Below, piece after piece: positions 1 to 60,567 of a DNA stretch of 60,567 bases (position 1 is its first letter; each line of letters opens with the position of its first letter). The translations under genes were made by a program, and so were the position numbers. The notes under the pieces were generated by a model. The model searched no databases. It saw nothing but the letters and a program-made list of their open reading frames with translations, and was not told the DNA's origin. Location of the stretch: assembly GCF_900102365.1 (NCBI RefSeq), contig NZ_FOIN01000012.1:1-60567 (forward strand), read 5' to 3'. Source of the DNA: Thomasclavelia cocleata (GTDB lineage Bacteria; Bacillota_I; Bacilli_A; Erysipelotrichales; Coprobacillaceae).

Positions 1-159
1 AAACAAAACCAGGGATATAACAGATTACGCCGAAGAGGAGAATCCGGTGTGAAACTGGAAATATATATGATAGCAACAGGACAAAATATCAGGAAATATC
101 ACCGCAGGAAAATAGAAAACAGGAAAAAGGCAGAAAAGTTATTGTCAGTATTAAATTAA
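1..159 (+). CDS. transposase, C-terminal fragment (IS1182-like)
   Basis: The window opens inside a reading frame of 52 codons that runs from base 1 to a TAA at 157-159. The visible tail is very basic (GYNRLRRRGESGVKLEIY, then a helix rich in Arg and Lys ending KLLSVLN). A segment of the type 'R-G-x-x-x-V-K-x-E' followed by 'IATGQNIRKYH' resembles the end of DDE transposases of the IS1182 group, where the last helix follows the catalytic domain. The catalytic residues lie outside the window, so this is recognition by a short tail only. The G+C of this tail is visibly higher than that of the neighbouring chromosomal genes, which fits a transferred element. Confidence 0.55.
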   Translation, partial: KQNQGYNRLRRRGESGVKLEIYMIATGQNIRKYHRRKIENRKKAEKLLSVLN

Positions 160-204
160 AGAGCCAATTTTTTTGAAAAAGAGCAGGTTCTTTTTAAGTG
201 CGTC

Positions 205-253
205 AAAAATCCATAAAAGTTATTCACAATGAAACAACACTTATGGATTTTTT
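205..253 (+). terminator. hairpin terminator at the end of the IS
   Basis: AAAATCCATAA (205-215) pairs with TTATGGATTTT (241-251) and is followed by a T run. It lies 45 bases after the transposase stop and would end its transcript; it may also form part of the IS end. Confidence 0.6.
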
Positions 254-267
254 TATATGAAAGGGAT

Positions 268-296
268 TAACAAAAGAAAAAGAGCTGAACGCTCTA
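268..296 (-). terminator. intrinsic terminator of the cinA-like operon
   Basis: Read leftward, AGAGC-GTTCA-GCTCT (295-281) is followed by TTTTTCTTTT. It sits about 55 bases beyond the stop of the small FakA-like gene and closes that leftward transcript. Confidence 0.65.
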
Positions 297-350
297 AATA
301 ATTAATAAAAATTACTTAGTCGTTACAGCCCCTTTTTGTTGTATATTATA

Positions 351-602
351 TTATCCTTTCAATCCCTTTGATTGACGCTCCATATCTTCTACTACAATAT
401 CATAAATTTCACCAAGTGATGCACAATATTCCAGCACTTTCCATGGTTCATTAGTATGAAAATGAATTTTAATTAATTCATCATCTCCAACAGCTAATAA
501 ACAGTCTCCATTAAAATGTTCAGTGATATAATCATTAATAACATCTTCATCAAGATTTTGACCTTCAATTAATAGTTGAGTATCATATCTAAAATCTAAC
601 AT
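351..602 (-). CDS. small stand-alone FakA/YloV middle-domain-like protein
   Basis: An 83-residue protein. The pattern 'LLIEGQNLDEDVI...DCLLAVGDDELIKIHFHTNEPWKVLEYCASLGEI..IVVEDMERQ' matches the segment of the fatty-acid kinase subunit FakA (YloV, DAK2 family) that usually reads 'GDSLVVVGDDDLIKVHVHTNNPGEVL...I.IENMREQ'. FakA is normally about 550 residues and carries an N-terminal DAK2 ATP-binding domain. Only this later domain is present here, so no kinase activity is expected. The ATG has a clean AGGAGG Shine-Dalgarno that overlaps the end of the upstream cinA-like gene, with 9 bases between the two genes, so the pair is translated as an operon. It could be a true small ligand-binding protein or the remnant of a larger gene; the intact start, good RBS and following terminator favour a working gene. 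Confidence 0.7.
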   Translation of the reverse strand: MLDFRYDTQLLIEGQNLDEDVINDYITEHFNGDCLLAVGDDELIKIHFHTNEPWKVLEYCASLGEIYDIVVEDMERQSKGLKG

Positions 603-611
603 CTTATCCTC

Positions 612-1682
612 CTAATTATAACCAGGCTGAGTTAAAAATTTATAAACTCGCTCAATAATTTTTGATTCTAACTTATTATATGATAAAGTTGGATCTTTTA
701 ATAAAGGTACCTCAAAAACATCTTTTCGTCCTTGATAATTAATTGTTATTTTAATAATTGATCCTAAAGGATGTTCACGACAATCAATTAGTAAATTCAT
801 TGTATCTTCAGTATGATTATGACCAAGATTAAAACCATCTCTAAGAGTAAAATTATCGCATTCATAAATCGTCCAATAAGATGGCATTATATTAGCTAAA
901 GCCTCTTTTAAATTCTTCTCTTTAATAATATAATCTTTTAAAACAGTTTCTATTTCAGCTTTAATTGGAGCAACCTTTTTATCAGCAGTTTCTTTATCAC
1001 TTGCTTTACAACCTAATCGAACTCTAACTGTTTCTTCAGAAGCATAAAGAGCAATACTAACTTCATCTTGTTGTTCTATTAAATCTGCTAAGACTTCATC
1101 AACACGACTTTCTCCAATTCCCATTGTTAGAAAATCATAAGTATAAATAATATCCTGCTTAAATTGACTTAAATAATCTTTTAAAACATGATCAACAACA
1201 TAAACCATTTCTTTAGGTGGTCCAGGCAAATTTACTATCATCTTTTCATCTTTTGACATTACACATCCATTTGCTGTCCCTACTTCATTTTCTAAGATAT
1301 AACAATCTTTAGGAAAAAAAGCTTGTTTAAAATTATTTTCTGGAATATCAACCCAGCCAGTTACAAACCGACATTTTTCTTCTACTTTTTTAGCTTCCTC
1401 TTCGTTATATAATAATTCTAAACCCAAATATTCTGCCGATAACTCCTTTGTTAAATCATCTTGTGTTGGTCCTAATCCACCAGTTGTAATAACACAATTA
1501 GCACCTCGCTTAAAAGCCACATCCAAACACTCTTTAAAGCGATCATGGTTATCCCCGACTGTTGTTTGATAATAAACATTAAATCCTAAATCTTTACACA
1601 TCTTCTGAATATAAGTTGCATTCGTATTAACTATTTCCCCTAATAACAATTCTGTTCCCACATTAATTATTTCAACATTCAT
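612..1682 (-). CDS. cinA: CinA-like molybdopterin-binding-fold protein lacking the amidase domain
   Basis: 356 residues. Residues 1-170 are a textbook CinA/MoaB-fold domain: 'GTELLLGEIVNTNATYI' near the start, 'TTGGLGPTQDDLT' near residue 70, and 'NLPGPPKEM' near 155. In CinA this part hydrolyses ADP-ribose/NAD-type substrates. A typical CinA is about 410 residues and ends in a PncC nicotinamide-nucleotide amidase domain. Here that domain is not recognisable: residues about 255-356 are an unrelated stretch that starts near 'IMPSYWTIYECDNFTLRDGF' and contains an 'LIDCREHPLGSI' strand. TAAGGAGG lies 9 bases before the ATG. The small FakA-like gene follows in the same operon. It is a variant member of the family; the role of the C-terminus is unknown. 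Confidence 0.85.
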   Translation of the reverse strand: MNVEIINVGTELLLGEIVNTNATYIQKMCKDLGFNVYYQTTVGDNHDRFKECLDVAFKRGANCVITTGGLGPTQDDLTKELSAEYLGLELLYNEEEAKKVEEKCRFVTGWVDIPENNFKQAFFPKDCYILENEVGTANGCVMSKDEKMIVNLPGPPKEMVYVVDHVLKDYLSQFKQDIIYTYDFLTMGIGESRVDEVLADLIEQQDEVSIALYASEETVRVRLGCKASDKETADKKVAPIKAEIETVLKDYIIKEKNLKEALANIMPSYWTIYECDNFTLRDGFNLGHNHTEDTMNLLIDCREHPLGSIIKITINYQGRKDVFEVPLLKDPTLSYNKLESKIIERVYKFLTQPGYN

Positions 1683-2547
1683 GAAATTATCCTCCTTAAT
1701 GATTACCTATATTATAGTTAATTTTAAGCATTTTACTAGTCTTTTAATCATTAAAATTAGTTCTTGTAAGCTATTCTTCTAATCCTTTGGACTAATAATT
1801 TAATTAAATATCAAAACAAACTATTATCAACTACTTAAAAAACAGTTTTCATACAAGTATCACTCAATTAACAACAAATATAAACTATATGAATTTAAAA
1901 AATAAAAAACCTAATCACAAATATTTGAACTAAAAGAAAAATCCACAATAATAAATAATCTTTTAATAACTTTATTTTTACTAAACAATCAATAAAATTA
2001 TATACTACATCAATGTCAAATAATCAATTAAATTAAAAATCGTTCTTAAAACTTAAAAAATTCCCATACAAATAATAATCTTTATATACCATTAACAGTT
2101 ACCCCAATAGTATTATCAACATCATTTACATAATCGTATCAAAATTATTAACTAAGATCAAAAGTATAAAAATAAATAACTCCATGTCTTATTAAAAATT
2201 AGTTTTTAATAATTATATTACAAAATATCTCATCATATTGATAAACTCAAAAAAGCATTAACAATGAAAATCAGCAATTAAATAAAAAAATTCAGGTAAG
2301 ATTTTTGTGACTTAATGAACAACCTCAAATTTAGAAAATATAATCCTCTATTTAAAATTGATGTTATCATATTATGATAATAATCATAGAATTTAGGATT
2401 TATTACATAATATAACTGAACCAAAAAATAACAATAGTTATCCTTACTGAAAGATATTCACTTTAGTCACAAGTTATTCACAATTTTTTAATACATTATA
2501 TTGTTATAAAACAAAATAAAGACATTTAAAATTATTACTAAAAATTT
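1683..2547. other. long AT-rich non-coding stretch left of the CRISPR array
   Basis: About 865 bases with no convincing reading frame, RBS or hairpin on either strand. The composition is extreme (many A/T runs). It adjoins the leader-distal end of the array and could be the residue of older decayed repeats or lost genes. I searched by eye for further decayed repeat copies and for cas-like motifs and saw none. Confidence 0.6.
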
Positions 2548-3033
2548 ATTTAAATATAGTACATGCTGCTATTAAACCAACCCTGATACAGGAAAAGGTG
2601 TTGAATGGAAAAAGTTTCAATACATCTTATGTTGTTATTAAACACACTGTCCGCACGGAATATCTATATATGCATTATGTTTCAATACATCTTATGTTGT
2701 TATTAAACCAGAGTACAGATATGTTCCTAATCGTGTTAGCGGGTTTCAATACATCTTATGTTGTTATTAAACTTCAATATTGTTCCTGAATTTGTTCGCA
2801 TGTCTCGGTTTCAATACATCTTATGTTGTTATTAAACTTTTTTGAAAAATACTGGTACTGGTAATGCAATCTAGTTTCAATACATCTTATGTTGTTATTA
2901 AACTAATTTCCTATTGTATCTTTGATAGGTACATCGTGTTTCAATACATCTTATGTTGTTATTAAACTTTCTAAGTAACATAGCTAAATCACAAGACTCA
3001 CGGGTTTCAATACATCTTATGTTGTTATTAAAC
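2548..3033 (-). CRISPR. CRISPR array: 7 perfect 30-bp repeats plus one decayed terminal repeat
   Basis: Perfect repeats are at 2614-2643, 2679-2708, 2743-2772, 2808-2837, 2874-2903, 2938-2967 and 3004-3033. On the + strand each reads GTTTCAATACATCTTATGTT followed by GTTATTAAAC. The spacers are 34-36 bp and all differ. A further copy at 2548-2577 matches at about 21 of 30 positions, which is the usual decay of the oldest, leader-distal repeat. On the - strand the repeat ends in ATTGAAAC, the 8-nt 5' handle typical of type I-B and III crRNAs. Decay at the left, the handle, and a promoter at the right (3063-3090) all agree that it is transcribed leftward. No cas gene lies in the window. Confidence 0.97.
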
Positions 3034-3230
3034 CCTAGTAAATAAGCCACTTTTCATATTCTATTATACCCCTAAACCTTTATATATCAACACTTTTCTA
3101 TTTTTTTACCAGGCAATTTTATTTTTTTATATTTTTTAGTAAAATCCCTTTAACTTCTTACTCTCCCAACAGTTTTAAAAATTTCACTGCAAAATACGGC
3201 TGGTAAAAATCACTGATTTCTACTCTTTCA
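3034..3230 (-). promoter_or_regulatory. CRISPR leader with promoter
   Basis: Read leftward, TTGATA (3090-3085), a 16-base gap and TATAAT (3068-3063) form a near-consensus sigma-A promoter. It would start transcription about 25 bases before the first repeat. Further upstream the - strand reads TTTTGCAGTGAAATTTTTA (around 3195-3178), resembling the 'TTTGCAGTGA' block seen in leaders of many type I-B arrays. The stretch from 3034 to 3230 is therefore taken as the leader. Confidence 0.8.
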
Positions 3231-3386
3231 AATATAAAAATTATAAATACTAAAAATATTAAATCAATGCTAAAATATTCAAAACTTAATAACCTATTTA
3301 CCACTAATCAAATCTAAAAATCACTAATATTAAAAAACTATACTTTTTATGAAAAAATTGATTCGCTAATACTTCACATAAAAAAA

Positions 3387-3413
3387 ATCAATAATACTAA
3401 AAGCATTATTGAT
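3387..3413 (-). terminator. intrinsic terminator after the DUF368 gene
   Basis: Read leftward, ATCAATAAT (3413-3405) pairs with ATTATTGAT (3395-3387) and is followed by a run of seven T. It lies just after the stop codon at 3421. Confidence 0.85.
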
Positions 3414-3420
3414 CTTAATA

Positions 3421-4260
3421 CTACTGAATTTTTGATAATCCTAAGACAATAATTCCACCAAATATAACTGCAGCTAATGACGTAACAATCAAGCTTAAAT
3501 CATAACTAACATTAAATGGAATCAATACAAGTGATGATGCAACAATCAGCCCAAGGATCAAACTTAAAAATCCAGCCTTATGTGTTTTGGTAAAATAAGA
3601 ACACAGTTTAGCACTAATAATAATTCCAATTGCAATACCAATTGCCATAAACCCAAGTGGGATAATTACATCTAAACTAAAACTAGTAACATTTGCTAAA
3701 TATGATTTAAATAAATAATACTCCCCTAAAATCAATAACACCATACTGCCACTTACACCTGGCATAATCATTGTTGCTCCTGAAACAGCTCCAATAATAA
3801 CCATTTTAATAAATAATCCTACACTTAAAACTGGAAATTCAGGATTAACTACCTCTTTACCTTTCCCAGGATTAAAATATTCTAAAGCAAAAATTATTGC
3901 TAAACCACAAACAAAAGGTATAACTTCTAATCTTTGTCCTTTCATTTCCCCTTTTAAAAATAAAGGGATACTAAATGCAATTAATCCAATAAACCAATAA
4001 ATCGTTTGAGTTGGATAATAATTAAATAATACTTCTAATATTTTTGCAAACCCAACAATTCCTACTGCTGCTCCAATTAACACTTGAAAAATAAAAATAA
4101 TATCATCTTTGCGATTAGAATTTTCACGTTTAAAAATCCCACTAATAGCATCCATCATACGATTGAAGATACCTAGAATAACCATCATAGTACCTCCGCT
4201 TACACCTGGAATTACATTTGCAATTCCTACAGCAATACCACCTATTATATTTTTTATCAT
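3421..4260 (-). CDS. popT: DUF368 family membrane protein (PopT-type undecaprenyl-phosphate translocase)
   Basis: 279 residues, almost entirely hydrophobic, with about eight predicted membrane segments. The N-terminus 'GGIAVGIANVIPGVSGGTMMVILGIFNRMM' and a second copy 'VSGATMIMPGVSGSMVLLILG' in the middle are the paired re-entrant motifs that define DUF368. Members were recently shown to flip undecaprenyl phosphate back across the membrane for reuse in wall synthesis; the assignment here is by family. AAAGGAGAT lies 6 bases before the ATG. The gene is monocistronic with its own terminator. The length is normal for the family. Confidence 0.85.
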   Translation of the reverse strand: MIKNIIGGIAVGIANVIPGVSGGTMMVILGIFNRMMDAISGIFKRENSNRKDDIIFIFQVLIGAAVGIVGFAKILEVLFNYYPTQTIYWFIGLIAFSIPLFLKGEMKGQRLEVIPFVCGLAIIFALEYFNPGKGKEVVNPEFPVLSVGLFIKMVIIGAVSGATMIMPGVSGSMVLLILGEYYLFKSYLANVTSFSLDVIIPLGFMAIGIAIGIIISAKLCSYFTKTHKAGFLSLILGLIVASSLVLIPFNVSYDLSLIVTSLAAVIFGGIIVLGLSKIQ

Positions 4261-4683
4261 ACTTTATCTCCTTTAAATACCATCATATTATAATAAAATC
4301 TCTTGAATATAACAAGAAATTTTATTATCTAAATAACTAAGTTTATATTAACTTCCATAATACTTATTTTTACTACAAATTCATCTACAACAATCATTAA
4401 AATATAATATACTATGATATTTTAATGATATTAATAAAATACCTCCCCTCTAACTCTGTTTAAATCATCCCATATCACTATTAATTATTTTTAAATACAG
4501 TTTTTAATAACAAAACATCTCATCTACATTAATAATTTTTCTCAAAAAATTATTTAATCATTAACTATATCAATTATAAATACATTTAATTTTCATAAAT
4601 TTCTAAAAATAGTGATTTAATGTTATATTTTATATACACTTTCTTCATTTCAAAAATCAATAATCATCAAATTAGTACCTCTT
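4261..4683. other. AT-rich intergenic stretch
   Basis: About 420 bases between the DUF368 and rarA genes. I see no reading frame with an RBS and no strong hairpin. It must contain the popT promoter and may contain the end of the rarA transcript, but neither can be placed with confidence. Confidence 0.5.
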
Positions 4684-6012
4684 TTATTTTTCTGATTTTT
4701 GATATTTCTTTCGTAAATAAGCTATCTGTTCCATTCTTTTAATAACTTTAGCCTCTGTACCCTGATTTGTAGGAAAATAATAGCGATGATCTTTAATATT
4801 ATTAGGTAAACACTGCATATTAGTTATTTTTTCCTCAAAATCATGGGCATATTGATATCCCTTACCATAATTTAATTCTTTCATTAACCTAGTTGGTGCA
4901 TTGCGTATTTGCAAGGGTACAGGATCAGCAATAGTATTTAAGGCATCATGCTTAGCTTTTTCATAAGCTTTATATAAAGCATTAGATTTAGGAGCTAATG
5001 CTAAATAAGTAACACAATGTGCTAGATTAACATTACATTCAGGCATACCATTAAAATGACAAGCCTGATAAGTAGCAACTGCAATTTCTAAAGCACGGCT
5101 GTCTGCCATCCCAATATCCTCAGAAGCAAAGCGGATTAAACGACGAGCCACATATAATGGATCTTCACCTGCCTCAATCATTCGTGCCATCCAATATATA
5201 GAAGCATCAACATCACTATTGCGCATTGATTTATGTAATGCACTAATAATATTATAATGTTCTTCACCTTTTTTATCATATAATAAAGATTTTTGATTAA
5301 TACATTGCTCAATTACTTCTTTGTTAATAATGATTTGCTGATCCTTTACTATACCATTCAATATAGCCATCTCTAATGTATTTAAGGCTACTCTTGCATC
5401 ACCATTAGAAAACCCCGCAATCATGTAAAGTAAATCATCATCAATAACTATGTTTTGTTCTTTAAATCCTTTAGGGCTGATTATAGCACTGTTTAATAAA
5501 GCAGCTATATCCTCAGTTGTCAGTGATTTTAGTACAAATACTTTACATCTTGATAATAAAGCTGAATTGATTTCAAATGAAGGATTCTCTGTTGTAGCTC
5601 CAATTAAAATTATACTGCCTTGTTCTACATAAGGCAAAAAAGCATCCTGTTGAGCTTTATTAAAACGATGAATTTCATCTACAAAAACAATCGTTTTTTC
5701 ACCCATATCTTGAACTTCTTGAGCCTTTTTCATTACTGTACGAATATCTTTAATTCCACTAGTAACAGCACTAAAATTGATAAAATTAGCTTTAGTCTGA
5801 TTAGCAATGATTCTAGCTAATGTTGTTTTACCCACTCCAGGCGGTCCCCAAAAAATCATCGATGGAACAATATCACTATTAATTAATTGATATAAAATCT
5901 TACCTGGTCCAATCAAATGTTTTTGACCAACATATTCATCTAGAGTTGTGGGTCTTAAACGATTAGCTAAAGGCTCATTTGACATATTATTAAATAAAGA
6001 TTGCTGTTTCAT
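4684..6012 (-). CDS. rarA: replication-associated recombination protein A (RarA/MgsA), AAA+ ATPase
   Basis: 442 residues, the usual length. Walker A 'GPPGVGKTT' is near residue 57, Walker B 'VFVDEIHRFNKAQQDAFLP' near 110, sensor 1 'GATTENPSFEINSALLSRC' near 140, and the C-terminal tetramerisation domain with 'IGMADSRAL' and 'RNAPTRLMKELNYGKGYQYAHD' closes the protein. RarA acts at stalled replication forks together with single-strand binding protein. The RBS is weak (GTGAGAT before the ATG). It stands alone, leftward, and is followed by AT-rich DNA. The call is firm. Confidence 0.95.
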   Translation of the reverse strand: MKQQSLFNNMSNEPLANRLRPTTLDEYVGQKHLIGPGKILYQLINSDIVPSMIFWGPPGVGKTTLARIIANQTKANFINFSAVTSGIKDIRTVMKKAQEVQDMGEKTIVFVDEIHRFNKAQQDAFLPYVEQGSIILIGATTENPSFEINSALLSRCKVFVLKSLTTEDIAALLNSAIISPKGFKEQNIVIDDDLLYMIAGFSNGDARVALNTLEMAILNGIVKDQQIIINKEVIEQCINQKSLLYDKKGEEHYNIISALHKSMRNSDVDASIYWMARMIEAGEDPLYVARRLIRFASEDIGMADSRALEIAVATYQACHFNGMPECNVNLAHCVTYLALAPKSNALYKAYEKAKHDALNTIADPVPLQIRNAPTRLMKELNYGKGYQYAHDFEEKITNMQCLPNNIKDHRYYFPTNQGTEAKVIKRMEQIAYLRKKYQKSEK

Positions 6013-6057
6013 TTATCTCACATCCATTTCTAAATAATTATAACTAATAAAAGTAAA

Positions 6058-6090
6058 AAAGTCAGCTTAAGATTATCTTAAACTGACTTT
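6058..6090 (-). terminator. intrinsic terminator of the marR-ABC operon
   Basis: Read leftward, AAAGTCAGTTTAAG (6090-6077) pairs with CTTAAGCTGACTTT (6071-6058) and is followed by a T run. It lies immediately after the stop of the second exporter gene. Confidence 0.85.
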
Positions 6091-6094
6091 ATTT

Positions 6095-7951
6095 CTATTC
6101 AGATATCCCTTCAAACTGAGAACGATATAAAGAAGCATAGAAACCATCTTTTGCAAGTAATGAATCATGATTACCAAGTTCAACAATATCTCCATCTTTC
6201 ATTACAATAATCGTATCAGCATCACGAATTGTTGATAAACGATGTGCAATAACAAAACTTGTTCTACCTTCCATCAATTTTTCCATCCCTCGTTGAATTA
6301 AAACCTCTGTTCTTGTATCTACTGATGATGTCGCTTCATCAAGAATCAAGATTTTAGGATCTTTCAAAAATGCTCTAGCAATCGTTAATAACTGTTTTTG
6401 CCCTTGAGAGATATTCGATGACTCCTCATTAATAATTGTATCATAACCATCTTCTAATGTTTGTATAAAATGATCAGCATAAGCCACCTTACATGCCTCT
6501 TTGACCTCTTGATCACTTGCATTCAATTTACCATACATTAGATTCTCTTTAATAGTTCCATTAAATAACCATGTATCTTGTAAAACTATCCCAAATAACG
6601 AACGCAAATCTTTACGTCCAAAATCACGTATATCTATACCATCAATATAAATAGAACCACTATTTAATTCATAAAACCTCATTAATAACTTAATAATCGT
6701 TGTCTTACCTGCCCCAGTTGGACCTACTATAGCTACTGTTTGTCCTGCATGAACATGTAAATTAAAATCATTAATTATCGTTTGATTCTTTAAATATCCA
6801 AATTTAACATCTGCAAATGTTACTGAACCATTTATTTTAGCTACATCCTGACTTCCAACTTTTGGTGTTTCTAATTCTAACTCTTCTTCACCTAAAAATT
6901 CAAAAACACGTTCTGCAGCTGCAGCAGTACTTTGTAACATATTCATAGTTTGTGCTAATTGAGTAATTGGTTGATTGAACTGCCGAACATATTGGATAAA
7001 AGCTTGAATATCACCAATTGTAATATTACCCCCACCAGCTAAAACACCACCTAACAAACATACTGCTACATATCCTACATTTCCAATAAATATTGTAATT
7101 GGTTGCATTAATCCTGAAAAGAACTGTGACTTCCAAGCACTTTCATATAAACTATCATTAAATTCATTAAATTGTTTAACTGATGCTTCTTCACCATTAA
7201 ATGCTTTAACAACATTATGCCCGCCATACATTTCCTCAATATGACCATTAACATCCCCTAAAGCCTGTTGTTGTCTTGCAAAATACTTTTGTGAACGTTT
7301 CATCACTAATCCAATCAATATTATTGAAACAGGTAAAACACAAATAGCAATTAAAGTCATTTGTGGTGAAATAGTTAGCATCATGATAAAGATTCCAACC
7401 ACCATTACACTTGAAGTAATTACTTGTGACATACTTTGATTCAACGATTGAGCAATAGTATCAATATCATTTGTAACCCGACTTAAAATATCTCCACTAG
7501 TATGCCTATCAAAATAACTTAATGGCATTCTATCCATCTTTGTTGAAATGGACGTTCTTAAATCATACGCTACTTTTTGTGAAATAGTAGATGTAATAAA
7601 CCCTTGAATATAACTAAACACTGCACTCAGTAAATATAAACCAACTAAAATCCAAATAATATATGCAATATATTCAAAATCTATACCTCCACTGCCATTA
7701 ACCTTTGCCATGATCCCTTCGCCTAATTTATCTGTTGCTTTAGCTAATATCTTTGGTCCCACAATAGCAAAAACAGTCGAAGCTGAAGCAAAAATCAAGA
7801 CAATTACCAATTTAACATAATAAGGTTTTAAATATTTAAACAACTTTCCTAAAGTACCTTTAAAATCTTTGGCTTTTTCACCACTGCCACGCATTCCATG
7901 CATACCACCAGGTCCGAATTTAGGACCATTTCTTTTCTGATTATTACTCAT
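6095..7951 (-). CDS. heterodimeric ABC exporter, catalytically intact half (permease-ATPase fusion)
   Basis: 618 residues. A glycine- and lysine-rich cytoplasmic N-terminus is followed by six membrane segments (about 50-340). The nucleotide-binding domain has Walker A 'GPTGAGKTT' near residue 405, signature 'SQGQKQL', Walker B 'ILILDEATSSVD' with the catalytic Glu, and an H-loop 'VIAHRLS'. The signature reads 'ISQGQ' rather than 'LSGGQ', as often seen in the partner half of YfiB/YfiC- and BmrC/BmrD-type pairs. The start overlaps the end of the upstream exporter gene by 8 bases, so the two are translationally coupled. With the MarR gene upstream, it is likely a multidrug or peptide efflux pump in the membrane; the substrate is unknown. 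Confidence 0.9.
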   Translation of the reverse strand: MSNNQKRNGPKFGPGGMHGMRGSGEKAKDFKGTLGKLFKYLKPYYVKLVIVLIFASASTVFAIVGPKILAKATDKLGEGIMAKVNGSGGIDFEYIAYIIWILVGLYLLSAVFSYIQGFITSTISQKVAYDLRTSISTKMDRMPLSYFDRHTSGDILSRVTNDIDTIAQSLNQSMSQVITSSVMVVGIFIMMLTISPQMTLIAICVLPVSIILIGLVMKRSQKYFARQQQALGDVNGHIEEMYGGHNVVKAFNGEEASVKQFNEFNDSLYESAWKSQFFSGLMQPITIFIGNVGYVAVCLLGGVLAGGGNITIGDIQAFIQYVRQFNQPITQLAQTMNMLQSTAAAAERVFEFLGEEELELETPKVGSQDVAKINGSVTFADVKFGYLKNQTIINDFNLHVHAGQTVAIVGPTGAGKTTIIKLLMRFYELNSGSIYIDGIDIRDFGRKDLRSLFGIVLQDTWLFNGTIKENLMYGKLNASDQEVKEACKVAYADHFIQTLEDGYDTIINEESSNISQGQKQLLTIARAFLKDPKILILDEATSSVDTRTEVLIQRGMEKLMEGRTSFVIAHRLSTIRDADTIIVMKDGDIVELGNHDSLLAKDGFYASLYRSQFEGISE

Positions 7952-10172
7952 GTCCTAATTCCTCCTTTGATAACTGTGAATAAGCAATCTCTTGATATAC
8001 CTTACAGTCTTTCATCAACTCATCATGTTTACCCTTACCAACAATTCTACCTTCATCCAAAACAATAATCTGGTCTGCAGACATTATTGAGGCAATTCGT
8101 TGTCCCACAATCAAGACAGTATTTTTAGTCTTTTTAATCATTTTATTCAGTTCTTGTCGCAACATAGCATCTGTTTTAAAATCAAGTGCTGAAAAACTAT
8201 CATCAAAAATAAAAATTTCAGGATTTTTAGCTATTGCTCTAGCAATTGCTAAACGTTGCTTTTGACCACCAGAAACATTCGTACCACCTTGCGATATCTT
8301 AGAATCAAGATGTTCTTCTTTATGATCAATAAATTCTTTAGCCTGAGCAACTTTTATAACTTCTTCTAATTGTTCATCAGTAGCATCAGGGGAACCATAA
8401 GTTAAATTAGATCTAATAGTACCAGAAAATAATAATCCCTTTTGAGGAACTAATCCAATCTTATCTCTTAAATCATGTTGTTTAACATCACGAATATCGA
8501 CCCCATCAACCATAATACTTCCTTCACTAACTTCATAAAATCTTGGAATCAAGTTAATTAAGGTACTCTTACCTGAACCAGTAGAACCTATAAATGCTGT
8601 TGTTTGTCCTGGTTTAGCAGTAAAACTAATATTTTCTAATACTGCTTCATGAGCACCAGGATATTTAAAAGTAACATCTTTAAATTCAACTAAACCACGT
8701 TTATCATTATTAAAAGATTTTGCTACTTTTGGATCAACGATTTTTGGTTCCATAGACAATACTTCATAAATACGTTCTGCTGCTACACTAGCTCTTGGTA
8801 ACATAATTGCAATCATCGCAATCATTAAAAATGACATAATTATCTGCATCGCATACTGCATAAATGCCATCATTTGACCAATCGCAATATTTCCTAAATC
8901 TATCTGTTTTGCTCCATAATATACAATCAATAAACTAACCACATTAAAGATAAACATCATTATTGGCATCATTGATACCATCGTACGATTAACAAACAAA
9001 TTTACCTTTGTTAAATCAAAATTTGCTTTTTCAAATCTTTTTTCACTATGTTCTTCATTTCCAAATGCACGAATAACTAACATTCCAGATAAATTTTCAC
9101 GCATTGTTAAATTAAGTCTATCAATCAATGATTGAACTACCTTAAACTTAGGCATAACAATTGCAAATGTAACTCCAATTAATACAAAAATAATAACTAA
9201 TACCAAGCCAATAATCCAAGTCATTGATGGAGTATTTTGAAATGCCTTAATCAATGCACCAATTCCCATCATTGGTGCAAAACAAACAATTCTAATGAAC
9301 ATAATTACAACCATTTGAACTTGTGTAATATCATTTGTTGTTCTGGTAATTAATGATGCAGTTGAAAACTTATTAAATTCTTCATTTGAAAAACTCTCAA
9401 CCTTTTTAAAAACATCTCCACGTAATAACCTAGAAATACCTGAACCAATCTTACTAGCTAAAAATCCACAAGCTATTGCACAAACTGTTCCAGCAAGAGC
9501 AATTACAAGCATTTTAATTCCAGTTGCTAAGATATAATCATTTTGAACCTGATCTACATCTCTTCCAAGTCTAGTATATTCAGCTTTAACTCCATTTCCT
9601 GCAGCAATTTTTAAAGTTGATTCTCCCATTGCTTCCATCTGATTATCAATTTCAGTAAACATTTCAGCTCTCTGTTCTTTTGGCAACATTGCTAAAACAT
9701 CATAAGGACTCATTCCCGCAGGTAAATTTCCAAATCGTTCTTGATATTCTTTAGAATTTGGATCCATTGTATCAATTGAAGTTATTAATAACATTGGTTT
9801 AACCAAAATCTTTTCTAATTTATCCATATCCTTATCATTAACATCCTTTAACAAATAAAGATTTTGACCATCAGCTTTAGAAAATTTATCTAAAATATCT
9901 TCATCTACATCATTAGCTTTCACTAATTTATAAGACTTTTCAAATGTTTCCTGATCTTTATTATCCATTAATACTAATAAATGATTATAAGTATCTTCAC
10001 TTAAAACATCACTTACTGCACTATCAAATCCTCCTGCTTGAATTCCTACAGAAACGATATCTGACATGTAATCAGGCAATGCTAATTCTGTTTGTGACTG
10101 TAAAAAAAGCAATCCAATACAAAACAGAATTGGTATCCAAAACTTTTTAAAATAATGTTTTAACTTAAGCAT
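7944..10172 (-). CDS. heterodimeric ABC exporter, degenerate-site half with large outer loop
   Basis: 742 residues. After one membrane segment (about 10-30) comes a long hydrophilic, presumably extracytoplasmic region of roughly 180 residues, and then five more membrane segments (from about 215). The nucleotide-binding domain has Walker A 'GSTGSGKST' near 528 and signature 'VSGGQKQRLAIARA'. Its Walker B reads 'IFIFDDSFSALD', with Asp in place of the catalytic Glu; the His-loop reads 'IVGQRI' with Gln in place of His. This is the signature of the non-catalytic site of asymmetric exporters, so the pair makes one working ATPase site. The ATG overlaps the stop of the MarR gene by one base (TAATG). 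Confidence 0.9.
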   Translation of the reverse strand: MLKLKHYFKKFWIPILFCIGLLFLQSQTELALPDYMSDIVSVGIQAGGFDSAVSDVLSEDTYNHLLVLMDNKDQETFEKSYKLVKANDVDEDILDKFSKADGQNLYLLKDVNDKDMDKLEKILVKPMLLITSIDTMDPNSKEYQERFGNLPAGMSPYDVLAMLPKEQRAEMFTEIDNQMEAMGESTLKIAAGNGVKAEYTRLGRDVDQVQNDYILATGIKMLVIALAGTVCAIACGFLASKIGSGISRLLRGDVFKKVESFSNEEFNKFSTASLITRTTNDITQVQMVVIMFIRIVCFAPMMGIGALIKAFQNTPSMTWIIGLVLVIIFVLIGVTFAIVMPKFKVVQSLIDRLNLTMRENLSGMLVIRAFGNEEHSEKRFEKANFDLTKVNLFVNRTMVSMMPIMMFIFNVVSLLIVYYGAKQIDLGNIAIGQMMAFMQYAMQIIMSFLMIAMIAIMLPRASVAAERIYEVLSMEPKIVDPKVAKSFNNDKRGLVEFKDVTFKYPGAHEAVLENISFTAKPGQTTAFIGSTGSGKSTLINLIPRFYEVSEGSIMVDGVDIRDVKQHDLRDKIGLVPQKGLLFSGTIRSNLTYGSPDATDEQLEEVIKVAQAKEFIDHKEEHLDSKISQGGTNVSGGQKQRLAIARAIAKNPEIFIFDDSFSALDFKTDAMLRQELNKMIKKTKNTVLIVGQRIASIMSADQIIVLDEGRIVGKGKHDELMKDCKVYQEIAYSQLSKEELGHE

Positions 10173-10624
10173 TATTCTTCTCCTTTACATTTTTTAATAT
10201 TATTCTTCATGATGTCTATTACATCATTAATAATTGCTATCTGTTCTTTAGAAACCCCTTCAAACATAATCAATGTTTTTTCTTTCATTATTCTAATTGC
10301 CGTCTCAATAAATACCTCTCCCGTTTCAGTAATATTTAAAATATAATTACGTTTATCATTTTTATCCTGAGTTTTTGTTAAATAACCTAATTTTTCAAGA
10401 CGTTGCAATCTCACTGATAAAGTTGCTTTAGTTATATTTAATTTTTTAGCTAAAGCATTTTGATTTATGTTTTGATGATTCTGTAATATAAATAATAACC
10501 TTGTTTGATCTGGAGAAATATTAAATTTCTCAGTTTTTTCCATCATCATATAATGCATTGTTTTATGCAAAGACTGAAAATTATTAATCATTTTTTCAAC
10601 ATCATCAAAACTTATCTTTTCCAT
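10172..10624 (-). CDS. MarR-family transcriptional repressor of the exporter
   Basis: A 150-residue winged-helix regulator. The segment 'LFILQNHQNINQNALAKKLNITKATLSVRLQRLEKLGYLTKTQDKNDKRNYILNITETG' contains the helix-turn-helix and the 'DKRNYIL' wing. A longer frame exists upstream, but AAAGGAGG stands 6 bases before the ATG at 10624, so I start there. The gene leads the three-gene operon, and its promoter is packed with inverted repeats (see 10644-10707). Autoregulation with relief by an exporter substrate is the likely mode of control. Confidence 0.9.
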   Translation of the reverse strand: MEKISFDDVEKMINNFQSLHKTMHYMMMEKTEKFNISPDQTRLLFILQNHQNINQNALAKKLNITKATLSVRLQRLEKLGYLTKTQDKNDKRNYILNITETGEVFIETAIRIMKEKTLIMFEGVSKEQIAIINDVIDIMKNNIKKCKGEE

Positions 10625-10643
10625 GTTGTACCTCCTTTCATTA

Positions 10644-10707
10644 GTTAGACAACTAACCATTTATTTAGTACACTAACCATTATAGTTAGTCTACTAACTA
10701 GTGTCAA
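10644..10707 (-). promoter_or_regulatory. consensus promoter overlaid with three MarR-type operators
   Basis: Read leftward, TTGACA (10707-10702), 17 bases and TATAAT (10684-10679) make a perfect sigma-A promoter. Three inverted repeats with a common GTTAG/CTAAC core lie on it: AGTTAGT-CT-ACTAACT (10684-10699), exactly between -35 and -10; TTAGT-AC-ACTAA (10665-10676), at the expected start site; and GTTAG-ACAA-CTAAC (10644-10657), just before the RBS. A repressor bound here would block polymerase, which fits autoregulation by the MarR protein. Confidence 0.85.
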
Positions 10708-10718
10708 CTGTTTTATAT

Positions 10719-10742
10719 AAAAAAAGATGTCCAATGACATCT
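10719..10742 (-). terminator. intrinsic terminator after the C_GCAxxG_C_C gene
   Basis: Read leftward, AGATGTC-ATTG-GACATCT (10742-10725) is followed by a T run. The stem overlaps the stop codon of the gene at 10741 and ends its transcript before the MarR promoter region. Confidence 0.85.
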
Positions 10743-11160
10743 AATCAATTAAATACTTTTCCAATAATTTTACTACTTCAGCAATTAAATCATCACATGT
10801 AGCACGATTAATTTCCTTATCAGTTTTTCTAAGTCCTAATAATTCACCACAAACAACTGATCCATGAGACTCCTCGAACTCTTTACATAATGCAGCAACT
10901 TTTTCGTTAACAAACTTCTTTTGCTTTACATCTGCATCACCTTTACCATATTTTAAACCAATAGCCATTGCGCCACCAGTCAATGTTCCACATATCTCAC
11001 GAGTCATTCCAACTCCGCCTCCAAAACCATATGCTATAGTCATTGCTTTATCCATGTCTAAATCAAATAAATCAACATATGCTCCTAATACTGCTTGAGC
11101 ACAGTTATATCCAGCATGATGCAGGTCATAAGCTTTTTTCACTCTTTCTTCAATATTCAC
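10741..11160 (-). CDS. C_GCAxxG_C_C family (putative redox) protein
   Basis: 139 residues. The conserved cysteines of this small family are visible: 'GYNCAQAVLGAY' near residue 18, 'EICGTLTGGAMAIGL' near 56 (the C-G-x-L-x-G-G form of the family motif), a Cys in 'ALCKEFE' and one in 'VVCGELLG'. The spacing of the four Cys suggests a bound metal or a thiol redox role, but no reaction has been settled for the family. The start codon is GTG (11160-11158) with AGGATT upstream. It is a single-gene unit. Confidence 0.85.
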   Translation of the reverse strand: MNIEERVKKAYDLHHAGYNCAQAVLGAYVDLFDLDMDKAMTIAYGFGGGVGMTREICGTLTGGAMAIGLKYGKGDADVKQKKFVNEKVAALCKEFEESHGSVVCGELLGLRKTDKEINRATCDDLIAEVVKLLEKYLID

Positions 11161-11252
11161 AATCTTAATCCTACCTCTCTATATTATCTATTATAGTGTA
11201 GTAATATTTCTAATTATTGTCAAGAGCAGCTTTAATCAACAATTTACCAATC

Positions 11253-12059
11253 TTAAAATGCTAACTCAGTATATAAAAGATTATGATCAGAAAATGATGA
11301 TACTATTGCTCCTTTTTCCTTTACAACAAATTTATCTGAATAAAAAATATCATCTGGAGCAGCAAAATCACGAAATGTCATATATTCTTTTTCACTGTTA
11401 ATACTATTAATTCCATCTATTTCAAAATCACCATTCATTCCAAAGGAATTAAAGTCACCAGCTAAGATAGCATAATTATTGAAATCTATTTGTTCTTTAA
11501 CAAAATCCATCTGAGAGATTCGAAAATCATTATTTTCATATGTTAAATGGGTATTATAAATATCAACTTCTTTATTCCCAAAAGCTATCTTAGTTTTTGT
11601 TAGTATACGCGGTTCTTTAAATAAACTATTCGGTAAAAGTTTAGAAGAAACTTCAATAACAGGGTATTTACTTAATATTCCTAAACCATAATGTCCATCC
11701 AAAATCCACATTGTTGAATAGAAATGATAATACGAATATCCATTAGCTTCTGCCATTTCTTTTAACATATCATAATTATCAGAACGATATGCATTTTTAT
11801 CTACTTCCTGCAAACAAATTATATCAAGATCAAGTCCATTTATATCATTGTTAAAATCTTCTAATGATTCTTTTCCATAATTTAATGATTTTATATTATA
11901 ACTGCCAATTCGTAAATTACTAAAACTATCTAATTTAAGATTATTGTTATTTATTAATTTACACTGATATTCACTAGCATAAACACTATAATAAAAGCGT
12001 CCTGCAACTGCAAATAATAAGATAACTATACATATTATTAATTTCAACATTTTTTTCAT
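11253..12059 (-). CDS. secreted or membrane-anchored endonuclease/exonuclease/phosphatase-fold protein
   Basis: About 268 residues. A hydrophobic N-terminal segment (residues 5-25) suggests a signal peptide or membrane anchor, so the enzyme works outside the membrane. The EEP fold motifs follow in order: 'RIGSYNIKSLNYG', 'DIICLQEVD' with the metal Glu, 'YNTHLTY', 'ILAGDFNSF' and the terminal 'SFSDHNLLYTELAF' with the catalytic Asp-His. Substrates in this family range from nucleic acids to phospholipids and inositol phosphates, so the target cannot be named. I start at the second ATG (12059), which is 6 bases after AAGGTGAG; the first ATG abuts that RBS. Confidence 0.8.
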   Translation of the reverse strand: MKKMLKLIICIVILLFAVAGRFYYSVYASEYQCKLINNNNLKLDSFSNLRIGSYNIKSLNYGKESLEDFNNDINGLDLDIICLQEVDKNAYRSDNYDMLKEMAEANGYSYYHFYSTMWILDGHYGLGILSKYPVIEVSSKLLPNSLFKEPRILTKTKIAFGNKEVDIYNTHLTYENNDFRISQMDFVKEQIDFNNYAILAGDFNSFGMNGDFEIDGINSINSEKEYMTFRDFAAPDDIFYSDKFVVKEKGAIVSSFSDHNLLYTELAF

Positions 12060-12190
12060 TTTCATCTCACCTTATTTATTGTATTAATGCAAATTATTAA
12101 CTATATTAAGTTTACATACTAAAGCTAACTTTAAGTCAATACTTTCTTAATAATTCGATAATTTAAGATAGATTTACCATTTTATCACAT

Positions 12191-12220
12191 AAAAATAAAG
12201 AAAAGCAACCGCTTTTCTTT
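12191..12220 (-). terminator. intrinsic terminator of proB-proA
   Basis: Read leftward, AAAGAAAAGC-GGTT-GCTTTTCTTT (12220-12197) is followed by ATTTTT. It directly follows the proA stop. Confidence 0.85.
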
Positions 12221-12226
12221 ATAACT

Positions 12227-13456
12227 TTATCTAATCTGTCCTTTACCATAAATAATATACTTAGTTGATGTCATTTCCTGCAATCCTATTGGTCCACGAG
12301 CATGTAGTTTTTGCGTACTAATACCAACTTCAGCACCAAAACCAAATTCTCCACCATCAGTAAATCTTGTAGACGCATTATGATAAACACAAGCAGAATC
12401 TAAAGATTCCATGAAATATTTAGCTGTGTTATTGTTTTCTGTGATAATACTTTCAGAATGTTTAGTAGAATAATTATATATATGCTCGATTGCTTCATCA
12501 ATATTTTTAACAACCTTAATATTACATATATAATCATCATATTCAGTAGCATAGTTTTGATTATCTGCTTTTTGACCATCAACATATCGCAATGCCTCTT
12601 CATCACCATATATCTTAATTTTAGCAAACTCTGATCTTAACTTTGTTAAAAAGGGATTAGCAATATCTTGATGAACTAAAATCGTTTCAATCGCATTGCA
12701 TACTGATGGACGTGATATTTTAGCATTAACAGCTATTTTTAAAGCCATTTGTAAGTCAGCTTCTTTATCAACATATAAATGACAAATTCCTGCACCAGTT
12801 TCAATTACTGGCACAGTTGCATTGTTGACAACATGCTGAATTAATCCTGCACCACCTCGTGGCACCACTACATCAACATATTGATTAGCTGTAATCACTT
12901 CAAAAACAACACTACGATCAGTATTTTCAATTAAAGTAACAACATTAGTTGGTAAAATATCTCTAATAGCCATATTAATTACATTAACCAATGCAATATT
13001 TGAATGGATTGCTTCTCGTCCTCCTTTTAATACACAAACATTATTAGTTTTAATGCAAATTGATGCAATATCAACAGTTACATTTGGTCGTGATTCATAA
13101 ATTGTTGCAACTACTCCAATAGGAATTCGCACTTGTTTAATAATTAAACCATTAGGACGTTCAATCTTACGAACAGTTTCTCCGATACAATCTTTTAAAT
13201 CTGCCACTTTTTCAACATCTTTGGCAATAGCTTCAATTCTTTGTCTAGTTAGCAATAGACGATCTATCATCGCTTCACTAATTCCATTATCTCTAGCATT
13301 AGCAATATCTTTTGCATTTTCACCTAAAATATAATCTGTATTTTCTAATAAAGCTTTACTTATCGCATCCAAAGCATCCATTTTAGTATACTTATCAATA
13401 TTTTGCATCTTCCGACAAGCTAATTTAGCTTGTTTTAATTGTTCTTCAATCATCAT
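12227..13456 (-). CDS. proA: gamma-glutamyl phosphate reductase
   Basis: 409 residues, the normal length. It performs the NADPH-dependent reduction of gamma-glutamyl phosphate to glutamate semialdehyde, the second step of proline synthesis. Visible motifs are 'IPIGVVATIYESRPNVTVD' near 110, 'VPRGGAGLI', the catalytic cysteine in 'ISRPSVCNAIET' near 250, and the C-terminal 'THGGEF'-like 'RFTDGGEFGFGAEVGISTQ' and 'ARGPIGLQEMTSTKY'. The ATG overlaps the proB stop (AAATGATG), so the two genes are coupled. A GGAG RBS lies 7 bases upstream. Confidence 0.97.
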   Translation of the reverse strand: MMIEEQLKQAKLACRKMQNIDKYTKMDALDAISKALLENTDYILGENAKDIANARDNGISEAMIDRLLLTRQRIEAIAKDVEKVADLKDCIGETVRKIERPNGLIIKQVRIPIGVVATIYESRPNVTVDIASICIKTNNVCVLKGGREAIHSNIALVNVINMAIRDILPTNVVTLIENTDRSVVFEVITANQYVDVVVPRGGAGLIQHVVNNATVPVIETGAGICHLYVDKEADLQMALKIAVNAKISRPSVCNAIETILVHQDIANPFLTKLRSEFAKIKIYGDEEALRYVDGQKADNQNYATEYDDYICNIKVVKNIDEAIEHIYNYSTKHSESIITENNNTAKYFMESLDSACVYHNASTRFTDGGEFGFGAEVGISTQKLHARGPIGLQEMTSTKYIIYGKGQIR

Positions 13457-14586
13457 TTCTTCACTCCTTCTACTAAGACTAGATTATTTGCATGAACTAC
13501 TTCATCATAATCTTTATAGTGTAAGACATTTTTAATTTCTCTAGTATTTAAACCTTTGATCAATTTAATCTCATCACTAGAATAATTAACCATTCCCCGA
13601 GCTAATAATATATTATTAATATCAATAATATCAACAATCTGTGAAATCAAAAAATTACCCCTTACATCAACAATTCCTTTTGGTAATAAACTAGTATGAT
13701 TATTTATTAAAGCTAACTTAGCGCCATCATCTACAATAATGCTTCCTTTAGGCATGCTACGATACATAATCCAGTGTTGTCTAGAATTTAACGTTCTTCC
13801 TGCCACACCACTAAAATAAGTCCCTACATCTTTACCATCCATCAAATCAACTAACACATTTTGCTGATTACCATTAACAATTGCCATATCACACCCAAAA
13901 TCATTACAAACTTTAGCAGCTTTGATTTTAGTAATCATTCCACCTGTTCCAACTTTACTTGAAGCATCTTTAGCCATATCTTCAATTTCTTTAGTTATTC
14001 CATTTACATTCTTAATCAATTTAGCATTTTCATTTGTATGTGGGTTATCATCGTATAAACCATTAATATCACTAACCAATACCACCATATCAGCATTAAC
14101 AGCTGGCACTACTAATGAAGCCAATGTATCATTATCACCAACTTTAATTTCTTCAACTGCTAAAGTATCATTCTCATTAATAATTGGTACAACATCATAA
14201 TCAATAAGCGCCTGCATTGCATTATTAAAATTCATTAAACGTTTACGATCATCAAAATCATCATGATTTAGTAGTATCTGTGCACATCTTAAATTAAATA
14301 AACTAAATAATTCCTCATATATCTGCATCAATGAAGCTTGTCCTATTGCTGCCAACGCTTGTTTTTGAGGAATTGTTTGAGGTCGCTTTGCAAGATTCAT
14401 TATATGAACTCCTGCATTAATTGCTCCACTACTAACTAAAGTAATATTAATTCCTTTGCGTTTAATATATGCAATTTGTTGAATTAAATTCAATATCTTT
14501 TCTTTATTAATATTCCCCTCATCATCACATAGTGAAGAAGATCCAATCTTAATAACCAAATTCTTGATATTTTTTAAATCTCGCAT
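13453..14586 (-). CDS. proB: glutamate 5-kinase with C-terminal PUA domain
   Basis: 377 residues. It phosphorylates glutamate in the first, proline-inhibited step of proline synthesis. The amino-acid kinase domain shows 'NLVIKIGSSSLCD' at the start, 'LVSSGAI' near 50, 'IINENDTLA' near 140 and 'KVGTGGMITKIKAA' near 210. From about residue 275 a PUA domain follows ('GSIIVDDGAKLAL...LLPKGIVDVRGNF'), as in the full-length E. coli and B. subtilis enzymes. It is the first gene of a two-gene operon with proA; AGGGGGAAA lies before the ATG. Confidence 0.97.
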   Translation of the reverse strand: MRDLKNIKNLVIKIGSSSLCDDEGNINKEKILNLIQQIAYIKRKGINITLVSSGAINAGVHIMNLAKRPQTIPQKQALAAIGQASLMQIYEELFSLFNLRCAQILLNHDDFDDRKRLMNFNNAMQALIDYDVVPIINENDTLAVEEIKVGDNDTLASLVVPAVNADMVVLVSDINGLYDDNPHTNENAKLIKNVNGITKEIEDMAKDASSKVGTGGMITKIKAAKVCNDFGCDMAIVNGNQQNVLVDLMDGKDVGTYFSGVAGRTLNSRQHWIMYRSMPKGSIIVDDGAKLALINNHTSLLPKGIVDVRGNFLISQIVDIIDINNILLARGMVNYSSDEIKLIKGLNTREIKNVLHYKDYDEVVHANNLVLVEGVKK

Positions 14587-14642
14587 CGTATTTTCCCCCT
14601 ATAATTTCTTTAATTATACAAGTTTTATGCATCTATCTCAAT

Positions 14643-14676
14643 AAAAAAGTACTTAAGTCATAATAACTTAAATACT
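14643..14676 (-). terminator. intrinsic terminator after the cysteine desulfidase-like gene
   Basis: Read leftward, AGTATTTAAGT (14676-14666) pairs with ACTTAAGTACT (14658-14648) and is followed by a T run. Confidence 0.8.
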
Positions 14677-14691
14677 AAAATATACTAATCA

Positions 14692-15966
14692 TCAACAATC
14701 AGTCATTATTTTTATTATTTCTTTATCAGTTTCCTTCATTCCAATTTTACCAAGACGTGCTACATTTTTAATAGTATTTTCAACTCCTTTAACAACAATT
14801 CCATCACCATCTTTAAATTCCTGTCCCTCTAAATACATCTGATAACCTAAAATACCAGCATCTACACTTGCAGCAATTTTTGCAGCACAAGAAGATTTAG
14901 CCCCATCACAAATAATACCAGATGTAATTGCTAATGAATTTACAATTGTATGAGCAATACACTTATAATCACCACCATATAAATAAGCAATACCGCATCC
15001 AGCTGCACACCCTGCGCTTACAGCTCCACAATAAGCTGAAAGTCTACCAATTCCTGTTTTTTGATGGATAGCAATCAAATTAGCTAAAACTAATGCTCGA
15101 TATAATCCATCATCGCTAACATCTAATTCTCTTGCATACTCAATTATTGGTAAAGAAACTGTCATCCCCTGATTACCACTGCCAGAATTAATTACAACTG
15201 GTAGTTCACAACCACTCATTCTAGCATCACTACCAGCCGCTGCTAATGCTTTAGCCCTAGTTACTACATCATTTCCCGTTTTTAATAATACACTGCCAAT
15301 ATTGGCACCATAATTTTTATCTAATCCTTCTCTAGCAATAGCGCTATTATAATCAATTTGTCTCTTAATTATTTCTTTGATATCTGTTATTTCAACTTTT
15401 TTAGAAAATTCGTATATATCAGCTATATTTAATTCATGACGATTAGTAACAATATTATCATTATATTTTTTGTCTTCTTTAGAAAATAAAATCTTATTAT
15501 TTTTTTCAATCAAAACAATATTTGTATGTTGATCAACAATTCTTACAAGAACATATTCATCATCACCATATAATGTAATCTTAATATCTAAGATATGTTC
15601 ACTCTCTAATGGTTTTACTTCAATAAAATGATTAGATAAATATTCTTTTATCTTAAAAATTTCTTCATCTTTTATATTGGCAATTACCTCTAATGCTTTA
15701 TTAGCATCACCTGCTACAATTCCTGCTGCAACCGCAGCCTCAATTCCTTTTAAACCATTTGTATTAGGAACAACTACACTTTTAACATTCTTAATTATAT
15801 TTCCACTTACTTCCACTAAACATCGTTTAGGTTTGACCTGCAATATATCACGAGCTTTACTTGCACAATATGATAATGCAATAGGCTCAGTACATCCTGT
15901 TGCTGGCACTAATTCTTCTTTTAAAATCTGAACATAAGTTTGATATTTCTTAAAATCTAACACCAT
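14692..15966 (-). CDS. L-cysteine desulfidase / UPF0597 (CyuA-like) family protein
   Basis: 424 residues. The protein begins with the family hallmark 'EELVPATGCTEPIALSYCASKAR', and the C-terminal half holds the cluster-binding pattern 'YCGAVSAGCAAGCGIAYL' and 'GIICDGAKSSCAAKIAASVDAG'. These cysteines form the [4Fe-4S] site shared with L-serine dehydratase alpha subunits. Characterised members (E. coli CyuA/YhaM, archaeal CdsB) split cysteine to sulfide, ammonia and pyruvate; some members may act on serine. A glycine-rich 'NSGSGNQGMTVSLPI' lies near 260. The gene is a single leftward unit with its own terminator. The family is firm; the exact substrate is inferred. Confidence 0.85.
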   Translation of the reverse strand: MVLDFKKYQTYVQILKEELVPATGCTEPIALSYCASKARDILQVKPKRCLVEVSGNIIKNVKSVVVPNTNGLKGIEAAVAAGIVAGDANKALEVIANIKDEEIFKIKEYLSNHFIEVKPLESEHILDIKITLYGDDEYVLVRIVDQHTNIVLIEKNNKILFSKEDKKYNDNIVTNRHELNIADIYEFSKKVEITDIKEIIKRQIDYNSAIAREGLDKNYGANIGSVLLKTGNDVVTRAKALAAAGSDARMSGCELPVVINSGSGNQGMTVSLPIIEYARELDVSDDGLYRALVLANLIAIHQKTGIGRLSAYCGAVSAGCAAGCGIAYLYGGDYKCIAHTIVNSLAITSGIICDGAKSSCAAKIAASVDAGILGYQMYLEGQEFKDGDGIVVKGVENTIKNVARLGKIGMKETDKEIIKIMTDC

Positions 15967-16043
15967 TACCTAATTCCCTTCCATATTTTTTACTATATAT
16001 TACATTTTACCATAAATGATTTCAAAATTACTCTATTTTTTTA

Positions 16044-16073
16044 TTGTAACCATACATTTATACGTGTTACAAT
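16044..16073 (+). promoter_or_regulatory. promoter of asnA
   Basis: TTGTAA (16044-16049), an 18-base spacer and TACAAT (16068-16073) precede asnA by about 35 bases. No leader RNA structure fits in the short untranslated region. Confidence 0.6.
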
Positions 16074-16107
16074 GTATAAAAATAATTAAAGGAGAACTAT
16101 TATTACA

Positions 16108-17115
16108 ATGAAATTAATTATACCTGAAAACTATGATCCGATTTTAGATCTACGTCAAACCCAGGAAGCAATCAAATATATTCGTGACACATTCCAAAAA
16201 GAAATTGGTAGAGCATTACAACTTTCAAGAATATCTGCTCCATTATTTGTCCAAAAAAGCAGTGGTTTAAATGATAATTTAAATGGTGTTGAATCCCCTG
16301 TTTCATTTCAAATAAGTGAAATGCCTGGAGAACAAATTGAAGTTGTTCACTCATTAGCAAAATGGAAAAGAATGGCACTTAAAAAATATGGTTTTAAAAT
16401 GCATGAGGGTTTATATACAAATATGAATGCAATCAGAAAAGATGAAGAAGTTGATAACTTACATTCATATTATGTAGACCAATGGGATTGGGAAAAAATT
16501 ATATCAAAATCAGAAAGAAATGAGGAAACATTAAAACGTCATGTTTTAAAAATATTTAAAGTAATTAAACATATGGAACATGAAGTTTGGTATAAATATC
16601 CTCAAGCTGTAAACCGTTTGCCTGATAAGATTCATTTCTTTACTTCTCAAGAATTAGAAGATCGTTACCCTGAACTAACTCCTAATGAACGTGAAACCGC
16701 AATGTGTAAAGAATATGGATGTATCTTCGTCATGGGCGTAGGAAAAAAATTAAAAAGCGGAATCAAGCACGATGGACGTGCTCCAGATTATGATGACTGG
16801 GATTTAAATGGAGATATATTATTCTGGTTTGAACCTTTAAAATGTGCTTTAGAAATCTCATCAATGGGAATTAGAGTTGATGAGGATGCTCTAGCAAGTC
16901 AATTAGAAGCTGAGAATTGTCTTGATCGTTTACAACTACCATATCACAAACAAATTCTTAATAAAGAGTTGCCATATACAATTGGTGGAGGAATTGGACA
17001 ATCAAGATTATGTATGTTATTACTTAAAAAAGCTCATGTTGGAGAAGTCCAAGCTAGTATTTGGCCTCAAGAAATGATTGATGAGTGTACTAAACATAAC
17101 ATTCATTTACTATAA
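16108..17115 (+). CDS. asnA: aspartate-ammonia ligase
   Basis: 335 residues, the normal length. This class II aminoacyl-tRNA-synthetase-like enzyme makes asparagine from aspartate and free ammonia with ATP. Seen are '[22 protein letters not shown]' near 45, '[16 protein letters not shown]' near 98, 'DQWDWEK' near 125 and the ATP-binding '[17 protein letters not shown]' near 295. It is the only + strand gene in the first 30 kb apart from the IS fragment. An AGGAGAA RBS lies upstream with a rather long spacing. The window also carries the glutamine-dependent AsnB, so this strain has both routes to asparagine. Confidence 0.97.
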
Positions 17116-17119
17116 AACC

Positions 17120-17152
17120 AAAGACTCTATTATTTTATCATATAGAGTCTTT
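17120..17152 (+). terminator. intrinsic terminator of asnA
   Basis: AAAGACTCTAT (17120-17130) pairs with ATAGAGTCTTT (17142-17152), and T-rich sequence follows. It lies 4 bases after the asnA stop. Confidence 0.85.
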
Positions 17153-17225
17153 TATTAGTTAAATACATGATAATATCACACAGCTGTTCCATGTTAAATC
17201 CTTTATTATCTAATAAATTTAATGA

Positions 17226-17261
17226 AAAAAGTTTATCCTATCAAAATAGAATAAACTTTTT
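17226..17261 (-). terminator. intrinsic terminator of the purine operon
   Basis: AAAAAGTTTAT (17226-17236) pairs with ATAAACTTTTT (17251-17261). Read leftward it is followed by T residues. It lies 8 bases beyond the purB stop and closes the 12-kb purine operon; it may also act in the other direction. Confidence 0.8.
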
Positions 17262-17268
17262 ATTATGA

Positions 17269-18654
17269 TTATTTTGTTAAATCAATCTTTGCTAATTTAT
17301 CAGCTAATCCAATATAAGAAGCTGGTGTCATATCTACTAACGTTTGGCGATCTTGATTAGATAAAATATCCAAACTTTCAGCAAACTTCAAAATATCTTC
17401 TTTAGAAATACTCTTTCCTCTTGTTAAAGCCTTTAAAGTATCATAAGCATCTGGTACACCATATTTTCTTAACATAGTTTGTATTGGCTCTGCCAAGACT
17501 TCCCACTTCTCATTTAAATCACTAGCTAAATTATCTTTATTAACTACACACTTAGCTAAACCATTCATAGTTTCATTAATTGCTTGTAATGAATATCCAA
17601 ATGCTAAACCTAAATTTCTTTGACTTGAAGAATCAGATAAATCTCTTTGCATTCTTGATTTAGGAAGTTTATTAGATAAAGCAATACAAATATTATTTGA
17701 CATATCTATATTAGCTTCACTATTTTCAAAACGAATTGGATTTACTTTATGAGGCATTGTACTACTTCCAACTTCACCTTTAACTGGAATCTGTTTAAAG
17801 TATTCCATTGAGATATACAACCACATATCAACATCAAAATCAACTAATACATTATTAAAATGACGAATACCATCTAAAATATGACAAGTATAATCATGAC
17901 TTTCAATTTGTGTAGTTAATGGATTAAATGTTAATCCTAAATATTCTTCAACAAATTTCTTTGCTAGAGTTTGCCAATCTTCATTAGGGAATGCTGTTAA
18001 AATAGCACTATAATTTCCTGTTGCTCCATTAAATTTAGCTTTAATCTTAACTGCTTCAACATTTTCAATACTTGATAAGAAACGATAAGCATACACTTTA
18101 AATTCTTTACCAATAGTTGTTGGTGTCGCAGGTTGTCCATGTGTATGAGCAAGCATTGCATTCTCACTATGTTCTTCTGCCCATTTATTAATAATAGCAG
18201 CAAATTCTTTAGCTTTTGGTAACCAGACATCTTTTAATCCATATTTTAACATGCAGGCATAAGAAGTATTATTAATATCTTCAGATGTGCATCCAATATG
18301 AACAAAACTTTGTAAATATCCAAATCCTAAAGCATCTACTTTTTCATCAATAAAATACTCAACTGCTTTAACATCATGACGAGTTGTATTTTCAATTTCC
18401 TTAATTCTTGCAAAAGAATCATAATTAAATTCACTAGCAATACTTGTTAATTTATCCATATTTTGAGAATCAAACTTTGCTAAAACATCACTCTTAACAT
18501 TTTCAATCAAGAATTTCAACCATTGAATCTCAACAAAAACTCTATATTTAACTAACGCATATTCTGAAAAATATTCTCCTAATGCATCTTTAACACCTGA
18601 ATAACGACCATCCAATGGACAAAGTGTTAAACATTCAAATTCTTGTTTTTCCAT
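17269..18654 (-). CDS. purB: adenylosuccinate lyase
   Basis: 461 residues, the length of the E. coli-type enzyme. It splits SAICAR to AICAR and adenylosuccinate to AMP, so it serves both the main pathway and the AMP branch. Motifs seen: 'LCPLDGRYSGVKDAL' at the start, 'VHIGCTSEDINNTSYA' near 118, 'AHTHGQPATPTTIGKEF' near 168 and the flexible signature loop 'GSSTMPHKVNPIRFENSEAN' near 295. A GTG-initiated extension is possible, but AAAGGTGG stands 8 bases before the ATG at 18654, so I use that. It is the last gene of the operon, one base after the purL stop. Confidence 0.96.
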   Translation of the reverse strand: MEKQEFECLTLCPLDGRYSGVKDALGEYFSEYALVKYRVFVEIQWLKFLIENVKSDVLAKFDSQNMDKLTSIASEFNYDSFARIKEIENTTRHDVKAVEYFIDEKVDALGFGYLQSFVHIGCTSEDINNTSYACMLKYGLKDVWLPKAKEFAAIINKWAEEHSENAMLAHTHGQPATPTTIGKEFKVYAYRFLSSIENVEAVKIKAKFNGATGNYSAILTAFPNEDWQTLAKKFVEEYLGLTFNPLTTQIESHDYTCHILDGIRHFNNVLVDFDVDMWLYISMEYFKQIPVKGEVGSSTMPHKVNPIRFENSEANIDMSNNICIALSNKLPKSRMQRDLSDSSSQRNLGLAFGYSLQAINETMNGLAKCVVNKDNLASDLNEKWEVLAEPIQTMLRKYGVPDAYDTLKALTRGKSISKEDILKFAESLDILSNQDRQTLVDMTPASYIGLADKLAKIDLTK

Positions 18655-18655
18655 T

Positions 18656-21600
18656 CTATTTTCCACCTTTAAAATAATCTACACCAGCTTCAAACAATTT
18701 TTGATCCATTTCACCATAAACATTTTTAAAGCGGTTTTCACCTTGACGTTCACTATGTCCCATCTTCCCAATAACTCGCCCATCTTTAGAAACAATTCCT
18801 TCAATTGCATACATAGAACCATTAGGATTATATGGAGTCTGCATTGTAACTTTACGATTAGGATCCACATATTGAGAGAATACCTGACCATTTTCAAATA
18901 ATTCTTCAATTACTTCTTTTGGAGCTACAAAACGCCCTTCTCCATGACTTACTGGAATTGTATGAATATCATCAACATTTACATATTTTAACCAAGGAGA
19001 TTTAACACTACCAATTCGTGTATCAACCATTTGTGATACGTGGCGACCAATTGTATTAAATGTTAAAGTTGGATCATCTTTAGACATTTCTTGAATCTTA
19101 CCATATGGTAATAACCCTAATTTAACTAGAGCCTGGAATCCATTACAAATACCAATCATTAATCCATCACGATTATCTAATAAATCAGTAATTGCTGCTT
19201 TCAATCTTGGATTCTTTAACACTGTAGCAATAAATTTACCAGAACCTTCAGGTTCATCACCAGCACTAAATCCACCAGGTAACATTACAATATTCGCTTG
19301 TTTAATTGCAGCTTCTAATTCATCAATAGAATCTTTAAGCATTTGTTCTGTTTTATTTCTAATTAATACCAATTGTACTTTAGCACCAGCTTTTTCAAAA
19401 GCACGTTTTGAATCATACTCACAGTTAGTTCCTGGGAATACTGGAATAACGACTAAAGGTGTTTCAACAATTACCTTTGGTTTAATTTGAGATCTTGTTT
19501 TACAAGCAGCTACTTTGATTTCATTTGTAGGTGCTTTTTCTCTTGTTGGATAAACATTTTCTAAAGGTGCTTTATTAATTGCATAAGCTTCATCTAATGA
19601 AATTGTTTCACCACCATAAGATAATAATTCACTATCATTAGTAGTACCAACAATACGATAATTATCAAAAATACCTAAATCTTTTTCAGATTTAACCTCA
19701 ATAATAATATTACCATAATCACGTACTACATAACTTTCAAGACTATTTTCATTATTAAAAGCTACACCAACACCATTACCAAAAGCCATTTTACTAACAG
19801 CCTCAATAACACCGCCATCTTTTACAGTATAAGCACTATAGATTTTCTTATTTTTCATTAATTCCATAATAGCATCATATTGTTTTTGAAGATGATCAAA
19901 ATCAAACACATGATATTGATCTTTATTAATAATAATTTCAGCTAAAACATGACCAGTTTCTTTAATTTCTGGAGTCATGATATCATCAACATCTCCACTT
20001 GTAATTGCAAAAGAAACTAAAGTTGGTGGTACATGTAAATCTTCAAAAGATCCAGACATACTGTCTTTTCCACCAATTGAAGCTAATTTTAAAGCACTTT
20101 GAACACGATAAGCACCTAATAAAGCTGCTGTTGGTTTTCCCCAAGTAATTGGATTATTTAAAAGTTTTTCAAAATATTCTTGGAATGAGAATCTAATTGT
20201 ATGATAGTTTCCACCCATTGCCACAATCTTAGCCACTGATTCTACAATTGCATATATTGCTCCATGATATGGTGACCATTTTGAAATTAATGGATTATAA
20301 CCATAAGTCATGATTGAAGCAGTTGTTGTTTCTTTTCCTAGCACTGGAATTAAAGCAGCCATTCCTTCAGTTTCAGTATGATACTTAATTCCACCAAATG
20401 GTGATAATACTGTTCCATTACCAATCGAAGAGTCAAATCTTTCAATTAACCCTTTTTGTGAAGCAACACTCAATTTTGATAAAGTTTCTTTTACAGTTTC
20501 AACAAAATTAGTTTGTGACTGTTTATCAAAAGGTGTTTTTTCAAAATCTGGTAAAGTGATTTTAACATCTTGATAACGCTTAGCACCTGCAGCATCAAGG
20601 AAATCACGAGAAATATTGACAATATCTTCACCCATATGTTTCATCACTAATCTATTTTGATCAGTAACTACTGCAACTTGAACTACTTCTAAGTTTTCCT
20701 TAGCACATTCAGCTTTAATAAAATCAGCATCTTTTTCATCAATTACAATAGCCATACGTTCTTGTGATTCTGAAATCGCTAACTCAGTTCCTGTTAATCC
20801 TTCATATTTTTTCAAAACTGCATCTAAATCAATTACTAAACCTGGTGCTAATTCACCAACAGCAACACAAACGCCACCAGCTCCAAAGTCATTACAGCGA
20901 ACAACTTTTTCACTAACTTCTTTATTTCTAAATAGACGTTGAATTTTTCTTTCTTCAACTGGATTACCTTTTTGAACTTCAGCACCAGCTGTTTCAATTG
21001 ATTTAACATCATGAGATTTAGAAGAACCTGTTGCCCCTCCAATACCATCACGTCCAGTACGACCACCAATCAATAAAACGATATGATCTTTTAAAGGTTC
21101 TAGACGTTTTACTTGTTCTTTTGGTGCCGCTGCAACAACTGCTCCTAACTCCATTCTTTTAGCTACATATCCGTCATCATAAATTTCATGAACATAACCT
21201 GTAGTTAACCCAATTTGGTTACCATAAGATGAAAAACCATGAGCTGATTCTTGACATAATTTACGTTGAGGCAATTTACCAGCCATTGTTTCTTCTAGTG
21301 ATTTTCGAGGATCTCCAGCCCCTGTAATTCGCATACTTTGATATACATAAGCACGTCCAGATAATGGGTCACGAATTGCCCCACCTAAACAAGTAGCAGC
21401 TCCGCCAAATGGTTCGATTTCAGTTGGATGGTTATGTGTTTCATTTTTAAACATCAATAACCATTGTTCATCTCCATCAGTTGTATGCACTGTAATTTCA
21501 ACTGAGCAGGCATTAATTTCTTCAGATACTTCTAAATCATCTAAATAACCTGTTTTACGTAACTCTTTCATTGAAATAGTTGCTAAATCCATTAAAGTTA

Positions 21601-22417
21601 AAGGTCGCTTAGTATCTATTCCATAAACTAAATGTCTACTTGTTTTATAATTTTCAATATCTTTTTCTAAGATTTCTTTAAAAGCTCCACTTTCAATATC
21701 TAAATCTGTAATAACTGTTGCAAATGTAGTATGACGACAGTGATCAGACCAGTATGTATCCAATACCTTTAATTCCGTTTCTGTTGGATCTCTTTTTTCT
21801 TCATTTTTAAAATAATCTTGAGTTACTTTTAAATCTTCATAATTCATTGCCATGCCATTATCAGCTAAGAACTTTTCAAGACCCGCTTTGTCTAATTCAT
21901 TGAATCCATTGATCGTAGGCACTGGTTTGATTTCTGGTGCAACATCATTTAAATCAGCTGGTTTTTCTAGACTAGCAAGACGTTGATCAACAGGATTAAT
22001 TAAAAAGTTTTGAATCTTTGTTAGAACTTCATCCTTATTACCTTTAAAAGTAATTGCAAATACTCGTGCACATTTAACTTTTGCACTAGTATTACCTGTT
22101 AAAATAGCAAAACATTGTTCACATGAATCTGCTCTTTGATCATATTGACCAGGAAGAAATTCAATTGCAAAAATTGCTTCTTGATCATTAGTAGGAAATT
22201 CTTCTTGATAAACATCATCTACCATTGGTTCAGCTAAAATAGTGTTGATCCCTTGTTTTAGGATATCATCATTGACACCTTGAACATCATAACGATTGAT
22301 AATTCTTAATGTATCAATTTCTAATCCCAATTGTTCAATTAAATTATGTTTAATTTCGTTTGCTTCTGTTGCATACGCTGCTCTTTTTTCAACATAGATA
22401 CGCTTTACATCACTCAT
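18656..22417 (-). CDS. purL: phosphoribosylformylglycinamidine synthase, single large chain
   Basis: About 1253 residues: the large fused form that combines an N-terminal PurS-like domain, two AIR-synthetase-like halves and a class I glutamine amidotransferase. The ATP half shows 'DHCRHTTF' and 'ETHNHPTEIEPFGGAATC LGGAIRD'-type motifs near 330-350. The amidotransferase starts near 1000 ('VVIPVFPGTNCEYD') with the nucleophile in 'MIGICNGFQALVKLGLLP' and 'VSHGEGRFV'. It converts FGAR and glutamine to FGAM. The large form replaces the separate purS, purQ and purL of many Firmicutes. I start at the ATG at 22417, which has AGGGGGAT upstream and removes the overlap with purD. Confidence 0.96.
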   Translation of the reverse strand: MSDVKRIYVEKRAAYATEANEIKHNLIEQLGLEIDTLRIINRYDVQGVNDDILKQGINTILAEPMVDDVYQEEFPTNDQEAIFAIEFLPGQYDQRADSCEQCFAILTGNTSAKVKCARVFAITFKGNKDEVLTKIQNFLINPVDQRLASLEKPADLNDVAPEIKPVPTINGFNELDKAGLEKFLADNGMAMNYEDLKVTQDYFKNEEKRDPTETELKVLDTYWSDHCRHTTFATVITDLDIESGAFKEILEKDIENYKTSRHLVYGIDTKRPLTLMDLATISMKELRKTGYLDDLEVSEEINACSVEITVHTTDGDEQWLLMFKNETHNHPTEIEPFGGAATCLGGAIRDPLSGRAYVYQSMRITGAGDPRKSLEETMAGKLPQRKLCQESAHGFSSYGNQIGLTTGYVHEIYDDGYVAKRMELGAVVAAAPKEQVKRLEPLKDHIVLLIGGRTGRDGIGGATGSSKSHDVKSIETAGAEVQKGNPVEERKIQRLFRNKEVSEKVVRCNDFGAGGVCVAVGELAPGLVIDLDAVLKKYEGLTGTELAISESQERMAIVIDEKDADFIKAECAKENLEVVQVAVVTDQNRLVMKHMGEDIVNISRDFLDAAGAKRYQDVKITLPDFEKTPFDKQSQTNFVETVKETLSKLSVASQKGLIERFDSSIGNGTVLSPFGGIKYHTETEGMAALIPVLGKETTTASIMTYGYNPLISKWSPYHGAIYAIVESVAKIVAMGGNYHTIRFSFQEYFEKLLNNPITWGKPTAALLGAYRVQSALKLASIGGKDSMSGSFEDLHVPPTLVSFAITSGDVDDIMTPEIKETGHVLAEIIINKDQYHVFDFDHLQKQYDAIMELMKNKKIYSAYTVKDGGVIEAVSKMAFGNGVGVAFNNENSLESYVVRDYGNIIIEVKSEKDLGIFDNYRIVGTTNDSELLSYGGETISLDEAYAINKAPLENVYPTREKAPTNEIKVAACKTRSQIKPKVIVETPLVVIPVFPGTNCEYDSKRAFEKAGAKVQLVLIRNKTEQMLKDSIDELEAAIKQANIVMLPGGFSAGDEPEGSGKFIATVLKNPRLKAAITDLLDNRDGLMIGICNGFQALVKLGLLPYGKIQEMSKDDPTLTFNTIGRHVSQMVDTRIGSVKSPWLKYVNVDDIHTIPVSHGEGRFVAPKEVIEELFENGQVFSQYVDPNRKVTMQTPYNPNGSMYAIEGIVSKDGRVIGKMGHSERQGENRFKNVYGEMDQKLFEAGVDYFKGGK

Positions 22418-22427
22418 ATTTATCCCC

Positions 22428-23678
22428 CTATCTAAGTCCGATATCGCTTCGGTAATATTTACCTTCAAAATCAATCTTTTTAGCTACTGTATAAACTTTT
22501 TCACGAACCTCATCAAGAGACGCTCCTGTAGCACAAATATTTAAAACACGACCACCACTAGTAACTAATTTATTATCCTTAATTGCTGTCCCTGCATGGA
22601 AAATAACACAGTCATCACAGTCATCAATATTTTTTATTTCAATTCCTTTTTGATAATTACCTGGATATCCTCCACTTGAAAGGACTAAACAAGCAACATG
22701 ATGATCATTCCATTTAACCTTAACATCTTTTAAAGTTTTTGTAGCACAACCTACCATGATATCATATAGATCACTATCTAAGCGAAGCATAATTGATTGT
22801 GTTTCTGGATCCCCAAAACGAACATTAAATTCTAATACTTTCGCTTTACCATCTTCAATCATTAAACCAATAAATACAACACCACGATAATCCATATTAT
22901 CATCTTTCACCCCTTGCATAAAAGGATCAAGAATATCTGTTTTAATTACATCATCCATACCCTCAGGCATAAAGGGATTTGGTGAAACAGTACCCATCCC
23001 ACCAGTATTAGGACCAATATTTCCATCAAAGATTTGTTTATGATCTTTAGCGCTTACCATTGGAACGATTGTTTCACCATCGGTAAAGCAAAGTAACGAA
23101 CATTCAAATCCTGTTAAAAACTCTTCTAAAACAACTTTACTTCCAGCACCATCAAGACTTCCATCAATCATCATTTCTTTTAAAGTAGCAGTAGCATCTT
23201 CAAGATTGTCAACAATAACAACCCCCTTTCCAGCTGCTAAACCATCAGCCTTAATAACTAATGGATAATCAAATTCATTGATTGCCTCAATTGCTTCATC
23301 ATAACTATTAACTTCTTTATATTTAGCAGTTGGGATATTATGTCTAATCATAAAATCTTTTGAAAATGCTTTACTGCCTTCTAATGTAGCAGCACGTTTA
23401 GTTGGACCAAATGCCATTAGTCCAGCTGCCTCTAAATCATTTGCAAGACCATTACAAAGTGGTACTTCTGGTCCTATAACAGTTAAATCAATTTTATGCT
23501 CTTTAGCAAAATTAACAATCATTTCATTATCTTCAACATTACCACTAATACATTCACCAATTTTAGCAATTCCTGGATTTCCTGGAATCGCATAGATTTT
23601 ATCTACCTTACTGCTTTGATTCAATTTATAAGCAATGGCATGTTCACGACCACCACTACCAATTACAAGTACTTTCAT
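22428..23678 (-). CDS. purD: phosphoribosylamine-glycine ligase (GAR synthetase)
   Basis: 416 residues, normal for the family. It joins phosphoribosylamine to glycine with ATP. The ATP-grasp fold is evident: 'MKVLVIGSGGREHAIAYKL' at the start, 'PLVIKADGLAAGKGVVIV' near 138, 'FTDGETIVPMVSAKDHKQ' near 200, 'GPNTGGMGTVSP' near 220 and 'EFNVRFGDPETQ' near 285. A GAAAGG RBS lies upstream. It sits between purH and purL in the leftward operon. Confidence 0.97.
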   Translation of the reverse strand: MKVLVIGSGGREHAIAYKLNQSSKVDKIYAIPGNPGIAKIGECISGNVEDNEMIVNFAKEHKIDLTVIGPEVPLCNGLANDLEAAGLMAFGPTKRAATLEGSKAFSKDFMIRHNIPTAKYKEVNSYDEAIEAINEFDYPLVIKADGLAAGKGVVIVDNLEDATATLKEMMIDGSLDGAGSKVVLEEFLTGFECSLLCFTDGETIVPMVSAKDHKQIFDGNIGPNTGGMGTVSPNPFMPEGMDDVIKTDILDPFMQGVKDDNMDYRGVVFIGLMIEDGKAKVLEFNVRFGDPETQSIMLRLDSDLYDIMVGCATKTLKDVKVKWNDHHVACLVLSSGGYPGNYQKGIEIKNIDDCDDCVIFHAGTAIKDNKLVTSGGRVLNICATGASLDEVREKVYTVAKKIDFEGKYYRSDIGLR

Positions 23679-23696
23679 ATATTCTAGGCCTTTCTA

Positions 23697-25220
23697 TTAA
23701 TGTCTAAAATGTCTGTATCCAGTAAATACCATTGGGATACCCTTTTCATTACAGAAATCGATTGAATCTTGATCTCTAACTGATCCCCCTGGTTGAACAA
23801 TCGCACCAATTCCTGCTTTATATGCTACTTCAGCACAGTCGCTAAATGGGAAGAAAGCATCACTTGCAAGAACTGCACCATTAAAATCTTTATCTTTATT
23901 ATTAATAATCGCATTTTCTAAAGCCCAGATTCTTGATGTTTGTCCACCACCAACAGCTAATGTAACACCATCTTTAACAATACAAATAGCGTTAGATTTT
24001 ACGAACTTAACAACTCGCATACCAAATTCCATATCTGTAAGTTGAGCTTCTGTTGGTTTAGTATCTGTTACACAATTCATTTCTTTGATCATTTCAGTAT
24101 TGATATCTTGTACTAATACTTTACCTTCTAAATATTTAATATCATATTTAGCTTCACGAACATATAAATTTTTAAGTTTTAAGATTCTTAAGTTTTTCTT
24201 TTTCTTCAATACTTCTAAAGCATCATCATCAAAATCAGGTGCAGCTACAATTTCTAAGAAAATCTTATGCATTTCTTCAGCAGTTTTTTTATCAATTTTG
24301 TAATTTACTGCCACAATTCCTCCAAAAATACTTTGAGGATCAGCTTCATAAGCTTTCATATAAGAATCATAACCATCTTTACCAATAGCAACACCACAAG
24401 GTGTTGAATGTTTAATTGCTGCTGTAACGATTTGATCTTTAAATTCACGAACTACAGCAATAGCACCATATAAATCATTAACATTATTAAATGAAATTTC
24501 TTTACCATGTAATTGTTCATAATCTAATAAAGTTTCTTGAACAAACGGATCAACATAAGTATTAGCTCTTTGTTGAGAGTTTTCACCATAACGTAAATGC
24601 TCAGTTTTCTTTAATGAAATATTTAAAGTATCTGGGAAATCATCTCCTACAACACCTGCAAAATAACGAGAAATCATCGCATCATAAGCACCTGTAGTTG
24701 AAAATGCTTTATATGCAAGATTTAATCTAAAATCAAAATCATCAGTTTTATCTTTGATTGCAGTTAAAACACTATCATAATCAGCAGGATCAGTAACAAT
24801 TAAAACATCTTTAAAATTCTTTGCTGCTGAACGAATCATTGATGGTCCCCCAATATCAATATTTTCAATCATATCTTCCATTGGTTTACCAGCTTTTAAA
24901 GCCTTTTCAAATTCATATAAATTAACACAAACAACATCAATTGGTTGAATATCCATCTTTTCAACTGTATCAACATGTTCTTGTAAATCACGACGGAATA
25001 ATAATCCACCATGAACTTTAGGATGTAAAGTTTTAACTCGACCATCTAAGATTTCTGGAAATCCTGTTACATCATCAATTGCTATACATGGTACATTTTC
25101 TGCTTGTAATTTAGCCATTGTTCCTCCAGTTGAAACAATTTCAAAACCTAAATCCACTAAGCCTTTACAAAAATCAACAATACCATCTTTATTAGTAACA
25201 CTAACTAATGCTCTTTTCAT
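23697..25220 (-). CDS. purH: bifunctional AICAR transformylase / IMP cyclohydrolase
   Basis: 507 residues. The N-terminal cyclohydrolase domain (MGS fold) starts 'RALVSVTNKDGIVDFCKGL' and contains 'VSTGGTMAKL' and 'DGRVKTLHPKVHGGLL' near 62. The transformylase half has 'KHSTPCGVAIG' near 270 and ends in 'ASDAFFPFSDCAEVAYKAGI', 'VQPGGSVRDQDSIDFCNE' and 'FTGYRHFRH'. These are the last two steps to IMP and use 10-formyl-THF, which the Fhs enzyme encoded at the head of this operon supplies. The gene starts 1 base after the purN stop. Confidence 0.97.
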   Translation of the reverse strand: MKRALVSVTNKDGIVDFCKGLVDLGFEIVSTGGTMAKLQAENVPCIAIDDVTGFPEILDGRVKTLHPKVHGGLLFRRDLQEHVDTVEKMDIQPIDVVCVNLYEFEKALKAGKPMEDMIENIDIGGPSMIRSAAKNFKDVLIVTDPADYDSVLTAIKDKTDDFDFRLNLAYKAFSTTGAYDAMISRYFAGVVGDDFPDTLNISLKKTEHLRYGENSQQRANTYVDPFVQETLLDYEQLHGKEISFNNVNDLYGAIAVVREFKDQIVTAAIKHSTPCGVAIGKDGYDSYMKAYEADPQSIFGGIVAVNYKIDKKTAEEMHKIFLEIVAAPDFDDDALEVLKKKKNLRILKLKNLYVREAKYDIKYLEGKVLVQDINTEMIKEMNCVTDTKPTEAQLTDMEFGMRVVKFVKSNAICIVKDGVTLAVGGGQTSRIWALENAIINNKDKDFNGAVLASDAFFPFSDCAEVAYKAGIGAIVQPGGSVRDQDSIDFCNEKGIPMVFTGYRHFRH

Positions 25221-25221
25221 T

Positions 25222-25815
25222 TTAAATCACCTTAGCCCTTTCATTTTCAACAATAATTTTACCATCACAATATAAAGCAACAGCTTTAGGTAAAATACGA
25301 TGTTCAATTTCTAATACTCGTTTTTGAATATCTTCAGCATTATCTAAATCATCAATATTACATGTTTCTTGAAGAATAATCGGTCCCCCATCAACTTCCT
25401 TACTAACAAAATGAACTGTTGCTCCAGTTACTTTTACTCCTCGTGCCAAAACCTTTTCATGAACATGCATTCCATAATGCCCTGGTCCACAAAATGCTGG
25501 AATCAAAGAAGGATGGATATTAATAATTTTATTTGGATAAGCATCAATCAATACATCTGTAAGAATTGCTAAATATCCCGCTAAAACAACTAGATCAACA
25601 TCTCGTTCTTTTAACATTTTTACAATCAATTCATCATCTTTACGTACCACTGCAGTTTCAATTCCCGCTTTTTTAGCACGTTCAAGCCCATATGCATTTT
25701 TACGATTAGAAATAACTAATACAATCTGACCATTGATGCTGTTATTTTCAACGGCATCAATGACTGATTGCAAATCTGTTCCACCACCCGAAACAAAGAC
25801 TGCAATTTTTAGCAT
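25222..25815 (-). CDS. purN: GAR transformylase (formyl-THF dependent)
   Basis: 197 residues. The formyltransferase core is clear: 'KIAVFVSGGGTDLQSVIDA' at the start, 'VISNRKNAYGLERAKKAGI' near 33, 'LAGYLAIL' near 77, and the catalytic 'NIHPSLIPAFCGPGHYGMHVHEKVL' (Asn, His) near 98, followed by 'GATVHFVSKEVDGGPII' with the catalytic Asp. It formylates GAR with 10-formyl-THF. It overlaps the end of purM by 7 bases, and the GGAG RBS lies inside purM. Confidence 0.97.
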   Translation of the reverse strand: MLKIAVFVSGGGTDLQSVIDAVENNSINGQIVLVISNRKNAYGLERAKKAGIETAVVRKDDELIVKMLKERDVDLVVLAGYLAILTDVLIDAYPNKIINIHPSLIPAFCGPGHYGMHVHEKVLARGVKVTGATVHFVSKEVDGGPIILQETCNIDDLDNAEDIQKRVLEIEHRILPKAVALYCDGKIIVENERAKVI

Positions 25816-26834
25816 AATTGCACTCCTTTATCTCCTGCTTCAATATTTCCAACAACATAACATTCATCCCCAGCTTCTTTAATAGCCACCATTGCTTTAT
25901 CAACATCAGCTGGATCTAATGCAATAACCATACCTAGTCCCATATTAAATGTGTTATACATCATTTCCTCTGCAATGTTACCATTTTTAGCAATCAGTTC
26001 AAAGATTGCAGGTACTTTATAACTATCTTTTTTTACAATTGCTTTTATTCCTTCTGGTAGCATTCTTGGAATATTTTCATCAAATCCACCACCAGTAATA
26101 TGACTGCATCCTTTTATTTTCACACCAGCATCTTTAACATTCTTAAGTGCTTTTACATAAATTCTAGTTGGTTCAATCAAAGCTTCACCAAGTGTTTTAC
26201 CAAGTTCATCATAATATGTATCTAATGTTTCCTTATTCATTTCAAAAACTTTACGTACTAATGAAAATCCATTACTATGAACACCACTTGAAGCGATTCC
26301 TACTAAAACATCCCCAGGTTTAATATTCTCACCATTAATAATATCTTTTTTATCAACGACACCAACTGCAAACCCAGCTAAATCATAATCATTTTCAGGC
26401 ATTAATCCAGGATGTTCAGCTGTTTCACCACCAACTAAAGCACATCCAGATTGTTTACATCCCTCAGCAACACCACTTACAATCGTTGCAATTTTTTCAG
26501 GATAATTTTTACCACATGCAATGTAATCAAGGAAGAACAATGGTTCTCCACCTGAACATGTAATATCATTAACACACATAGCAACTGCATCAATTCCAAT
26601 TGTATCATGTTTATCCATTACAAAAGCAAGTTTTACCTTTGTTCCACATCCATCAGTTCCTGATAAAAGAACAGGTTCCTCCATATCTTTGATTGCACTT
26701 AAATCAAATGCTCCAGCAAAACCGCCAAGTCCTCCTAAAACCTCAGGTCTCATTGTTTCTTTTACATGTTTTTTCATTAATTCAACTGACTTGTATCCTG
26801 CTTCAATATCTACTCCAGCCTTTTTGTAATCCAT
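25809..26834 (-). CDS. purM: AIR synthetase (FGAM cyclo-ligase)
   Basis: 341 residues. It closes the imidazole ring, turning FGAM into AIR with ATP. Typical segments are 'YKKAGVDIEAGYKSVELMK' at the start, 'GGLGGFAGAFDL', 'SGTDGCGTKVKLAF' near 60, 'MCVNDITCSGGEPLFFLDY' near 88, 'GGETAEHPGLMP' near 137 and 'HITGGGFDENIPRMLP' near 247. Two ATGs stand in a row; AAAGGAG is 4 bases from the first and 7 from the second, so I choose the second (26834). Confidence 0.96.
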   Translation of the reverse strand: MDYKKAGVDIEAGYKSVELMKKHVKETMRPEVLGGLGGFAGAFDLSAIKDMEEPVLLSGTDGCGTKVKLAFVMDKHDTIGIDAVAMCVNDITCSGGEPLFFLDYIACGKNYPEKIATIVSGVAEGCKQSGCALVGGETAEHPGLMPENDYDLAGFAVGVVDKKDIINGENIKPGDVLVGIASSGVHSNGFSLVRKVFEMNKETLDTYYDELGKTLGEALIEPTRIYVKALKNVKDAGVKIKGCSHITGGGFDENIPRMLPEGIKAIVKKDSYKVPAIFELIAKNGNIAEEMMYNTFNMGLGMVIALDPADVDKAMVAIKEAGDECYVVGNIEAGDKGVQLC

Positions 26835-26849
26835 CATTTATCTCCTTTA

Positions 26850-27551
26850 TTATTTTTGCATTCTTGCTAATACTGCTTTATAAGTTTCGATTAAATCACC
26901 AATATCTTGTCTAAATACATCTTTATCATATTTTTGGTTAGTTTCAACATCCCATAAACGACAAGAATCTGGAGAGATTTCATCAGCTAATAAGATTTCA
27001 CCATCAGGTGTTTTACCAAATTCAATTTTAAAGTCAACTAATTTTAAGTTTAAGCTTAAGAAAAATTCTTTTAATAATTCATTAATTTTTAAAGTTTCTT
27101 GTTTAATAAAATTATATTCTTCTCTTGTACATAATTTTAAAGCTACAGCATGATCTTCATTAATTAATGGATCTCCATAATCATCATTTTTATAACTAAT
27201 TTCAAAAATTGGTTCTTCTAAAACAACCCCTTCAGGTGCACCTAATCTTTTACAGAAAGATCCTGTAGTAATATTTCTAATAATTACTTCTAATGGAAAA
27301 ATATCTACTTTTTTAACTAAGATATCACGTTCATTTAATTTTTTAATCATATGAGTTTTAATTCCAGCTTCTTCTAACATATCAAAGATAATACAAGAAA
27401 TTGTATTGTTTAAAACTCCTTTACCTTCAAATTGATCATGCTTAACTCCATTACCAGCAGTTGCATCATCTTTATAATGAATTAAATATTCATCATCTTT
27501 ATCAGTTAAATAAACTTGTTTTGCTTTTCCTTCATATAATAATTCAGCCAT
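26850..27551 (-). CDS. purC: SAICAR synthetase
   Basis: 233 residues, the compact bacterial form. It adds aspartate to CAIR with ATP. Seen are 'LLYEGKAKQVYLT' at the start, 'YKDDATAGNGVKHDQFEGKG' near 27, 'FPLEVIIRNITTGSFCKRLG' near 85, 'VDFKIEFGKTPDGEILLADEISPDSCRLWD' near 170 and a terminal 'Y..VLARM'. GAGGAGAAA lies before the ATG. Between purE and purM in the operon. Confidence 0.97.
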   Translation of the reverse strand: MAELLYEGKAKQVYLTDKDDEYLIHYKDDATAGNGVKHDQFEGKGVLNNTISCIIFDMLEEAGIKTHMIKKLNERDILVKKVDIFPLEVIIRNITTGSFCKRLGAPEGVVLEEPIFEISYKNDDYGDPLINEDHAVALKLCTREEYNFIKQETLKINELLKEFFLSLNLKLVDFKIEFGKTPDGEILLADEISPDSCRLWDVETNQKYDKDVFRQDIGDLIETYKAVLARMQK

Positions 27552-27573
27552 TTTCTAATTTCTCCTCTTACTT

Positions 27574-28062
27574 TTATTTATATTTTTCAATAACTTCTTC
27601 ATTAGCTTTCATTGCTTGAATTTCCATATCTTTTCGATAAGCGACTAATTTTTCTTTAATACTATCATGTTTGATTGCCATGATTTGTAAAGCTAAATAA
27701 GCAGCATTTTTACTTCCATTAATTGCTACAGTAGCTACAGGAATTCCTGAAGGCATTTGAACAATTGATAATAACGCATCCATACCATCTAATGTAGCTC
27801 CACTAATTGGTACACCAATTACTGGTAGTACTGTTTGAGAAGCAACAACCCCAGGCAAAGCAGCGGCCATTCCTGCTGCTGTAATAATCACTTCTGTTCC
27901 ATCGGTTTCTGTTTCTTTGATAAATGAACTTAACCCCAAGTGAGCACGATGTGCTGATAAGCATCTAACATTTACTTCAACACCATAGTCTTTCAAAATT
28001 TCAATTGCTGGTTCAACTTTACTTAAATCACTAGTAGAACCCATAATAATTGCTACTTTCAT
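27574..28062 (-). CDS. purE: AIR carboxylase / N5-CAIR mutase (PurE)
   Basis: 162 residues. It begins 'VAIIMGSTSDLSKVEPA', carries the carboxylate-binding 'LSAHRAH' near 44, 'ITAAGMAAALPGVVAS' near 74, 'GMDALLSIVQMPSGIPVATVAI' near 103, and the end helix. I start at 28062 because AAAGGAAG stands 8 bases upstream; a longer frame would run into the intergenic hairpin. Class I PurE works on N5-CAIR made by PurK, but no purK lies in the operon or window. Either purK is elsewhere or this PurE uses AIR and CO2 directly. Confidence 0.93.
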   Translation of the reverse strand: MKVAIIMGSTSDLSKVEPAIEILKDYGVEVNVRCLSAHRAHLGLSSFIKETETDGTEVIITAAGMAAALPGVVASQTVLPVIGVPISGATLDGMDALLSIVQMPSGIPVATVAINGSKNAAYLALQIMAIKHDSIKEKLVAYRKDMEIQAMKANEEVIEKYK

Positions 28063-28087
28063 AATTTCTTCCTTTCTTTTTAAACCA

Positions 28088-28113
28088 CTAAAAGTGACAT
28101 GCGTCACTTTTAG
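28088..28113 (-). other. intercistronic hairpin between fhs and purE
   Basis: A perfect 11-bp inverted repeat CTAAAAGTGAC-(4)-GTCACTTTTAG spans 28088-28113 and overlaps the fhs stop codon. It lacks a good U run in the operon direction, so it looks like a processing or stability hairpin, or a partial attenuator, more than a full terminator. Confidence 0.6.
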
Positions 28114-29780
28114 AATAAGCCTACTATCTTACCATCTTTATCAATGTCCATATTAACAGCTGCTGGACGTTTTGGTAACCCTGGCATTCTCATAATACTT
28201 CCAGAAATAGCTACTAAAAACCCTGCTCCAGCAGATGGGATAAGATCGTTGATCTTAACTGTAAAACCACTAGGACGACCAAGTAGAGTTGGTTGATCAG
28301 ATAAAGAGTATTGTGTCTTAGCCACGCAGATTGGTAAATTAGCCAATCCTTGTGCTTCATATTTTTTCATCTTTGTTAATACTTTTTTATCAAATACGAC
28401 CCCATCAGCACCATAAATTTCTTTTGCGATAGTTTCAATTTTTTCTTTGATTGATAAATCTAAATCATATAAAGGTTGATAATTAGCTTCTTTAGTGTCT
28501 AAGATTTCTAATAGTTTTTCAGCAAGTTCAATTCCACCATCAGCACCTTTTTCCCATACTTTAGAAATAGCTACATCAACACCCATTTTATTACATGTAT
28601 CTTTTAATAATTGTAATTCTGCTTCAGTGTCAGTTGGAAAAGCATTGATTGCAACAACTGAAGGTAAGTTATATTTAGCAATATTTTCAATATGCTTTTC
28701 TAAATTTTTAATTCCTTTTGCTAAAGCTTCAAGATTTTCTGTTGATAATTCTTTTTTATCTACTCCACCATGCATCTTCAATGCCCTAACAGTTGCAACA
28801 ATCACAACTGCTTGAGGATCAAGATTTGCTTGACGACATTTAATATCTAAGAATTTTTCAGCCCCTAAATCAGCACCAAATCCAGCTTCAGTAATTGCAT
28901 AATCTCCTAATTTGATTGCTAGCTTAGTTGCCATAACTGAGTTACATCCATGAGCAATATTAGCAAATGGTCCCCCATGAACAAAAACTGGCGTATGATC
29001 TAATGTTTGTACTAAGTTTGGTTTAATTGCATCTTTTAATAACAAGGTAACTGCACCAGTAGCTTCAATATCATTTACAGTAACTGGATTACCATCATAA
29101 TTATATGCAACAATCATTTTTCCAGCTCGTTCTTTTAAATCTTCAAGACTTGTTGCAAGACATAAAATAGCCATTACCTCACTTGCAACCGTAATATCAA
29201 ATCCATCTTCACGAGGAACACCATTAAGCTTACCACCAAGTCCACATATAGTATTACGTAAAGCACGATCGTTTAAATCTACAACTCTTTTCCAAACAAT
29301 ATTACGTACATCAATATTTAATGGATTTCCTTGATGAATCGAATTATCAAGCATTGCAGCAATAAGATTATTAGCAGCAGTAATTGCATGAATATCACCA
29401 GTAAAATGTAAATTGATATCTTCCATTGGGACTACTTGAGCGTATCCTCCTCCAGCAGCTCCACCTTTAATTCCAAAACATGGACCTAGTGATGGTTCAC
29501 GCATTGCTACAACTGATTTTTTCCCTAATTTATTTAATGCCTGAGATAATCCAATCATCGTTGTAGTTTTTCCTTCCCCAGCTGGAGTAGGATTGATTGC
29601 AGTAACAAGAACCAATTTCCCATCAGGATTATTTTCTAATCTATTAATTGCTTCTAAAGCAATCTTAGCTTTGTACTTACCATATAATTCTAAATCATCA
29701 TCTTCTAAACCAAGTTTTTGAGCAATTTCACTAATTGGTTTCATCTTTGCACTTTGTGCAATTTCAACATCAGTTAACAT
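28110..29780 (-). CDS. fhs: formate-tetrahydrofolate ligase (10-formyl-THF synthetase)
   Basis: 556 residues, the usual length. It makes 10-formyl-THF from formate, THF and ATP; that product is the one-carbon donor for PurN and PurH downstream. Seen are '[22 protein letters not shown]' near 57 (P-loop), '[36 protein letters not shown]' near 94 and '[15 protein letters not shown]' near 260, plus '[20 protein letters not shown]'. It is the first gene of the operon, about 150 bases after the ZTP riboswitch, with GAAAGGGTGG as RBS. Confidence 0.97.
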
Positions 29781-29927
29781 AACGCCACCCTTTCAATTAT
29801 AATTTCTCATATAGATCCTAAGGTCAGTATTTATTCAAATAAAAACATAACTAATTTATACCATATTTCATCATTTTTCTCAACCTGTACCCTTGTTTAA
29901 AAAACAATGTAACACTAAACCTTAGAA

Positions 29928-30023
29928 TTAAAAAAGAGCCCACACTTATCCAGACTCTTGCCCAGACGGTCGGCTCTTCCATGATTATACTCCCTGTGGT
30001 TAATTCCACTTCCGTCAGTCGTA
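29928..30023 (-). promoter_or_regulatory. ZTP (pfl) riboswitch with terminator, upstream of the purine operon
   Basis: Read leftward from 30022: CGACTGACGG, a small GTGG-AATTAA-CCAC hairpin, AGGGAGTATAAT, then GAGCCGACCGTCTGGGCA (29976-29959). These are the two conserved halves of the pfl motif: the CGACTGRCG..CCAC.GGGAG half and the 'GCCG.CCG.CUGGGC' half that binds the nucleotide. GAGCC of the second half can also pair with GGGCTC (29941-29936), which is followed by a T run, giving an intrinsic terminator that the aptamer would prevent. ZTP/ZMP accumulates when 10-formyl-THF is short, so it fits control of fhs and the pur genes. Confidence 0.9.
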
Positions 30024-30034
30024 TAACTATTTGC

Positions 30035-30063
30035 ATAATATCATTTATTGATTCAAGATTCAA
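30035..30063 (-). promoter_or_regulatory. promoter of the fhs-pur operon
   Basis: Read leftward, TTGAAT (30063-30058), 17 bases and TATTAT (30040-30035). The expected start is about 30028, just before the riboswitch. I see no obvious PurR box. Confidence 0.7.
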
Positions 30064-30269
30064 GCATTTACTATCAAAACAATTTATTTTCGACTTAATT
30101 ATTTTCAAATCTTACCATCAATATAAAAACTTATATTCAACTATCAAATATTTCTCCTAAAAATAATCAGAAAATAAGATTATATTAATACAAATTTGAG
30201 ACGAATTAAAAATATGTACATGATAAAATAGTAAATAATCACTACTATTTTAATGAAAGGAGGAAATGA

Positions 30270-30377
30270 ATGTTTTATAAATTCCAGTATACAAAAATTA
30301 AAAATGCTAGTATTCCAGATTATAGAATCCTTAATATACAATTAAATTTTACCTATTTATTAAAAAATCAAAGATAA
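30270..30377 (+). CDS. possible 35-residue peptide of unknown function
   Basis: A short frame starting 'MFYKFQYTKIKNASIPDYRI' and ending 'TYLLKNQR', preceded by AAAGGAGG with 6-base spacing, which is as good an RBS as any in the window. It lies divergently between the pur promoter and the capA-like gene. An overlapping upstream ATG (30266) gives only three codons. No family is recognised and no clear promoter or terminator surrounds it. The strong RBS is the main support; it may be chance or the remnant of a gene. Confidence 0.3.
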   Translation: MFYKFQYTKIKNASIPDYRILNIQLNFTYLLKNQR

Positions 30378-30385
30378 TATAAAAT

Positions 30386-31429
30386 TTAATAACTATATTT
30401 TTGAATTTTATCTAACACTCTTTGCTTTTCACTACCCTCTAAAATCATTGGCTGATAATTATTTCTTCCTTTAACTGAAGTAATTGAACATGGAATAATT
30501 TCATGACTATCATCAATATAATTGCCATCTGTAAAGTTCATTGTAATAGAATATATCATAGAATCTGTATCACTAGGATTACGATTACCCCCAAAACAGA
30601 AATTCCCTAAAGAATAAACAATTTGTTTACCATTATATTCTTCAACTCCCTGAACTACATGAGGATGAGAACCCATTACTAAATCAGCACCACTATTAAT
30701 CGTAAATTTTGCTAATTCACGTTGATCACTATTAGCATAATATTCACGTTCTATTCCCCAATGATAAAATACAACAACTGCATTTGCACCCTGATTATTT
30801 CTTAAATCATCTATCGCTGCCTTTATTGCTGCTCTACCCTTTTCATTATTCATTGATAAAGACATTGAACGATATCCTAAAAAACCAATTTTAATTCCCT
30901 TAACTTCCTTAATACATGTTGTCTCATAGCCAAAATAACCAATTTCTTTTTCATCAAGTATTTGTTTTGTATCCTTCATACCTTGTGTATAATAATCTTC
31001 TGAATGATTATTTGCTAATGATACAAGTTCAATACTGCCATTAGTCAAGATATCCACATATTCTTTTGGACCACTAAAAGGAAATTGTTTTTCAACATGA
31101 GATGTTGCACTTGTTAATGGACCTTCAAGATTAACAATTGTTAAATCATCATTTTCAAATATACTCTTAACATTCTTAAAAAAATATGTAGCATCTTTTC
31201 CTTGTTTTTCATACTCTTGATTAAATGACCCATCATATGCCTGACTGGCATAATTACCTAATGTACAATCACCTGCAAAACTTAATTTTATACTAGTATG
31301 AACTGGTTTTTTCTTTTTTTCAATTTTTTCTTCTTTTATAATTGTCTCTTTTTTCTGATTATTTTCATTAGCTCCCAAACATCCAGATACTAAAAACAAC
31401 ATTATTAAACAAATCAATAATTTTTTCAT
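30386..31429 (-). CDS. CapA-like lipoprotein, metallophosphatase fold
   Basis: 347 residues. A lipoprotein signal peptide with lipobox 'LVSGC' puts the acylated Cys at 17, so the protein is tethered outside the membrane. A Lys/Glu-rich linker follows, then the CapA (PGA_cap) fold: 'LSFAGDCTLGNYA' near 50, 'IVNLEGPLT' near 97, 'VSLANNHSEDY' near 135, 'FYHWGIE' near 222, 'VMGSHPHVVQGVE' near 250 and 'YSLGNFCFGG' near 272. The name comes from poly-gamma-glutamate synthesis, but no capB or capC is present, so the function is open. GTGGAGG RBS. Its end is about 8 bases from the small + strand frame. Confidence 0.88.
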   Translation of the reverse strand: MKKLLICLIMLFLVSGCLGANENNQKKETIIKEEKIEKKKKPVHTSIKLSFAGDCTLGNYASQAYDGSFNQEYEKQGKDATYFFKNVKSIFENDDLTIVNLEGPLTSATSHVEKQFPFSGPKEYVDILTNGSIELVSLANNHSEDYYTQGMKDTKQILDEKEIGYFGYETTCIKEVKGIKIGFLGYRSMSLSMNNEKGRAAIKAAIDDLRNNQGANAVVVFYHWGIEREYYANSDQRELAKFTINSGADLVMGSHPHVVQGVEEYNGKQIVYSLGNFCFGGNRNPSDTDSMIYSITMNFTDGNYIDDSHEIIPCSITSVKGRNNYQPMILEGSEKQRVLDKIQKYSY

Positions 31430-31522
31430 ATCTTAAACCTCCACAACATCAGTATAACATATAATGATATTCTTTAATATTAAATAAAACTTTGTTATAA
31501 TACGATTTAGGAAGTGAAAATA

Positions 31523-31972
31523 ATGATAAGAGAAATAAAAAATAAAATGGATTTTGATCTTCTTTTGACAGAAAGTGATCCTAATATCAACTTAGTAAGA
31601 GATTATTTAGAACATGGTACATTGTATGGTTATTATATTAATAATGAACCAGTTTCATTTATTGCTGTTGAAATCATTAATGGTGAAGTAGAAATTAAAA
31701 ATATCTTAACTTTAGTTGAATATCGTCGTCATGGTTATGCTAAAGCATTAATTAAATTTATTGAATCAACCTATAATACTTATGATACATTTCTAATTGG
31801 AACTGCAAATTCAAGTTTTGAAAATATTACTTTTTATACTCGTTTAGGCTATATTTATAGTCATCGAATTGAAAATTTCTTTTTAGATTATTACCCAAAA
31901 GAAATCATAGAAAATGGCATACAGGCAACAGATTTAATATATTTTAAAAAAAGTAAGAATGGATTAAATTAA
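31523..31972 (+). CDS. GNAT-family N-acetyltransferase
   Basis: 149 residues. The acetyl-CoA-binding motif A 'ILTLVEYRRHGYAKALIKFIE' lies near residue 65, followed by motif B 'NSSFENITFYTRLGYIYSHR'. The substrate cannot be told from sequence. I start at the ATG at 31523, 8 bases after AGGAAG, and not at the GTG three codons earlier. It is a single-gene unit that shares a terminator hairpin with the convergent aminotransferase operon. Confidence 0.85.
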   Translation: MIREIKNKMDFDLLLTESDPNINLVRDYLEHGTLYGYYINNEPVSFIAVEIINGEVEIKNILTLVEYRRHGYAKALIKFIESTYNTYDTFLIGTANSSFENITFYTRLGYIYSHRIENFFLDYYPKEIIENGIQATDLIYFKKSKNGLN

Positions 31973-32020
31973 AAGTTTAATATAATTATTAATATGTAAA
32001 ATTACTTAAGTTTTTGAAAT

Positions 32021-32058
32021 AAAAAGACTAATCAATATATTGGTTAGTCTCTTTTTTT
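32021..32058. terminator. bidirectional terminator between GNAT and the aminotransferase operon
   Basis: AGACTAATCA (32025-32034) pairs with TGGTTAGTCT (32041-32050), with an A run on the left and a T run on the right, so it can act on both convergent transcripts. It is 50-60 bases from either stop. Confidence 0.8.
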
Positions 32059-32111
32059 AGAATTTGATATCTTAATTAAATCAAAACTATCACTTATAAA
32101 AAAGCAGTAAA

Positions 32112-33224
32112 TCATTTTACTTTGTTATGTAACCACTTAGAAAATAATTCTAAACCAGCTTTAATATCTTCACTTTTATTAGCAAACCCAAAACGAAGAC
32201 AATACTCTTGATTAAAACATGCTCCTGGAACAAAAAATACTCCAGTATCTTTTTGTAACTCAACACACAAATCTCTCGACTTAATTGGTAACTTATATCT
32301 TAAAAAAGCAATAGTCCCAACCTCAGGAACAACACAGTCAACCAAAGGTTCATTATTTAGCCACTCAATTAAAATTTGCCGATTAGTATTAATAATATTT
32401 CTACTTCTTTTTATAATCTTATCATAATTTTCAACTACAATAGCAGCCAAATAATCATTTATATATCCAGTTGAAATAATATGATAATCTCGCCGATCAT
32501 TTATTATTTTAATAATCTCTTTATCCGCCTTTATCCATCCTACCCTAAGACCAGCAAATGAGGTAACTTTAGACAAACTGCTAGTAGAAATTCCTAAATC
32601 ATATAAATCACTCACTGATACTTCATCTTGACCTAAGCCTTGATAAACTTCATCACAAAGAATATATAGATTATGTTTTTTAGCTATTGCAATCAATTTT
32701 AATAAAAAATCTTTAGAAAATTTTGTACTTGTAGGATTGTTTGGATTAACCAAACAAATCATTCTAGTATTTTCCTTAATTTCTTTTTCAAAATCCTCTA
32801 ATTTAGGTAACCAATCATTTTCCTCATCTAACTCAACTAAGCTAGTTTCTACTCCAAATGATTCAGGAAAAGAATACATTTGTTGATATGTTGGAGTGAT
32901 GGTAATTATATGATCCCCTTTTTCCAACAAAGAAATTAATACTAATTCATTAGCATTAATACATCCATGGCTAATAGTGATATTGTCTGCATCACCAGTT
33001 TGATATAATTTGGCAATCCCTTTTCGTAAACGAACACTACCAGTTATTGGACCGTAATTTAATTTTGTATCAAATAAATTTTTTATTACAGTTTCTTTTT
33101 CCTCTACCATTTCCAATAAATCATTAATACTCATTGAAGCAACACATGTTTCTGCAAGATTATAACGATAATCAACTTCATGTTCAGTCATCCAGGCTTC
33201 AACATCAAATAAATCAATTTTCAC
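32112..33224 (-). CDS. PLP-dependent aminotransferase, class I/II fold
   Basis: 370 residues. Fold-type I motifs: 'YGPITGSVRLRKGIAKLY' near 57, 'VNPNNPTSTKF' near 160, 'LYILCDEVYQGL' near 185 and the PLP lysine in 'STSSLSKVTSFAGLRVGWIKAD' near 220. The C-terminal 'CLRFGFANKSEDIKAGLELFSKW' holds the carboxylate-binding Arg. It starts with GTG at 33224, overlapping the last base of the transporter ATPase stop. As the last gene of a T-box-controlled amino-acid uptake operon it probably acts on the imported amino acid or its product; the donor is unknown. Confidence 0.85.
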   Translation of the reverse strand: MKIDLFDVEAWMTEHEVDYRYNLAETCVASMSINDLLEMVEEKETVIKNLFDTKLNYGPITGSVRLRKGIAKLYQTGDADNITISHGCINANELVLISLLEKGDHIITITPTYQQMYSFPESFGVETSLVELDEENDWLPKLEDFEKEIKENTRMICLVNPNNPTSTKFSKDFLLKLIAIAKKHNLYILCDEVYQGLGQDEVSVSDLYDLGISTSSLSKVTSFAGLRVGWIKADKEIIKIINDRRDYHIISTGYINDYLAAIVVENYDKIIKRSRNIINTNRQILIEWLNNEPLVDCVVPEVGTIAFLRYKLPIKSRDLCVELQKDTGVFFVPGACFNQEYCLRFGFANKSEDIKAGLELFSKWLHNKVK

Positions 33225-33952
33225 TAATGCATCACCTTACTCAAAAAGTCTTTAGCACGTTCTGATTTAGGATTAGTGAAAAATTCTTTTGATGAACTAT
33301 CTTCAACAATTTTTCCACTTTCTAAAAAGACAACCCGATCTCCAACTGTTCTTGCAAATCCCATTTCATGAGTTACTACAACCATCGTCATACCTTCTTG
33401 AGCTAATTCTTGCATTACTTCCAATACTTCAATAACCATTTCAGGATCCAAGGCACTTGTAGGTTCATCAAACAACATTACTTCAGGATCCATACACAAA
33501 GCCCTAGCGATAGCTACTCTTTGCTTTTGTCCCCCAGACAGTTTATTTGGATATTCATCTTTTTTTTCTAACAATCCTACTCGTTGCAATAAGTTACATG
33601 CTTTTTGTTTAGCTGATTCTTCATCTAACCCTAAAACCTGAATTGGAGCTAAAGTTAAATTTTCTAAAACAGTTTTATGAGGAAATAAATTAAAATGTTG
33701 GAAAACAAACCCCATTTTCCCACGAAGTTTTTTAAATTCCTGAGAATTATTACTATCTAATAACTGATTATTTATATAAATTTCTCCAGCTTCAGGAATT
33801 TCTAAACCATTGATACAGCGAAGAACTGTACTTTTTCCACTTCCACTAGGCCCAATCAAACAAACAATTTCGCCTTTTTCAATCTCTAAGGAAACATCAT
33901 TTACAGCTTTTAAATCTTTAAATTGTTTTACAATATTCTTAACTTTAATCAC
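33224..33952 (-). CDS. polar amino acid ABC transporter, ATP-binding protein
   Basis: 242 residues. Walker A '[18 protein letters not shown]' near 33, Q-loop '[18 protein letters not shown]', signature '[15 protein letters not shown]' near 133, Walker B '[16 protein letters not shown]' and the H-loop 'VVTHEMGFA' are all intact. This is the GlnQ/ArtM group. It starts with GTG and overlaps the permease gene by 8 bases. It energises import with the permease and the lipoprotein encoded just upstream. Confidence 0.95.
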
Positions 33953-34625
33953 TTACAGATAACTTCCTTTCTATCTTTCTTGCAAAATAAGATGTTGTCA
34001 ACGTCATAAATAAATAAAATACTGCTGCAAACAATAAAGGCGGAATTAAATTAAATGTATTAGCCCCTAAAATTTGAGCAGAATACAACAATTCTGTTGC
34101 CCCTAAAACTGAAATCAATGATGAATCTTTAATTAATGTAATAAACTCACTAACAATAGGCGGGATGATTCTTTTAAATGCTTGTGGTAAAATAACTAAT
34201 TTCATTGTTTGACTATAATTTAATCCTAAAACTTCACAAGCTTCCCATTGTCCCTTATCAACACCCATTATTCCACTACGAATTAGTTCTGTTGAATATG
34301 CCCCACTATTAATACTCATTGCAATAGCTCCACAAACATATGGATCAGGAACAAATCTTTCACCTGTAATTGCTCTTACTAATAAAGGAAAAGCAATATA
34401 TAAAAATAAAATTTGTAATAACATCGGCGTTCCACGAATCAATTCTACATAAATATTACCAATAATTCTTAATATCTTATGTTTAGAGATTTTTGCTGCC
34501 GCACCTAAAACACCTAAGATCAAACCAAATATCAAAGCACAGGCAGCTAGTAATAATGACTTACCAGCTCCTTGTAGTAAAAAGATTAAATTGTCAGCAG
34601 TAAAAAAATCAATCATTGCCTCCAC
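33945..34625 (-). CDS. polar amino acid ABC transporter, permease
   Basis: About 226 residues with four to five membrane segments. The EAA loop reads '[35 protein letters not shown]' near 150, typical of the HisMQ/GlnP family, and '[18 protein letters not shown]' near 60. I place the start at GTG 34625: GGGGAG stands 7 bases upstream and the codon lies 2 bases after the stop of the binding-protein gene. A GTG 15 bases earlier would overlap that gene. Confidence 0.92.
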
Positions 34626-34627
34626 GA

Positions 34628-35362
34628 TTATGCTCCCCACTTAGTTTTTAATTCTTGATATTTGTCAGATTCAACAAAAATCTTCAATGCTTCATTAATA
34701 TCATCCATTAAATCCTGATTATTTTTATTAGTAATAATTAAATTTTCTTCCTCTAATAAAGTTTCTTTTAACATTCTATACCCAGCTTCTTTAACATAAT
34801 TTTTAGCAACAGCTTCATCTAAAATGATCGCATCTATTCCACCAGAATTCAAAGTTTCGATTAAAACCTTAACATCTTTAACTGCCTTTACATTAGCATC
34901 TTTAATTTCATTAGCAACACCTTCACCAGTTGAAGCTAATTGTGCTCCAATATTCTTACCTTCTAAATCCTTAGCACTAACAATAGAACTATCATTAGCA
35001 ACTAAAGCCACTTGTCTAGAATCATTATACTTATCAGACCAAATTACATCTTCCCACTCTTTATGATAAGTAAAACCAGAGATTCCTAAATCAATTTGAT
35101 CAGCAATTAAACTAGTTGAAATAGTATCAAATGATAATTTTTTAAATTCATATTCATAATCATCACCATTTTCTTTCATAATAGCAAATAATTCTTTTGT
35201 CATATCAATATCAAAACCAATCATTTCATCACCTTTTAATGATTCATAAGGTGGATAATCAGGTGAAATTCCAATTAAAATCTTCTTTTTAGAACTACCT
35301 CCACATGCAGTCAATGAAACTGCCATCATACATACTAATAATACTTTAATAATTTTTTTCAT
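34628..35362 (-). CDS. amino acid-binding lipoprotein of ABC transporter
   Basis: 244 residues. The signal peptide ends in lipobox 'LTAC' with Cys 20. The mature domain is a type II periplasmic-binding fold of the polar amino-acid group: 'ILIGISPDYPPYESL', 'IGFDIDMTKELFAIM', 'ISTSLIADQIDLGISGFTYHKE' near 90 and 'GAQLASTGEGVANEIK' near 140, where the Thr-Gly binds the ligand carboxylate. First gene of the four-gene operon. The T-box upstream reads an Arg codon, so arginine (or another cationic amino acid) is the inferred ligand. AAGGAAGG RBS. Confidence 0.92.
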   Translation of the reverse strand: MKKIIKVLLVCMMAVSLTACGGSSKKKILIGISPDYPPYESLKGDEMIGFDIDMTKELFAIMKENGDDYEYEFKKLSFDTISTSLIADQIDLGISGFTYHKEWEDVIWSDKYNDSRQVALVANDSSIVSAKDLEGKNIGAQLASTGEGVANEIKDANVKAVKDVKVLIETLNSGGIDAIILDEAVAKNYVKEAGYRMLKETLLEEENLIITNKNNQDLMDDINEALKIFVESDKYQELKTKWGA

Positions 35363-35384
35363 CTTCTCTTACCTTCCTTTTCTT

Positions 35385-35627
35385 CCATAAAATAAAAGCC
35401 CCTTAGCTAATGCTAAGAGACGAAATTTCCGCGGTACCACTCTCATTGATATAATAACTTATATCCTCTTTTGTCTGTAAAGTAGACTTACTAACCATCC
35501 TACTATTAATTCAAACAGTCCTCTTAAAAGTGCGGTTCATTTAATCTTATTTACTGACCTTCCACCATCATCAGCTCGCTTAGAAACATAATTAAACTAC
35601 TCTCTTTATCGACGAGTTTATTTATAT
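35385..35627 (-). promoter_or_regulatory. T-box riboswitch, specifier CGC (Arg)
   Basis: Read leftward: a stem I region with GATAAAGAGAGTAG, the distal-loop block AGCGAGCTGATGATGGTGG, then the T-box AGAGTGGTACCGCGG (35444-35430), which pairs with tRNA NCCA, and a terminator TCTTAGC-ATTA-GCTAAGG followed by a T-rich run (35420-35390). In stem I the helix TTTAAT/ATTAAA is followed by T-GAA-C-CGC-A (35540-35531). Aligned with C-GAA-A-GGC-A of the B. subtilis glyQS leader, the specifier is CGC at 35534-35532, an arginine codon. Uncharged tRNA-Arg would favour readthrough into the transporter operon. Confidence 0.92.
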
Positions 35628-35633
35628 ATTTGT

Positions 35634-35661
35634 ATTATATAAAAAATCAATTCATTGTCAA
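35634..35661 (-). promoter_or_regulatory. promoter of the T-box operon
   Basis: Read leftward, TTGACA (35661-35656), 16 bases and TATAAT (35639-35634), both hexamers perfect. Transcription would start about 35627. It lies 10 bases after the stop of the small membrane protein gene. Confidence 0.85.
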
Positions 35662-35670
35662 CAGTTTTAG

Positions 35671-35925
35671 CTATTTTATCTTAAGAAATTTATGATTAAA
35701 TTTATTAATTTGTTCACATACTTTTTTTAATGGTCCATTGAACGATTCTAATTCATTTAATGTTTCATCAAGCATTTCATTTGTTTGATTAATTAATTTA
35801 ATATTTTCTTGATAACGTTTTGTATTAAAACGTTTCTTCTCGTCACTTCGAAGCAACATCAAACATCCAATAATCAACAATCCAAAAATTCCTATTATCA
35901 TCACAATCCACTTTATTACTTCCAT
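35671..35925 (-). CDS. small single-pass membrane protein with coiled coil
   Basis: 84 residues when started at the ATG at 35925, which has GAGATGGTGAT upstream; a frame nine codons longer lacks an RBS. One membrane helix (about 4-25, 'WIVMIIGIFGLLIIGCLML') is followed by a basic stretch and a heptad-like region (about 45-80, 'LINQTNEMLDETLNELESFN'). This is a common layout of small Firmicute envelope proteins of the YtxH/DUF948 kind, but I do not recognise a specific family. A TATACT box at 35946-35941 just upstream probably belongs to its promoter. The 67-bp repeat starts immediately beyond it. Confidence 0.65.
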   Translation of the reverse strand: MEVIKWIVMIIGIFGLLIIGCLMLLRSDEKKRFNTKRYQENIKLINQTNEMLDETLNELESFNGPLKKVCEQINKFNHKFLKIK

Positions 35926-35946
35926 ATCATCACCATCTCTAGTATA

Positions 35947-36013
35947 CCACATTTATTCAATCTATCCCATCAAAAAATCTATTTTAACTTATAATAACAA
36001 TTATTTTAATAAT
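35947..36013 (+). repeat. 67-bp direct repeat, left copy
   Basis: CCACATTTATTCAATCTATC onward, through 36013. It matches 54056-54123 in the same orientation, with two substitutions and one extra A. It marks the left border of the glutamine-metabolism block. It overlaps or adjoins the promoter of the small membrane protein gene. Confidence 0.95.
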
Positions 36014-36062
36014 TCAATAGTTGGACACTTGTAAAACCATAAATATTCTCAAAGTAGTTTAA

Positions 36063-36533
36063 ATGCTGCTTTTTAGTGTCAAGAACTTAAATTTATTTGT
36101 TGTATTGTTGGCTTGTATTTTGCAGTATGATGGTTTTAAAGAGGTATTCTATCATGAAATTAAACTTGACCACAAATCCAAAGATATGATCTACTTCATT
36201 CAAGGCAGGATCCACAATGGTAAAAAAGTGACCACAAAGAATGTTATTAAAGCACAATTTTCAAATAATAAAATCAACACAAAAACTACAAATTACAATA
36301 TACTAAATGATATAAGCTGTACTGTTAATATCTGCATAACACTCATACCTGTTTTTAAACACAGTAGCTGTAGATTTTATCACGCTGTTATTCCTTCTTA
36401 TGTAACAAATATATTATGTAAAGATAAGTTAAATTCTTTTAAATCTAACTTATTTTTACATGATACTTCTAAATATTTTCTTCTTAACTCAGAATTAGAC
36501 TTCGCATATATTTCAGTAGTTGCAATACTTTAG
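36063..36533 (+). pseudogene. decayed transposase-like fragment
   Basis: An open stretch of 156 codons without an RBS. Its first third, 'YHEIKLDHKSKDMIYFIQGRIHNGKKVTTKNVIK', resembles the N-terminus of IS1634-type DDE transposases, which often have 'YFIQKG.RNGKKVTTKNV'. No catalytic domain follows; the rest is low-complexity and hydrophobic. Part of it (36252-36356) recurs inverted at the other end of the block. I read it as the 5' remnant of an insertion sequence, but the similarity is short. Confidence 0.4.
36252..36356 (+). repeat. 105-bp inverted repeat, left copy
   Basis: Matches the reverse strand of 53939-54043 over 105 bases at about 80% by eye. Both copies keep one open frame across the match (left 'QFSNNKINTKTTNYNIL', right 'QFLNNKINTKTANYNIL'), which suggests shared coding origin. 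Lies inside the decayed transposase-like fragment. Confidence 0.85.
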
Positions 36534-36539
36534 TGCCCT

Positions 36540-37186
36540 AAAAAATCTCTTATATAAACAAGATTCACATCATTCTCAAGCAAATGCATAATTATAGAAG
36601 ATCTTAATATGTGTGAATGAACGTTAAACATAAATATTAACGTATTCTGTTTTTTAACTGCTTCTACATACTTGCCCTTGTAAATTATTTTTTTTAATGG
36701 TTAGTAAATAAAAAAAATATCATCTTTTATATTTTTTGAATTAATATGGTTTTTTAGAATATTACTACAATTTTTACTGATTAGCACCAACCTCATTTTA
36801 TTCTCTTTTTCATACAATCCACAACATTAGTATAATCATTTTCTTTTAAATCAATCATCCCTTGTACCCTACATCCCGATTCATACATTAACAAGAGAAT
36901 AACCATATCTCTTATCCCATTTTCTCTTTTATACTGAATTCGGTATAAAAGCGATAGAAGAATACATTACACATCTAGGAGGTATCTTGAGCTAACAAAG
37001 TATATAATGTGCAGCTATCAGACATATCAATTAGTATTTGAATATTTAAAAGAATTTTATAATAAGTAAGAATCCACTCACATTGTGGGGATTTATCACC
37101 AGACATTTATGAAAAGAGATATATTAGAACAAACTAACTAAATTTCTTACATTTAGTTAGTTTGAACTCTTGACATACAACCCCAT
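36540..37186. other. intergenic debris with two inverted repeats
   Basis: About 650 bases with no supported gene. Two perfect inverted repeats stand out: CTTTTATAC-(8)-GTATAAAAG at 36926-36951 and CAAACTAACTAAAT-(7)-ATTTAGTTAGTTTG at 37130-37164. Neither is followed by a T run. A frame ending 'FEYLKEFYNK' (about 37035-37070) may be another scrap of a mobile gene. The second repeat could be an IS end or a hairpin past the asnB transcript. Confidence 0.5.
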
Positions 37187-37217
37187 CAAAAAAGAAGTCG
37201 TTTTTGTTTGACTTCTC
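37187..37217 (-). terminator. intrinsic terminator of carA-carB-asnB
   Basis: Read leftward, AGAAGTC (37216-37210) pairs with GACTTCT (37199-37193), followed by six T. It lies 11 bases beyond the asnB stop. Confidence 0.85.
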
Positions 37218-37227
37218 TTCATCCTGC

Positions 37228-38814
37228 TTATTTTCCACTTTCCCCATAATTCTTTAAGACTCTTGCAGAAGGATCATTAACATTACATCCTTCCCATTGC
37301 TTGTTAGGCATCCAAAAATCTTTAATCCAATGGCTTTTTTGTGGATAAAATTCTTCAAAAATATCTCTATATAATAATGATTCTTTTGTAAACGGTGTGC
37401 AATATGGATACTTGACTTTAGCGTATTCTAAATCAGCATCTGTATATTTATTTTCTGCATATTCTTTCAAATAATCCACCATAGAATGTCCTACTGCATC
37501 TGAAAAAGCAGCTTTTTCTCTAAATAAAATATTATGGGGTAGATAATCTGTTCCTTCAAATGCATGTCTTAAAAGATATTTTCCCTTATCATAAGTATTC
37601 ATTTTCTTTTGTGGATCAATTGACATCACATAATTAACAAAATCAATGTCAGCAAAAGGGACTCTTCCTTCTAACGAATTGCCACTAATACATCTATCCG
37701 CTCTTAAAACATCATACATATACAACTCTTGAATACGTTTTTCAGATTCTTTTTGGAAAGCTGCAGGACTAGGTGCAAAATCTGTGTATTTATAACCAAA
37801 TAGTTCGTCTGAAACTTCTCCAGTAAGAATCACTTTTAAATTTGTATTTTCGTGAATATATTTGCATAGAAGATACATACCAATACTTGCTCTAATTGTT
37901 GTAATATCCCAAGTTTCTAAAGTTTTAATCACTTCTATTAAAGATGTTAAGATATCTTCTTTATTCATTATTACTTCTGTATGATCTGTTCCTAAATAAT
38001 CTGCGACTTGTTTTGCATATTTTAAATCAATAGGATCACTTTCCATACCAATCGCAAAAGTACGAATAGGACGATCATACAAATGACTTGCGATAGCACA
38101 AACTAAAGAAGAATCTAATCCTCCACTTAACAAATAACCTATAGGTGCATCTGATTGCAGTCTTTTTTCTACTGCTTTTTCTAATTTAAATCTTAAAAAG
38201 CGTGCAATTTCTTCTAAACTATCTGTATTCACAGTTTTCACTTCACTTAAATCATTATAACAAACAAATTTTCCATTTTGATAGTAATATCCTGGTGGAA
38301 ATGGATATATTTCATCACAAACTGGCATTAAAGCTTTTGCTTCAGAAGCAAAAGAAATCTGATGATCTATTTTTGTATATCCATAGAACATAGGTCGAAT
38401 ACCCATAGGATCTCTTGCAGCTACAATTTGACCTTTATCTTTATTATATAATACAAAAGCAAATTCCCCATCTAACATTCTTACCATAACATCTAATTCA
38501 TATTTTAAATATAAAGGTAGTAGAACTTCACAATCACTTGCACTAAAAAAAGTATAATTACTTGTTAGATTTTCTTTTAATGCAAGATAATTATATATTT
38601 CTCCATTACATACTAAAATACAGTTTTGGTATGTAAATGGTTGCATACCATTTAATGATAAATCCATAATTGATAATCGATTAAATCCCCAATACCGATT
38701 ACCAAACATCACACTATTTGTTTCATCAGGGCCTCTTCTCTCTATATTTTTTAATCCATTTTTAAAGTCTTTATATTTTACTTGGTCACTTCCAATCACT
38801 AAAAATCCACACAT
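37228..38814 (-). CDS. asnB: asparagine synthetase (glutamine-hydrolysing)
   Basis: 528 residues, close to the E. coli AsnB length. It makes asparagine from aspartate with the amide of glutamine. The class II amidotransferase nucleophile is Cys 2 ('MCGFLVIG'), with 'RRGPDE' near 32, 'FNRLSIMDLS' near 49 and 'LVCNGEIYNY' near 70. The synthetase domain has the PP-loop 'YLLSGGLDSSLVCAIAS' near 225 and 'ILTGEVSDELFGYKY' near 330. GGGGGAA lies before the ATG. It ends the carA-carB-asnB unit, 23 bases after carB. A second, ammonia-dependent asparagine enzyme (AsnA) lies at 16 kb. Confidence 0.95.
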   Translation of the reverse strand: MCGFLVIGSDQVKYKDFKNGLKNIERRGPDETNSVMFGNRYWGFNRLSIMDLSLNGMQPFTYQNCILVCNGEIYNYLALKENLTSNYTFFSASDCEVLLPLYLKYELDVMVRMLDGEFAFVLYNKDKGQIVAARDPMGIRPMFYGYTKIDHQISFASEAKALMPVCDEIYPFPPGYYYQNGKFVCYNDLSEVKTVNTDSLEEIARFLRFKLEKAVEKRLQSDAPIGYLLSGGLDSSLVCAIASHLYDRPIRTFAIGMESDPIDLKYAKQVADYLGTDHTEVIMNKEDILTSLIEVIKTLETWDITTIRASIGMYLLCKYIHENTNLKVILTGEVSDELFGYKYTDFAPSPAAFQKESEKRIQELYMYDVLRADRCISGNSLEGRVPFADIDFVNYVMSIDPQKKMNTYDKGKYLLRHAFEGTDYLPHNILFREKAAFSDAVGHSMVDYLKEYAENKYTDADLEYAKVKYPYCTPFTKESLLYRDIFEEFYPQKSHWIKDFWMPNKQWEGCNVNDPSARVLKNYGESGK

Positions 38815-38837
38815 AAATATTCCCCCATAGTATAATT

Positions 38838-41800
38838 TTATAATTTGGTGATATCTATCAATGAAACATCCCCATCAATTCTTTTATCTAGGCAGTCAAT
38901 TAACACTCTAGCAGTATCTAATGATGTATAAATCGGTATTCCTGCTTCTACTGCAAAACGACGTATAATGAATCCATCTGTAATATCATTAATCCTATAT
39001 GGAATATTGATAATTAAATCGACTGTATCAGTAAGTATCAAATCAAAAATTGTATTTTTCTTTTCATCAATTCGATTTATCAAGTGCACATGTGGTATCT
39101 GATTTTCTTTTAAAAATTGATAAGTTCCTTTTGTACAATAAAGAAAATAACCAAAATCCACATATTTTTTTGCGATTGGCAAGAATTCTGCTTTTGCTTC
39201 ATCTTTAATCGTACAAATAATATTTTTCTTTTTAGACAATTGAATCCCTGTCCCTACAAATGCTTTATACATAGCCTCATCAAAACTCTTAGAAATTCCA
39301 AGAACTTCACCTGTCGATTTCATTTCAGGACCCAAGGCAATTTCTGCACCTGTAATTTTTTCAAATGAAAATACTGGCATTTTAATCGCAATTGTCTCTT
39401 TTTCAGGTACTAATCCATAACAATATCCTTGTTCTTGAATAGAAATTCCCATTATAACCTTTGTAGCAACATCTACAACAGGAACACCTGTTACTTTTGA
39501 AATATATGGAATAGTTCTTGAAGATCTAGGATTAACTTCAATCACATAAACTTCATCTTCATAAACAATAAACTGAATATTAATTAATCCCTTAACATGA
39601 AGTGCTTTTGCTAGTCGTTGAGTATAATCCACAATAGTATCTTTAATTTTTGGTTTGATCTTTTGTGGTGGATAAACTGAAATACTATCACCAGAATGAA
39701 TTCCTGCTCTTTCTACGTGTTCCATGATACCAGGAATCAATACACCAAATTGGTCACATATTGCATCAACCTCTACTTCTTTTCCAGCTAAATACTTATC
39801 AATAAGAATAGGATGATCTTGATATTGTTGAGTAATCATTTTCATGTATCTTTTTATATCCGCATCATTTAAAGCAATAACCATTCCTGCTCCGCCTAAT
39901 ACATAAGAGGGTCTGACTAAAACAGGATATTTCAAACGATGCGCAACTTCTAGTGCTTCTTCTGTAGTAAAGACAGTTAATCCACGAGGACGAGCAATAT
40001 GACATTTTTCTAATATTTCATCAAATCGCTCACGATTTTCTGCAGCATCCACGTCATCTGCATCAGTCCCTAAAATTTTAACACCCATATCTGTTAATGC
40101 TTGTGTGAGTTTAATTGCAGTTTGACCTCCAAATTGAACAATAGCTCCATCAGGCTTTTCAATATCAACAATACTTTCCACATCTTCTCTTGTAAGTGGT
40201 TCGAAATAAAGTCGATCAGCAATATCATAATCAGTCGATACAGTCTCTGGATTATTATTAATAATGATTGTATAATAACCTGTTTCTTTTAAAGCCCAAA
40301 CACAATGTACTGAACAATAATCAAACTCAATCCCCTGTCCAATACGAATTGGACCAGAACCTAATACTATAATTTTTTTCTTTTTATCTTGAAAAGCAGC
40401 CTCATTTATACCACCATGAACAGAATAATAATAAGGTGTTGTTGCATCGAATTCACCAGCACATGTATCTACTATTTTATAGGAAGCACGTACATTATTA
40501 TCAATTCTCATTCTATGAATATCTTGTTCACATTGATGAGTTAACTGGGCAATGACACTATCTGGAAATTGTAATCTTTTAGCTTTCTTTAATAAATTAA
40601 CCGTTAATTTTTCTGTTTTTAAACGATTTTCCATTTCTATTAAAACTTTAATTTTATCAATAAACCAGACATCTATTTTTGTAATTTGATGAATATCTTC
40701 TTCACTGATCCCTTTTCTTAAAGCTTCTGCAATTACAAAAATTCTTTGATCATCAACATCCTTCAATTGATTTCTTAGCTGATCTTTATTCATCTCAGCA
40801 AGATAATCCAAATGTAAATAATAAATATTTTGTTCTAAAGAACGTAATGCTTTCATTAAAGCTCCTTCAAAGTTATTACAAATTGACATGACTTCACCAG
40901 TGGCTTTCATTTGTGTTCCTAAATGATGGGAAGCATTCACAAACTTATCAAAAGGCCATTTAGGTATTTTACATACAACATAATCTAATGTTGGTTCAAA
41001 TGAAGCATATGTCTTTCCAGTTACTGCATTTTTAATTTCATCAAGTGTATATCCCAAAGCGATCTTCGCTGCTAATTGAGCAATCGGGTATCCTGTTGCT
41101 TTACTAGCAAGTGCAGATGAACGAGATACACGTGGATTGACTTCGATAACACAATATTCAAAACTATCAGGATTGAGTGCATATTGAACATTGCACCCTC
41201 CTTTAATATTTAATGCTGTAATAATATTAAACGCTGATGTTCTTAACATTTGATAGTCCTTATCAGATAATGTTTGAGAAGGTGCAACAACTATGCTATC
41301 TCCAGTATGTACACCAACTGGATCAATATTTTCCATATTACAAACAGTTATACAATTTCCTTTATTATCTCGCATAACTTCATATTCAATTTCTTTCCAT
41401 CCCGCAATACACCTTTCAATTAAACATTGATTTACTCTTGATAAACGGAGTCCATTTGAACAAATATCATATAGTCCTTCTTCGTCATAAACAATACCAC
41501 CACCTGTTCCACCTAAAGTATAGGCAGGTCGAACAACAACTGGATAGCCAATTTGACGTGCAAATTCTAAAGCATCATCAACATGATTCACAACAACACT
41601 TGCAGCTACAGGTTCACCAATGGATTCCATTAATTTTTTGAATTCTAATCTATCTTCTGCCAACTTGATTGTTTGTGTATCCGTTCCAATCACTCTTACA
41701 TGATGTTGATCTAAAAATTCTTCATCGTCTAATGCCATCGCTAGATTCAAAGCATTTTGTCCCCCTAGCGTTGGTAAAATACAATCGGGTTTTTCTTTAA

Positions 41801-42035
41801 TAATTAATTCTTTGACAATTTCAATAGTCAGTGGCTCAATATAAACTTTATCTACAATATCACGATCAGTCATAATTGTTGCAGGATTTGAGTTAATTAA
41901 AACAACTTCAATTCCTTCTTTTTTGAGTGCTCTACAAGCTTGTGTTCCTGCATAATCAAACTCAGCAGCTTGACCAATAATAATTGGACCTGAGCCAATG
42001 ACTAATACTTTTTTTATAGTTAAATCTTTTGGCAT
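38838..42035 (-). CDS. carB: carbamoyl-phosphate synthase, large subunit
   Basis: 1065 residues, full length. Two tandem halves, each with an ATP-grasp domain, are visible: 'KKVLVIGSGPIIIGQAAEFDYAGTQA' at the start and 'KKIIVLGSGPIRIGQGIEFDYCSVHC' near 550. 'VRPAYTLGGTGGGIVYDEE' and 'VRPSYVLGGAGMVIALND' are the ATP loops, and 'VIEVNPRVSRSSALASKATGYPIA' / 'VIEVNPRSSRTIPYISKVTGVPV' the second-half metal sites. A C-terminal MGS-like regulatory domain closes the protein. It makes carbamoyl phosphate for pyrimidines and arginine. It starts 1 base after the carA stop; TGGAGGAAA RBS. Confidence 0.97.
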   Translation of the reverse strand: MPKDLTIKKVLVIGSGPIIIGQAAEFDYAGTQACRALKKEGIEVVLINSNPATIMTDRDIVDKVYIEPLTIEIVKELIIKEKPDCILPTLGGQNALNLAMALDDEEFLDQHHVRVIGTDTQTIKLAEDRLEFKKLMESIGEPVAASVVVNHVDDALEFARQIGYPVVVRPAYTLGGTGGGIVYDEEGLYDICSNGLRLSRVNQCLIERCIAGWKEIEYEVMRDNKGNCITVCNMENIDPVGVHTGDSIVVAPSQTLSDKDYQMLRTSAFNIITALNIKGGCNVQYALNPDSFEYCVIEVNPRVSRSSALASKATGYPIAQLAAKIALGYTLDEIKNAVTGKTYASFEPTLDYVVCKIPKWPFDKFVNASHHLGTQMKATGEVMSICNNFEGALMKALRSLEQNIYYLHLDYLAEMNKDQLRNQLKDVDDQRIFVIAEALRKGISEEDIHQITKIDVWFIDKIKVLIEMENRLKTEKLTVNLLKKAKRLQFPDSVIAQLTHQCEQDIHRMRIDNNVRASYKIVDTCAGEFDATTPYYYSVHGGINEAAFQDKKKKIIVLGSGPIRIGQGIEFDYCSVHCVWALKETGYYTIIINNNPETVSTDYDIADRLYFEPLTREDVESIVDIEKPDGAIVQFGGQTAIKLTQALTDMGVKILGTDADDVDAAENRERFDEILEKCHIARPRGLTVFTTEEALEVAHRLKYPVLVRPSYVLGGAGMVIALNDADIKRYMKMITQQYQDHPILIDKYLAGKEVEVDAICDQFGVLIPGIMEHVERAGIHSGDSISVYPPQKIKPKIKDTIVDYTQRLAKALHVKGLINIQFIVYEDEVYVIEVNPRSSRTIPYISKVTGVPVVDVATKVIMGISIQEQGYCYGLVPEKETIAIKMPVFSFEKITGAEIALGPEMKSTGEVLGISKSFDEAMYKAFVGTGIQLSKKKNIICTIKDEAKAEFLPIAKKYVDFGYFLYCTKGTYQFLKENQIPHVHLINRIDEKKNTIFDLILTDTVDLIINIPYRINDITDGFIIRRFAVEAGIPIYTSLDTARVLIDCLDKRIDGDVSLIDITKL

Positions 42036-42036
42036 A

Positions 42037-43107
42037 TTATTTTTCCTCCATCATTTCAACAAACTGATCAAACAAATGATTCGTATCCATTGGACCTGCA
42101 CAAGCTTCTGGATGAAATTGCACAGTCTTGATTTTTTCATTCAAATATTCAATACCTTCAATAGTGCCATCATTGACATTGATAAACCAGGGTCTTGCTT
42201 TTTTAGAATCAATAGATTCTTCGTTAATGACGAAATTATGATTTTGCGTAGAGATATAAACTTGACCTGTATTTAAATCTTTAACTGGATGATTTGCTCC
42301 ATGATGACCATATTTCAATTTTTTGGTATGAAATTGATGTGCTAAAGCTATTAACTGATGTCCTAAACAGATTGCAAAAATAGGAATTTGACTTTGTATC
42401 AACAATTTGATTTCTTCAATCAATGCTTCGTTTTCACTTGGATCACCTGGTCCATTTGATAACATAATGCCATCATAGTTTCCGTCAATAATTTCTTTTG
42501 CTTTTGTATCAGCAGGATAGACTGTCACTTCCAAATGACGTTCAACTAAGCTTTGTACAATATTTCGTTTAGCTCCTAAATCTAATAAGGCAACTCTTAA
42601 CTTTCCCTGACCAACTGTATAAATAGAAGAACACGTTGTTTCTTCAACAACATTATGAATCATGTAAGCCTTAATCCGAGGGAATATTTCTGTTAAATCA
42701 TCATAATGAGTTGTTGTAATCATCCCATTCATACACCCCTTGCTACGAATAAGTTTTGTCAGATATCTTGTATCAATTCCTTGAATACATGGAATATGAT
42801 GTTGAATCAAATAATCTTTTAAATCAATATTCTTTCTGAAGTTACTACCTATTCTAGATAATTCATTAACAATAAAACCTGAAATATAGGGTTTAACTGA
42901 TTCTTGGTCTTCTAATGCAATCCCATAATTACCTATTAATGGGTATGTCATAACAACTGATTGTCCTGCATAGGAAGGATCTGTTAAAACTTCCAAATAC
43001 CCTGTCATTGATGTATTAAAAACAAACTCACTAATGACCTCTTTTTCTTCACCAATATATTCTCCTTCAAAGATATTTCCATCTTCCAAGATTAAATAAC
43101 CTTTCAT
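42037..43107 (-). CDS. carA: carbamoyl-phosphate synthase, small (glutaminase) subunit
   Basis: 356 residues. The N-terminal domain starts 'GYLILEDGNIFEGEYIGE' with 'VFNTSMTGYLEVLTDPSYAGQ' near 28. The class I amidotransferase follows: 'MLSNGPGDPSEN' near 215, nucleophile in 'IFAICLGHQLIALA' near 242, 'KYGHHGANHPVKDL' near 265 and 'QFHPEACAGPMDT' near 330. It feeds ammonia from glutamine to CarB. It is the first gene of carA-carB-asnB behind its own promoter. No pyrimidine attenuator is visible in the short leader. Confidence 0.97.
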   Translation of the reverse strand: MKGYLILEDGNIFEGEYIGEEKEVISEFVFNTSMTGYLEVLTDPSYAGQSVVMTYPLIGNYGIALEDQESVKPYISGFIVNELSRIGSNFRKNIDLKDYLIQHHIPCIQGIDTRYLTKLIRSKGCMNGMITTTHYDDLTEIFPRIKAYMIHNVVEETTCSSIYTVGQGKLRVALLDLGAKRNIVQSLVERHLEVTVYPADTKAKEIIDGNYDGIMLSNGPGDPSENEALIEEIKLLIQSQIPIFAICLGHQLIALAHQFHTKKLKYGHHGANHPVKDLNTGQVYISTQNHNFVINEESIDSKKARPWFINVNDGTIEGIEYLNEKIKTVQFHPEACAGPMDTNHLFDQFVEMMEEK

Positions 43108-43170
43108 GTTTATCCCTCTCTTCCTTTATTAAAAATATATTATATATATAACTATTTATTATTATTTTAC

Positions 43171-43199
43171 AGTATATTAGTTTAATAAAAAATTATCAA
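43171..43199 (-). promoter_or_regulatory. promoter of carA-carB-asnB
   Basis: Read leftward, TTGATA (43199-43194), 17 bases and TATACT (43176-43171). It lies between the gltD terminator and carA and gives an untranslated leader of about 56 bases. Confidence 0.75.
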
Positions 43200-43231
43200 T
43201 ACTTTAAAATAATTTATTATCTTTATTATAA

Positions 43232-43263
43232 AATACTATTACCAAAGCTTTGGTAACAGTATT
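43232..43263 (-). terminator. terminator after gltD
   Basis: A 32-base near-palindrome, AATACTATTACCAAAG paired with CTTTGGTAACAGTATT, with T-rich sequence on either side. It lies 4 bases past the gltD stop and separates the two glutamine-related transcripts; it may act in both directions. Confidence 0.8.
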
Positions 43264-43266
43264 TAT

Positions 43267-44739
43267 TTAAAGATTTGAATAGCCCATAAGATCTTTATCA
43301 ACCACTCTAGCAACTTCTCTTCCCTCTTTAATTGCCCAAACAACTAATGATTGTCCTCTGCGCATATCTCCAGCAACATATATTCCTGGTTGATTTGTTT
43401 GATAATTTGTATCTGCAACTGTTCCTCTTGGTGTCAAATGAACACGAAAAGCTTGGGCTATTTTCTCTTGTGTACCTACAAATCCAGCAGCAATTAAAAC
43501 TAAATTTGCATTAATCACTTTTTCACTTCCATCAACTGGAATCATTTGCATTCTTCCATCAATAATTTTAGGTTCTAATGAGATCAAAACAACTTGTTTG
43601 AGATTTCCTTGATCATCTTTTAAAAATTCCTTGACTGTTGTCTTATATATACGAGGATCTTGATGAAACAAAGCAATTGCTTCTTGTTGTCCATAATCGG
43701 TTTTTTTAACTCTTGGCCATTCTGGCCATGGATTATTAAGTGCCCTTTTACATGGCAATTCATCCATCATTTCTAACTGAATAACATTTTTACATCCTAA
43801 TCTTATAGCAGTCGCAACACAATCATTTCCAGTATCGCCACCCCCTATAACAACTACATTTTTATCTTTTGTATTAGCAAATGAAGATTGATAAAGTTGA
43901 TGACTCAAATATCTTTTTGTTACCTCACTAAGATAATCTACTGCAAAATAAATACCTTTGGCATCTCTACCTGGTACATTGATATCTCTTGGTTTTCTAG
44001 AACCACAAGCTAAAATAATGCGGTCATATTGTTTCCTTAAATGATTGACTTGTTTTTTATTTTCAATTCCACTATTGACTTTAAATTCAATACCTTCTGC
44101 TTTCATAAGTTGAATACGACGATTGATGATTGATTTATCCAATTTCATATTCGGAATACCATACATCAACAATCCCCCAATACGATCATCTCTTTCAAAG
44201 ACAGTCACATAGTAACCACGATGATTTAAACAATCAGCTACTGCTAAACCTGAAGGTCCAGAACCAATAACTGCAATTTTTTTATTAATTCTTTGTTTTG
44301 GTGGTTGAGGTATCATAAGATTTTGAGCAAAACCATTTTCAATAATAGCTTGTTCATTATCTCTTACAGTAACTGATTCACCATTCAAAGAGCATGTACA
44401 CGCTGCTTCACATAAAGCAGGGCACACTCTTGATGTAAATTCTGGAAAATTATTTGTTTTTAGTAATCTTTTCAATGCCGCTTGATAATGATGATGGTAA
44501 ATGAGATCATTCCATTCAGGAATCAAGTTTTTTAAAGGGCATCCTGATACCATTCCTTGTATCATTTGTCCATTTTGACAAAATGGAACTCCACAATCCA
44601 TACATCTAGCGGCTTGTGCAGATTGTTTTTCCAATGATAATGGTTTATGAAACTCCTTGAAATCTTGTATACGTGTAAGTGGATCTATTATTTTTGATTC
44701 TTGTCGCTCAATTTCTAAAAATCCAGTTGGTTTTCCCAT
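43267..44739 (-). CDS. gltD: glutamate synthase, small (NADPH) subunit
   Basis: 490 residues. The N-terminal cluster domain has 'ARCMDCGVPFCQNG...GCPLKNLIPEWNDLIY' near 40 and 'RVCPALCEAACTCSLNGESVTVRDNEQ' near 105, giving two [4Fe-4S] sites. Then comes the FAD site 'KKIAVIGSGPSGLAVADCLNHRGYYVTVFERDDRIGGLLMYGIPNMKLDK' and the NADPH site 'NVVVIGGGDTGNDCV' near 290. It passes electrons to GltB. It starts 2 bases after gltB; AAAGGGG RBS. Confidence 0.96.
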   Translation of the reverse strand: MGKPTGFLEIERQESKIIDPLTRIQDFKEFHKPLSLEKQSAQAARCMDCGVPFCQNGQMIQGMVSGCPLKNLIPEWNDLIYHHHYQAALKRLLKTNNFPEFTSRVCPALCEAACTCSLNGESVTVRDNEQAIIENGFAQNLMIPQPPKQRINKKIAVIGSGPSGLAVADCLNHRGYYVTVFERDDRIGGLLMYGIPNMKLDKSIINRRIQLMKAEGIEFKVNSGIENKKQVNHLRKQYDRIILACGSRKPRDINVPGRDAKGIYFAVDYLSEVTKRYLSHQLYQSSFANTKDKNVVVIGGGDTGNDCVATAIRLGCKNVIQLEMMDELPCKRALNNPWPEWPRVKKTDYGQQEAIALFHQDPRIYKTTVKEFLKDDQGNLKQVVLISLEPKIIDGRMQMIPVDGSEKVINANLVLIAAGFVGTQEKIAQAFRVHLTPRGTVADTNYQTNQPGIYVAGDMRRGQSLVVWAIKEGREVARVVDKDLMGYSNL

Positions 44740-44741
44740 TA

Positions 44742-47700
44742 TTATACCCCTTTCTTAAAAGCGTTGAATGCTTCAACTTTTGCTTGTTCTTTTGATAATC
44801 CTTGTTGTTCAAAAGAGCTAATTAAATTCATCATTTTTTTATAGTCATGTGGAATAACTTTTTTGAATAATTTTACCTCTACATCAAAATTATCTAATAT
44901 CTTTTTAGCAATAGCTGATTTTGTATGTTGATAATGTTTATCAACCCATTTTTTAATTTGTTCTTCATCATAACGTTGAGATACATTCGTAAATTCAATC
45001 AATTCTTTATTGACATGAGAATAAAATGTCTTATCAGGATCATAAATATAAGCAATTCCTCCTGACATACCAGCCGCGAAATTTCTACCTGTTTTTCCAA
45101 GTACAACAACAATACCACCTGTCATATATTCAAGACCATGATCACCAACACCTTCAACAACAGCAATTGCTCCTGAATTTCTGACTGCAAAACGTTCTCC
45201 AGCAATTCCATTAATATAGGCCTCACCTGAAGTTGCACCGTATAAAGAAACATTTCCAATAATAATATTATCTTCTGCTTTAATGACTGACCCTTCTGGT
45301 GGAACAACAACCAATTTTCCTCCTGATAGTCCTTTACCAAAATAGTCATTACTATCTCCATGTAAAGATAGATTCAGTCCTTTAGGAATAAATGCCCCAA
45401 AAGATTGACCCCCACTTCCATAACAATTGACTTTAAAAAAATCTTCTTCTAATGAATTTCCATATCGTCTTGTAATATCAGAACCAAATAATGTTCCAAA
45501 AGAACGATCGATATTTGAGACTTGAACATCAATTTCTTGACTTTGTCGCTTTTTAAGTGCATCCAATAATTTATTTTCTAATATTGTACAATCTTTTGTT
45601 AAATTTAATTTGAAGTCATACATATTTTTTGAATCAAAACATACATTCGTATTTTTCACATGAAGTATTCTTGTTAAATTAATATTTTCAGCTTTTTTAT
45701 CTTTTACCTTTAATAAATCAACTCTTCCAACCATTTCTTGAATTGTTCTAAACCCTAGTTGAGCCATGTATTCTCTTAACTCTTGTGCAATAAAACGCAT
45801 AAAGTTTTCAACATATTCTGGTTTTCCTGTAAATCTTTTTCTTAAAATTGGATTTTGAGTAGCTACACCAACAGGACATGTATCTAAATTACAAACTCTC
45901 ATCATGACACAACCCATAGTCACTAATGGTGCTGTTGCAAAGCCATATTCTTCAGCCCCTAATAATGTAGCTATTGCCAAATCTCTTCCTGTCATCAATT
46001 TACCATCTGTTTCTAAGACAACTCGACTTCGTAAATTATTCATGATCAGTGTCTGATGGGCTTCTGCTAACCCAAGTTCCCAAGGCAAACCTGCATTATA
46101 AACAGAACTTCTAGGTGCAGCACCAGTTCCGCCATCATGACCAGAAATTAAAATAACACCTGCCCCTGCTTTTGCAACACCTGCCGCAATAGTTCCTACT
46201 CCTGCTTCAGAAACTAATTTCACTGATATACGTGAATCTCTATTTGCGTTTTTCAAATCATAAATCAACTGTGCTAAATCTTCTATTGAGTAAATATCAT
46301 GATGAGGTGGGGGCGAAATTAAGCCAACACCAGGTGTTGAATGTCTTGTTTTAGCAATCCAGGGATAAACTTTTCCACCTGGTAAATGACCACCTTCACC
46401 TGGTTTAGCACCTTGAGCCATTTTAATTTGAATTTCACGAGCTGAACATAAATATTCACTTGTTACTCCAAAACGACCAGAGGCAACCTGTTTGATTGCC
46501 GAACATTTTGAATCACCATTTGGAAGTACATGAAATCTTTCTTCATCTTCTCCACCTTCACCACTATTTGATTGACCATGAAGACGATTCATGGCTATAG
46601 CCATTGTTTCATGCGCTTCTTTTGAAATAGAGCCATAAGACATTGCACCTGTTTTAAATCTTCGAACAATATTGTCCACACTTTCTACTTCATTAATTGA
46701 AATAGGCGTTACTTCTTTAAACGTCATAAGACCTCTAAGATGAATTTGTTCACTTTCTTCATCAATCATTTTTGTATATTCTTTAAAAATATGATAATCA
46801 CCTAATCGTGTTGCTAATTGTAACTTATGAATAGTTGCTGGATTATAAAGATGTTCTTCTTTACAAGAGCGTCTTTTATGATCACCTGCTGAATCTAAAA
46901 TAATATCAACATCTAATCCTAATGGATCATAAACTTTATTATGTCTGTATTCCACATCTTCTTCAATATCTTTGATTGTTTTTCCTTCAATTCGTGTGAT
47001 TGTTTTAGGAAAATATTTATCAACCAAGCGAGAAGATAAACCAATGACTTCAAAATTTTGAGAGCCACGATATGATTGAATTGTAGAGATACCCATTTTT
47101 GAAGCGATTTTTACAATACCATGTAAAATACCATTATTATAATCATCAACAGCTGCATAATAATCTTTATCTAATAATCCTTCTTCAATTAAATGATAAA
47201 TTGTATCTTGCGCTAAATAACCATTAATTGCACTTGCGCCATATCCTAATAAAGTTGCATAATGATGCACCTCTCTAGGTTCAGCTACTTCAAGAATCAA
47301 AGCTAAACTATTCCGCTTTTTTGTACGAACCAAATATGAGTTAACAGCACCAATTGCTAACAAAGAAGGAATTGGTAAATGTGTATCATCAACTCCCCTG
47401 TCTGATAAAATGACAATATTACATCCTGTATGATAAGCCTGATCAACTTCTACAAACACACGCTCAATTGCTTTTTCTAATGATGTATTTTTAATATAAG
47501 TAATATCTACTGTACCTACTTTAAAACGTTCATCTTTTAGTTCTTTTATCTTTAGTAAATCAGTATTACTTAAAACAGGATGATCAATTTTAATCAATTG
47601 ACAATTTTTCGATGTATCTTCCAACATATTTCCATCTTTGCCAATACATATACTTGTAGAGGTAATCATTTCTTCTCTAATAGCATCAATTGGGGGATTT

Positions 47701-49235
47701 GTAACCTGTGCAAATAATTGTTTAAAGTAGTTAAAAAGTGGTGGATGATTTTTTGATAACACGGCAAGTGGTGCATCATTTCCCATCGCAATTATATTTT
47801 CACTACCTGTTAATGCTAAATTTTTAATATAATTTGTATCTTCATAACTATAACCATGAATCATTTGTAATTTTGTGAGTTCTTCATTTTTATAACGATT
47901 GACACATGTATTAGGAATTTTGATATCAGCTAATTTTAATAGATTTGTTTCTAACCATTCTCCATATGGTTGTTTTGTCGCATACTTTAATTTAAGATCA
48001 TCATTATTAATTAATTCCCCTTTTTTCGTATCAACCAATAACATTTTCCCTGGTCTTAATCTTTCTTTAAGAATGATATCTTTTGCTGGAATATCTAAAG
48101 CACCTACTTCTGAAGATAATACAAGATAATGATCTTTTGTAATATAATATCTAGATGGTCTTAATCCATTTCGATCAAGAATGGCTCCCATAACATCACC
48201 ATCACTAAATAAAATAGATGCTGGTCCATCCCATGGCTCCATAAGCGTTGCATTATATTGATAAAAATCTCTTTTAACTTGTGACATATTTTTATCATTT
48301 TCATAAGGTTCTGGAATACATAACATAACTGCTCTAGGTAATTCCATACCAGACATGACTAAAAATTCTAATGTATTATCTAACATAGCAGAATCAGAGC
48401 CAGTTTCATCTACAACAGGATAGACTTTTTTTGTATCAATTTTTGTCGTATACATATTTTCTTCACGACACAACATATTATTAGCATTTCCTTTAATCGT
48501 GTTAATTTCACCATTATGAACAATAAAACGATTAGGATGTGCTCTTTGCCAAGATGGCATTGTATTTGTAGAAAAACGTGAATGAACTAATGCAATAGCT
48601 GATTGGTAATCTGTATCCTGTAAGTCTTTATAAAATGAGCGTAATTGATGAACAAGGAACATTCCTTTATAAACAATCGTACGACTAGATAAAGAACAAA
48701 CATATGTATCTTTAAATTGACTATGTTCAAACATTCTTCTTGCCTGATATAATTTGCGATCAAAATCTAACCCTTTTTTAATCTTGTCATTTTTTTCAAT
48801 AAACGCTTGTGTAATATATGGCATTGCATCCAAAGCAAATTGACCAAGTACAGAAGGATTAACAGGAACTTCTCTCCATCCAATAAATCTCATACCTTCT
48901 TTTCTAATAATCGTTTCAAACATTTTTTGAATGCGAGCACGATACTTTTCATCTTGAGGCATAAAAAACATACCTACACCAAAGCAACCTTTTTCAGGAA
49001 GCTCAAATTGTGTGACAACTTTTTTTAAGTATTGATAAGGAATTTGTGTTAAAATTCCAACACCATCCCCAATTTCACCTGTTGCATCTTTCCCTGCACG
49101 ATGTTCTAACTGTTGAACAATTTTCAATGCATCATTGACAGTTTTATAGGTTTGAATCCCTTTAATATTAACAACTGCGCCAATTCCACAGTTATCATGT
49201 TCAAGAGAAGGATTATATAAATTATTCTCTTCCAT
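44742..49235 (-). CDS. gltB: glutamate synthase, large subunit
   Basis: 1497 residues, full length. After a 15-residue propeptide the class II amidotransferase begins at Cys 16 ('NCGIGAVVNI'), with 'HSRFSTNTMPSW' and 'RFIVHNGEINTIKGN' near 220. The FMN-binding synthase domain holds 'GAMSYGSISKEAHETMAIAMNRL', 'GEGGEDEERF' near 900, 'KMAQGAKPGEGGHLPG', and the [3Fe-4S] cysteines in 'CVMMRVCNLDTCPVGVATQ' near 1110. The beta-helix GXGXG domain ends the protein. It makes two glutamates from glutamine and 2-oxoglutarate. The gene follows purF by 14 bases. Confidence 0.97.
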   Translation of the reverse strand: MEENNLYNPSLEHDNCGIGAVVNIKGIQTYKTVNDALKIVQQLEHRAGKDATGEIGDGVGILTQIPYQYLKKVVTQFELPEKGCFGVGMFFMPQDEKYRARIQKMFETIIRKEGMRFIGWREVPVNPSVLGQFALDAMPYITQAFIEKNDKIKKGLDFDRKLYQARRMFEHSQFKDTYVCSLSSRTIVYKGMFLVHQLRSFYKDLQDTDYQSAIALVHSRFSTNTMPSWQRAHPNRFIVHNGEINTIKGNANNMLCREENMYTTKIDTKKVYPVVDETGSDSAMLDNTLEFLVMSGMELPRAVMLCIPEPYENDKNMSQVKRDFYQYNATLMEPWDGPASILFSDGDVMGAILDRNGLRPSRYYITKDHYLVLSSEVGALDIPAKDIILKERLRPGKMLLVDTKKGELINNDDLKLKYATKQPYGEWLETNLLKLADIKIPNTCVNRYKNEELTKLQMIHGYSYEDTNYIKNLALTGSENIIAMGNDAPLAVLSKNHPPLFNYFKQLFAQVTNPPIDAIREEMITSTSICIGKDGNMLEDTSKNCQLIKIDHPVLSNTDLLKIKELKDERFKVGTVDITYIKNTSLEKAIERVFVEVDQAYHTGCNIVILSDRGVDDTHLPIPSLLAIGAVNSYLVRTKKRNSLALILEVAEPREVHHYATLLGYGASAINGYLAQDTIYHLIEEGLLDKDYYAAVDDYNNGILHGIVKIASKMGISTIQSYRGSQNFEVIGLSSRLVDKYFPKTITRIEGKTIKDIEEDVEYRHNKVYDPLGLDVDIILDSAGDHKRRSCKEEHLYNPATIHKLQLATRLGDYHIFKEYTKMIDEESEQIHLRGLMTFKEVTPISINEVESVDNIVRRFKTGAMSYGSISKEAHETMAIAMNRLHGQSNSGEGGEDEERFHVLPNGDSKCSAIKQVASGRFGVTSEYLCSAREIQIKMAQGAKPGEGGHLPGGKVYPWIAKTRHSTPGVGLISPPPHHDIYSIEDLAQLIYDLKNANRDSRISVKLVSEAGVGTIAAGVAKAGAGVILISGHDGGTGAAPRSSVYNAGLPWELGLAEAHQTLIMNNLRSRVVLETDGKLMTGRDLAIATLLGAEEYGFATAPLVTMGCVMMRVCNLDTCPVGVATQNPILRKRFTGKPEYVENFMRFIAQELREYMAQLGFRTIQEMVGRVDLLKVKDKKAENINLTRILHVKNTNVCFDSKNMYDFKLNLTKDCTILENKLLDALKKRQSQEIDVQVSNIDRSFGTLFGSDITRRYGNSLEEDFFKVNCYGSGGQSFGAFIPKGLNLSLHGDSNDYFGKGLSGGKLVVVPPEGSVIKAEDNIIIGNVSLYGATSGEAYINGIAGERFAVRNSGAIAVVEGVGDHGLEYMTGGIVVVLGKTGRNFAAGMSGGIAYIYDPDKTFYSHVNKELIEFTNVSQRYDEEQIKKWVDKHYQHTKSAIAKKILDNFDVEVKLFKKVIPHDYKKMMNLISSFEQQGLSKEQAKVEAFNAFKKGV

Positions 49236-49249
49236 ACATTTTCCTCCAA

Positions 49250-50650
49250 TTATTTTTCTTCTTTATTTGCATGTTCGAACGAATCATATAATTTTGTCAC
49301 ATATTGACCATCGAAACATGACATACATAGATCATTACAATGTGTTTTATCAATTGATTCTTTTAAACCCTCTTTTGATAAGAAAGCTAATGAATCAGCT
49401 TGCAAATAATTACATAATTGTTGTATATCCATCTTATGTGAAATAAGTTCCTCTAATGTGGAGGTATCTACTCCGTAAAAACATGGATATTTAATAGCAG
49501 GAGAAGCAATACGAACATGAACTTCTTTTGCTCCTGCTTCTTTGAGTTGACAAATGATTCGTCTAGAAGTTGTTCCTCTTACAATCGAATCATCAATAAT
49601 AATGACTCTTTTTCCTACTACAATTTCTTTGATAATTGATAACTTTAATTTGACACTCTGTTCCCTTAATGTTTGAGTAGGTTGGATAAAAGTACGACCT
49701 ACATATTTATTTTTTATCAATCCCATTTCATAAGGAATATGACTTGCTTTAGCATAGCCCATCGCTGCAGACAGAGAAGAATCAGGAACCCCAATGACAA
49801 TATCACCTTCTACAGGTGCTTCTTGATATAATATTTCACCTGCTCTTTTTCTTGCACTATGAACATTAATACCATTTATTGTACTATCTGGTCTTGAAAA
49901 ATAAACATATTCCATTGCACACATTTTATTTTGCAGATTAGTTTCCCTATATTTTTTTGTTTGAATTTGTTGATTTTTAATACAAATGACTTCTCCAGGT
50001 TCTATATTTCGAATAAAATCAGCCCCAATAACATCAAAGGCACATGTTTCTGATGCTAGAACATAACTCCCATTTGATAATTGTCCTAAACTTAACGGTC
50101 TTAATCCATAACAATCCCTTGCTCCATAAATACGATCTTCAATCATAATCACAAAGGCAAATGCACCATCTAATTGCCTTAATGCTTGGCATATGCGATC
50201 AACAAAACATCCTTTAGCTCTTTTAATTAAATGACCTAAAACCTCGGTATCTGATGTCGATGCAAAAATACTACCATCTTTTTCAAGTTGTTTTTTTAAT
50301 TCATTAGCATTGACAATATTCCCATTATGAGCAATCGCCATCGATCCGCTCATTGTACGAAATAAAAATGGTTGTACATTCATTATTCCACTACCACCAG
50401 CTGTTGAATAACGTACATGCCCGATTGCCATGTTTCCTTTTAATTTAGCTAATTGATCTTCTGTAAAGACATCAAAAACTAGCCCTTCTCCTTTATGTAC
50501 AATCATCTTATGATGATTAACAACACAGATTCCTGCAGCTTCTTGTCCTCTATGTTGTAAACTGTGTAATCCATAATAACAATAGCTTACAGCATCATCA
50601 ACACTTTCTATCGCAAAAACACCACACTCTTCATGAATTTCATCTATCAT
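49250..50650 (-). CDS. purF: amidophosphoribosyltransferase
   Basis: 466 residues from the ATG at 50650, which has AAAGGA 9 bases upstream; longer frames run into glnN. It starts 'MIDEIHEECGVFAIES', so removal of a short propeptide would expose the catalytic Cys. Further motifs: 'LHSLQHRGQEAAGI', 'GHVRYSTAGG', 'IAHNGNIVNA', and the PRPP loop 'RVIIIDDSIVRGTTSRRI' near 350. C-terminal cysteines 'CNDLCMSCFDG' and 'YPCFYGVDTS' fit the Fe-S-bearing B. subtilis type. It catalyses the first step of purine synthesis, yet sits here between glnN and gltB and not in the pur operon. Confidence 0.96.
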   Translation of the reverse strand: MIDEIHEECGVFAIESVDDAVSYCYYGLHSLQHRGQEAAGICVVNHHKMIVHKGEGLVFDVFTEDQLAKLKGNMAIGHVRYSTAGGSGIMNVQPFLFRTMSGSMAIAHNGNIVNANELKKQLEKDGSIFASTSDTEVLGHLIKRAKGCFVDRICQALRQLDGAFAFVIMIEDRIYGARDCYGLRPLSLGQLSNGSYVLASETCAFDVIGADFIRNIEPGEVICIKNQQIQTKKYRETNLQNKMCAMEYVYFSRPDSTINGINVHSARKRAGEILYQEAPVEGDIVIGVPDSSLSAAMGYAKASHIPYEMGLIKNKYVGRTFIQPTQTLREQSVKLKLSIIKEIVVGKRVIIIDDSIVRGTTSRRIICQLKEAGAKEVHVRIASPAIKYPCFYGVDTSTLEELISHKMDIQQLCNYLQADSLAFLSKEGLKESIDKTHCNDLCMSCFDGQYVTKLYDSFEHANKEEK

Positions 50651-50706
50651 AATCATTTGTCCTTTCTGTTTTAAAAAAAGTAGGGGATATAAATCCCCTG
50701 TAAAGA

Positions 50707-52785
50707 TTAAATACCAAATAATAAATCCACATAAGTAGGCATTGGCCAACAAGAACTATCAGTTATATTTTCAAGAGTATCTACTGTTTCTCTTAAACTT
50801 TGCATTGTTTCAAGGACATCATCTCTCCACATCATAGCAATATCCAATACATCTAAATCACTATCCTGTGCTATTTTGATATTTTCTTCTAATGTATCCA
50901 TTTTTTCTTTCATTTCTTTAACTAAAGCTGTTAATTGATTTGTTTCTTCCTTCATAAATGTACTATCTAATCCAGCATCTTGCATCTTTGTTAATTCAGA
51001 AGCTTTCTTAGCTAAATAGCCACATACAGCTGGATAAATTTGTGTTTTTGCCATTTTTAACGCTGTTAATCCTTCTACTTGAATTGTTTTTGAATAGTTT
51101 TCTAGTAAAATATCATAACGAGAATCTAATTCAGTTCTAGAATAAACACCTAAACGATCTAACATTTGAATAAATTTTTCATTCTTCAAACATCTTAAAG
51201 CATCTACAGTATTTTTATTGTTAGGTAAACCTTTTCTAGCTGCCTCTTCTTCCCATTCAACAGAATATCCATCTCCATTAAAGATAATACGTTGATGTTC
51301 ACTAATGAATTCTCTAACAACTTCATCAAATGTCTTACCCTTTTCTAATTCTTCAGCCATTTCAATCATCTCTTGTGCTAAGATAGCATTTAAAATTGTA
51401 TTTGGTCCAGCAACAGATTGTGAGGAACCAACTGCACGGAATTCGAATTTATTTCCTGTAAATGCAAATGGTGAAGTTCTATTTCTGTCTGTATTATCTT
51501 TTGAAAAAGTAGGTACAACTTCAACACCTGTACTAAATCTTTCTTTTTCTTTTTCTTTTGTATCTTCTCCAGTAACAATCATATCTACTAAATTATCTAG
51601 TGTTTTTCCTAAAAACATAGAGATGATTGCTGGAGGAGCTTCATTAGCACCTAAACGATGATCGTTGCCAGCAGTAGCAACTGACATTCTTAATAATTCA
51701 GCGTATTCATCTACACCTTTTATTGTACAAGCCAAAGCAACTAAGAAAGGTTTATTTTCTCTAGGATTTTTTCCAGGATTAAATAAATTAATCCCTGTAT
51801 TTGTCATAACAGACCAGTTATTATGTTTACCAGATCCATTAATACCTGCAAATGGTTTTTCGTGAAGCAAACAACGTAATCCATGTTTTTTAGCGATATC
51901 TTGTGCTAACGTCATAAGTAAATGATTGTTATCTGTTGTTATATTGACTTTAGAATAAACACAAGCTACCTCATGTTGAGCTGGTGCCACTTCATTGTGT
52001 TTTGTTTTAGAAGGAATGCCATATTTCCATAATTCACGATCCAAATCAGCCATAAATGCTGCTACTTTACGTTTGATAGACCCAAAATAATGATCTTCAA
52101 GTTCTTGTCCTTTTGGTGCCATTGCACCAAAAAGTGTTCTACCAGCTAATTTTAAGTCCATTCTTTGTTGATAGTAACGATCATCAACTAGGAAATATTC
52201 TTGTTCTGCTCCTACAGAAGCTGTAATACTTGTGACATCAGGTTCACCAATTAACGGCATTAATCTTTTTGCTGCATGACTTAAAGCATCACAAGATCTT
52301 AATAATGGTGTTTTCTTATCTAATGCTTCACCAGTATATGAACAGAATAATGTTGGAATATATAATGTTCCATCTTTAACAAAAGCAGGAGATGTACAAT
52401 CCCAAGCTGTATATCCTCTTGCCTCAAATGTTGCACGTAATCCACCACTTGGAAAAGATGATGCATCAGGTTCTCCTTTTCTTAAAGTTTTTCCACTGAA
52501 TTCAAGTACTGCACGTGTTCCATCTGGTTCTAAAAAAGCATCATGCTTTTCAGCTGTCAACCCTGTCATTGGTGTAAACCAATGAGTAAAGTGTGTTGCC
52601 CCATGTTCAATAGCCCAAATCTTCATTGCATTTGCAATCACTGTTGCACACTCTTTTGATAACTCTTCACCTTTTTCCAAAGATTCATGAAAAGCCTTAT
52701 AAATAGATTTAGGAATCCTTTCTTTCATTACTTCATCAGTAAATGCATTGCTTCCATAATCGTCGATTAGTTGATTTAATTCCAT
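50707..52785 (-). CDS. glnN: glutamine synthetase, type III (GlnN)
   Basis: 692 residues, the long type III form. Family marks: 'ATHFTHWFTPMTGLTAEKHDAF' near 65, 'SFPSGGLRATFEARGYTAWD' near 110, 'EQEYFLVD' near 190, 'HNEVAPAQHEVACVY' near 270, 'GINGSGKHNNWSVMTNTGINLFNPGKNP' near 315 and 'RNRTSPFAFTGNKFEFRAVGSS' near 440. It makes glutamine from glutamate and ammonia with ATP. I start at 52785, where AAAGGGGGAC precedes the ATG, and not 51 codons earlier in the promoter. It heads the glnN-purF-gltB-gltD unit, so the product of gene one is the substrate of genes two to four. Confidence 0.95.
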   Translation of the reverse strand: MELNQLIDDYGSNAFTDEVMKERIPKSIYKAFHESLEKGEELSKECATVIANAMKIWAIEHGATHFTHWFTPMTGLTAEKHDAFLEPDGTRAVLEFSGKTLRKGEPDASSFPSGGLRATFEARGYTAWDCTSPAFVKDGTLYIPTLFCSYTGEALDKKTPLLRSCDALSHAAKRLMPLIGEPDVTSITASVGAEQEYFLVDDRYYQQRMDLKLAGRTLFGAMAPKGQELEDHYFGSIKRKVAAFMADLDRELWKYGIPSKTKHNEVAPAQHEVACVYSKVNITTDNNHLLMTLAQDIAKKHGLRCLLHEKPFAGINGSGKHNNWSVMTNTGINLFNPGKNPRENKPFLVALACTIKGVDEYAELLRMSVATAGNDHRLGANEAPPAIISMFLGKTLDNLVDMIVTGEDTKEKEKERFSTGVEVVPTFSKDNTDRNRTSPFAFTGNKFEFRAVGSSQSVAGPNTILNAILAQEMIEMAEELEKGKTFDEVVREFISEHQRIIFNGDGYSVEWEEEAARKGLPNNKNTVDALRCLKNEKFIQMLDRLGVYSRTELDSRYDILLENYSKTIQVEGLTALKMAKTQIYPAVCGYLAKKASELTKMQDAGLDSTFMKEETNQLTALVKEMKEKMDTLEENIKIAQDSDLDVLDIAMMWRDDVLETMQSLRETVDTLENITDSSCWPMPTYVDLLFGI

Positions 52786-52824
52786 ATCATCGTCCCCCTT
52801 TAACAACCTTAATTTTATGTATGT

Positions 52825-52854
52825 ATTATATAACAAAAAATATTCTCGTGTCAA
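52825..52854 (-). promoter_or_regulatory. promoter of glnN-purF-gltB-gltD
   Basis: Read leftward, TTGACA (52854-52849), 18 bases and TATAAT (52830-52825), both hexamers perfect. The leader is about 35 bases. I see no clear nitrogen-regulator operator, but one could overlap the AT-rich spacer. Confidence 0.8.
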
Positions 52855-53207
52855 TAAAATATTATTATAATAATTAAATATTTTCAGAAAGCTTTCATTT
52901 AAATTCTTAACAATACCTGCATATTTATATCTATACACATGAAATCAATAAAAAACGAATTATCACCTTTTATCAATCCAAATAAAAAATATGATGAAAA
53001 ATTATCTCTTTTATTATTTCACACTGCTTTTCTGTTTGAACTGTAAATTATTTTACCTGTTTTGTTGATTTTCAAATATACTAATATGCGGTTTTATATG
53101 TATCATATTTTTAATGACTGAATAGGGTAGAGAAATAAATTCTAGATTTATTGCCCCTCCCATTGAACTTATCACAACTTTTTGATTATCCCGAATTCGA
53201 GATAATT

Positions 53208-53238
53208 GAACCGTACGTACGGGTCTCGTATACGGCTC
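53208..53238 (-). ncRNA. group II intron domain V
   Basis: 31 nt hairpin: GAGCCGTA pairs with TACGGTTC, and TACG with CGTA around an AGAC loop. The sequence matches the domain V pattern of bacterial introns, only slightly shorter than the usual 34 nt. Confidence 0.8.
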
Positions 53239-53254
53239 TACATTTATATCGCTA

Positions 53255-53590
53255 TCACAAACTCTTAAGGTAGTAATCGTGGGGTTTGACTAAACCTGGT
53301 CTGTCCCCTTTCTTTATGCCTAAAACTTTTGGTGATATTGTAAAATTAACGACATTCATCGCACTTCTTCTATACCACCCTAACCTTGTATTCGCACACT
53401 TGTAAATATCTTCTTCACTAAACCTGCATCGACATGCTTTGTTTAGCTTCATTAGATTTATATATATCGTCTTTGATTTCTTCCATTGTTTGATTATGAT
53501 ACATCTTATCTTATGGTGTAACCATTGTCCAAATTCATCTGGGAACTGTTTAATACTTCCTGTTCTAAAATAGATTACTGTCCATTCCAT
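53255..53590 (-). pseudogene. group II intron maturase, C-terminal remnant
   Basis: 111 codons. 'WLHHKIRCIIIKQWKKSKT' followed by 'LMKL', 'YKCANTRLGWYRRS' and a terminal 'DYYLKSL' is the maturase (domain X, GIIM) pattern that closes intron-encoded proteins, usually 'W.R.RIR..IWKQWKK.KT...NL.KLG' and 'A..RKGYWR'. The preceding reverse transcriptase domain (with YADD) is absent. There is no RBS. Confidence 0.8.
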
Positions 53591-53599
53591 AATACGCTG

Positions 53600-53938
53600 T
53601 TATTTCCATATGTTCTATCCCCTAATAAATAATTTCTGTTCTTCTTGTTTTTCCTTTTTCTATTTTATCTGTTTTTTCAGCATTACTTTTCTTTTTTTGA
53701 CCAATGTTATAGATATATAGATTATCAAGCCATTGAGAATATTCAAGAGGTGACAGGAATCTGTATATTTCATATCATATAGGACAAAAATATTAAATGA
53801 ATATATCATATAAATGTGTTTTCATCATAAAGATGAACCAGAAGAAGTATATGTAAACGTAGAAAACTAGCACATACTCTTTTATTTGTCCTTTTGTAAT
53901 TTTAGTTGAATATTATATTATGATTATCTCAATTATAA
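53600..53938. other. intergenic stretch without a supported gene
   Basis: About 340 bases of AT-rich sequence to the right of the intron remnant. No frame with an RBS and no strong terminator are seen. It lies inside the right border of the glutamine block. Confidence 0.5.
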
Positions 53939-54043
53939 AAAAACAGGTATAAGTTTTATGGAGTTATTAATGGCACAGTTTATACCTTTTAGTATATTAT
54001 AATTTGCAGTTTTTGTGTTAATTTTATTATTTAAAAATTGCAG
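53939..54043 (-). repeat. 105-bp inverted repeat, right copy
   Basis: The reverse strand matches 36252-36356 at about 80% over 105 bases, with no gap by eye. It ends 12 bases before the right copy of the 67-bp direct repeat. Confidence 0.85.
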
Positions 54044-54055
54044 TTTAATAATATG

Positions 54056-54123
54056 CCACATTTATTTAATCTATCCCATCAAAAAAATCTATTTTAGCTT
54101 ATAATAACAATTATTTTAATAAT
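54056..54123 (+). repeat. 67-bp direct repeat, right copy
   Basis: CCACATTTATTTAATCTATC onward. Same orientation as 35947-36013, with two substitutions and one added A. It lies about 70 bases before eno and may carry or overlap the eno promoter. Confidence 0.95.
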
Positions 54124-54194
54124 CCTATCTTCTTAAATATTTGATTAAAGCACATTAAAAGCGTTCATAATAATTTTGAAGGAGTGATAAGATT

Positions 54195-55463
54195 ATGCCA
54201 TATATTAGTGATATATATGCAAGACAAGTATTAGATTCAAGAGGATTTCCTACTATTCAAGTTGAAGTTACAACTGAAAGTGGTTTTCATGGTAGTGCCA
54301 TTGTGCCTAGTGGTGCTTCAACAGGTAAATATGAAGCACTGGAATTACGTGATAATGATGAAATGCGTTATCAAGGAAAAAGTGTTTTTAAAGCCGTCAA
54401 TAATGTCAATGAAACCATCAATAAGCTTTTAAAACAAAAATGTGTTTTAGCTCAACGTGAAATAGATTTAGCAATGATTCGCTATGACAATACGGAAAAT
54501 AAATCTAAATTAGGTGCTAATGCAATGTTAGCAGTATCCTTAGCAGTAGCTAATTGTGCCGCCAATTATTTAGATATTCCTTTATATCGTTATCTAGGAG
54601 GTTGTAACGCAAAAATTTTACCAACCCCAATGATTAACATTGTAAACGGTGGTAGTCACGCTACTAACTCCCTAGATTTCCAAGAATTTATGATTATGCC
54701 TATCAGTGCCAATTCGTTTTATCAAGCGATGGAAATGGCAACTAATGTTTTCCACACTTTAAAATCTATTCTTAAAAAGAATGGTCTAGCAACATCAGTT
54801 GGTGATGAAGGTGGCTTTGCACCTAACTTAGAAAATAATGATGATGCTTTAGACCTAATCATCAAAGCAATTAAAGAATGTAATTTAGAACCAGGTAAAG
54901 ATATTGCCATTGCCTTAGATGTCGCTGCAAGTGAATTATACCATGATGGTATCTATACAATAAATAGCCATGATTATACTAGTGATGAATTAATTAAATA
55001 TTATGAACACTTAGTTAACAATTATCCTATTATATCAATTGAAGATGGGTTAGATCAAGAAGACTATGAGGGATGGAAAAAACTTACAATTAAATTAGGA
55101 AATAAAATCCAATTAGTTGGTGATGATTTATTTGTTACAAATACTAAAAGATTACAAGCTGGTATAAATGAACATTATAGTAATAGTATTTTAATCAAAT
55201 TAAATCAGATTGGTACACTAAGTGAAACTATGGATTGTATTGAATTAGCACTCAAAAATAATATTGCCCCTATTATTTCACACCGTTCAGGTGAAAGTGA
55301 AGATACATTTATTGCTGATTTAGCAGTAGCTTTAAATGTTGGACAAATTAAAACTGGTTCAATGTCAAGAAGTGAACGAATCTGTAAATATAATCGTCTT
55401 TTAAAGATTGAAGATGATCTAGTTGGAAGTTCTTGTTACCAAGGTAAAATAAACAATAAATAA
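54195..55463 (+). CDS. eno: enolase
   Basis: 422 residues, slightly short of the usual 430. It interconverts 2-phosphoglycerate and phosphoenolpyruvate. Motifs: 'YARQVLDSRGFPTIQVEV' at the start, 'VPSGASTGKYEALELRD' near 37, 'IVNGGSHATNSLDFQEFMIMP' near 150, 'VGDEGGFAPNLENN' near 200 with the general acid-base Glu, 'IISIEDGLDQEDYEGWK' near 280, 'LVGDDLFVTNTKRL' near 310, and 'LIKLNQIGTLSET' with the catalytic Lys near 335. The C-terminus 'RSERICKYNRLLKIEDDL' departs a little from the common 'RTERIAKYNQLLRIEDELG'. GAAGGAG RBS. The intact motif set implies an active enzyme. Confidence 0.96.
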   Translation: MPYISDIYARQVLDSRGFPTIQVEVTTESGFHGSAIVPSGASTGKYEALELRDNDEMRYQGKSVFKAVNNVNETINKLLKQKCVLAQREIDLAMIRYDNTENKSKLGANAMLAVSLAVANCAANYLDIPLYRYLGGCNAKILPTPMINIVNGGSHATNSLDFQEFMIMPISANSFYQAMEMATNVFHTLKSILKKNGLATSVGDEGGFAPNLENNDDALDLIIKAIKECNLEPGKDIAIALDVAASELYHDGIYTINSHDYTSDELIKYYEHLVNNYPIISIEDGLDQEDYEGWKKLTIKLGNKIQLVGDDLFVTNTKRLQAGINEHYSNSILIKLNQIGTLSETMDCIELALKNNIAPIISHRSGESEDTFIADLAVALNVGQIKTGSMSRSERICKYNRLLKIEDDLVGSSCYQGKINNK

Positions 55464-55472
55464 TGAAAAAAT

Positions 55473-55504
55473 GGTTTAACACAACTTGTTAAACCGTTTT
55501 TATT
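55473..55504 (+). terminator. intrinsic terminator of eno
   Basis: GGTTTAAC (55473-55480) pairs with GTTAAACC (55488-55495), followed by GTTTTTAT. It lies 9 bases past the eno stop. Confidence 0.85.
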
Positions 55505-55668
55505 TACCTTTAATGAAAATATGTTAAACTTAATTGATTTTTAAAACAAAATTTGGCATAATTATGAAAGCAGCCAAATACAAAATATAACAAAAATATT
55601 TTGTTTCTCTATATTCACTTTTAATAAAGTCATTTATTATATTGACATTATTGAAGGAGGAATAAAGA

Positions 55669-56412
55669 ATGTTTTCAATTGCAGTTTGTGATAATGATAG
55701 ATTAGATTTATCACTAATATTGCAGAGTGTAGAATCCTGGATTAAGCAACATAAAAATATTGATTGGAAAGTAACCCAATTTTTACAAGCTGATGAACTA
55801 ATAGATACAATCAATAAAGGAAAGCATTTTGATCTCTATTTATTAGATATCATGATGCCAGAAACTAATGGTATCGAACTTGGCCGAATAATCCGTAAGA
55901 AATATTATGATATTCCAATCATCTATATTACTTCATATCCAGAATTTGCTTTAGATGCCTATGGAATTCATGCCCTTAGATATATAACAAAACCAATAAA
56001 TAACAAAGAACTATGGTCAGCCCTTGATTTTGCATATATATTTTTCTGCAACAGACCTATTAGTACGATTTTGATAAAAGGGATTAATTCTGTTACTAGT
56101 GTAGTTATTGATGATATTATGTATATAGAAAATAATGTTCGCAATACTGTTTATACTTTAAACAACAATAAACAGATTATAAGCATACGTCGTAATGGTT
56201 CATTTGAAGAATCTCTTGGACCACTTTTAAAAGTTCCTTATTTCATTCAAACACATAAATCATTCTTCATTAACTTAAAATATGTCAGTGCATTACATTC
56301 TAATACAATTACAATGGATGATAATAAAAAAATTCCTATCAGTAGAAAACATCTTTCCACTGTTAGAGCTAAATATTTAAACTTTATTACTAAAAGAGGA
56401 CAATTAGTATGA
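55669..56412 (+). CDS. LytTR-family response regulator (AgrA-like)
   Basis: 247 residues. The receiver domain has the acidic pair 'VCDNDR' at 7-11, the phospho-acceptor Asp 60 in 'FDLYLLDIMMPETNGIEL', Thr/Ser 'IIYITSYPEF' and Lys in 'RYITKPINNKEL'. From about 140 a LytTR DNA-binding domain follows ('DIMYIENNVRNTVYTLNN', 'RRNGSFEESLGPL', 'FIQTHKSFFINLKYV', 'IPISRKHLSTVRAKYL'). Such regulators bind direct 9-bp repeats and often control peptide signalling, bacteriocins or surface proteins. GAAGGAGGA RBS. It overlaps the kinase gene by 4 bases. Confidence 0.92.
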   Translation: MFSIAVCDNDRLDLSLILQSVESWIKQHKNIDWKVTQFLQADELIDTINKGKHFDLYLLDIMMPETNGIELGRIIRKKYYDIPIIYITSYPEFALDAYGIHALRYITKPINNKELWSALDFAYIFFCNRPISTILIKGINSVTSVVIDDIMYIENNVRNTVYTLNNNKQIISIRRNGSFEESLGPLLKVPYFIQTHKSFFINLKYVSALHSNTITMDDNKKIPISRKHLSTVRAKYLNFITKRGQLV

Positions 56413-57704
56413 CACAAAATGAATTTATGTTTCTAAAATGTCGAATTTCAATGGTCTTCTTATTGCTTTTTATATATATTTTTTTACCTTTACGTTATAA
56501 AAAAAGTACAACTGTGATTATTTTAGTACTTAGTTTCATTATAAGTGGTGTAGTTGAATATTTTCAATTCATTATTTTAATCAAAAATAAATATTCATTA
56601 ATAGCAACAATTTTAAGCATTATAATTGTTCAAGGAACTAACTTATTATTATCATATTATCGAGACTTTAGAGCATTATTTATAGGAATAACTGCTGTTG
56701 CGTATATTCTAGTTGGAAATATAGTTTCTTTAATTATTTGGATATATAATCCTAATTATTTTTATACGCTTATAATTCAAAGTGCTATTAATATCTTACT
56801 TTTAATTTTTACAATACTTTTTTTAAAAAAACGATATCATTTTGAATTAGAGAACCACAAAAATGGATGGCTCTCATTATGTTTGATCCCTTCTCTTTTT
56901 TATACTACAGTTTACTCACTAGTTGTATGGCCTGGAGATATTAAAAATACACCAAAAAATAGTTTAGCAATTATCTTTTCACTATCTATCACCATTGTTT
57001 CATATATAATTTTAGGAAAGTTATTCTATCAACAGCGAAAAAATGATATTCTTGAAAGGAATAATGAATTTTTAGAAACATATTCGTCTAGTTTACGTCG
57101 TGAAATAGAGTTGACTAGAACAGCAGAAGAAAAATATGCAATCCTAAGGCATGATATTAGACACACTAATAATTTAATTATATCTTATTTAAAAGCTAAT
57201 CAAATTGATCAAATATATAAGTTGTTAGATGAAGTGAATCATACTCTGGATGAAACTAAACCTAAAATATATTGTGAGAATGTTGTCTTAAACAGTATTA
57301 TTTCTAGTTCAATCTTAAAAGCAAAAGAAAATCAGATTGATTTTAACATCACTGTCGATGTACCCAAAAACTTAGATAAAATCAATGAATTTGAATTAGC
57401 CACTGTATTATCAAACCTTTTAGAGAATGCAATTAATGCCACAATAAAACTCCCTATTCATGAAAGTAAAATTTGGCTTAAACTTTATCCAATAAAAAAT
57501 CAGTTATTACTAGATATATCTAATACATTTAATGGAAATTGCAAAATTTCTCCTATCACTGGTCTTCCAATCTCTAAAAATGGTGCAGGACATGGTTATG
57601 GTTTACGAAGTGTAAAAGCATATGCTAAAAAGTGGGATGCTGTATTTGAATATTCTATTGAAGCAAATACTATTTTTAAAGTAAAAATACTAACAGTTAT
57701 GTAA
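56409..57704 (+). CDS. GHKL-type sensor histidine kinase (AgrC-like)
   Basis: 431 residues. The N-terminal half (about 10-215) has six or seven membrane segments, the usual peptide-sensing module of AgrC-type kinases. The phospho-acceptor His lies in 'ILRHDIRHTNNLIISYL' near 245. The ATP-binding GHKL domain has the N box 'VLSNLLENAINATIK' near 340 and the G box 'SKNGAGHGYGLRSVKAYA' near 390. It starts in ATGA overlap with the regulator. No agrB or obvious agrD is adjacent, so the signal is unknown. Confidence 0.92.
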   Translation: MTQNEFMFLKCRISMVFLLLFIYIFLPLRYKKSTTVIILVLSFIISGVVEYFQFIILIKNKYSLIATILSIIIVQGTNLLLSYYRDFRALFIGITAVAYILVGNIVSLIIWIYNPNYFYTLIIQSAINILLLIFTILFLKKRYHFELENHKNGWLSLCLIPSLFYTTVYSLVVWPGDIKNTPKNSLAIIFSLSITIVSYIILGKLFYQQRKNDILERNNEFLETYSSSLRREIELTRTAEEKYAILRHDIRHTNNLIISYLKANQIDQIYKLLDEVNHTLDETKPKIYCENVVLNSIISSSILKAKENQIDFNITVDVPKNLDKINEFELATVLSNLLENAINATIKLPIHESKIWLKLYPIKNQLLLDISNTFNGNCKISPITGLPISKNGAGHGYGLRSVKAYAKKWDAVFEYSIEANTIFKVKILTVM

Positions 57705-57720
57705 ATTACTTAATATTAAT

Positions 57721-57842
57721 TTGAAATAAATTATGGTAAAGATATATACGACCAATGAAATTATATATAGTTTAGCTAAGGAGGAGTGTTTTATATTATG
57801 TTTAAAATGACTAGAAATCGTTATATTTCTAGTCATTTTTTG
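57721..57842 (+). ncRNA. candidate small RNA or leader-peptide transcript
   Basis: TTGAAA (57721-57726), 16 bases and TATATA (57743-57748) form a plausible promoter. About 55 bases later an exceptionally strong terminator follows: AAAATGACTAGAAAT (57804-57818) pairs perfectly with ATTTCTAGTCATTTT (57825-57839), then T residues. Between them lies AAGGAGGAG (57778-57786) and an ATG at 57798 whose frame runs through the hairpin for 23 codons. It could be a roughly 90-nt regulatory RNA, or the stump of a gene lost after its RBS. Confidence 0.5.
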
Positions 57843-58095
57843 TCTTTTATGAATTTGTACTATCAATAAATTTATTAATATTATTTTTTACAATCTCTAT
57901 ATTAGATTTATCAAAGAATATCTTTTTAGTCCATTCTTAACTAAAGTACATCCATTCATCAATTCTTATACCGCCAACTTCAAACCATAAGATTTTTAAA
58001 TAAATCACTTAATCATGAGTGATTTTTTAAACAAAATTAGCACTAATCGTGCAAAACTAGCGATTCTACACTGTCAATATTATGATAGAATAATC

Positions 58096-58117
58096 TTGTA
58101 TGTTAAACTACATACAA
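58096..58117. promoter_or_regulatory. operator-like palindrome
   Basis: TTGTATGT-TAAACT-ACATACAA is a perfect 8-bp inverted repeat, 14 bases before a short frame. It has no U tract, so a binding site is more likely than a terminator. No regulator can be assigned; LytTR proteins prefer direct repeats. Confidence 0.5.
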
Positions 58118-58130
58118 ATCACGTTATAAA

Positions 58131-58202
58131 ATGGAGAAATTTATAAAAGGTAATATAGAGATGGCTGCAAAATCACTATATTTACTAAATAATTGTGTTT
58201 AA
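58131..58202 (+). CDS. possible 23-residue peptide (AgrD-like length)
   Basis: The frame reads 'MEKFIKGNIEMAAKSLYLLNNC' plus Val, then TAA. The amphipathic basic start and a Cys near the end recall short autoinducer precursors, and it lies downstream of an AgrC/AgrA-like pair. However, the acidic C-terminal recognition tail of AgrD is missing and no AgrB processing gene is seen. The RBS is weak; an inner ATG (58161) has AAAGGT 9 bases before it. It is weakly supported. Confidence 0.2.
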   Translation: MEKFIKGNIEMAAKSLYLLNNCV

Positions 58203-58499
58203 AATCGCATTGATTACTTTATTGATTATTTTTGGAAGCAATATTTTACAACTAATTCTCCTATACGTGAAAATCCAAAAATATTTTATAAATACTAACA
58301 GTATGGGCCACTAATAGTATTTTATCAATAATATAATAAAGATGTATGATATTTACCAATTTTATTGTATTGATAAGAGCTTTATATATTATTTGTCTTA
58401 TATAAAATGTTATTTATAAATATCATAGTATACTTTCCTTATATCTACTGTGATTTTAATAGCAACTAATTATTATACAAATCAAAGCTTTTATAAAAG

Positions 58500-58525
58500 T
58501 AAAATATCGCTTAAAAGCGATATTT
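58500..58525 (-). terminator. terminator of the sortase operon
   Basis: Read leftward, AAATATCGCT-TTTA-AGCGATATTT (58525-58502) is followed by TACTTTTAT. It directly abuts the sortase stop codon. Confidence 0.75.
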
Positions 58526-59365
58526 TTATTTTGCTCTTCTTTTATATAAATAAACAACAATAATTCCTATTCCCAAAACTGCCAACATTATATATGGTAG
58601 ATTTTGTTCTACTGCAATATCCCTTTTGGAAGATATAATACTATTATCTTTATTAGGTATCATAATACTATCATCAAATTCATTACTACGTCTACAATAA
58701 ACAACATATCTTTGATAATTATTACGATAAGGGTGACATGTAATCAAAGTTAACATATCCTTTCCCTCTTGAATCAACACCTGTTCACTTTCAGTTGGGT
58801 ATATAACTTTTATCTCATAAACGTTATATTTTAACTGTTCCCAATAATTATCGATAATAATTTCATCACCTATTTGCAAATCTTCGATATTTCTAAAAAA
58901 AGCTGCTCCACGATAGCCACGATGTCCAGCTAAAACACAGTTAGTATTCTTACCGCCGATTGGAAGTGATGTATTACCTAAATTAACAATTCCTCTGTTC
59001 ATATTTTCCTTAGTAGCACCAAGATAAATCGGCATTTTAAGTTCCATTTTAGGAATTGTAATAGTTGCTACAGCATTATTCTTATAATCATAATCATTAA
59101 ATTTAAACTCTTCCTGTTTAAAAGTCCATGCATCACTAATCTCAGATTGTCCTGATAAATATAAAGTTTCATTATAAGCCATCATCGCTTGATATAATGC
59201 ATCTTTTTGCTTTGAATAGGCTAAACTACTATTGGTTTTAAATTCCTCAATTGCATCTCTAACCTCATTATTTATCATCCAAGAAGAAATATGTGGATAC
59301 AAGAAAATGCCTAATCCAATCAAAAAACCTATAATTGTCAATGCAACTATAAATTTCCTTATCAT
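58526..59365 (-). CDS. class C-like sortase with variant lid
   Basis: 279 residues from the ATG at 59365, which has GGAGG 8 bases upstream and overlaps the previous stop as ATGA. An N-terminal membrane helix (about 5-25) and a C-terminal one (about 255-272) flank the enzyme, the class C layout. Catalytic residues: His in 'VLAGHRGYRGAAFFRNIEDL', Cys in 'TLITCHPYRNNYQRYVVYC' and Arg in the same block. The lid that normally reads DPW or DPF appears as 'ISDAWTFKQEEF'. Class C sortases polymerise pilins or attach them to the wall. No pilin gene lies in the window. Confidence 0.9.
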   Translation of the reverse strand: MIRKFIVALTIIGFLIGLGIFLYPHISSWMINNEVRDAIEEFKTNSSLAYSKQKDALYQAMMAYNETLYLSGQSEISDAWTFKQEEFKFNDYDYKNNAVATITIPKMELKMPIYLGATKENMNRGIVNLGNTSLPIGGKNTNCVLAGHRGYRGAAFFRNIEDLQIGDEIIIDNYWEQLKYNVYEIKVIYPTESEQVLIQEGKDMLTLITCHPYRNNYQRYVVYCRRSNEFDDSIMIPNKDNSIISSKRDIAVEQNLPYIMLAVLGIGIIVVYLYKRRAK

Positions 59366-60222
59366 TCTTTTTTCCTCCAAACAGCTATTTTAATTTTTTT
59401 TGTAACTACACCAATAACCAAAAATGCAATAATTATTCCTACACCACTAATAATTGATTTAATATATTCATTAAACCACACATCTTCATTACCTTTTTTA
59501 GCTTCTTGTTTTTCTTTATCTGGATTATATTCAACCCGATGTCCTCTAACTAACAAACGATGACTATTAATTCCAAAAGGCGTACATGTCACTAAGGTTA
59601 TATAATCTTCTCCCTTAACAATTCTTAGATCATCAGTTTCAGTAGGTTTAACTACTTTTATATTATCCACTTCATATGCTAAAATTTCATCTAAAACATA
59701 AATATAAAATAAATCTCCATTATCTAAATTAGCTAAATTTGTAAATAAATCCGCAGAAGAAAGACCAGAATGAGCCGATAAGACAGAATGAGTATCATTT
59801 CCACCAACCGGAAGAGAAGTTCCTACAAGATGTCCTACCCCTTTTAACATATGCTCACTATCTGTACCATGATAAATTGGTAAATTTACATCAATTCGTG
59901 GTATTTTAATATAAGCCATAACATTATCATCAGTAAAATTTAATATTTCATAATATTTTTCATCAGCCATGCTAATAGCATTAGGATCAAAGGGATCTGA
60001 TAAAATAACTGTTTGATTAAGTTTTCGATTATAAGTATTTGCTAGATCTTTTTCTTGAACAATTCTTTGTTCATTACTATTATCAATTTCTTTTTGATAA
60101 TTAGTTATAACACTCATTTGACTTTTTTTAGCATACATATTACTTATCAACGGATATAAACTAATTACCAAACCAATTATAAATCCAACTATTAAGACTA
60201 CTTTAACTACTTTTTTCTTCAC
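59362..60222 (-). CDS. class C (pilin) sortase
   Basis: 286 residues. Membrane helix at about 8-27 and a second at about 258-278. Before the catalytic barrel stands the class C lid 'ILSDPFDPNAISMAD' with the canonical DPF. Catalytic His in 'SVLSAHSGLSSADLFTNLANL', Cys in 'YITLVTCTPFGINSHRLLVRGHR', followed by the Arg. The TLVTCTP-x(3)-NSHRLLVRG block is diagnostic of class C. It starts with GTG (60222), with AAAGGA 7 bases upstream. Together with the overlapping second sortase it forms a two-gene unit. Confidence 0.93.
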   Translation of the reverse strand: MKKKVVKVVLIVGFIIGLVISLYPLISNMYAKKSQMSVITNYQKEIDNSNEQRIVQEKDLANTYNRKLNQTVILSDPFDPNAISMADEKYYEILNFTDDNVMAYIKIPRIDVNLPIYHGTDSEHMLKGVGHLVGTSLPVGGNDTHSVLSAHSGLSSADLFTNLANLDNGDLFYIYVLDEILAYEVDNIKVVKPTETDDLRIVKGEDYITLVTCTPFGINSHRLLVRGHRVEYNPDKEKQEAKKGNEDVWFNEYIKSIISGVGIIIAFLVIGVVTKKIKIAVWRKKE

Positions 60223-60239
60223 ACTAACATCCTTTATGT

Positions 60240-60271
60240 AAATAAAGAACTACTAAAGTAGTTCTTTATTT
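60240..60271. terminator. perfect 15-bp hairpin at the sortase/IS border
   Basis: AAATAAAGAACTACT (60240-60254) pairs with AGTAGTTCTTTATTT (60257-60271) around a 2-base loop. Read leftward it lies 18 bases before the first sortase and may have been the terminator or attenuator between an upstream pilin gene and the sortases. The IS end begins at the next base. Confidence 0.7.
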
Positions 60272-60286
60272 GGCTATTCAAATAAT

Positions 60287-60340
60287 TTAGGGGGCACAAG
60301 TTTAGGGGACAACTTTGGGGGTCAACTTTAGGGGGATGAC
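60287..60340 (+). repeat. tandem G-rich repeats near the IS end
   Basis: Four copies of a 13-15 bp unit related to TTTAGGGGACAAC: TTTAGGGGGCACAAG, TTTAGGGGACAAC, TTTGGGGGTCAAC and TTTAGGGGGATGAC. They contrast sharply with the AT-rich surroundings and probably bind the transposase. Confidence 0.75.
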
Positions 60341-60358
60341 CTTACAAAAAAGACATTA

Positions 60359-60397
60359 AAAAAACAACAGCTGGAATTAACTAGTTGTTGTTTCTTT
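60359..60397 (+). terminator. hairpin between IS end and transposase
   Basis: AAACAAC pairs with GTTGTTT around an irregular stem, then CTTTTTATAG. It probably shields the transposase gene from outside transcription, as is common in insertion sequences. Confidence 0.55.
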
Positions 60398-60447
60398 TTA
60401 TAGTTCTTTTATCATTGATATTGTCTAGATACTATGAAAGGAACTAT

Positions 60448-60567
60448 ATGATTAATGATATCATGAATTTTTTAAACATTGAAGATAAAGATATAATTAT
60501 TACCAAAATTTTAACTGATGGAAATATTAAAGAGGTTCATCTGGAAAAATCTCTTAAAGCTGAATAT
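60448..60567 (+). CDS. transposase, N-terminal fragment (ISL3-like)
   Basis: Forty codons run from the ATG at 60448 to the end of the window without a stop. GAAAGGAAC stands 4-6 bases upstream. The start 'MINDIMNFLNIEDKDIIITK' followed by 'EVHLEKSLKAEY' resembles ISL3-family transposases, where a zinc-finger 'CP.CG..M' usually comes next; that part is not visible. The catalytic residues are outside the window. Confidence 0.6.
   Translation, partial: MINDIMNFLNIEDKDIIITKILTDGNIKEVHLEKSLKAEY

What the first reader, a model, noticed from the sequence alone, without database searches (positions are those of the whole stretch)
2548..3230. Orphan, still promoter-driven CRISPR array without cas genes
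Seven perfect repeats, one decayed trailer repeat and a near-consensus promoter 30 bp before the first repeat give a fully oriented array, with the ATTGAAAC handle of type I-B/III systems. No cas gene lies within at least 57 kb to the right or 2.5 kb to the left. The uniform repeats and the intact leader suggest that the array is still used by Cas proteins encoded elsewhere, or only recently lost them.
Basis: partly seen in the sequence, partly recalled or inferred. Interest (0 to 1): 0.55.

Follow-up and report, generated by a model that had tools for sequence, protein, structure and literature searches.

The report
Remote CRISPR array with working leader
A Gram-positive bacterium, probably from the gut, keeps several CRISPR memory arrays away from its one matching set of CRISPR genes; [quoted passage not shown]

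Summary
The array is real: seven identical 30-nt repeats, six spacers of 34-36 nt, a decayed eighth repeat and a leader with an 11/12 promoter, on the minus strand. It is an orphan only locally. The genome has a complete type I-B operon on another contig, beside an array whose repeat differs by one base, plus two more live and two near-dead arrays of the same family. The window leader is 83-87% identical to the four other recognisable ones. Recent cas loss is rejected; use in trans is best supported, though no RNA data exist.

The site is old: three related species keep 1-2 decayed repeats there. Three of seven spacers match proteins of gokushovirus-like Microviridae.

New detail: a two-box leader, TTTACCAG-N85..88-CTGGTAAA, ending 69-72 bp before the first repeat, in four genera. 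All 13 scored live arrays have both boxes, 0 of 6 near-dead ones do. I propose it anchors spacer integration. Multi-array I-B systems with inverted leader motifs are known in Clostridioides difficile, so this is a new member of a known kind.

The parts
2548..2577 (-). decayed trailer-end repeat (21/30 identical to the repeat)
2578..2613 (-). spacer 7 (trailer end), 36 nt; no target found
2614..2643 (-). repeat 7 of 7 (counted from the leader), exact
2644..2678 (-). spacer 6, 35 nt; encodes NAYIDIPCGQC in the coding sense, matches the replication initiator (VP4) of gokushovirus-like Microviridae at protein level; no YCN beside the site in 7 placements
2679..2708 (-). repeat 6, exact
2709..2742 (-). 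spacer 5, 34 nt; antisense to VP1 (EYRY.PNRVS), same protospacer start as spacer 2 of array C24; YCN motif 5' of the site in 7 of the 8 best placements
2743..2772 (-). repeat 5, exact
2773..2807 (-). spacer 4, 35 nt; antisense to VP4 (FNIVPEFVRMS), 5 mismatches to MG945586.1; no YCN motif in 6 placements
2808..2837 (-). repeat 4, exact
2838..2873 (-). spacer 3, 36 nt; no convincing target
2874..2903 (-). repeat 3, exact
2904..2937 (-). spacer 2, 34 nt; no target found
2938..2967 (-). repeat 2, exact
2968..3003 (-). spacer 1 (leader end), 36 nt; same protospacer as spacer 10 of the cas-linked array but opposite strand (33 of 34 identical); target unknown
3004..3033 (-). repeat 1 (leader-proximal), exact
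3034..3207 (-). leader, shared with four other leaders of the genome and with relatives of the genus
3063..3068 (-). promoter -10 TATAAT
3085..3090 (-). promoter -35 TTGATA
3105..3112 (-). leader proximal box CTGGTAAA, 71 bp before repeat 1
3200..3207 (-). leader distal box TTTACCAG, inverted copy of the proximal box, 87 bp away

Best explanation
[quoted passage not shown] Shown: a full I-B operon lies on another contig; the arrays share repeat and leader; decayed repeats mark the same site in three related species. Inferred: the leader promoter transcribes the array on the minus strand, Cas6 of the distant operon cuts the repeats into crRNAs with an AUUGAAAC 5' tag, and Cascade-Cas3 use them against the double-stranded replicative DNA of gokushovirus-like Microviridae. 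Also inferred: Cas1-Cas2(-Cas4) of the same operon add spacers here in trans, guided by the leader, in which two inverted boxes about nine helical turns apart anchor the integrase or a leader-bending protein.
For: Complete I-B operon in trans: PADLOC hits to Cas6b, Cas8b, Cas7b, Cas5b, Cas3b, Cas4b, Cas1b, Cas2b. Repeat identical to array C52 and one base from the cas-linked array. Leader 83-87% identical to the four other recognisable leaders. Cas8b and the leader are found in the same 6 of 9 genus genomes; of the other three, G008 has an I-B-like Cas3 and a 3-repeat array with both boxes, while G004 and G006 have only a 40-41% Cas1 relative, weak Cas3 matches and no exact box pair. Downstream of the same neighbour gene G002, G003 and G007 hold 1-2 decayed repeats, so the array was kept here while relatives lost theirs. 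None of 46 spacers matches any of 158 spacers of five relatives (best score 15, shuffles 14-17), so remote sites were refilled. Window spacers 4, 5 and 6 match VP4, VP1 and VP4 better than 60 of 60 shuffles. Spacer 1 and a cas-linked spacer share a protospacer. Boxes: 13 of 13 live against 0 of 6 near-dead arrays. A survey reports similar acquisition for arrays with identical repeats regardless of distance from cas (PMC12814883, passage).
Against: No RNA, interference or acquisition data. The 5' tag ends in C here and in T in the cas-linked array. Of the 3 matched window spacers only spacer 5 has a YCN motif beside its relatives' sites; spacer 4 has none in 6 and spacer 6 none in 7 placements. 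No exact protospacer was found; four degenerate scans of viral contigs were empty. In C. difficile, new spacers were seen in only 2 of 12 arrays although every leader had the inverted motifs (PMC8406132, passages), so boxes would be needed but not sufficient, and this array might be read but not extended. The decayed repeats in relatives show that the site is dispensable. Turnover could come from recombination between arrays. The 13-against-6 count is not corrected for shared ancestry. NCBIfam gave no family for Cas8b (PADLOC did).
Confidence: 0.85

Rival explanations
1. The array is a relic: perhaps still transcribed, but no longer processed, used or extended.
For: At the same site G002, G003 and G007 keep only 1-2 decayed repeats; the genome itself carries two near-dead arrays, C62 and C48.
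Against: Seven identical repeats, promoter and both boxes intact here, while all six scored near-dead arrays have lost at least one box; a full I-B operon is present.
Confidence: 0.07
2. The type III-A (Csm) complex of contig C37 is the main user of these crRNAs, loaded after processing by Cas6.
For: A III-A locus is present, with Cas10, Csm2 to Csm6, Cas6 and Cas1. Sharing of I-B crRNAs by type III effectors is recalled from other organisms, not looked up here.
Against: III-A has its own array with an unrelated repeat, and none of its 17 spacers passes the microvirus test. Spacer 6 has the coding-strand sequence, so its crRNA could not pair with that mRNA.
Confidence: 0.05
3. The leader boxes are operator sites of a transcription factor that controls array expression, not part of spacer integration.
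For: They lie upstream of the promoter and are symmetric; no protein has been shown to bind them.
Against: In the G012 and G032 leaders I see no TATAAT in the last 71 bp while boxes and distances are kept (sequences, judged by eye). C62 keeps promoter and proximal box, has a damaged distal box (6/8) and one intact repeat.
Confidence: 0.3

Closest known systems
Clostridioides difficile type I-B multi-array system (PMC8406132; abstract and passages seen)
   Same: Type I-B, many dispersed arrays (12 in strain 630), leaders with two conserved inverted repeat motifs upstream of every array, YCN interference PAM.
   Different: Other genus and other spacers. Their motif sequences and spacing (Fig. 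S6) were not seen, so I cannot say whether the boxes are the same. Interference was shown there for almost all arrays and acquisition for two; nothing is tested here.
Type I-F leader of Pseudomonas aeruginosa with inverted repeat motifs contacted by Cas2 (PMC12259127; passages seen)
   Same: [quoted passage not shown] suggests how two far-apart boxes could be bridged.
   Different: Other subtype, uses IHF and Cas2/3; motif sequences and spacing were not compared here.
Microviral prophages in Erysipelatoclostridium isolates (PMC9239249; passages seen)
   Same: Independent evidence that microviruses occur in bacteria named Erysipelatoclostridium. The named relatives with this leader are an Erysipelotrichaceae bin and strain VE202-01.
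   Different: Prophages there, CRISPR spacers here. No prophage capsid match was found in 60 relatives, a search without a positive control. That the window's genus is Erysipelatoclostridium (Thomasclavelia) is my inference; no call names it.

Membership tests
CRISPR array | identical direct repeats of about 23-47 nt with unique spacers of similar length (definition recalled) | tested here: met
   7 x 30 nt, 6 spacers of 34-36 nt
CRISPR array | spacers derive from mobile elements | tested here: met
   3 of 7 spacers match microvirus proteins better than 60 of 60 shuffles; the other 4 have no match
CRISPR array | transcribed and processed to crRNA | not testable with these tools
   promoter only
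Type I-B system (trans-served array) | cas8b, cas7, cas5, cas3, cas6 and cas1-cas2-cas4 in the genome | tested here: met
Type I-B system (trans-served array) | repeat and leader match those beside the I-B operon | tested here: met
   one base differs in the repeat; leader 87% identical over 185 bp
Type I-B system (trans-served array) | common PAM for spacers of remote and cas-linked arrays | tested here: inconclusive
   YCN in most placements for 9 of 14 spacers with placements, background 0.106; of the three window spacers only spacer 5; several of the nine share a protospacer, so they are not independent
Type III-A array | repeat shared with the III-A locus | tested here: not met
   the III-A array repeat is unrelated
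Orphan array in a genome without matching cas genes | no matching cas operon anywhere in the genome | tested here: not met

The most novel reading that the evidence does not exclude
Type I-B leaders in this family carry a phased two-box anchor (TTTACCAG, 85-88 bp, CTGGTAAA, then about 71 bp to the repeat) that licenses spacer acquisition. Losing the distal box ends growth of an array, and in this genome the dispersed leaders are kept alike by concerted evolution, so that one Cas1-Cas2 can serve them all.
Probability: 0.45. Interest if true: 0.55.

Novelty: new member of a known kind. Interest (0 to 1): 0.4.

Why it matters
It turns an apparent orphan array into a clear case of one cas operon serving several old chromosomal addresses. 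It gives a sequence-level rule, two boxes at fixed distances, that separates live from near-dead arrays and can be tested directly, and it adds spacer evidence that gokushovirus-like Microviridae infect this lineage of Gram-positive bacteria.

Tried and rejected
Recent cas loss: rejected, a full I-B operon is present. cas genes hidden in the window: none in 50 of 52 ORFs of at least 80 aa. Rfam: no CRISPR family at gathering threshold. Plasmid targets: weak matches only. Four degenerate patterns for the targets of spacers 5, 1, 4 and 6 found nothing in viral contigs; a VP1 profile then brought 80 loci, of which only L101 was used (62% identity to the first VP1; the others 43-49%). Spacers 1 and 3 searched alone gave only chance-like hits. 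Spacer 6 alone: the longest hit was a Microviridae replication initiator, but Streptococcus phage Dp-1 gave a better E-value over 20 nt. Microvirus prophage in the genus: none by Pfam model (nothing rang in the controls) or by VP1 alignment in 60 relatives, both without a positive control, so absence is not shown. Repeat hairpin: not more stable than shuffles. Exact leader-repeat pattern in named genomes: 3 stretches.

Weak points of counts. One search used 23 Microviridae loci chosen partly because they matched spacers or the peptide; the shuffles and the III-A spacers (0 of 17) answer this in part, and spacer 6 also passed on an earlier set of 10, with a record found (score 51, highest of 20 shuffles 32). 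'Gokushovirus-like' is my label: the records say Microviridae, two of them Gokushovirinae. One search used 15 spacers named by me, four of which had not passed (C52_s2, C52_s5, C52_s13, C24_s4); C46_s12 had no placement; each list was cut at the 8 best placements. All four coding-sense spacers in that list (W_s6, C52_s1, C52_s13, C24_s5), and W_s4, lack YCN. The binomial figure assumes independence, which does not hold. One search left out G003_cas and G007:C119 (contig ends), G003_x (assembly gap), and the G008 and other-genus leaders (found by exact boxes); it counts G005 with a 7/8 proximal box as having both. In one search the group of this genome's leaders was named after searches had shown their likeness; the three site groups came from flanks before the tree.

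Full report
Observation. The array is at 2548-3033 with its leader at 3034-3207, read on the minus strand: seven identical 30-nt repeats, six spacers of 34-36 nt, and a decayed eighth repeat behind a seventh spacer. The promoter TTGATA-16-TATAAT ends 29 bp before the first repeat. No cas gene was found in 50 of 52 ORFs of at least 80 aa in the window. The window is a whole contig, C43 of 88.

The genome. The repeat family occurs at five other places: C52 (16 repeats plus a decayed one, repeat identical to the window's), C24 (8 plus one decayed, one base different), C46 (14, one base different), C62 (one plus one decayed) and C48 (two decayed). C46 lies directly behind a complete operon cas6-cas8b-cas7-cas5-cas3-cas4-cas1-cas2 of type I-B. 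Other systems are a III-A locus with Csm6 and its own 18-copy array, a type II-A locus with csn2, and a second Cas9 locus, both with their own arrays. Repeat and leader therefore assign the window array to I-B.

Age. Flanks show that array sites are shared between species: the cas-linked site with G001, G002, G003 and G005; C52 with G002, G003 and G007 (for G007 only the left flank was testable); C24 with G002 and G007. Within 1500 bp downstream of the orthologue of the window array's neighbour gene, G002, G003 and G007 keep one, two and one decayed repeats (25-28 of 30 identical) with an eroded leader and no intact box; G001, G005, G006 and G008 have none. G002 also matches upstream of the next gene; G003 and G007 do so only on the side of the neighbour gene. 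G004 gave no orthologue. None of 46 spacers of this genome is shared with 158 spacers of five relatives. So old sites have been refilled although only one of them lies beside cas1-cas2, which is the best comparative evidence for acquisition in trans; exchange between arrays is the alternative.

Leaders. Within this genome the five recognisable leaders are 81-92% identical over 185 bp, against 68-82% to leaders of relatives other than the distant G001 (59-65%). In a tree they group by genome (support 90/90, 91% of 200 bootstrap trees; holding them together is not rejected, p 0.49), and grouping by shared site is rejected for C52 (p 3e-5), C24 (p 8e-4) and the cas site (p 3e-3). For this genome that looks like concerted evolution; gene conversion and selection for fit to the resident Cas1-Cas2 are not separated. 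It does not hold everywhere: the leaders of G002, G003 and G007 do not group by genome (3, 2 and 2 changes), G003 and G007 leaders at the C52 site are 95% identical, and those of G002 and G007 at the C24 site 99%.

Two boxes. Of 17 leaders of the genus, 15 have an exact TTTACCAG about 174 bp and 16 an exact CTGGTAAA about 79 bp before the first repeat. A search of 196 relatives with the gap free from 80 to 95 found 17 genomes; the backwards control found one. Outside this genus, 8 of 17 places lie before a CRISPR array (G010 four, G012 three, G032 one); there the gap is always 85-88 and the first repeat starts 71 bp after the boxes. The other 9 places have no array, with gaps of 81-93 (two of 88, one of 87). 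Inside the genus the distance is 69-72 bp. Between this leader and five leaders of four other genomes (G008, G010, G032 and two of G012), the sequence between the boxes is at the level of shuffled sequence (0.49-0.60 against 0.52-0.58), and that from box to repeat is at or somewhat above it (0.56-0.72 against 0.55-0.59). The three other genera have I-B-like Cas3 (39-43% identical) and Cas1 (69%); G008 has the Cas3 (54%), but its Cas8b and Cas1 were not found in a 410-contig assembly; G023 and G042, with boxes but no array, have neither Cas3 nor Cas1 matches. Scored arrays with three or more repeats have both boxes in 13 of 13 cases, near-dead ones in 0 of 6 (Fisher p 4e-5, not corrected for shared ancestry). 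C62 is telling: promoter and proximal box intact, distal box damaged, one intact repeat; G002:C25:18964 likewise lost the distal box, though its promoter is damaged too.

Targets. Against 23 Microviridae loci, spacers that beat 60 of 60 shuffles by at least three points were 3 of 7 (window), 3 of 13 (C46), 1 of 16 (C52), 4 of 8 (C24), 0 of 1 (C62) and 0 of 1 (C48), that is 11 of 46; controls from the same genome were 0 of 17 (III-A), 0 of 6 (second type II) and 3 of 10 (II-A). By position, the 11 fall in VP1 (7), VP4 (2) and VP3 or scaffolding protein (2); 8 are antisense and 3 in coding sense (with the annotations). Window spacer 1 and cas-linked spacer 10 take one protospacer from opposite strands, as do C46 spacer 7 and C24 spacer 3. 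A YCN motif stands 5' of the matching site in most placements for 9 of 14 spacers (background 0.106), which fits the C. difficile I-B PAM (PMC8406132, abstract); of the three window spacers only spacer 5 shows it.

Literature seen. PMC8406132: abstract and passages. PMC9239249, PMC12814883, PMC12259127, PMC3396285, PMC8549365: passages. All others: search listings only. Searches for a CRISPR study of the genus under two names and for Microviridae with CRISPR spacers in Erysipelotrichia listed nothing on the point by title; that is no proof of absence. In some searches (concerted evolution or gene conversion with CRISPR leaders) I saw no title on it; two listed papers hold the phrase 'concerted evolution' only in their references, but PMC3396285 does report a promoter-like leader element nearly invariant in 37 arrays of six Pyrobaculum species and suggests repeat mixing by recombination between arrays, which is close to what I see here.

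Verdict. An ordinary, well-supported case of a remote array of a multi-array I-B system. The two-box leader rule and the leader likeness within the genome are the parts worth following.

Noticed in passing
L027 (G000:C37), L026 (G000:C46:36000-50000), L032 (G000:C65), L025 (G000:C46): The genome holds four CRISPR-Cas systems: I-B, III-A with Csm6, II-A with csn2, and a second type II with a 1081-aa Cas9 and an unassigned 290-aa protein near cas1.
   Followed up: partly
L026, array at about 8751-9460: Three of ten spacers of the II-A array also match microvirus proteins, so two different effector types target the same phage group; the III-A array has none in 17.
   Followed up: partly
L029:9176-9229 (array C24): One 54-nt spacer, at least 17 nt longer than the others of this array, antisense to VP1 and overlapping the target of another spacer in the same array.
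   Followed up: no
L028, array C52: Two adjacent spacers (13 and 14) are identical, and spacers 2 and 5 are variants of one sequence (28 of 32 identical), probably one VP4 site.
   Followed up: no
L090 and L096: G002 and G007 share a 99% identical leader at the C24 site, the most alike pair; recent transfer or assembly contamination (G007 contamination 7) is possible.
   Followed up: no
window 29953-30032 and 35413-35621: ZMP/ZTP riboswitch and T-box leader, both on the minus strand, in a region with purine, glutamate, asparagine and carbamoyl-phosphate synthesis genes.
   Followed up: no
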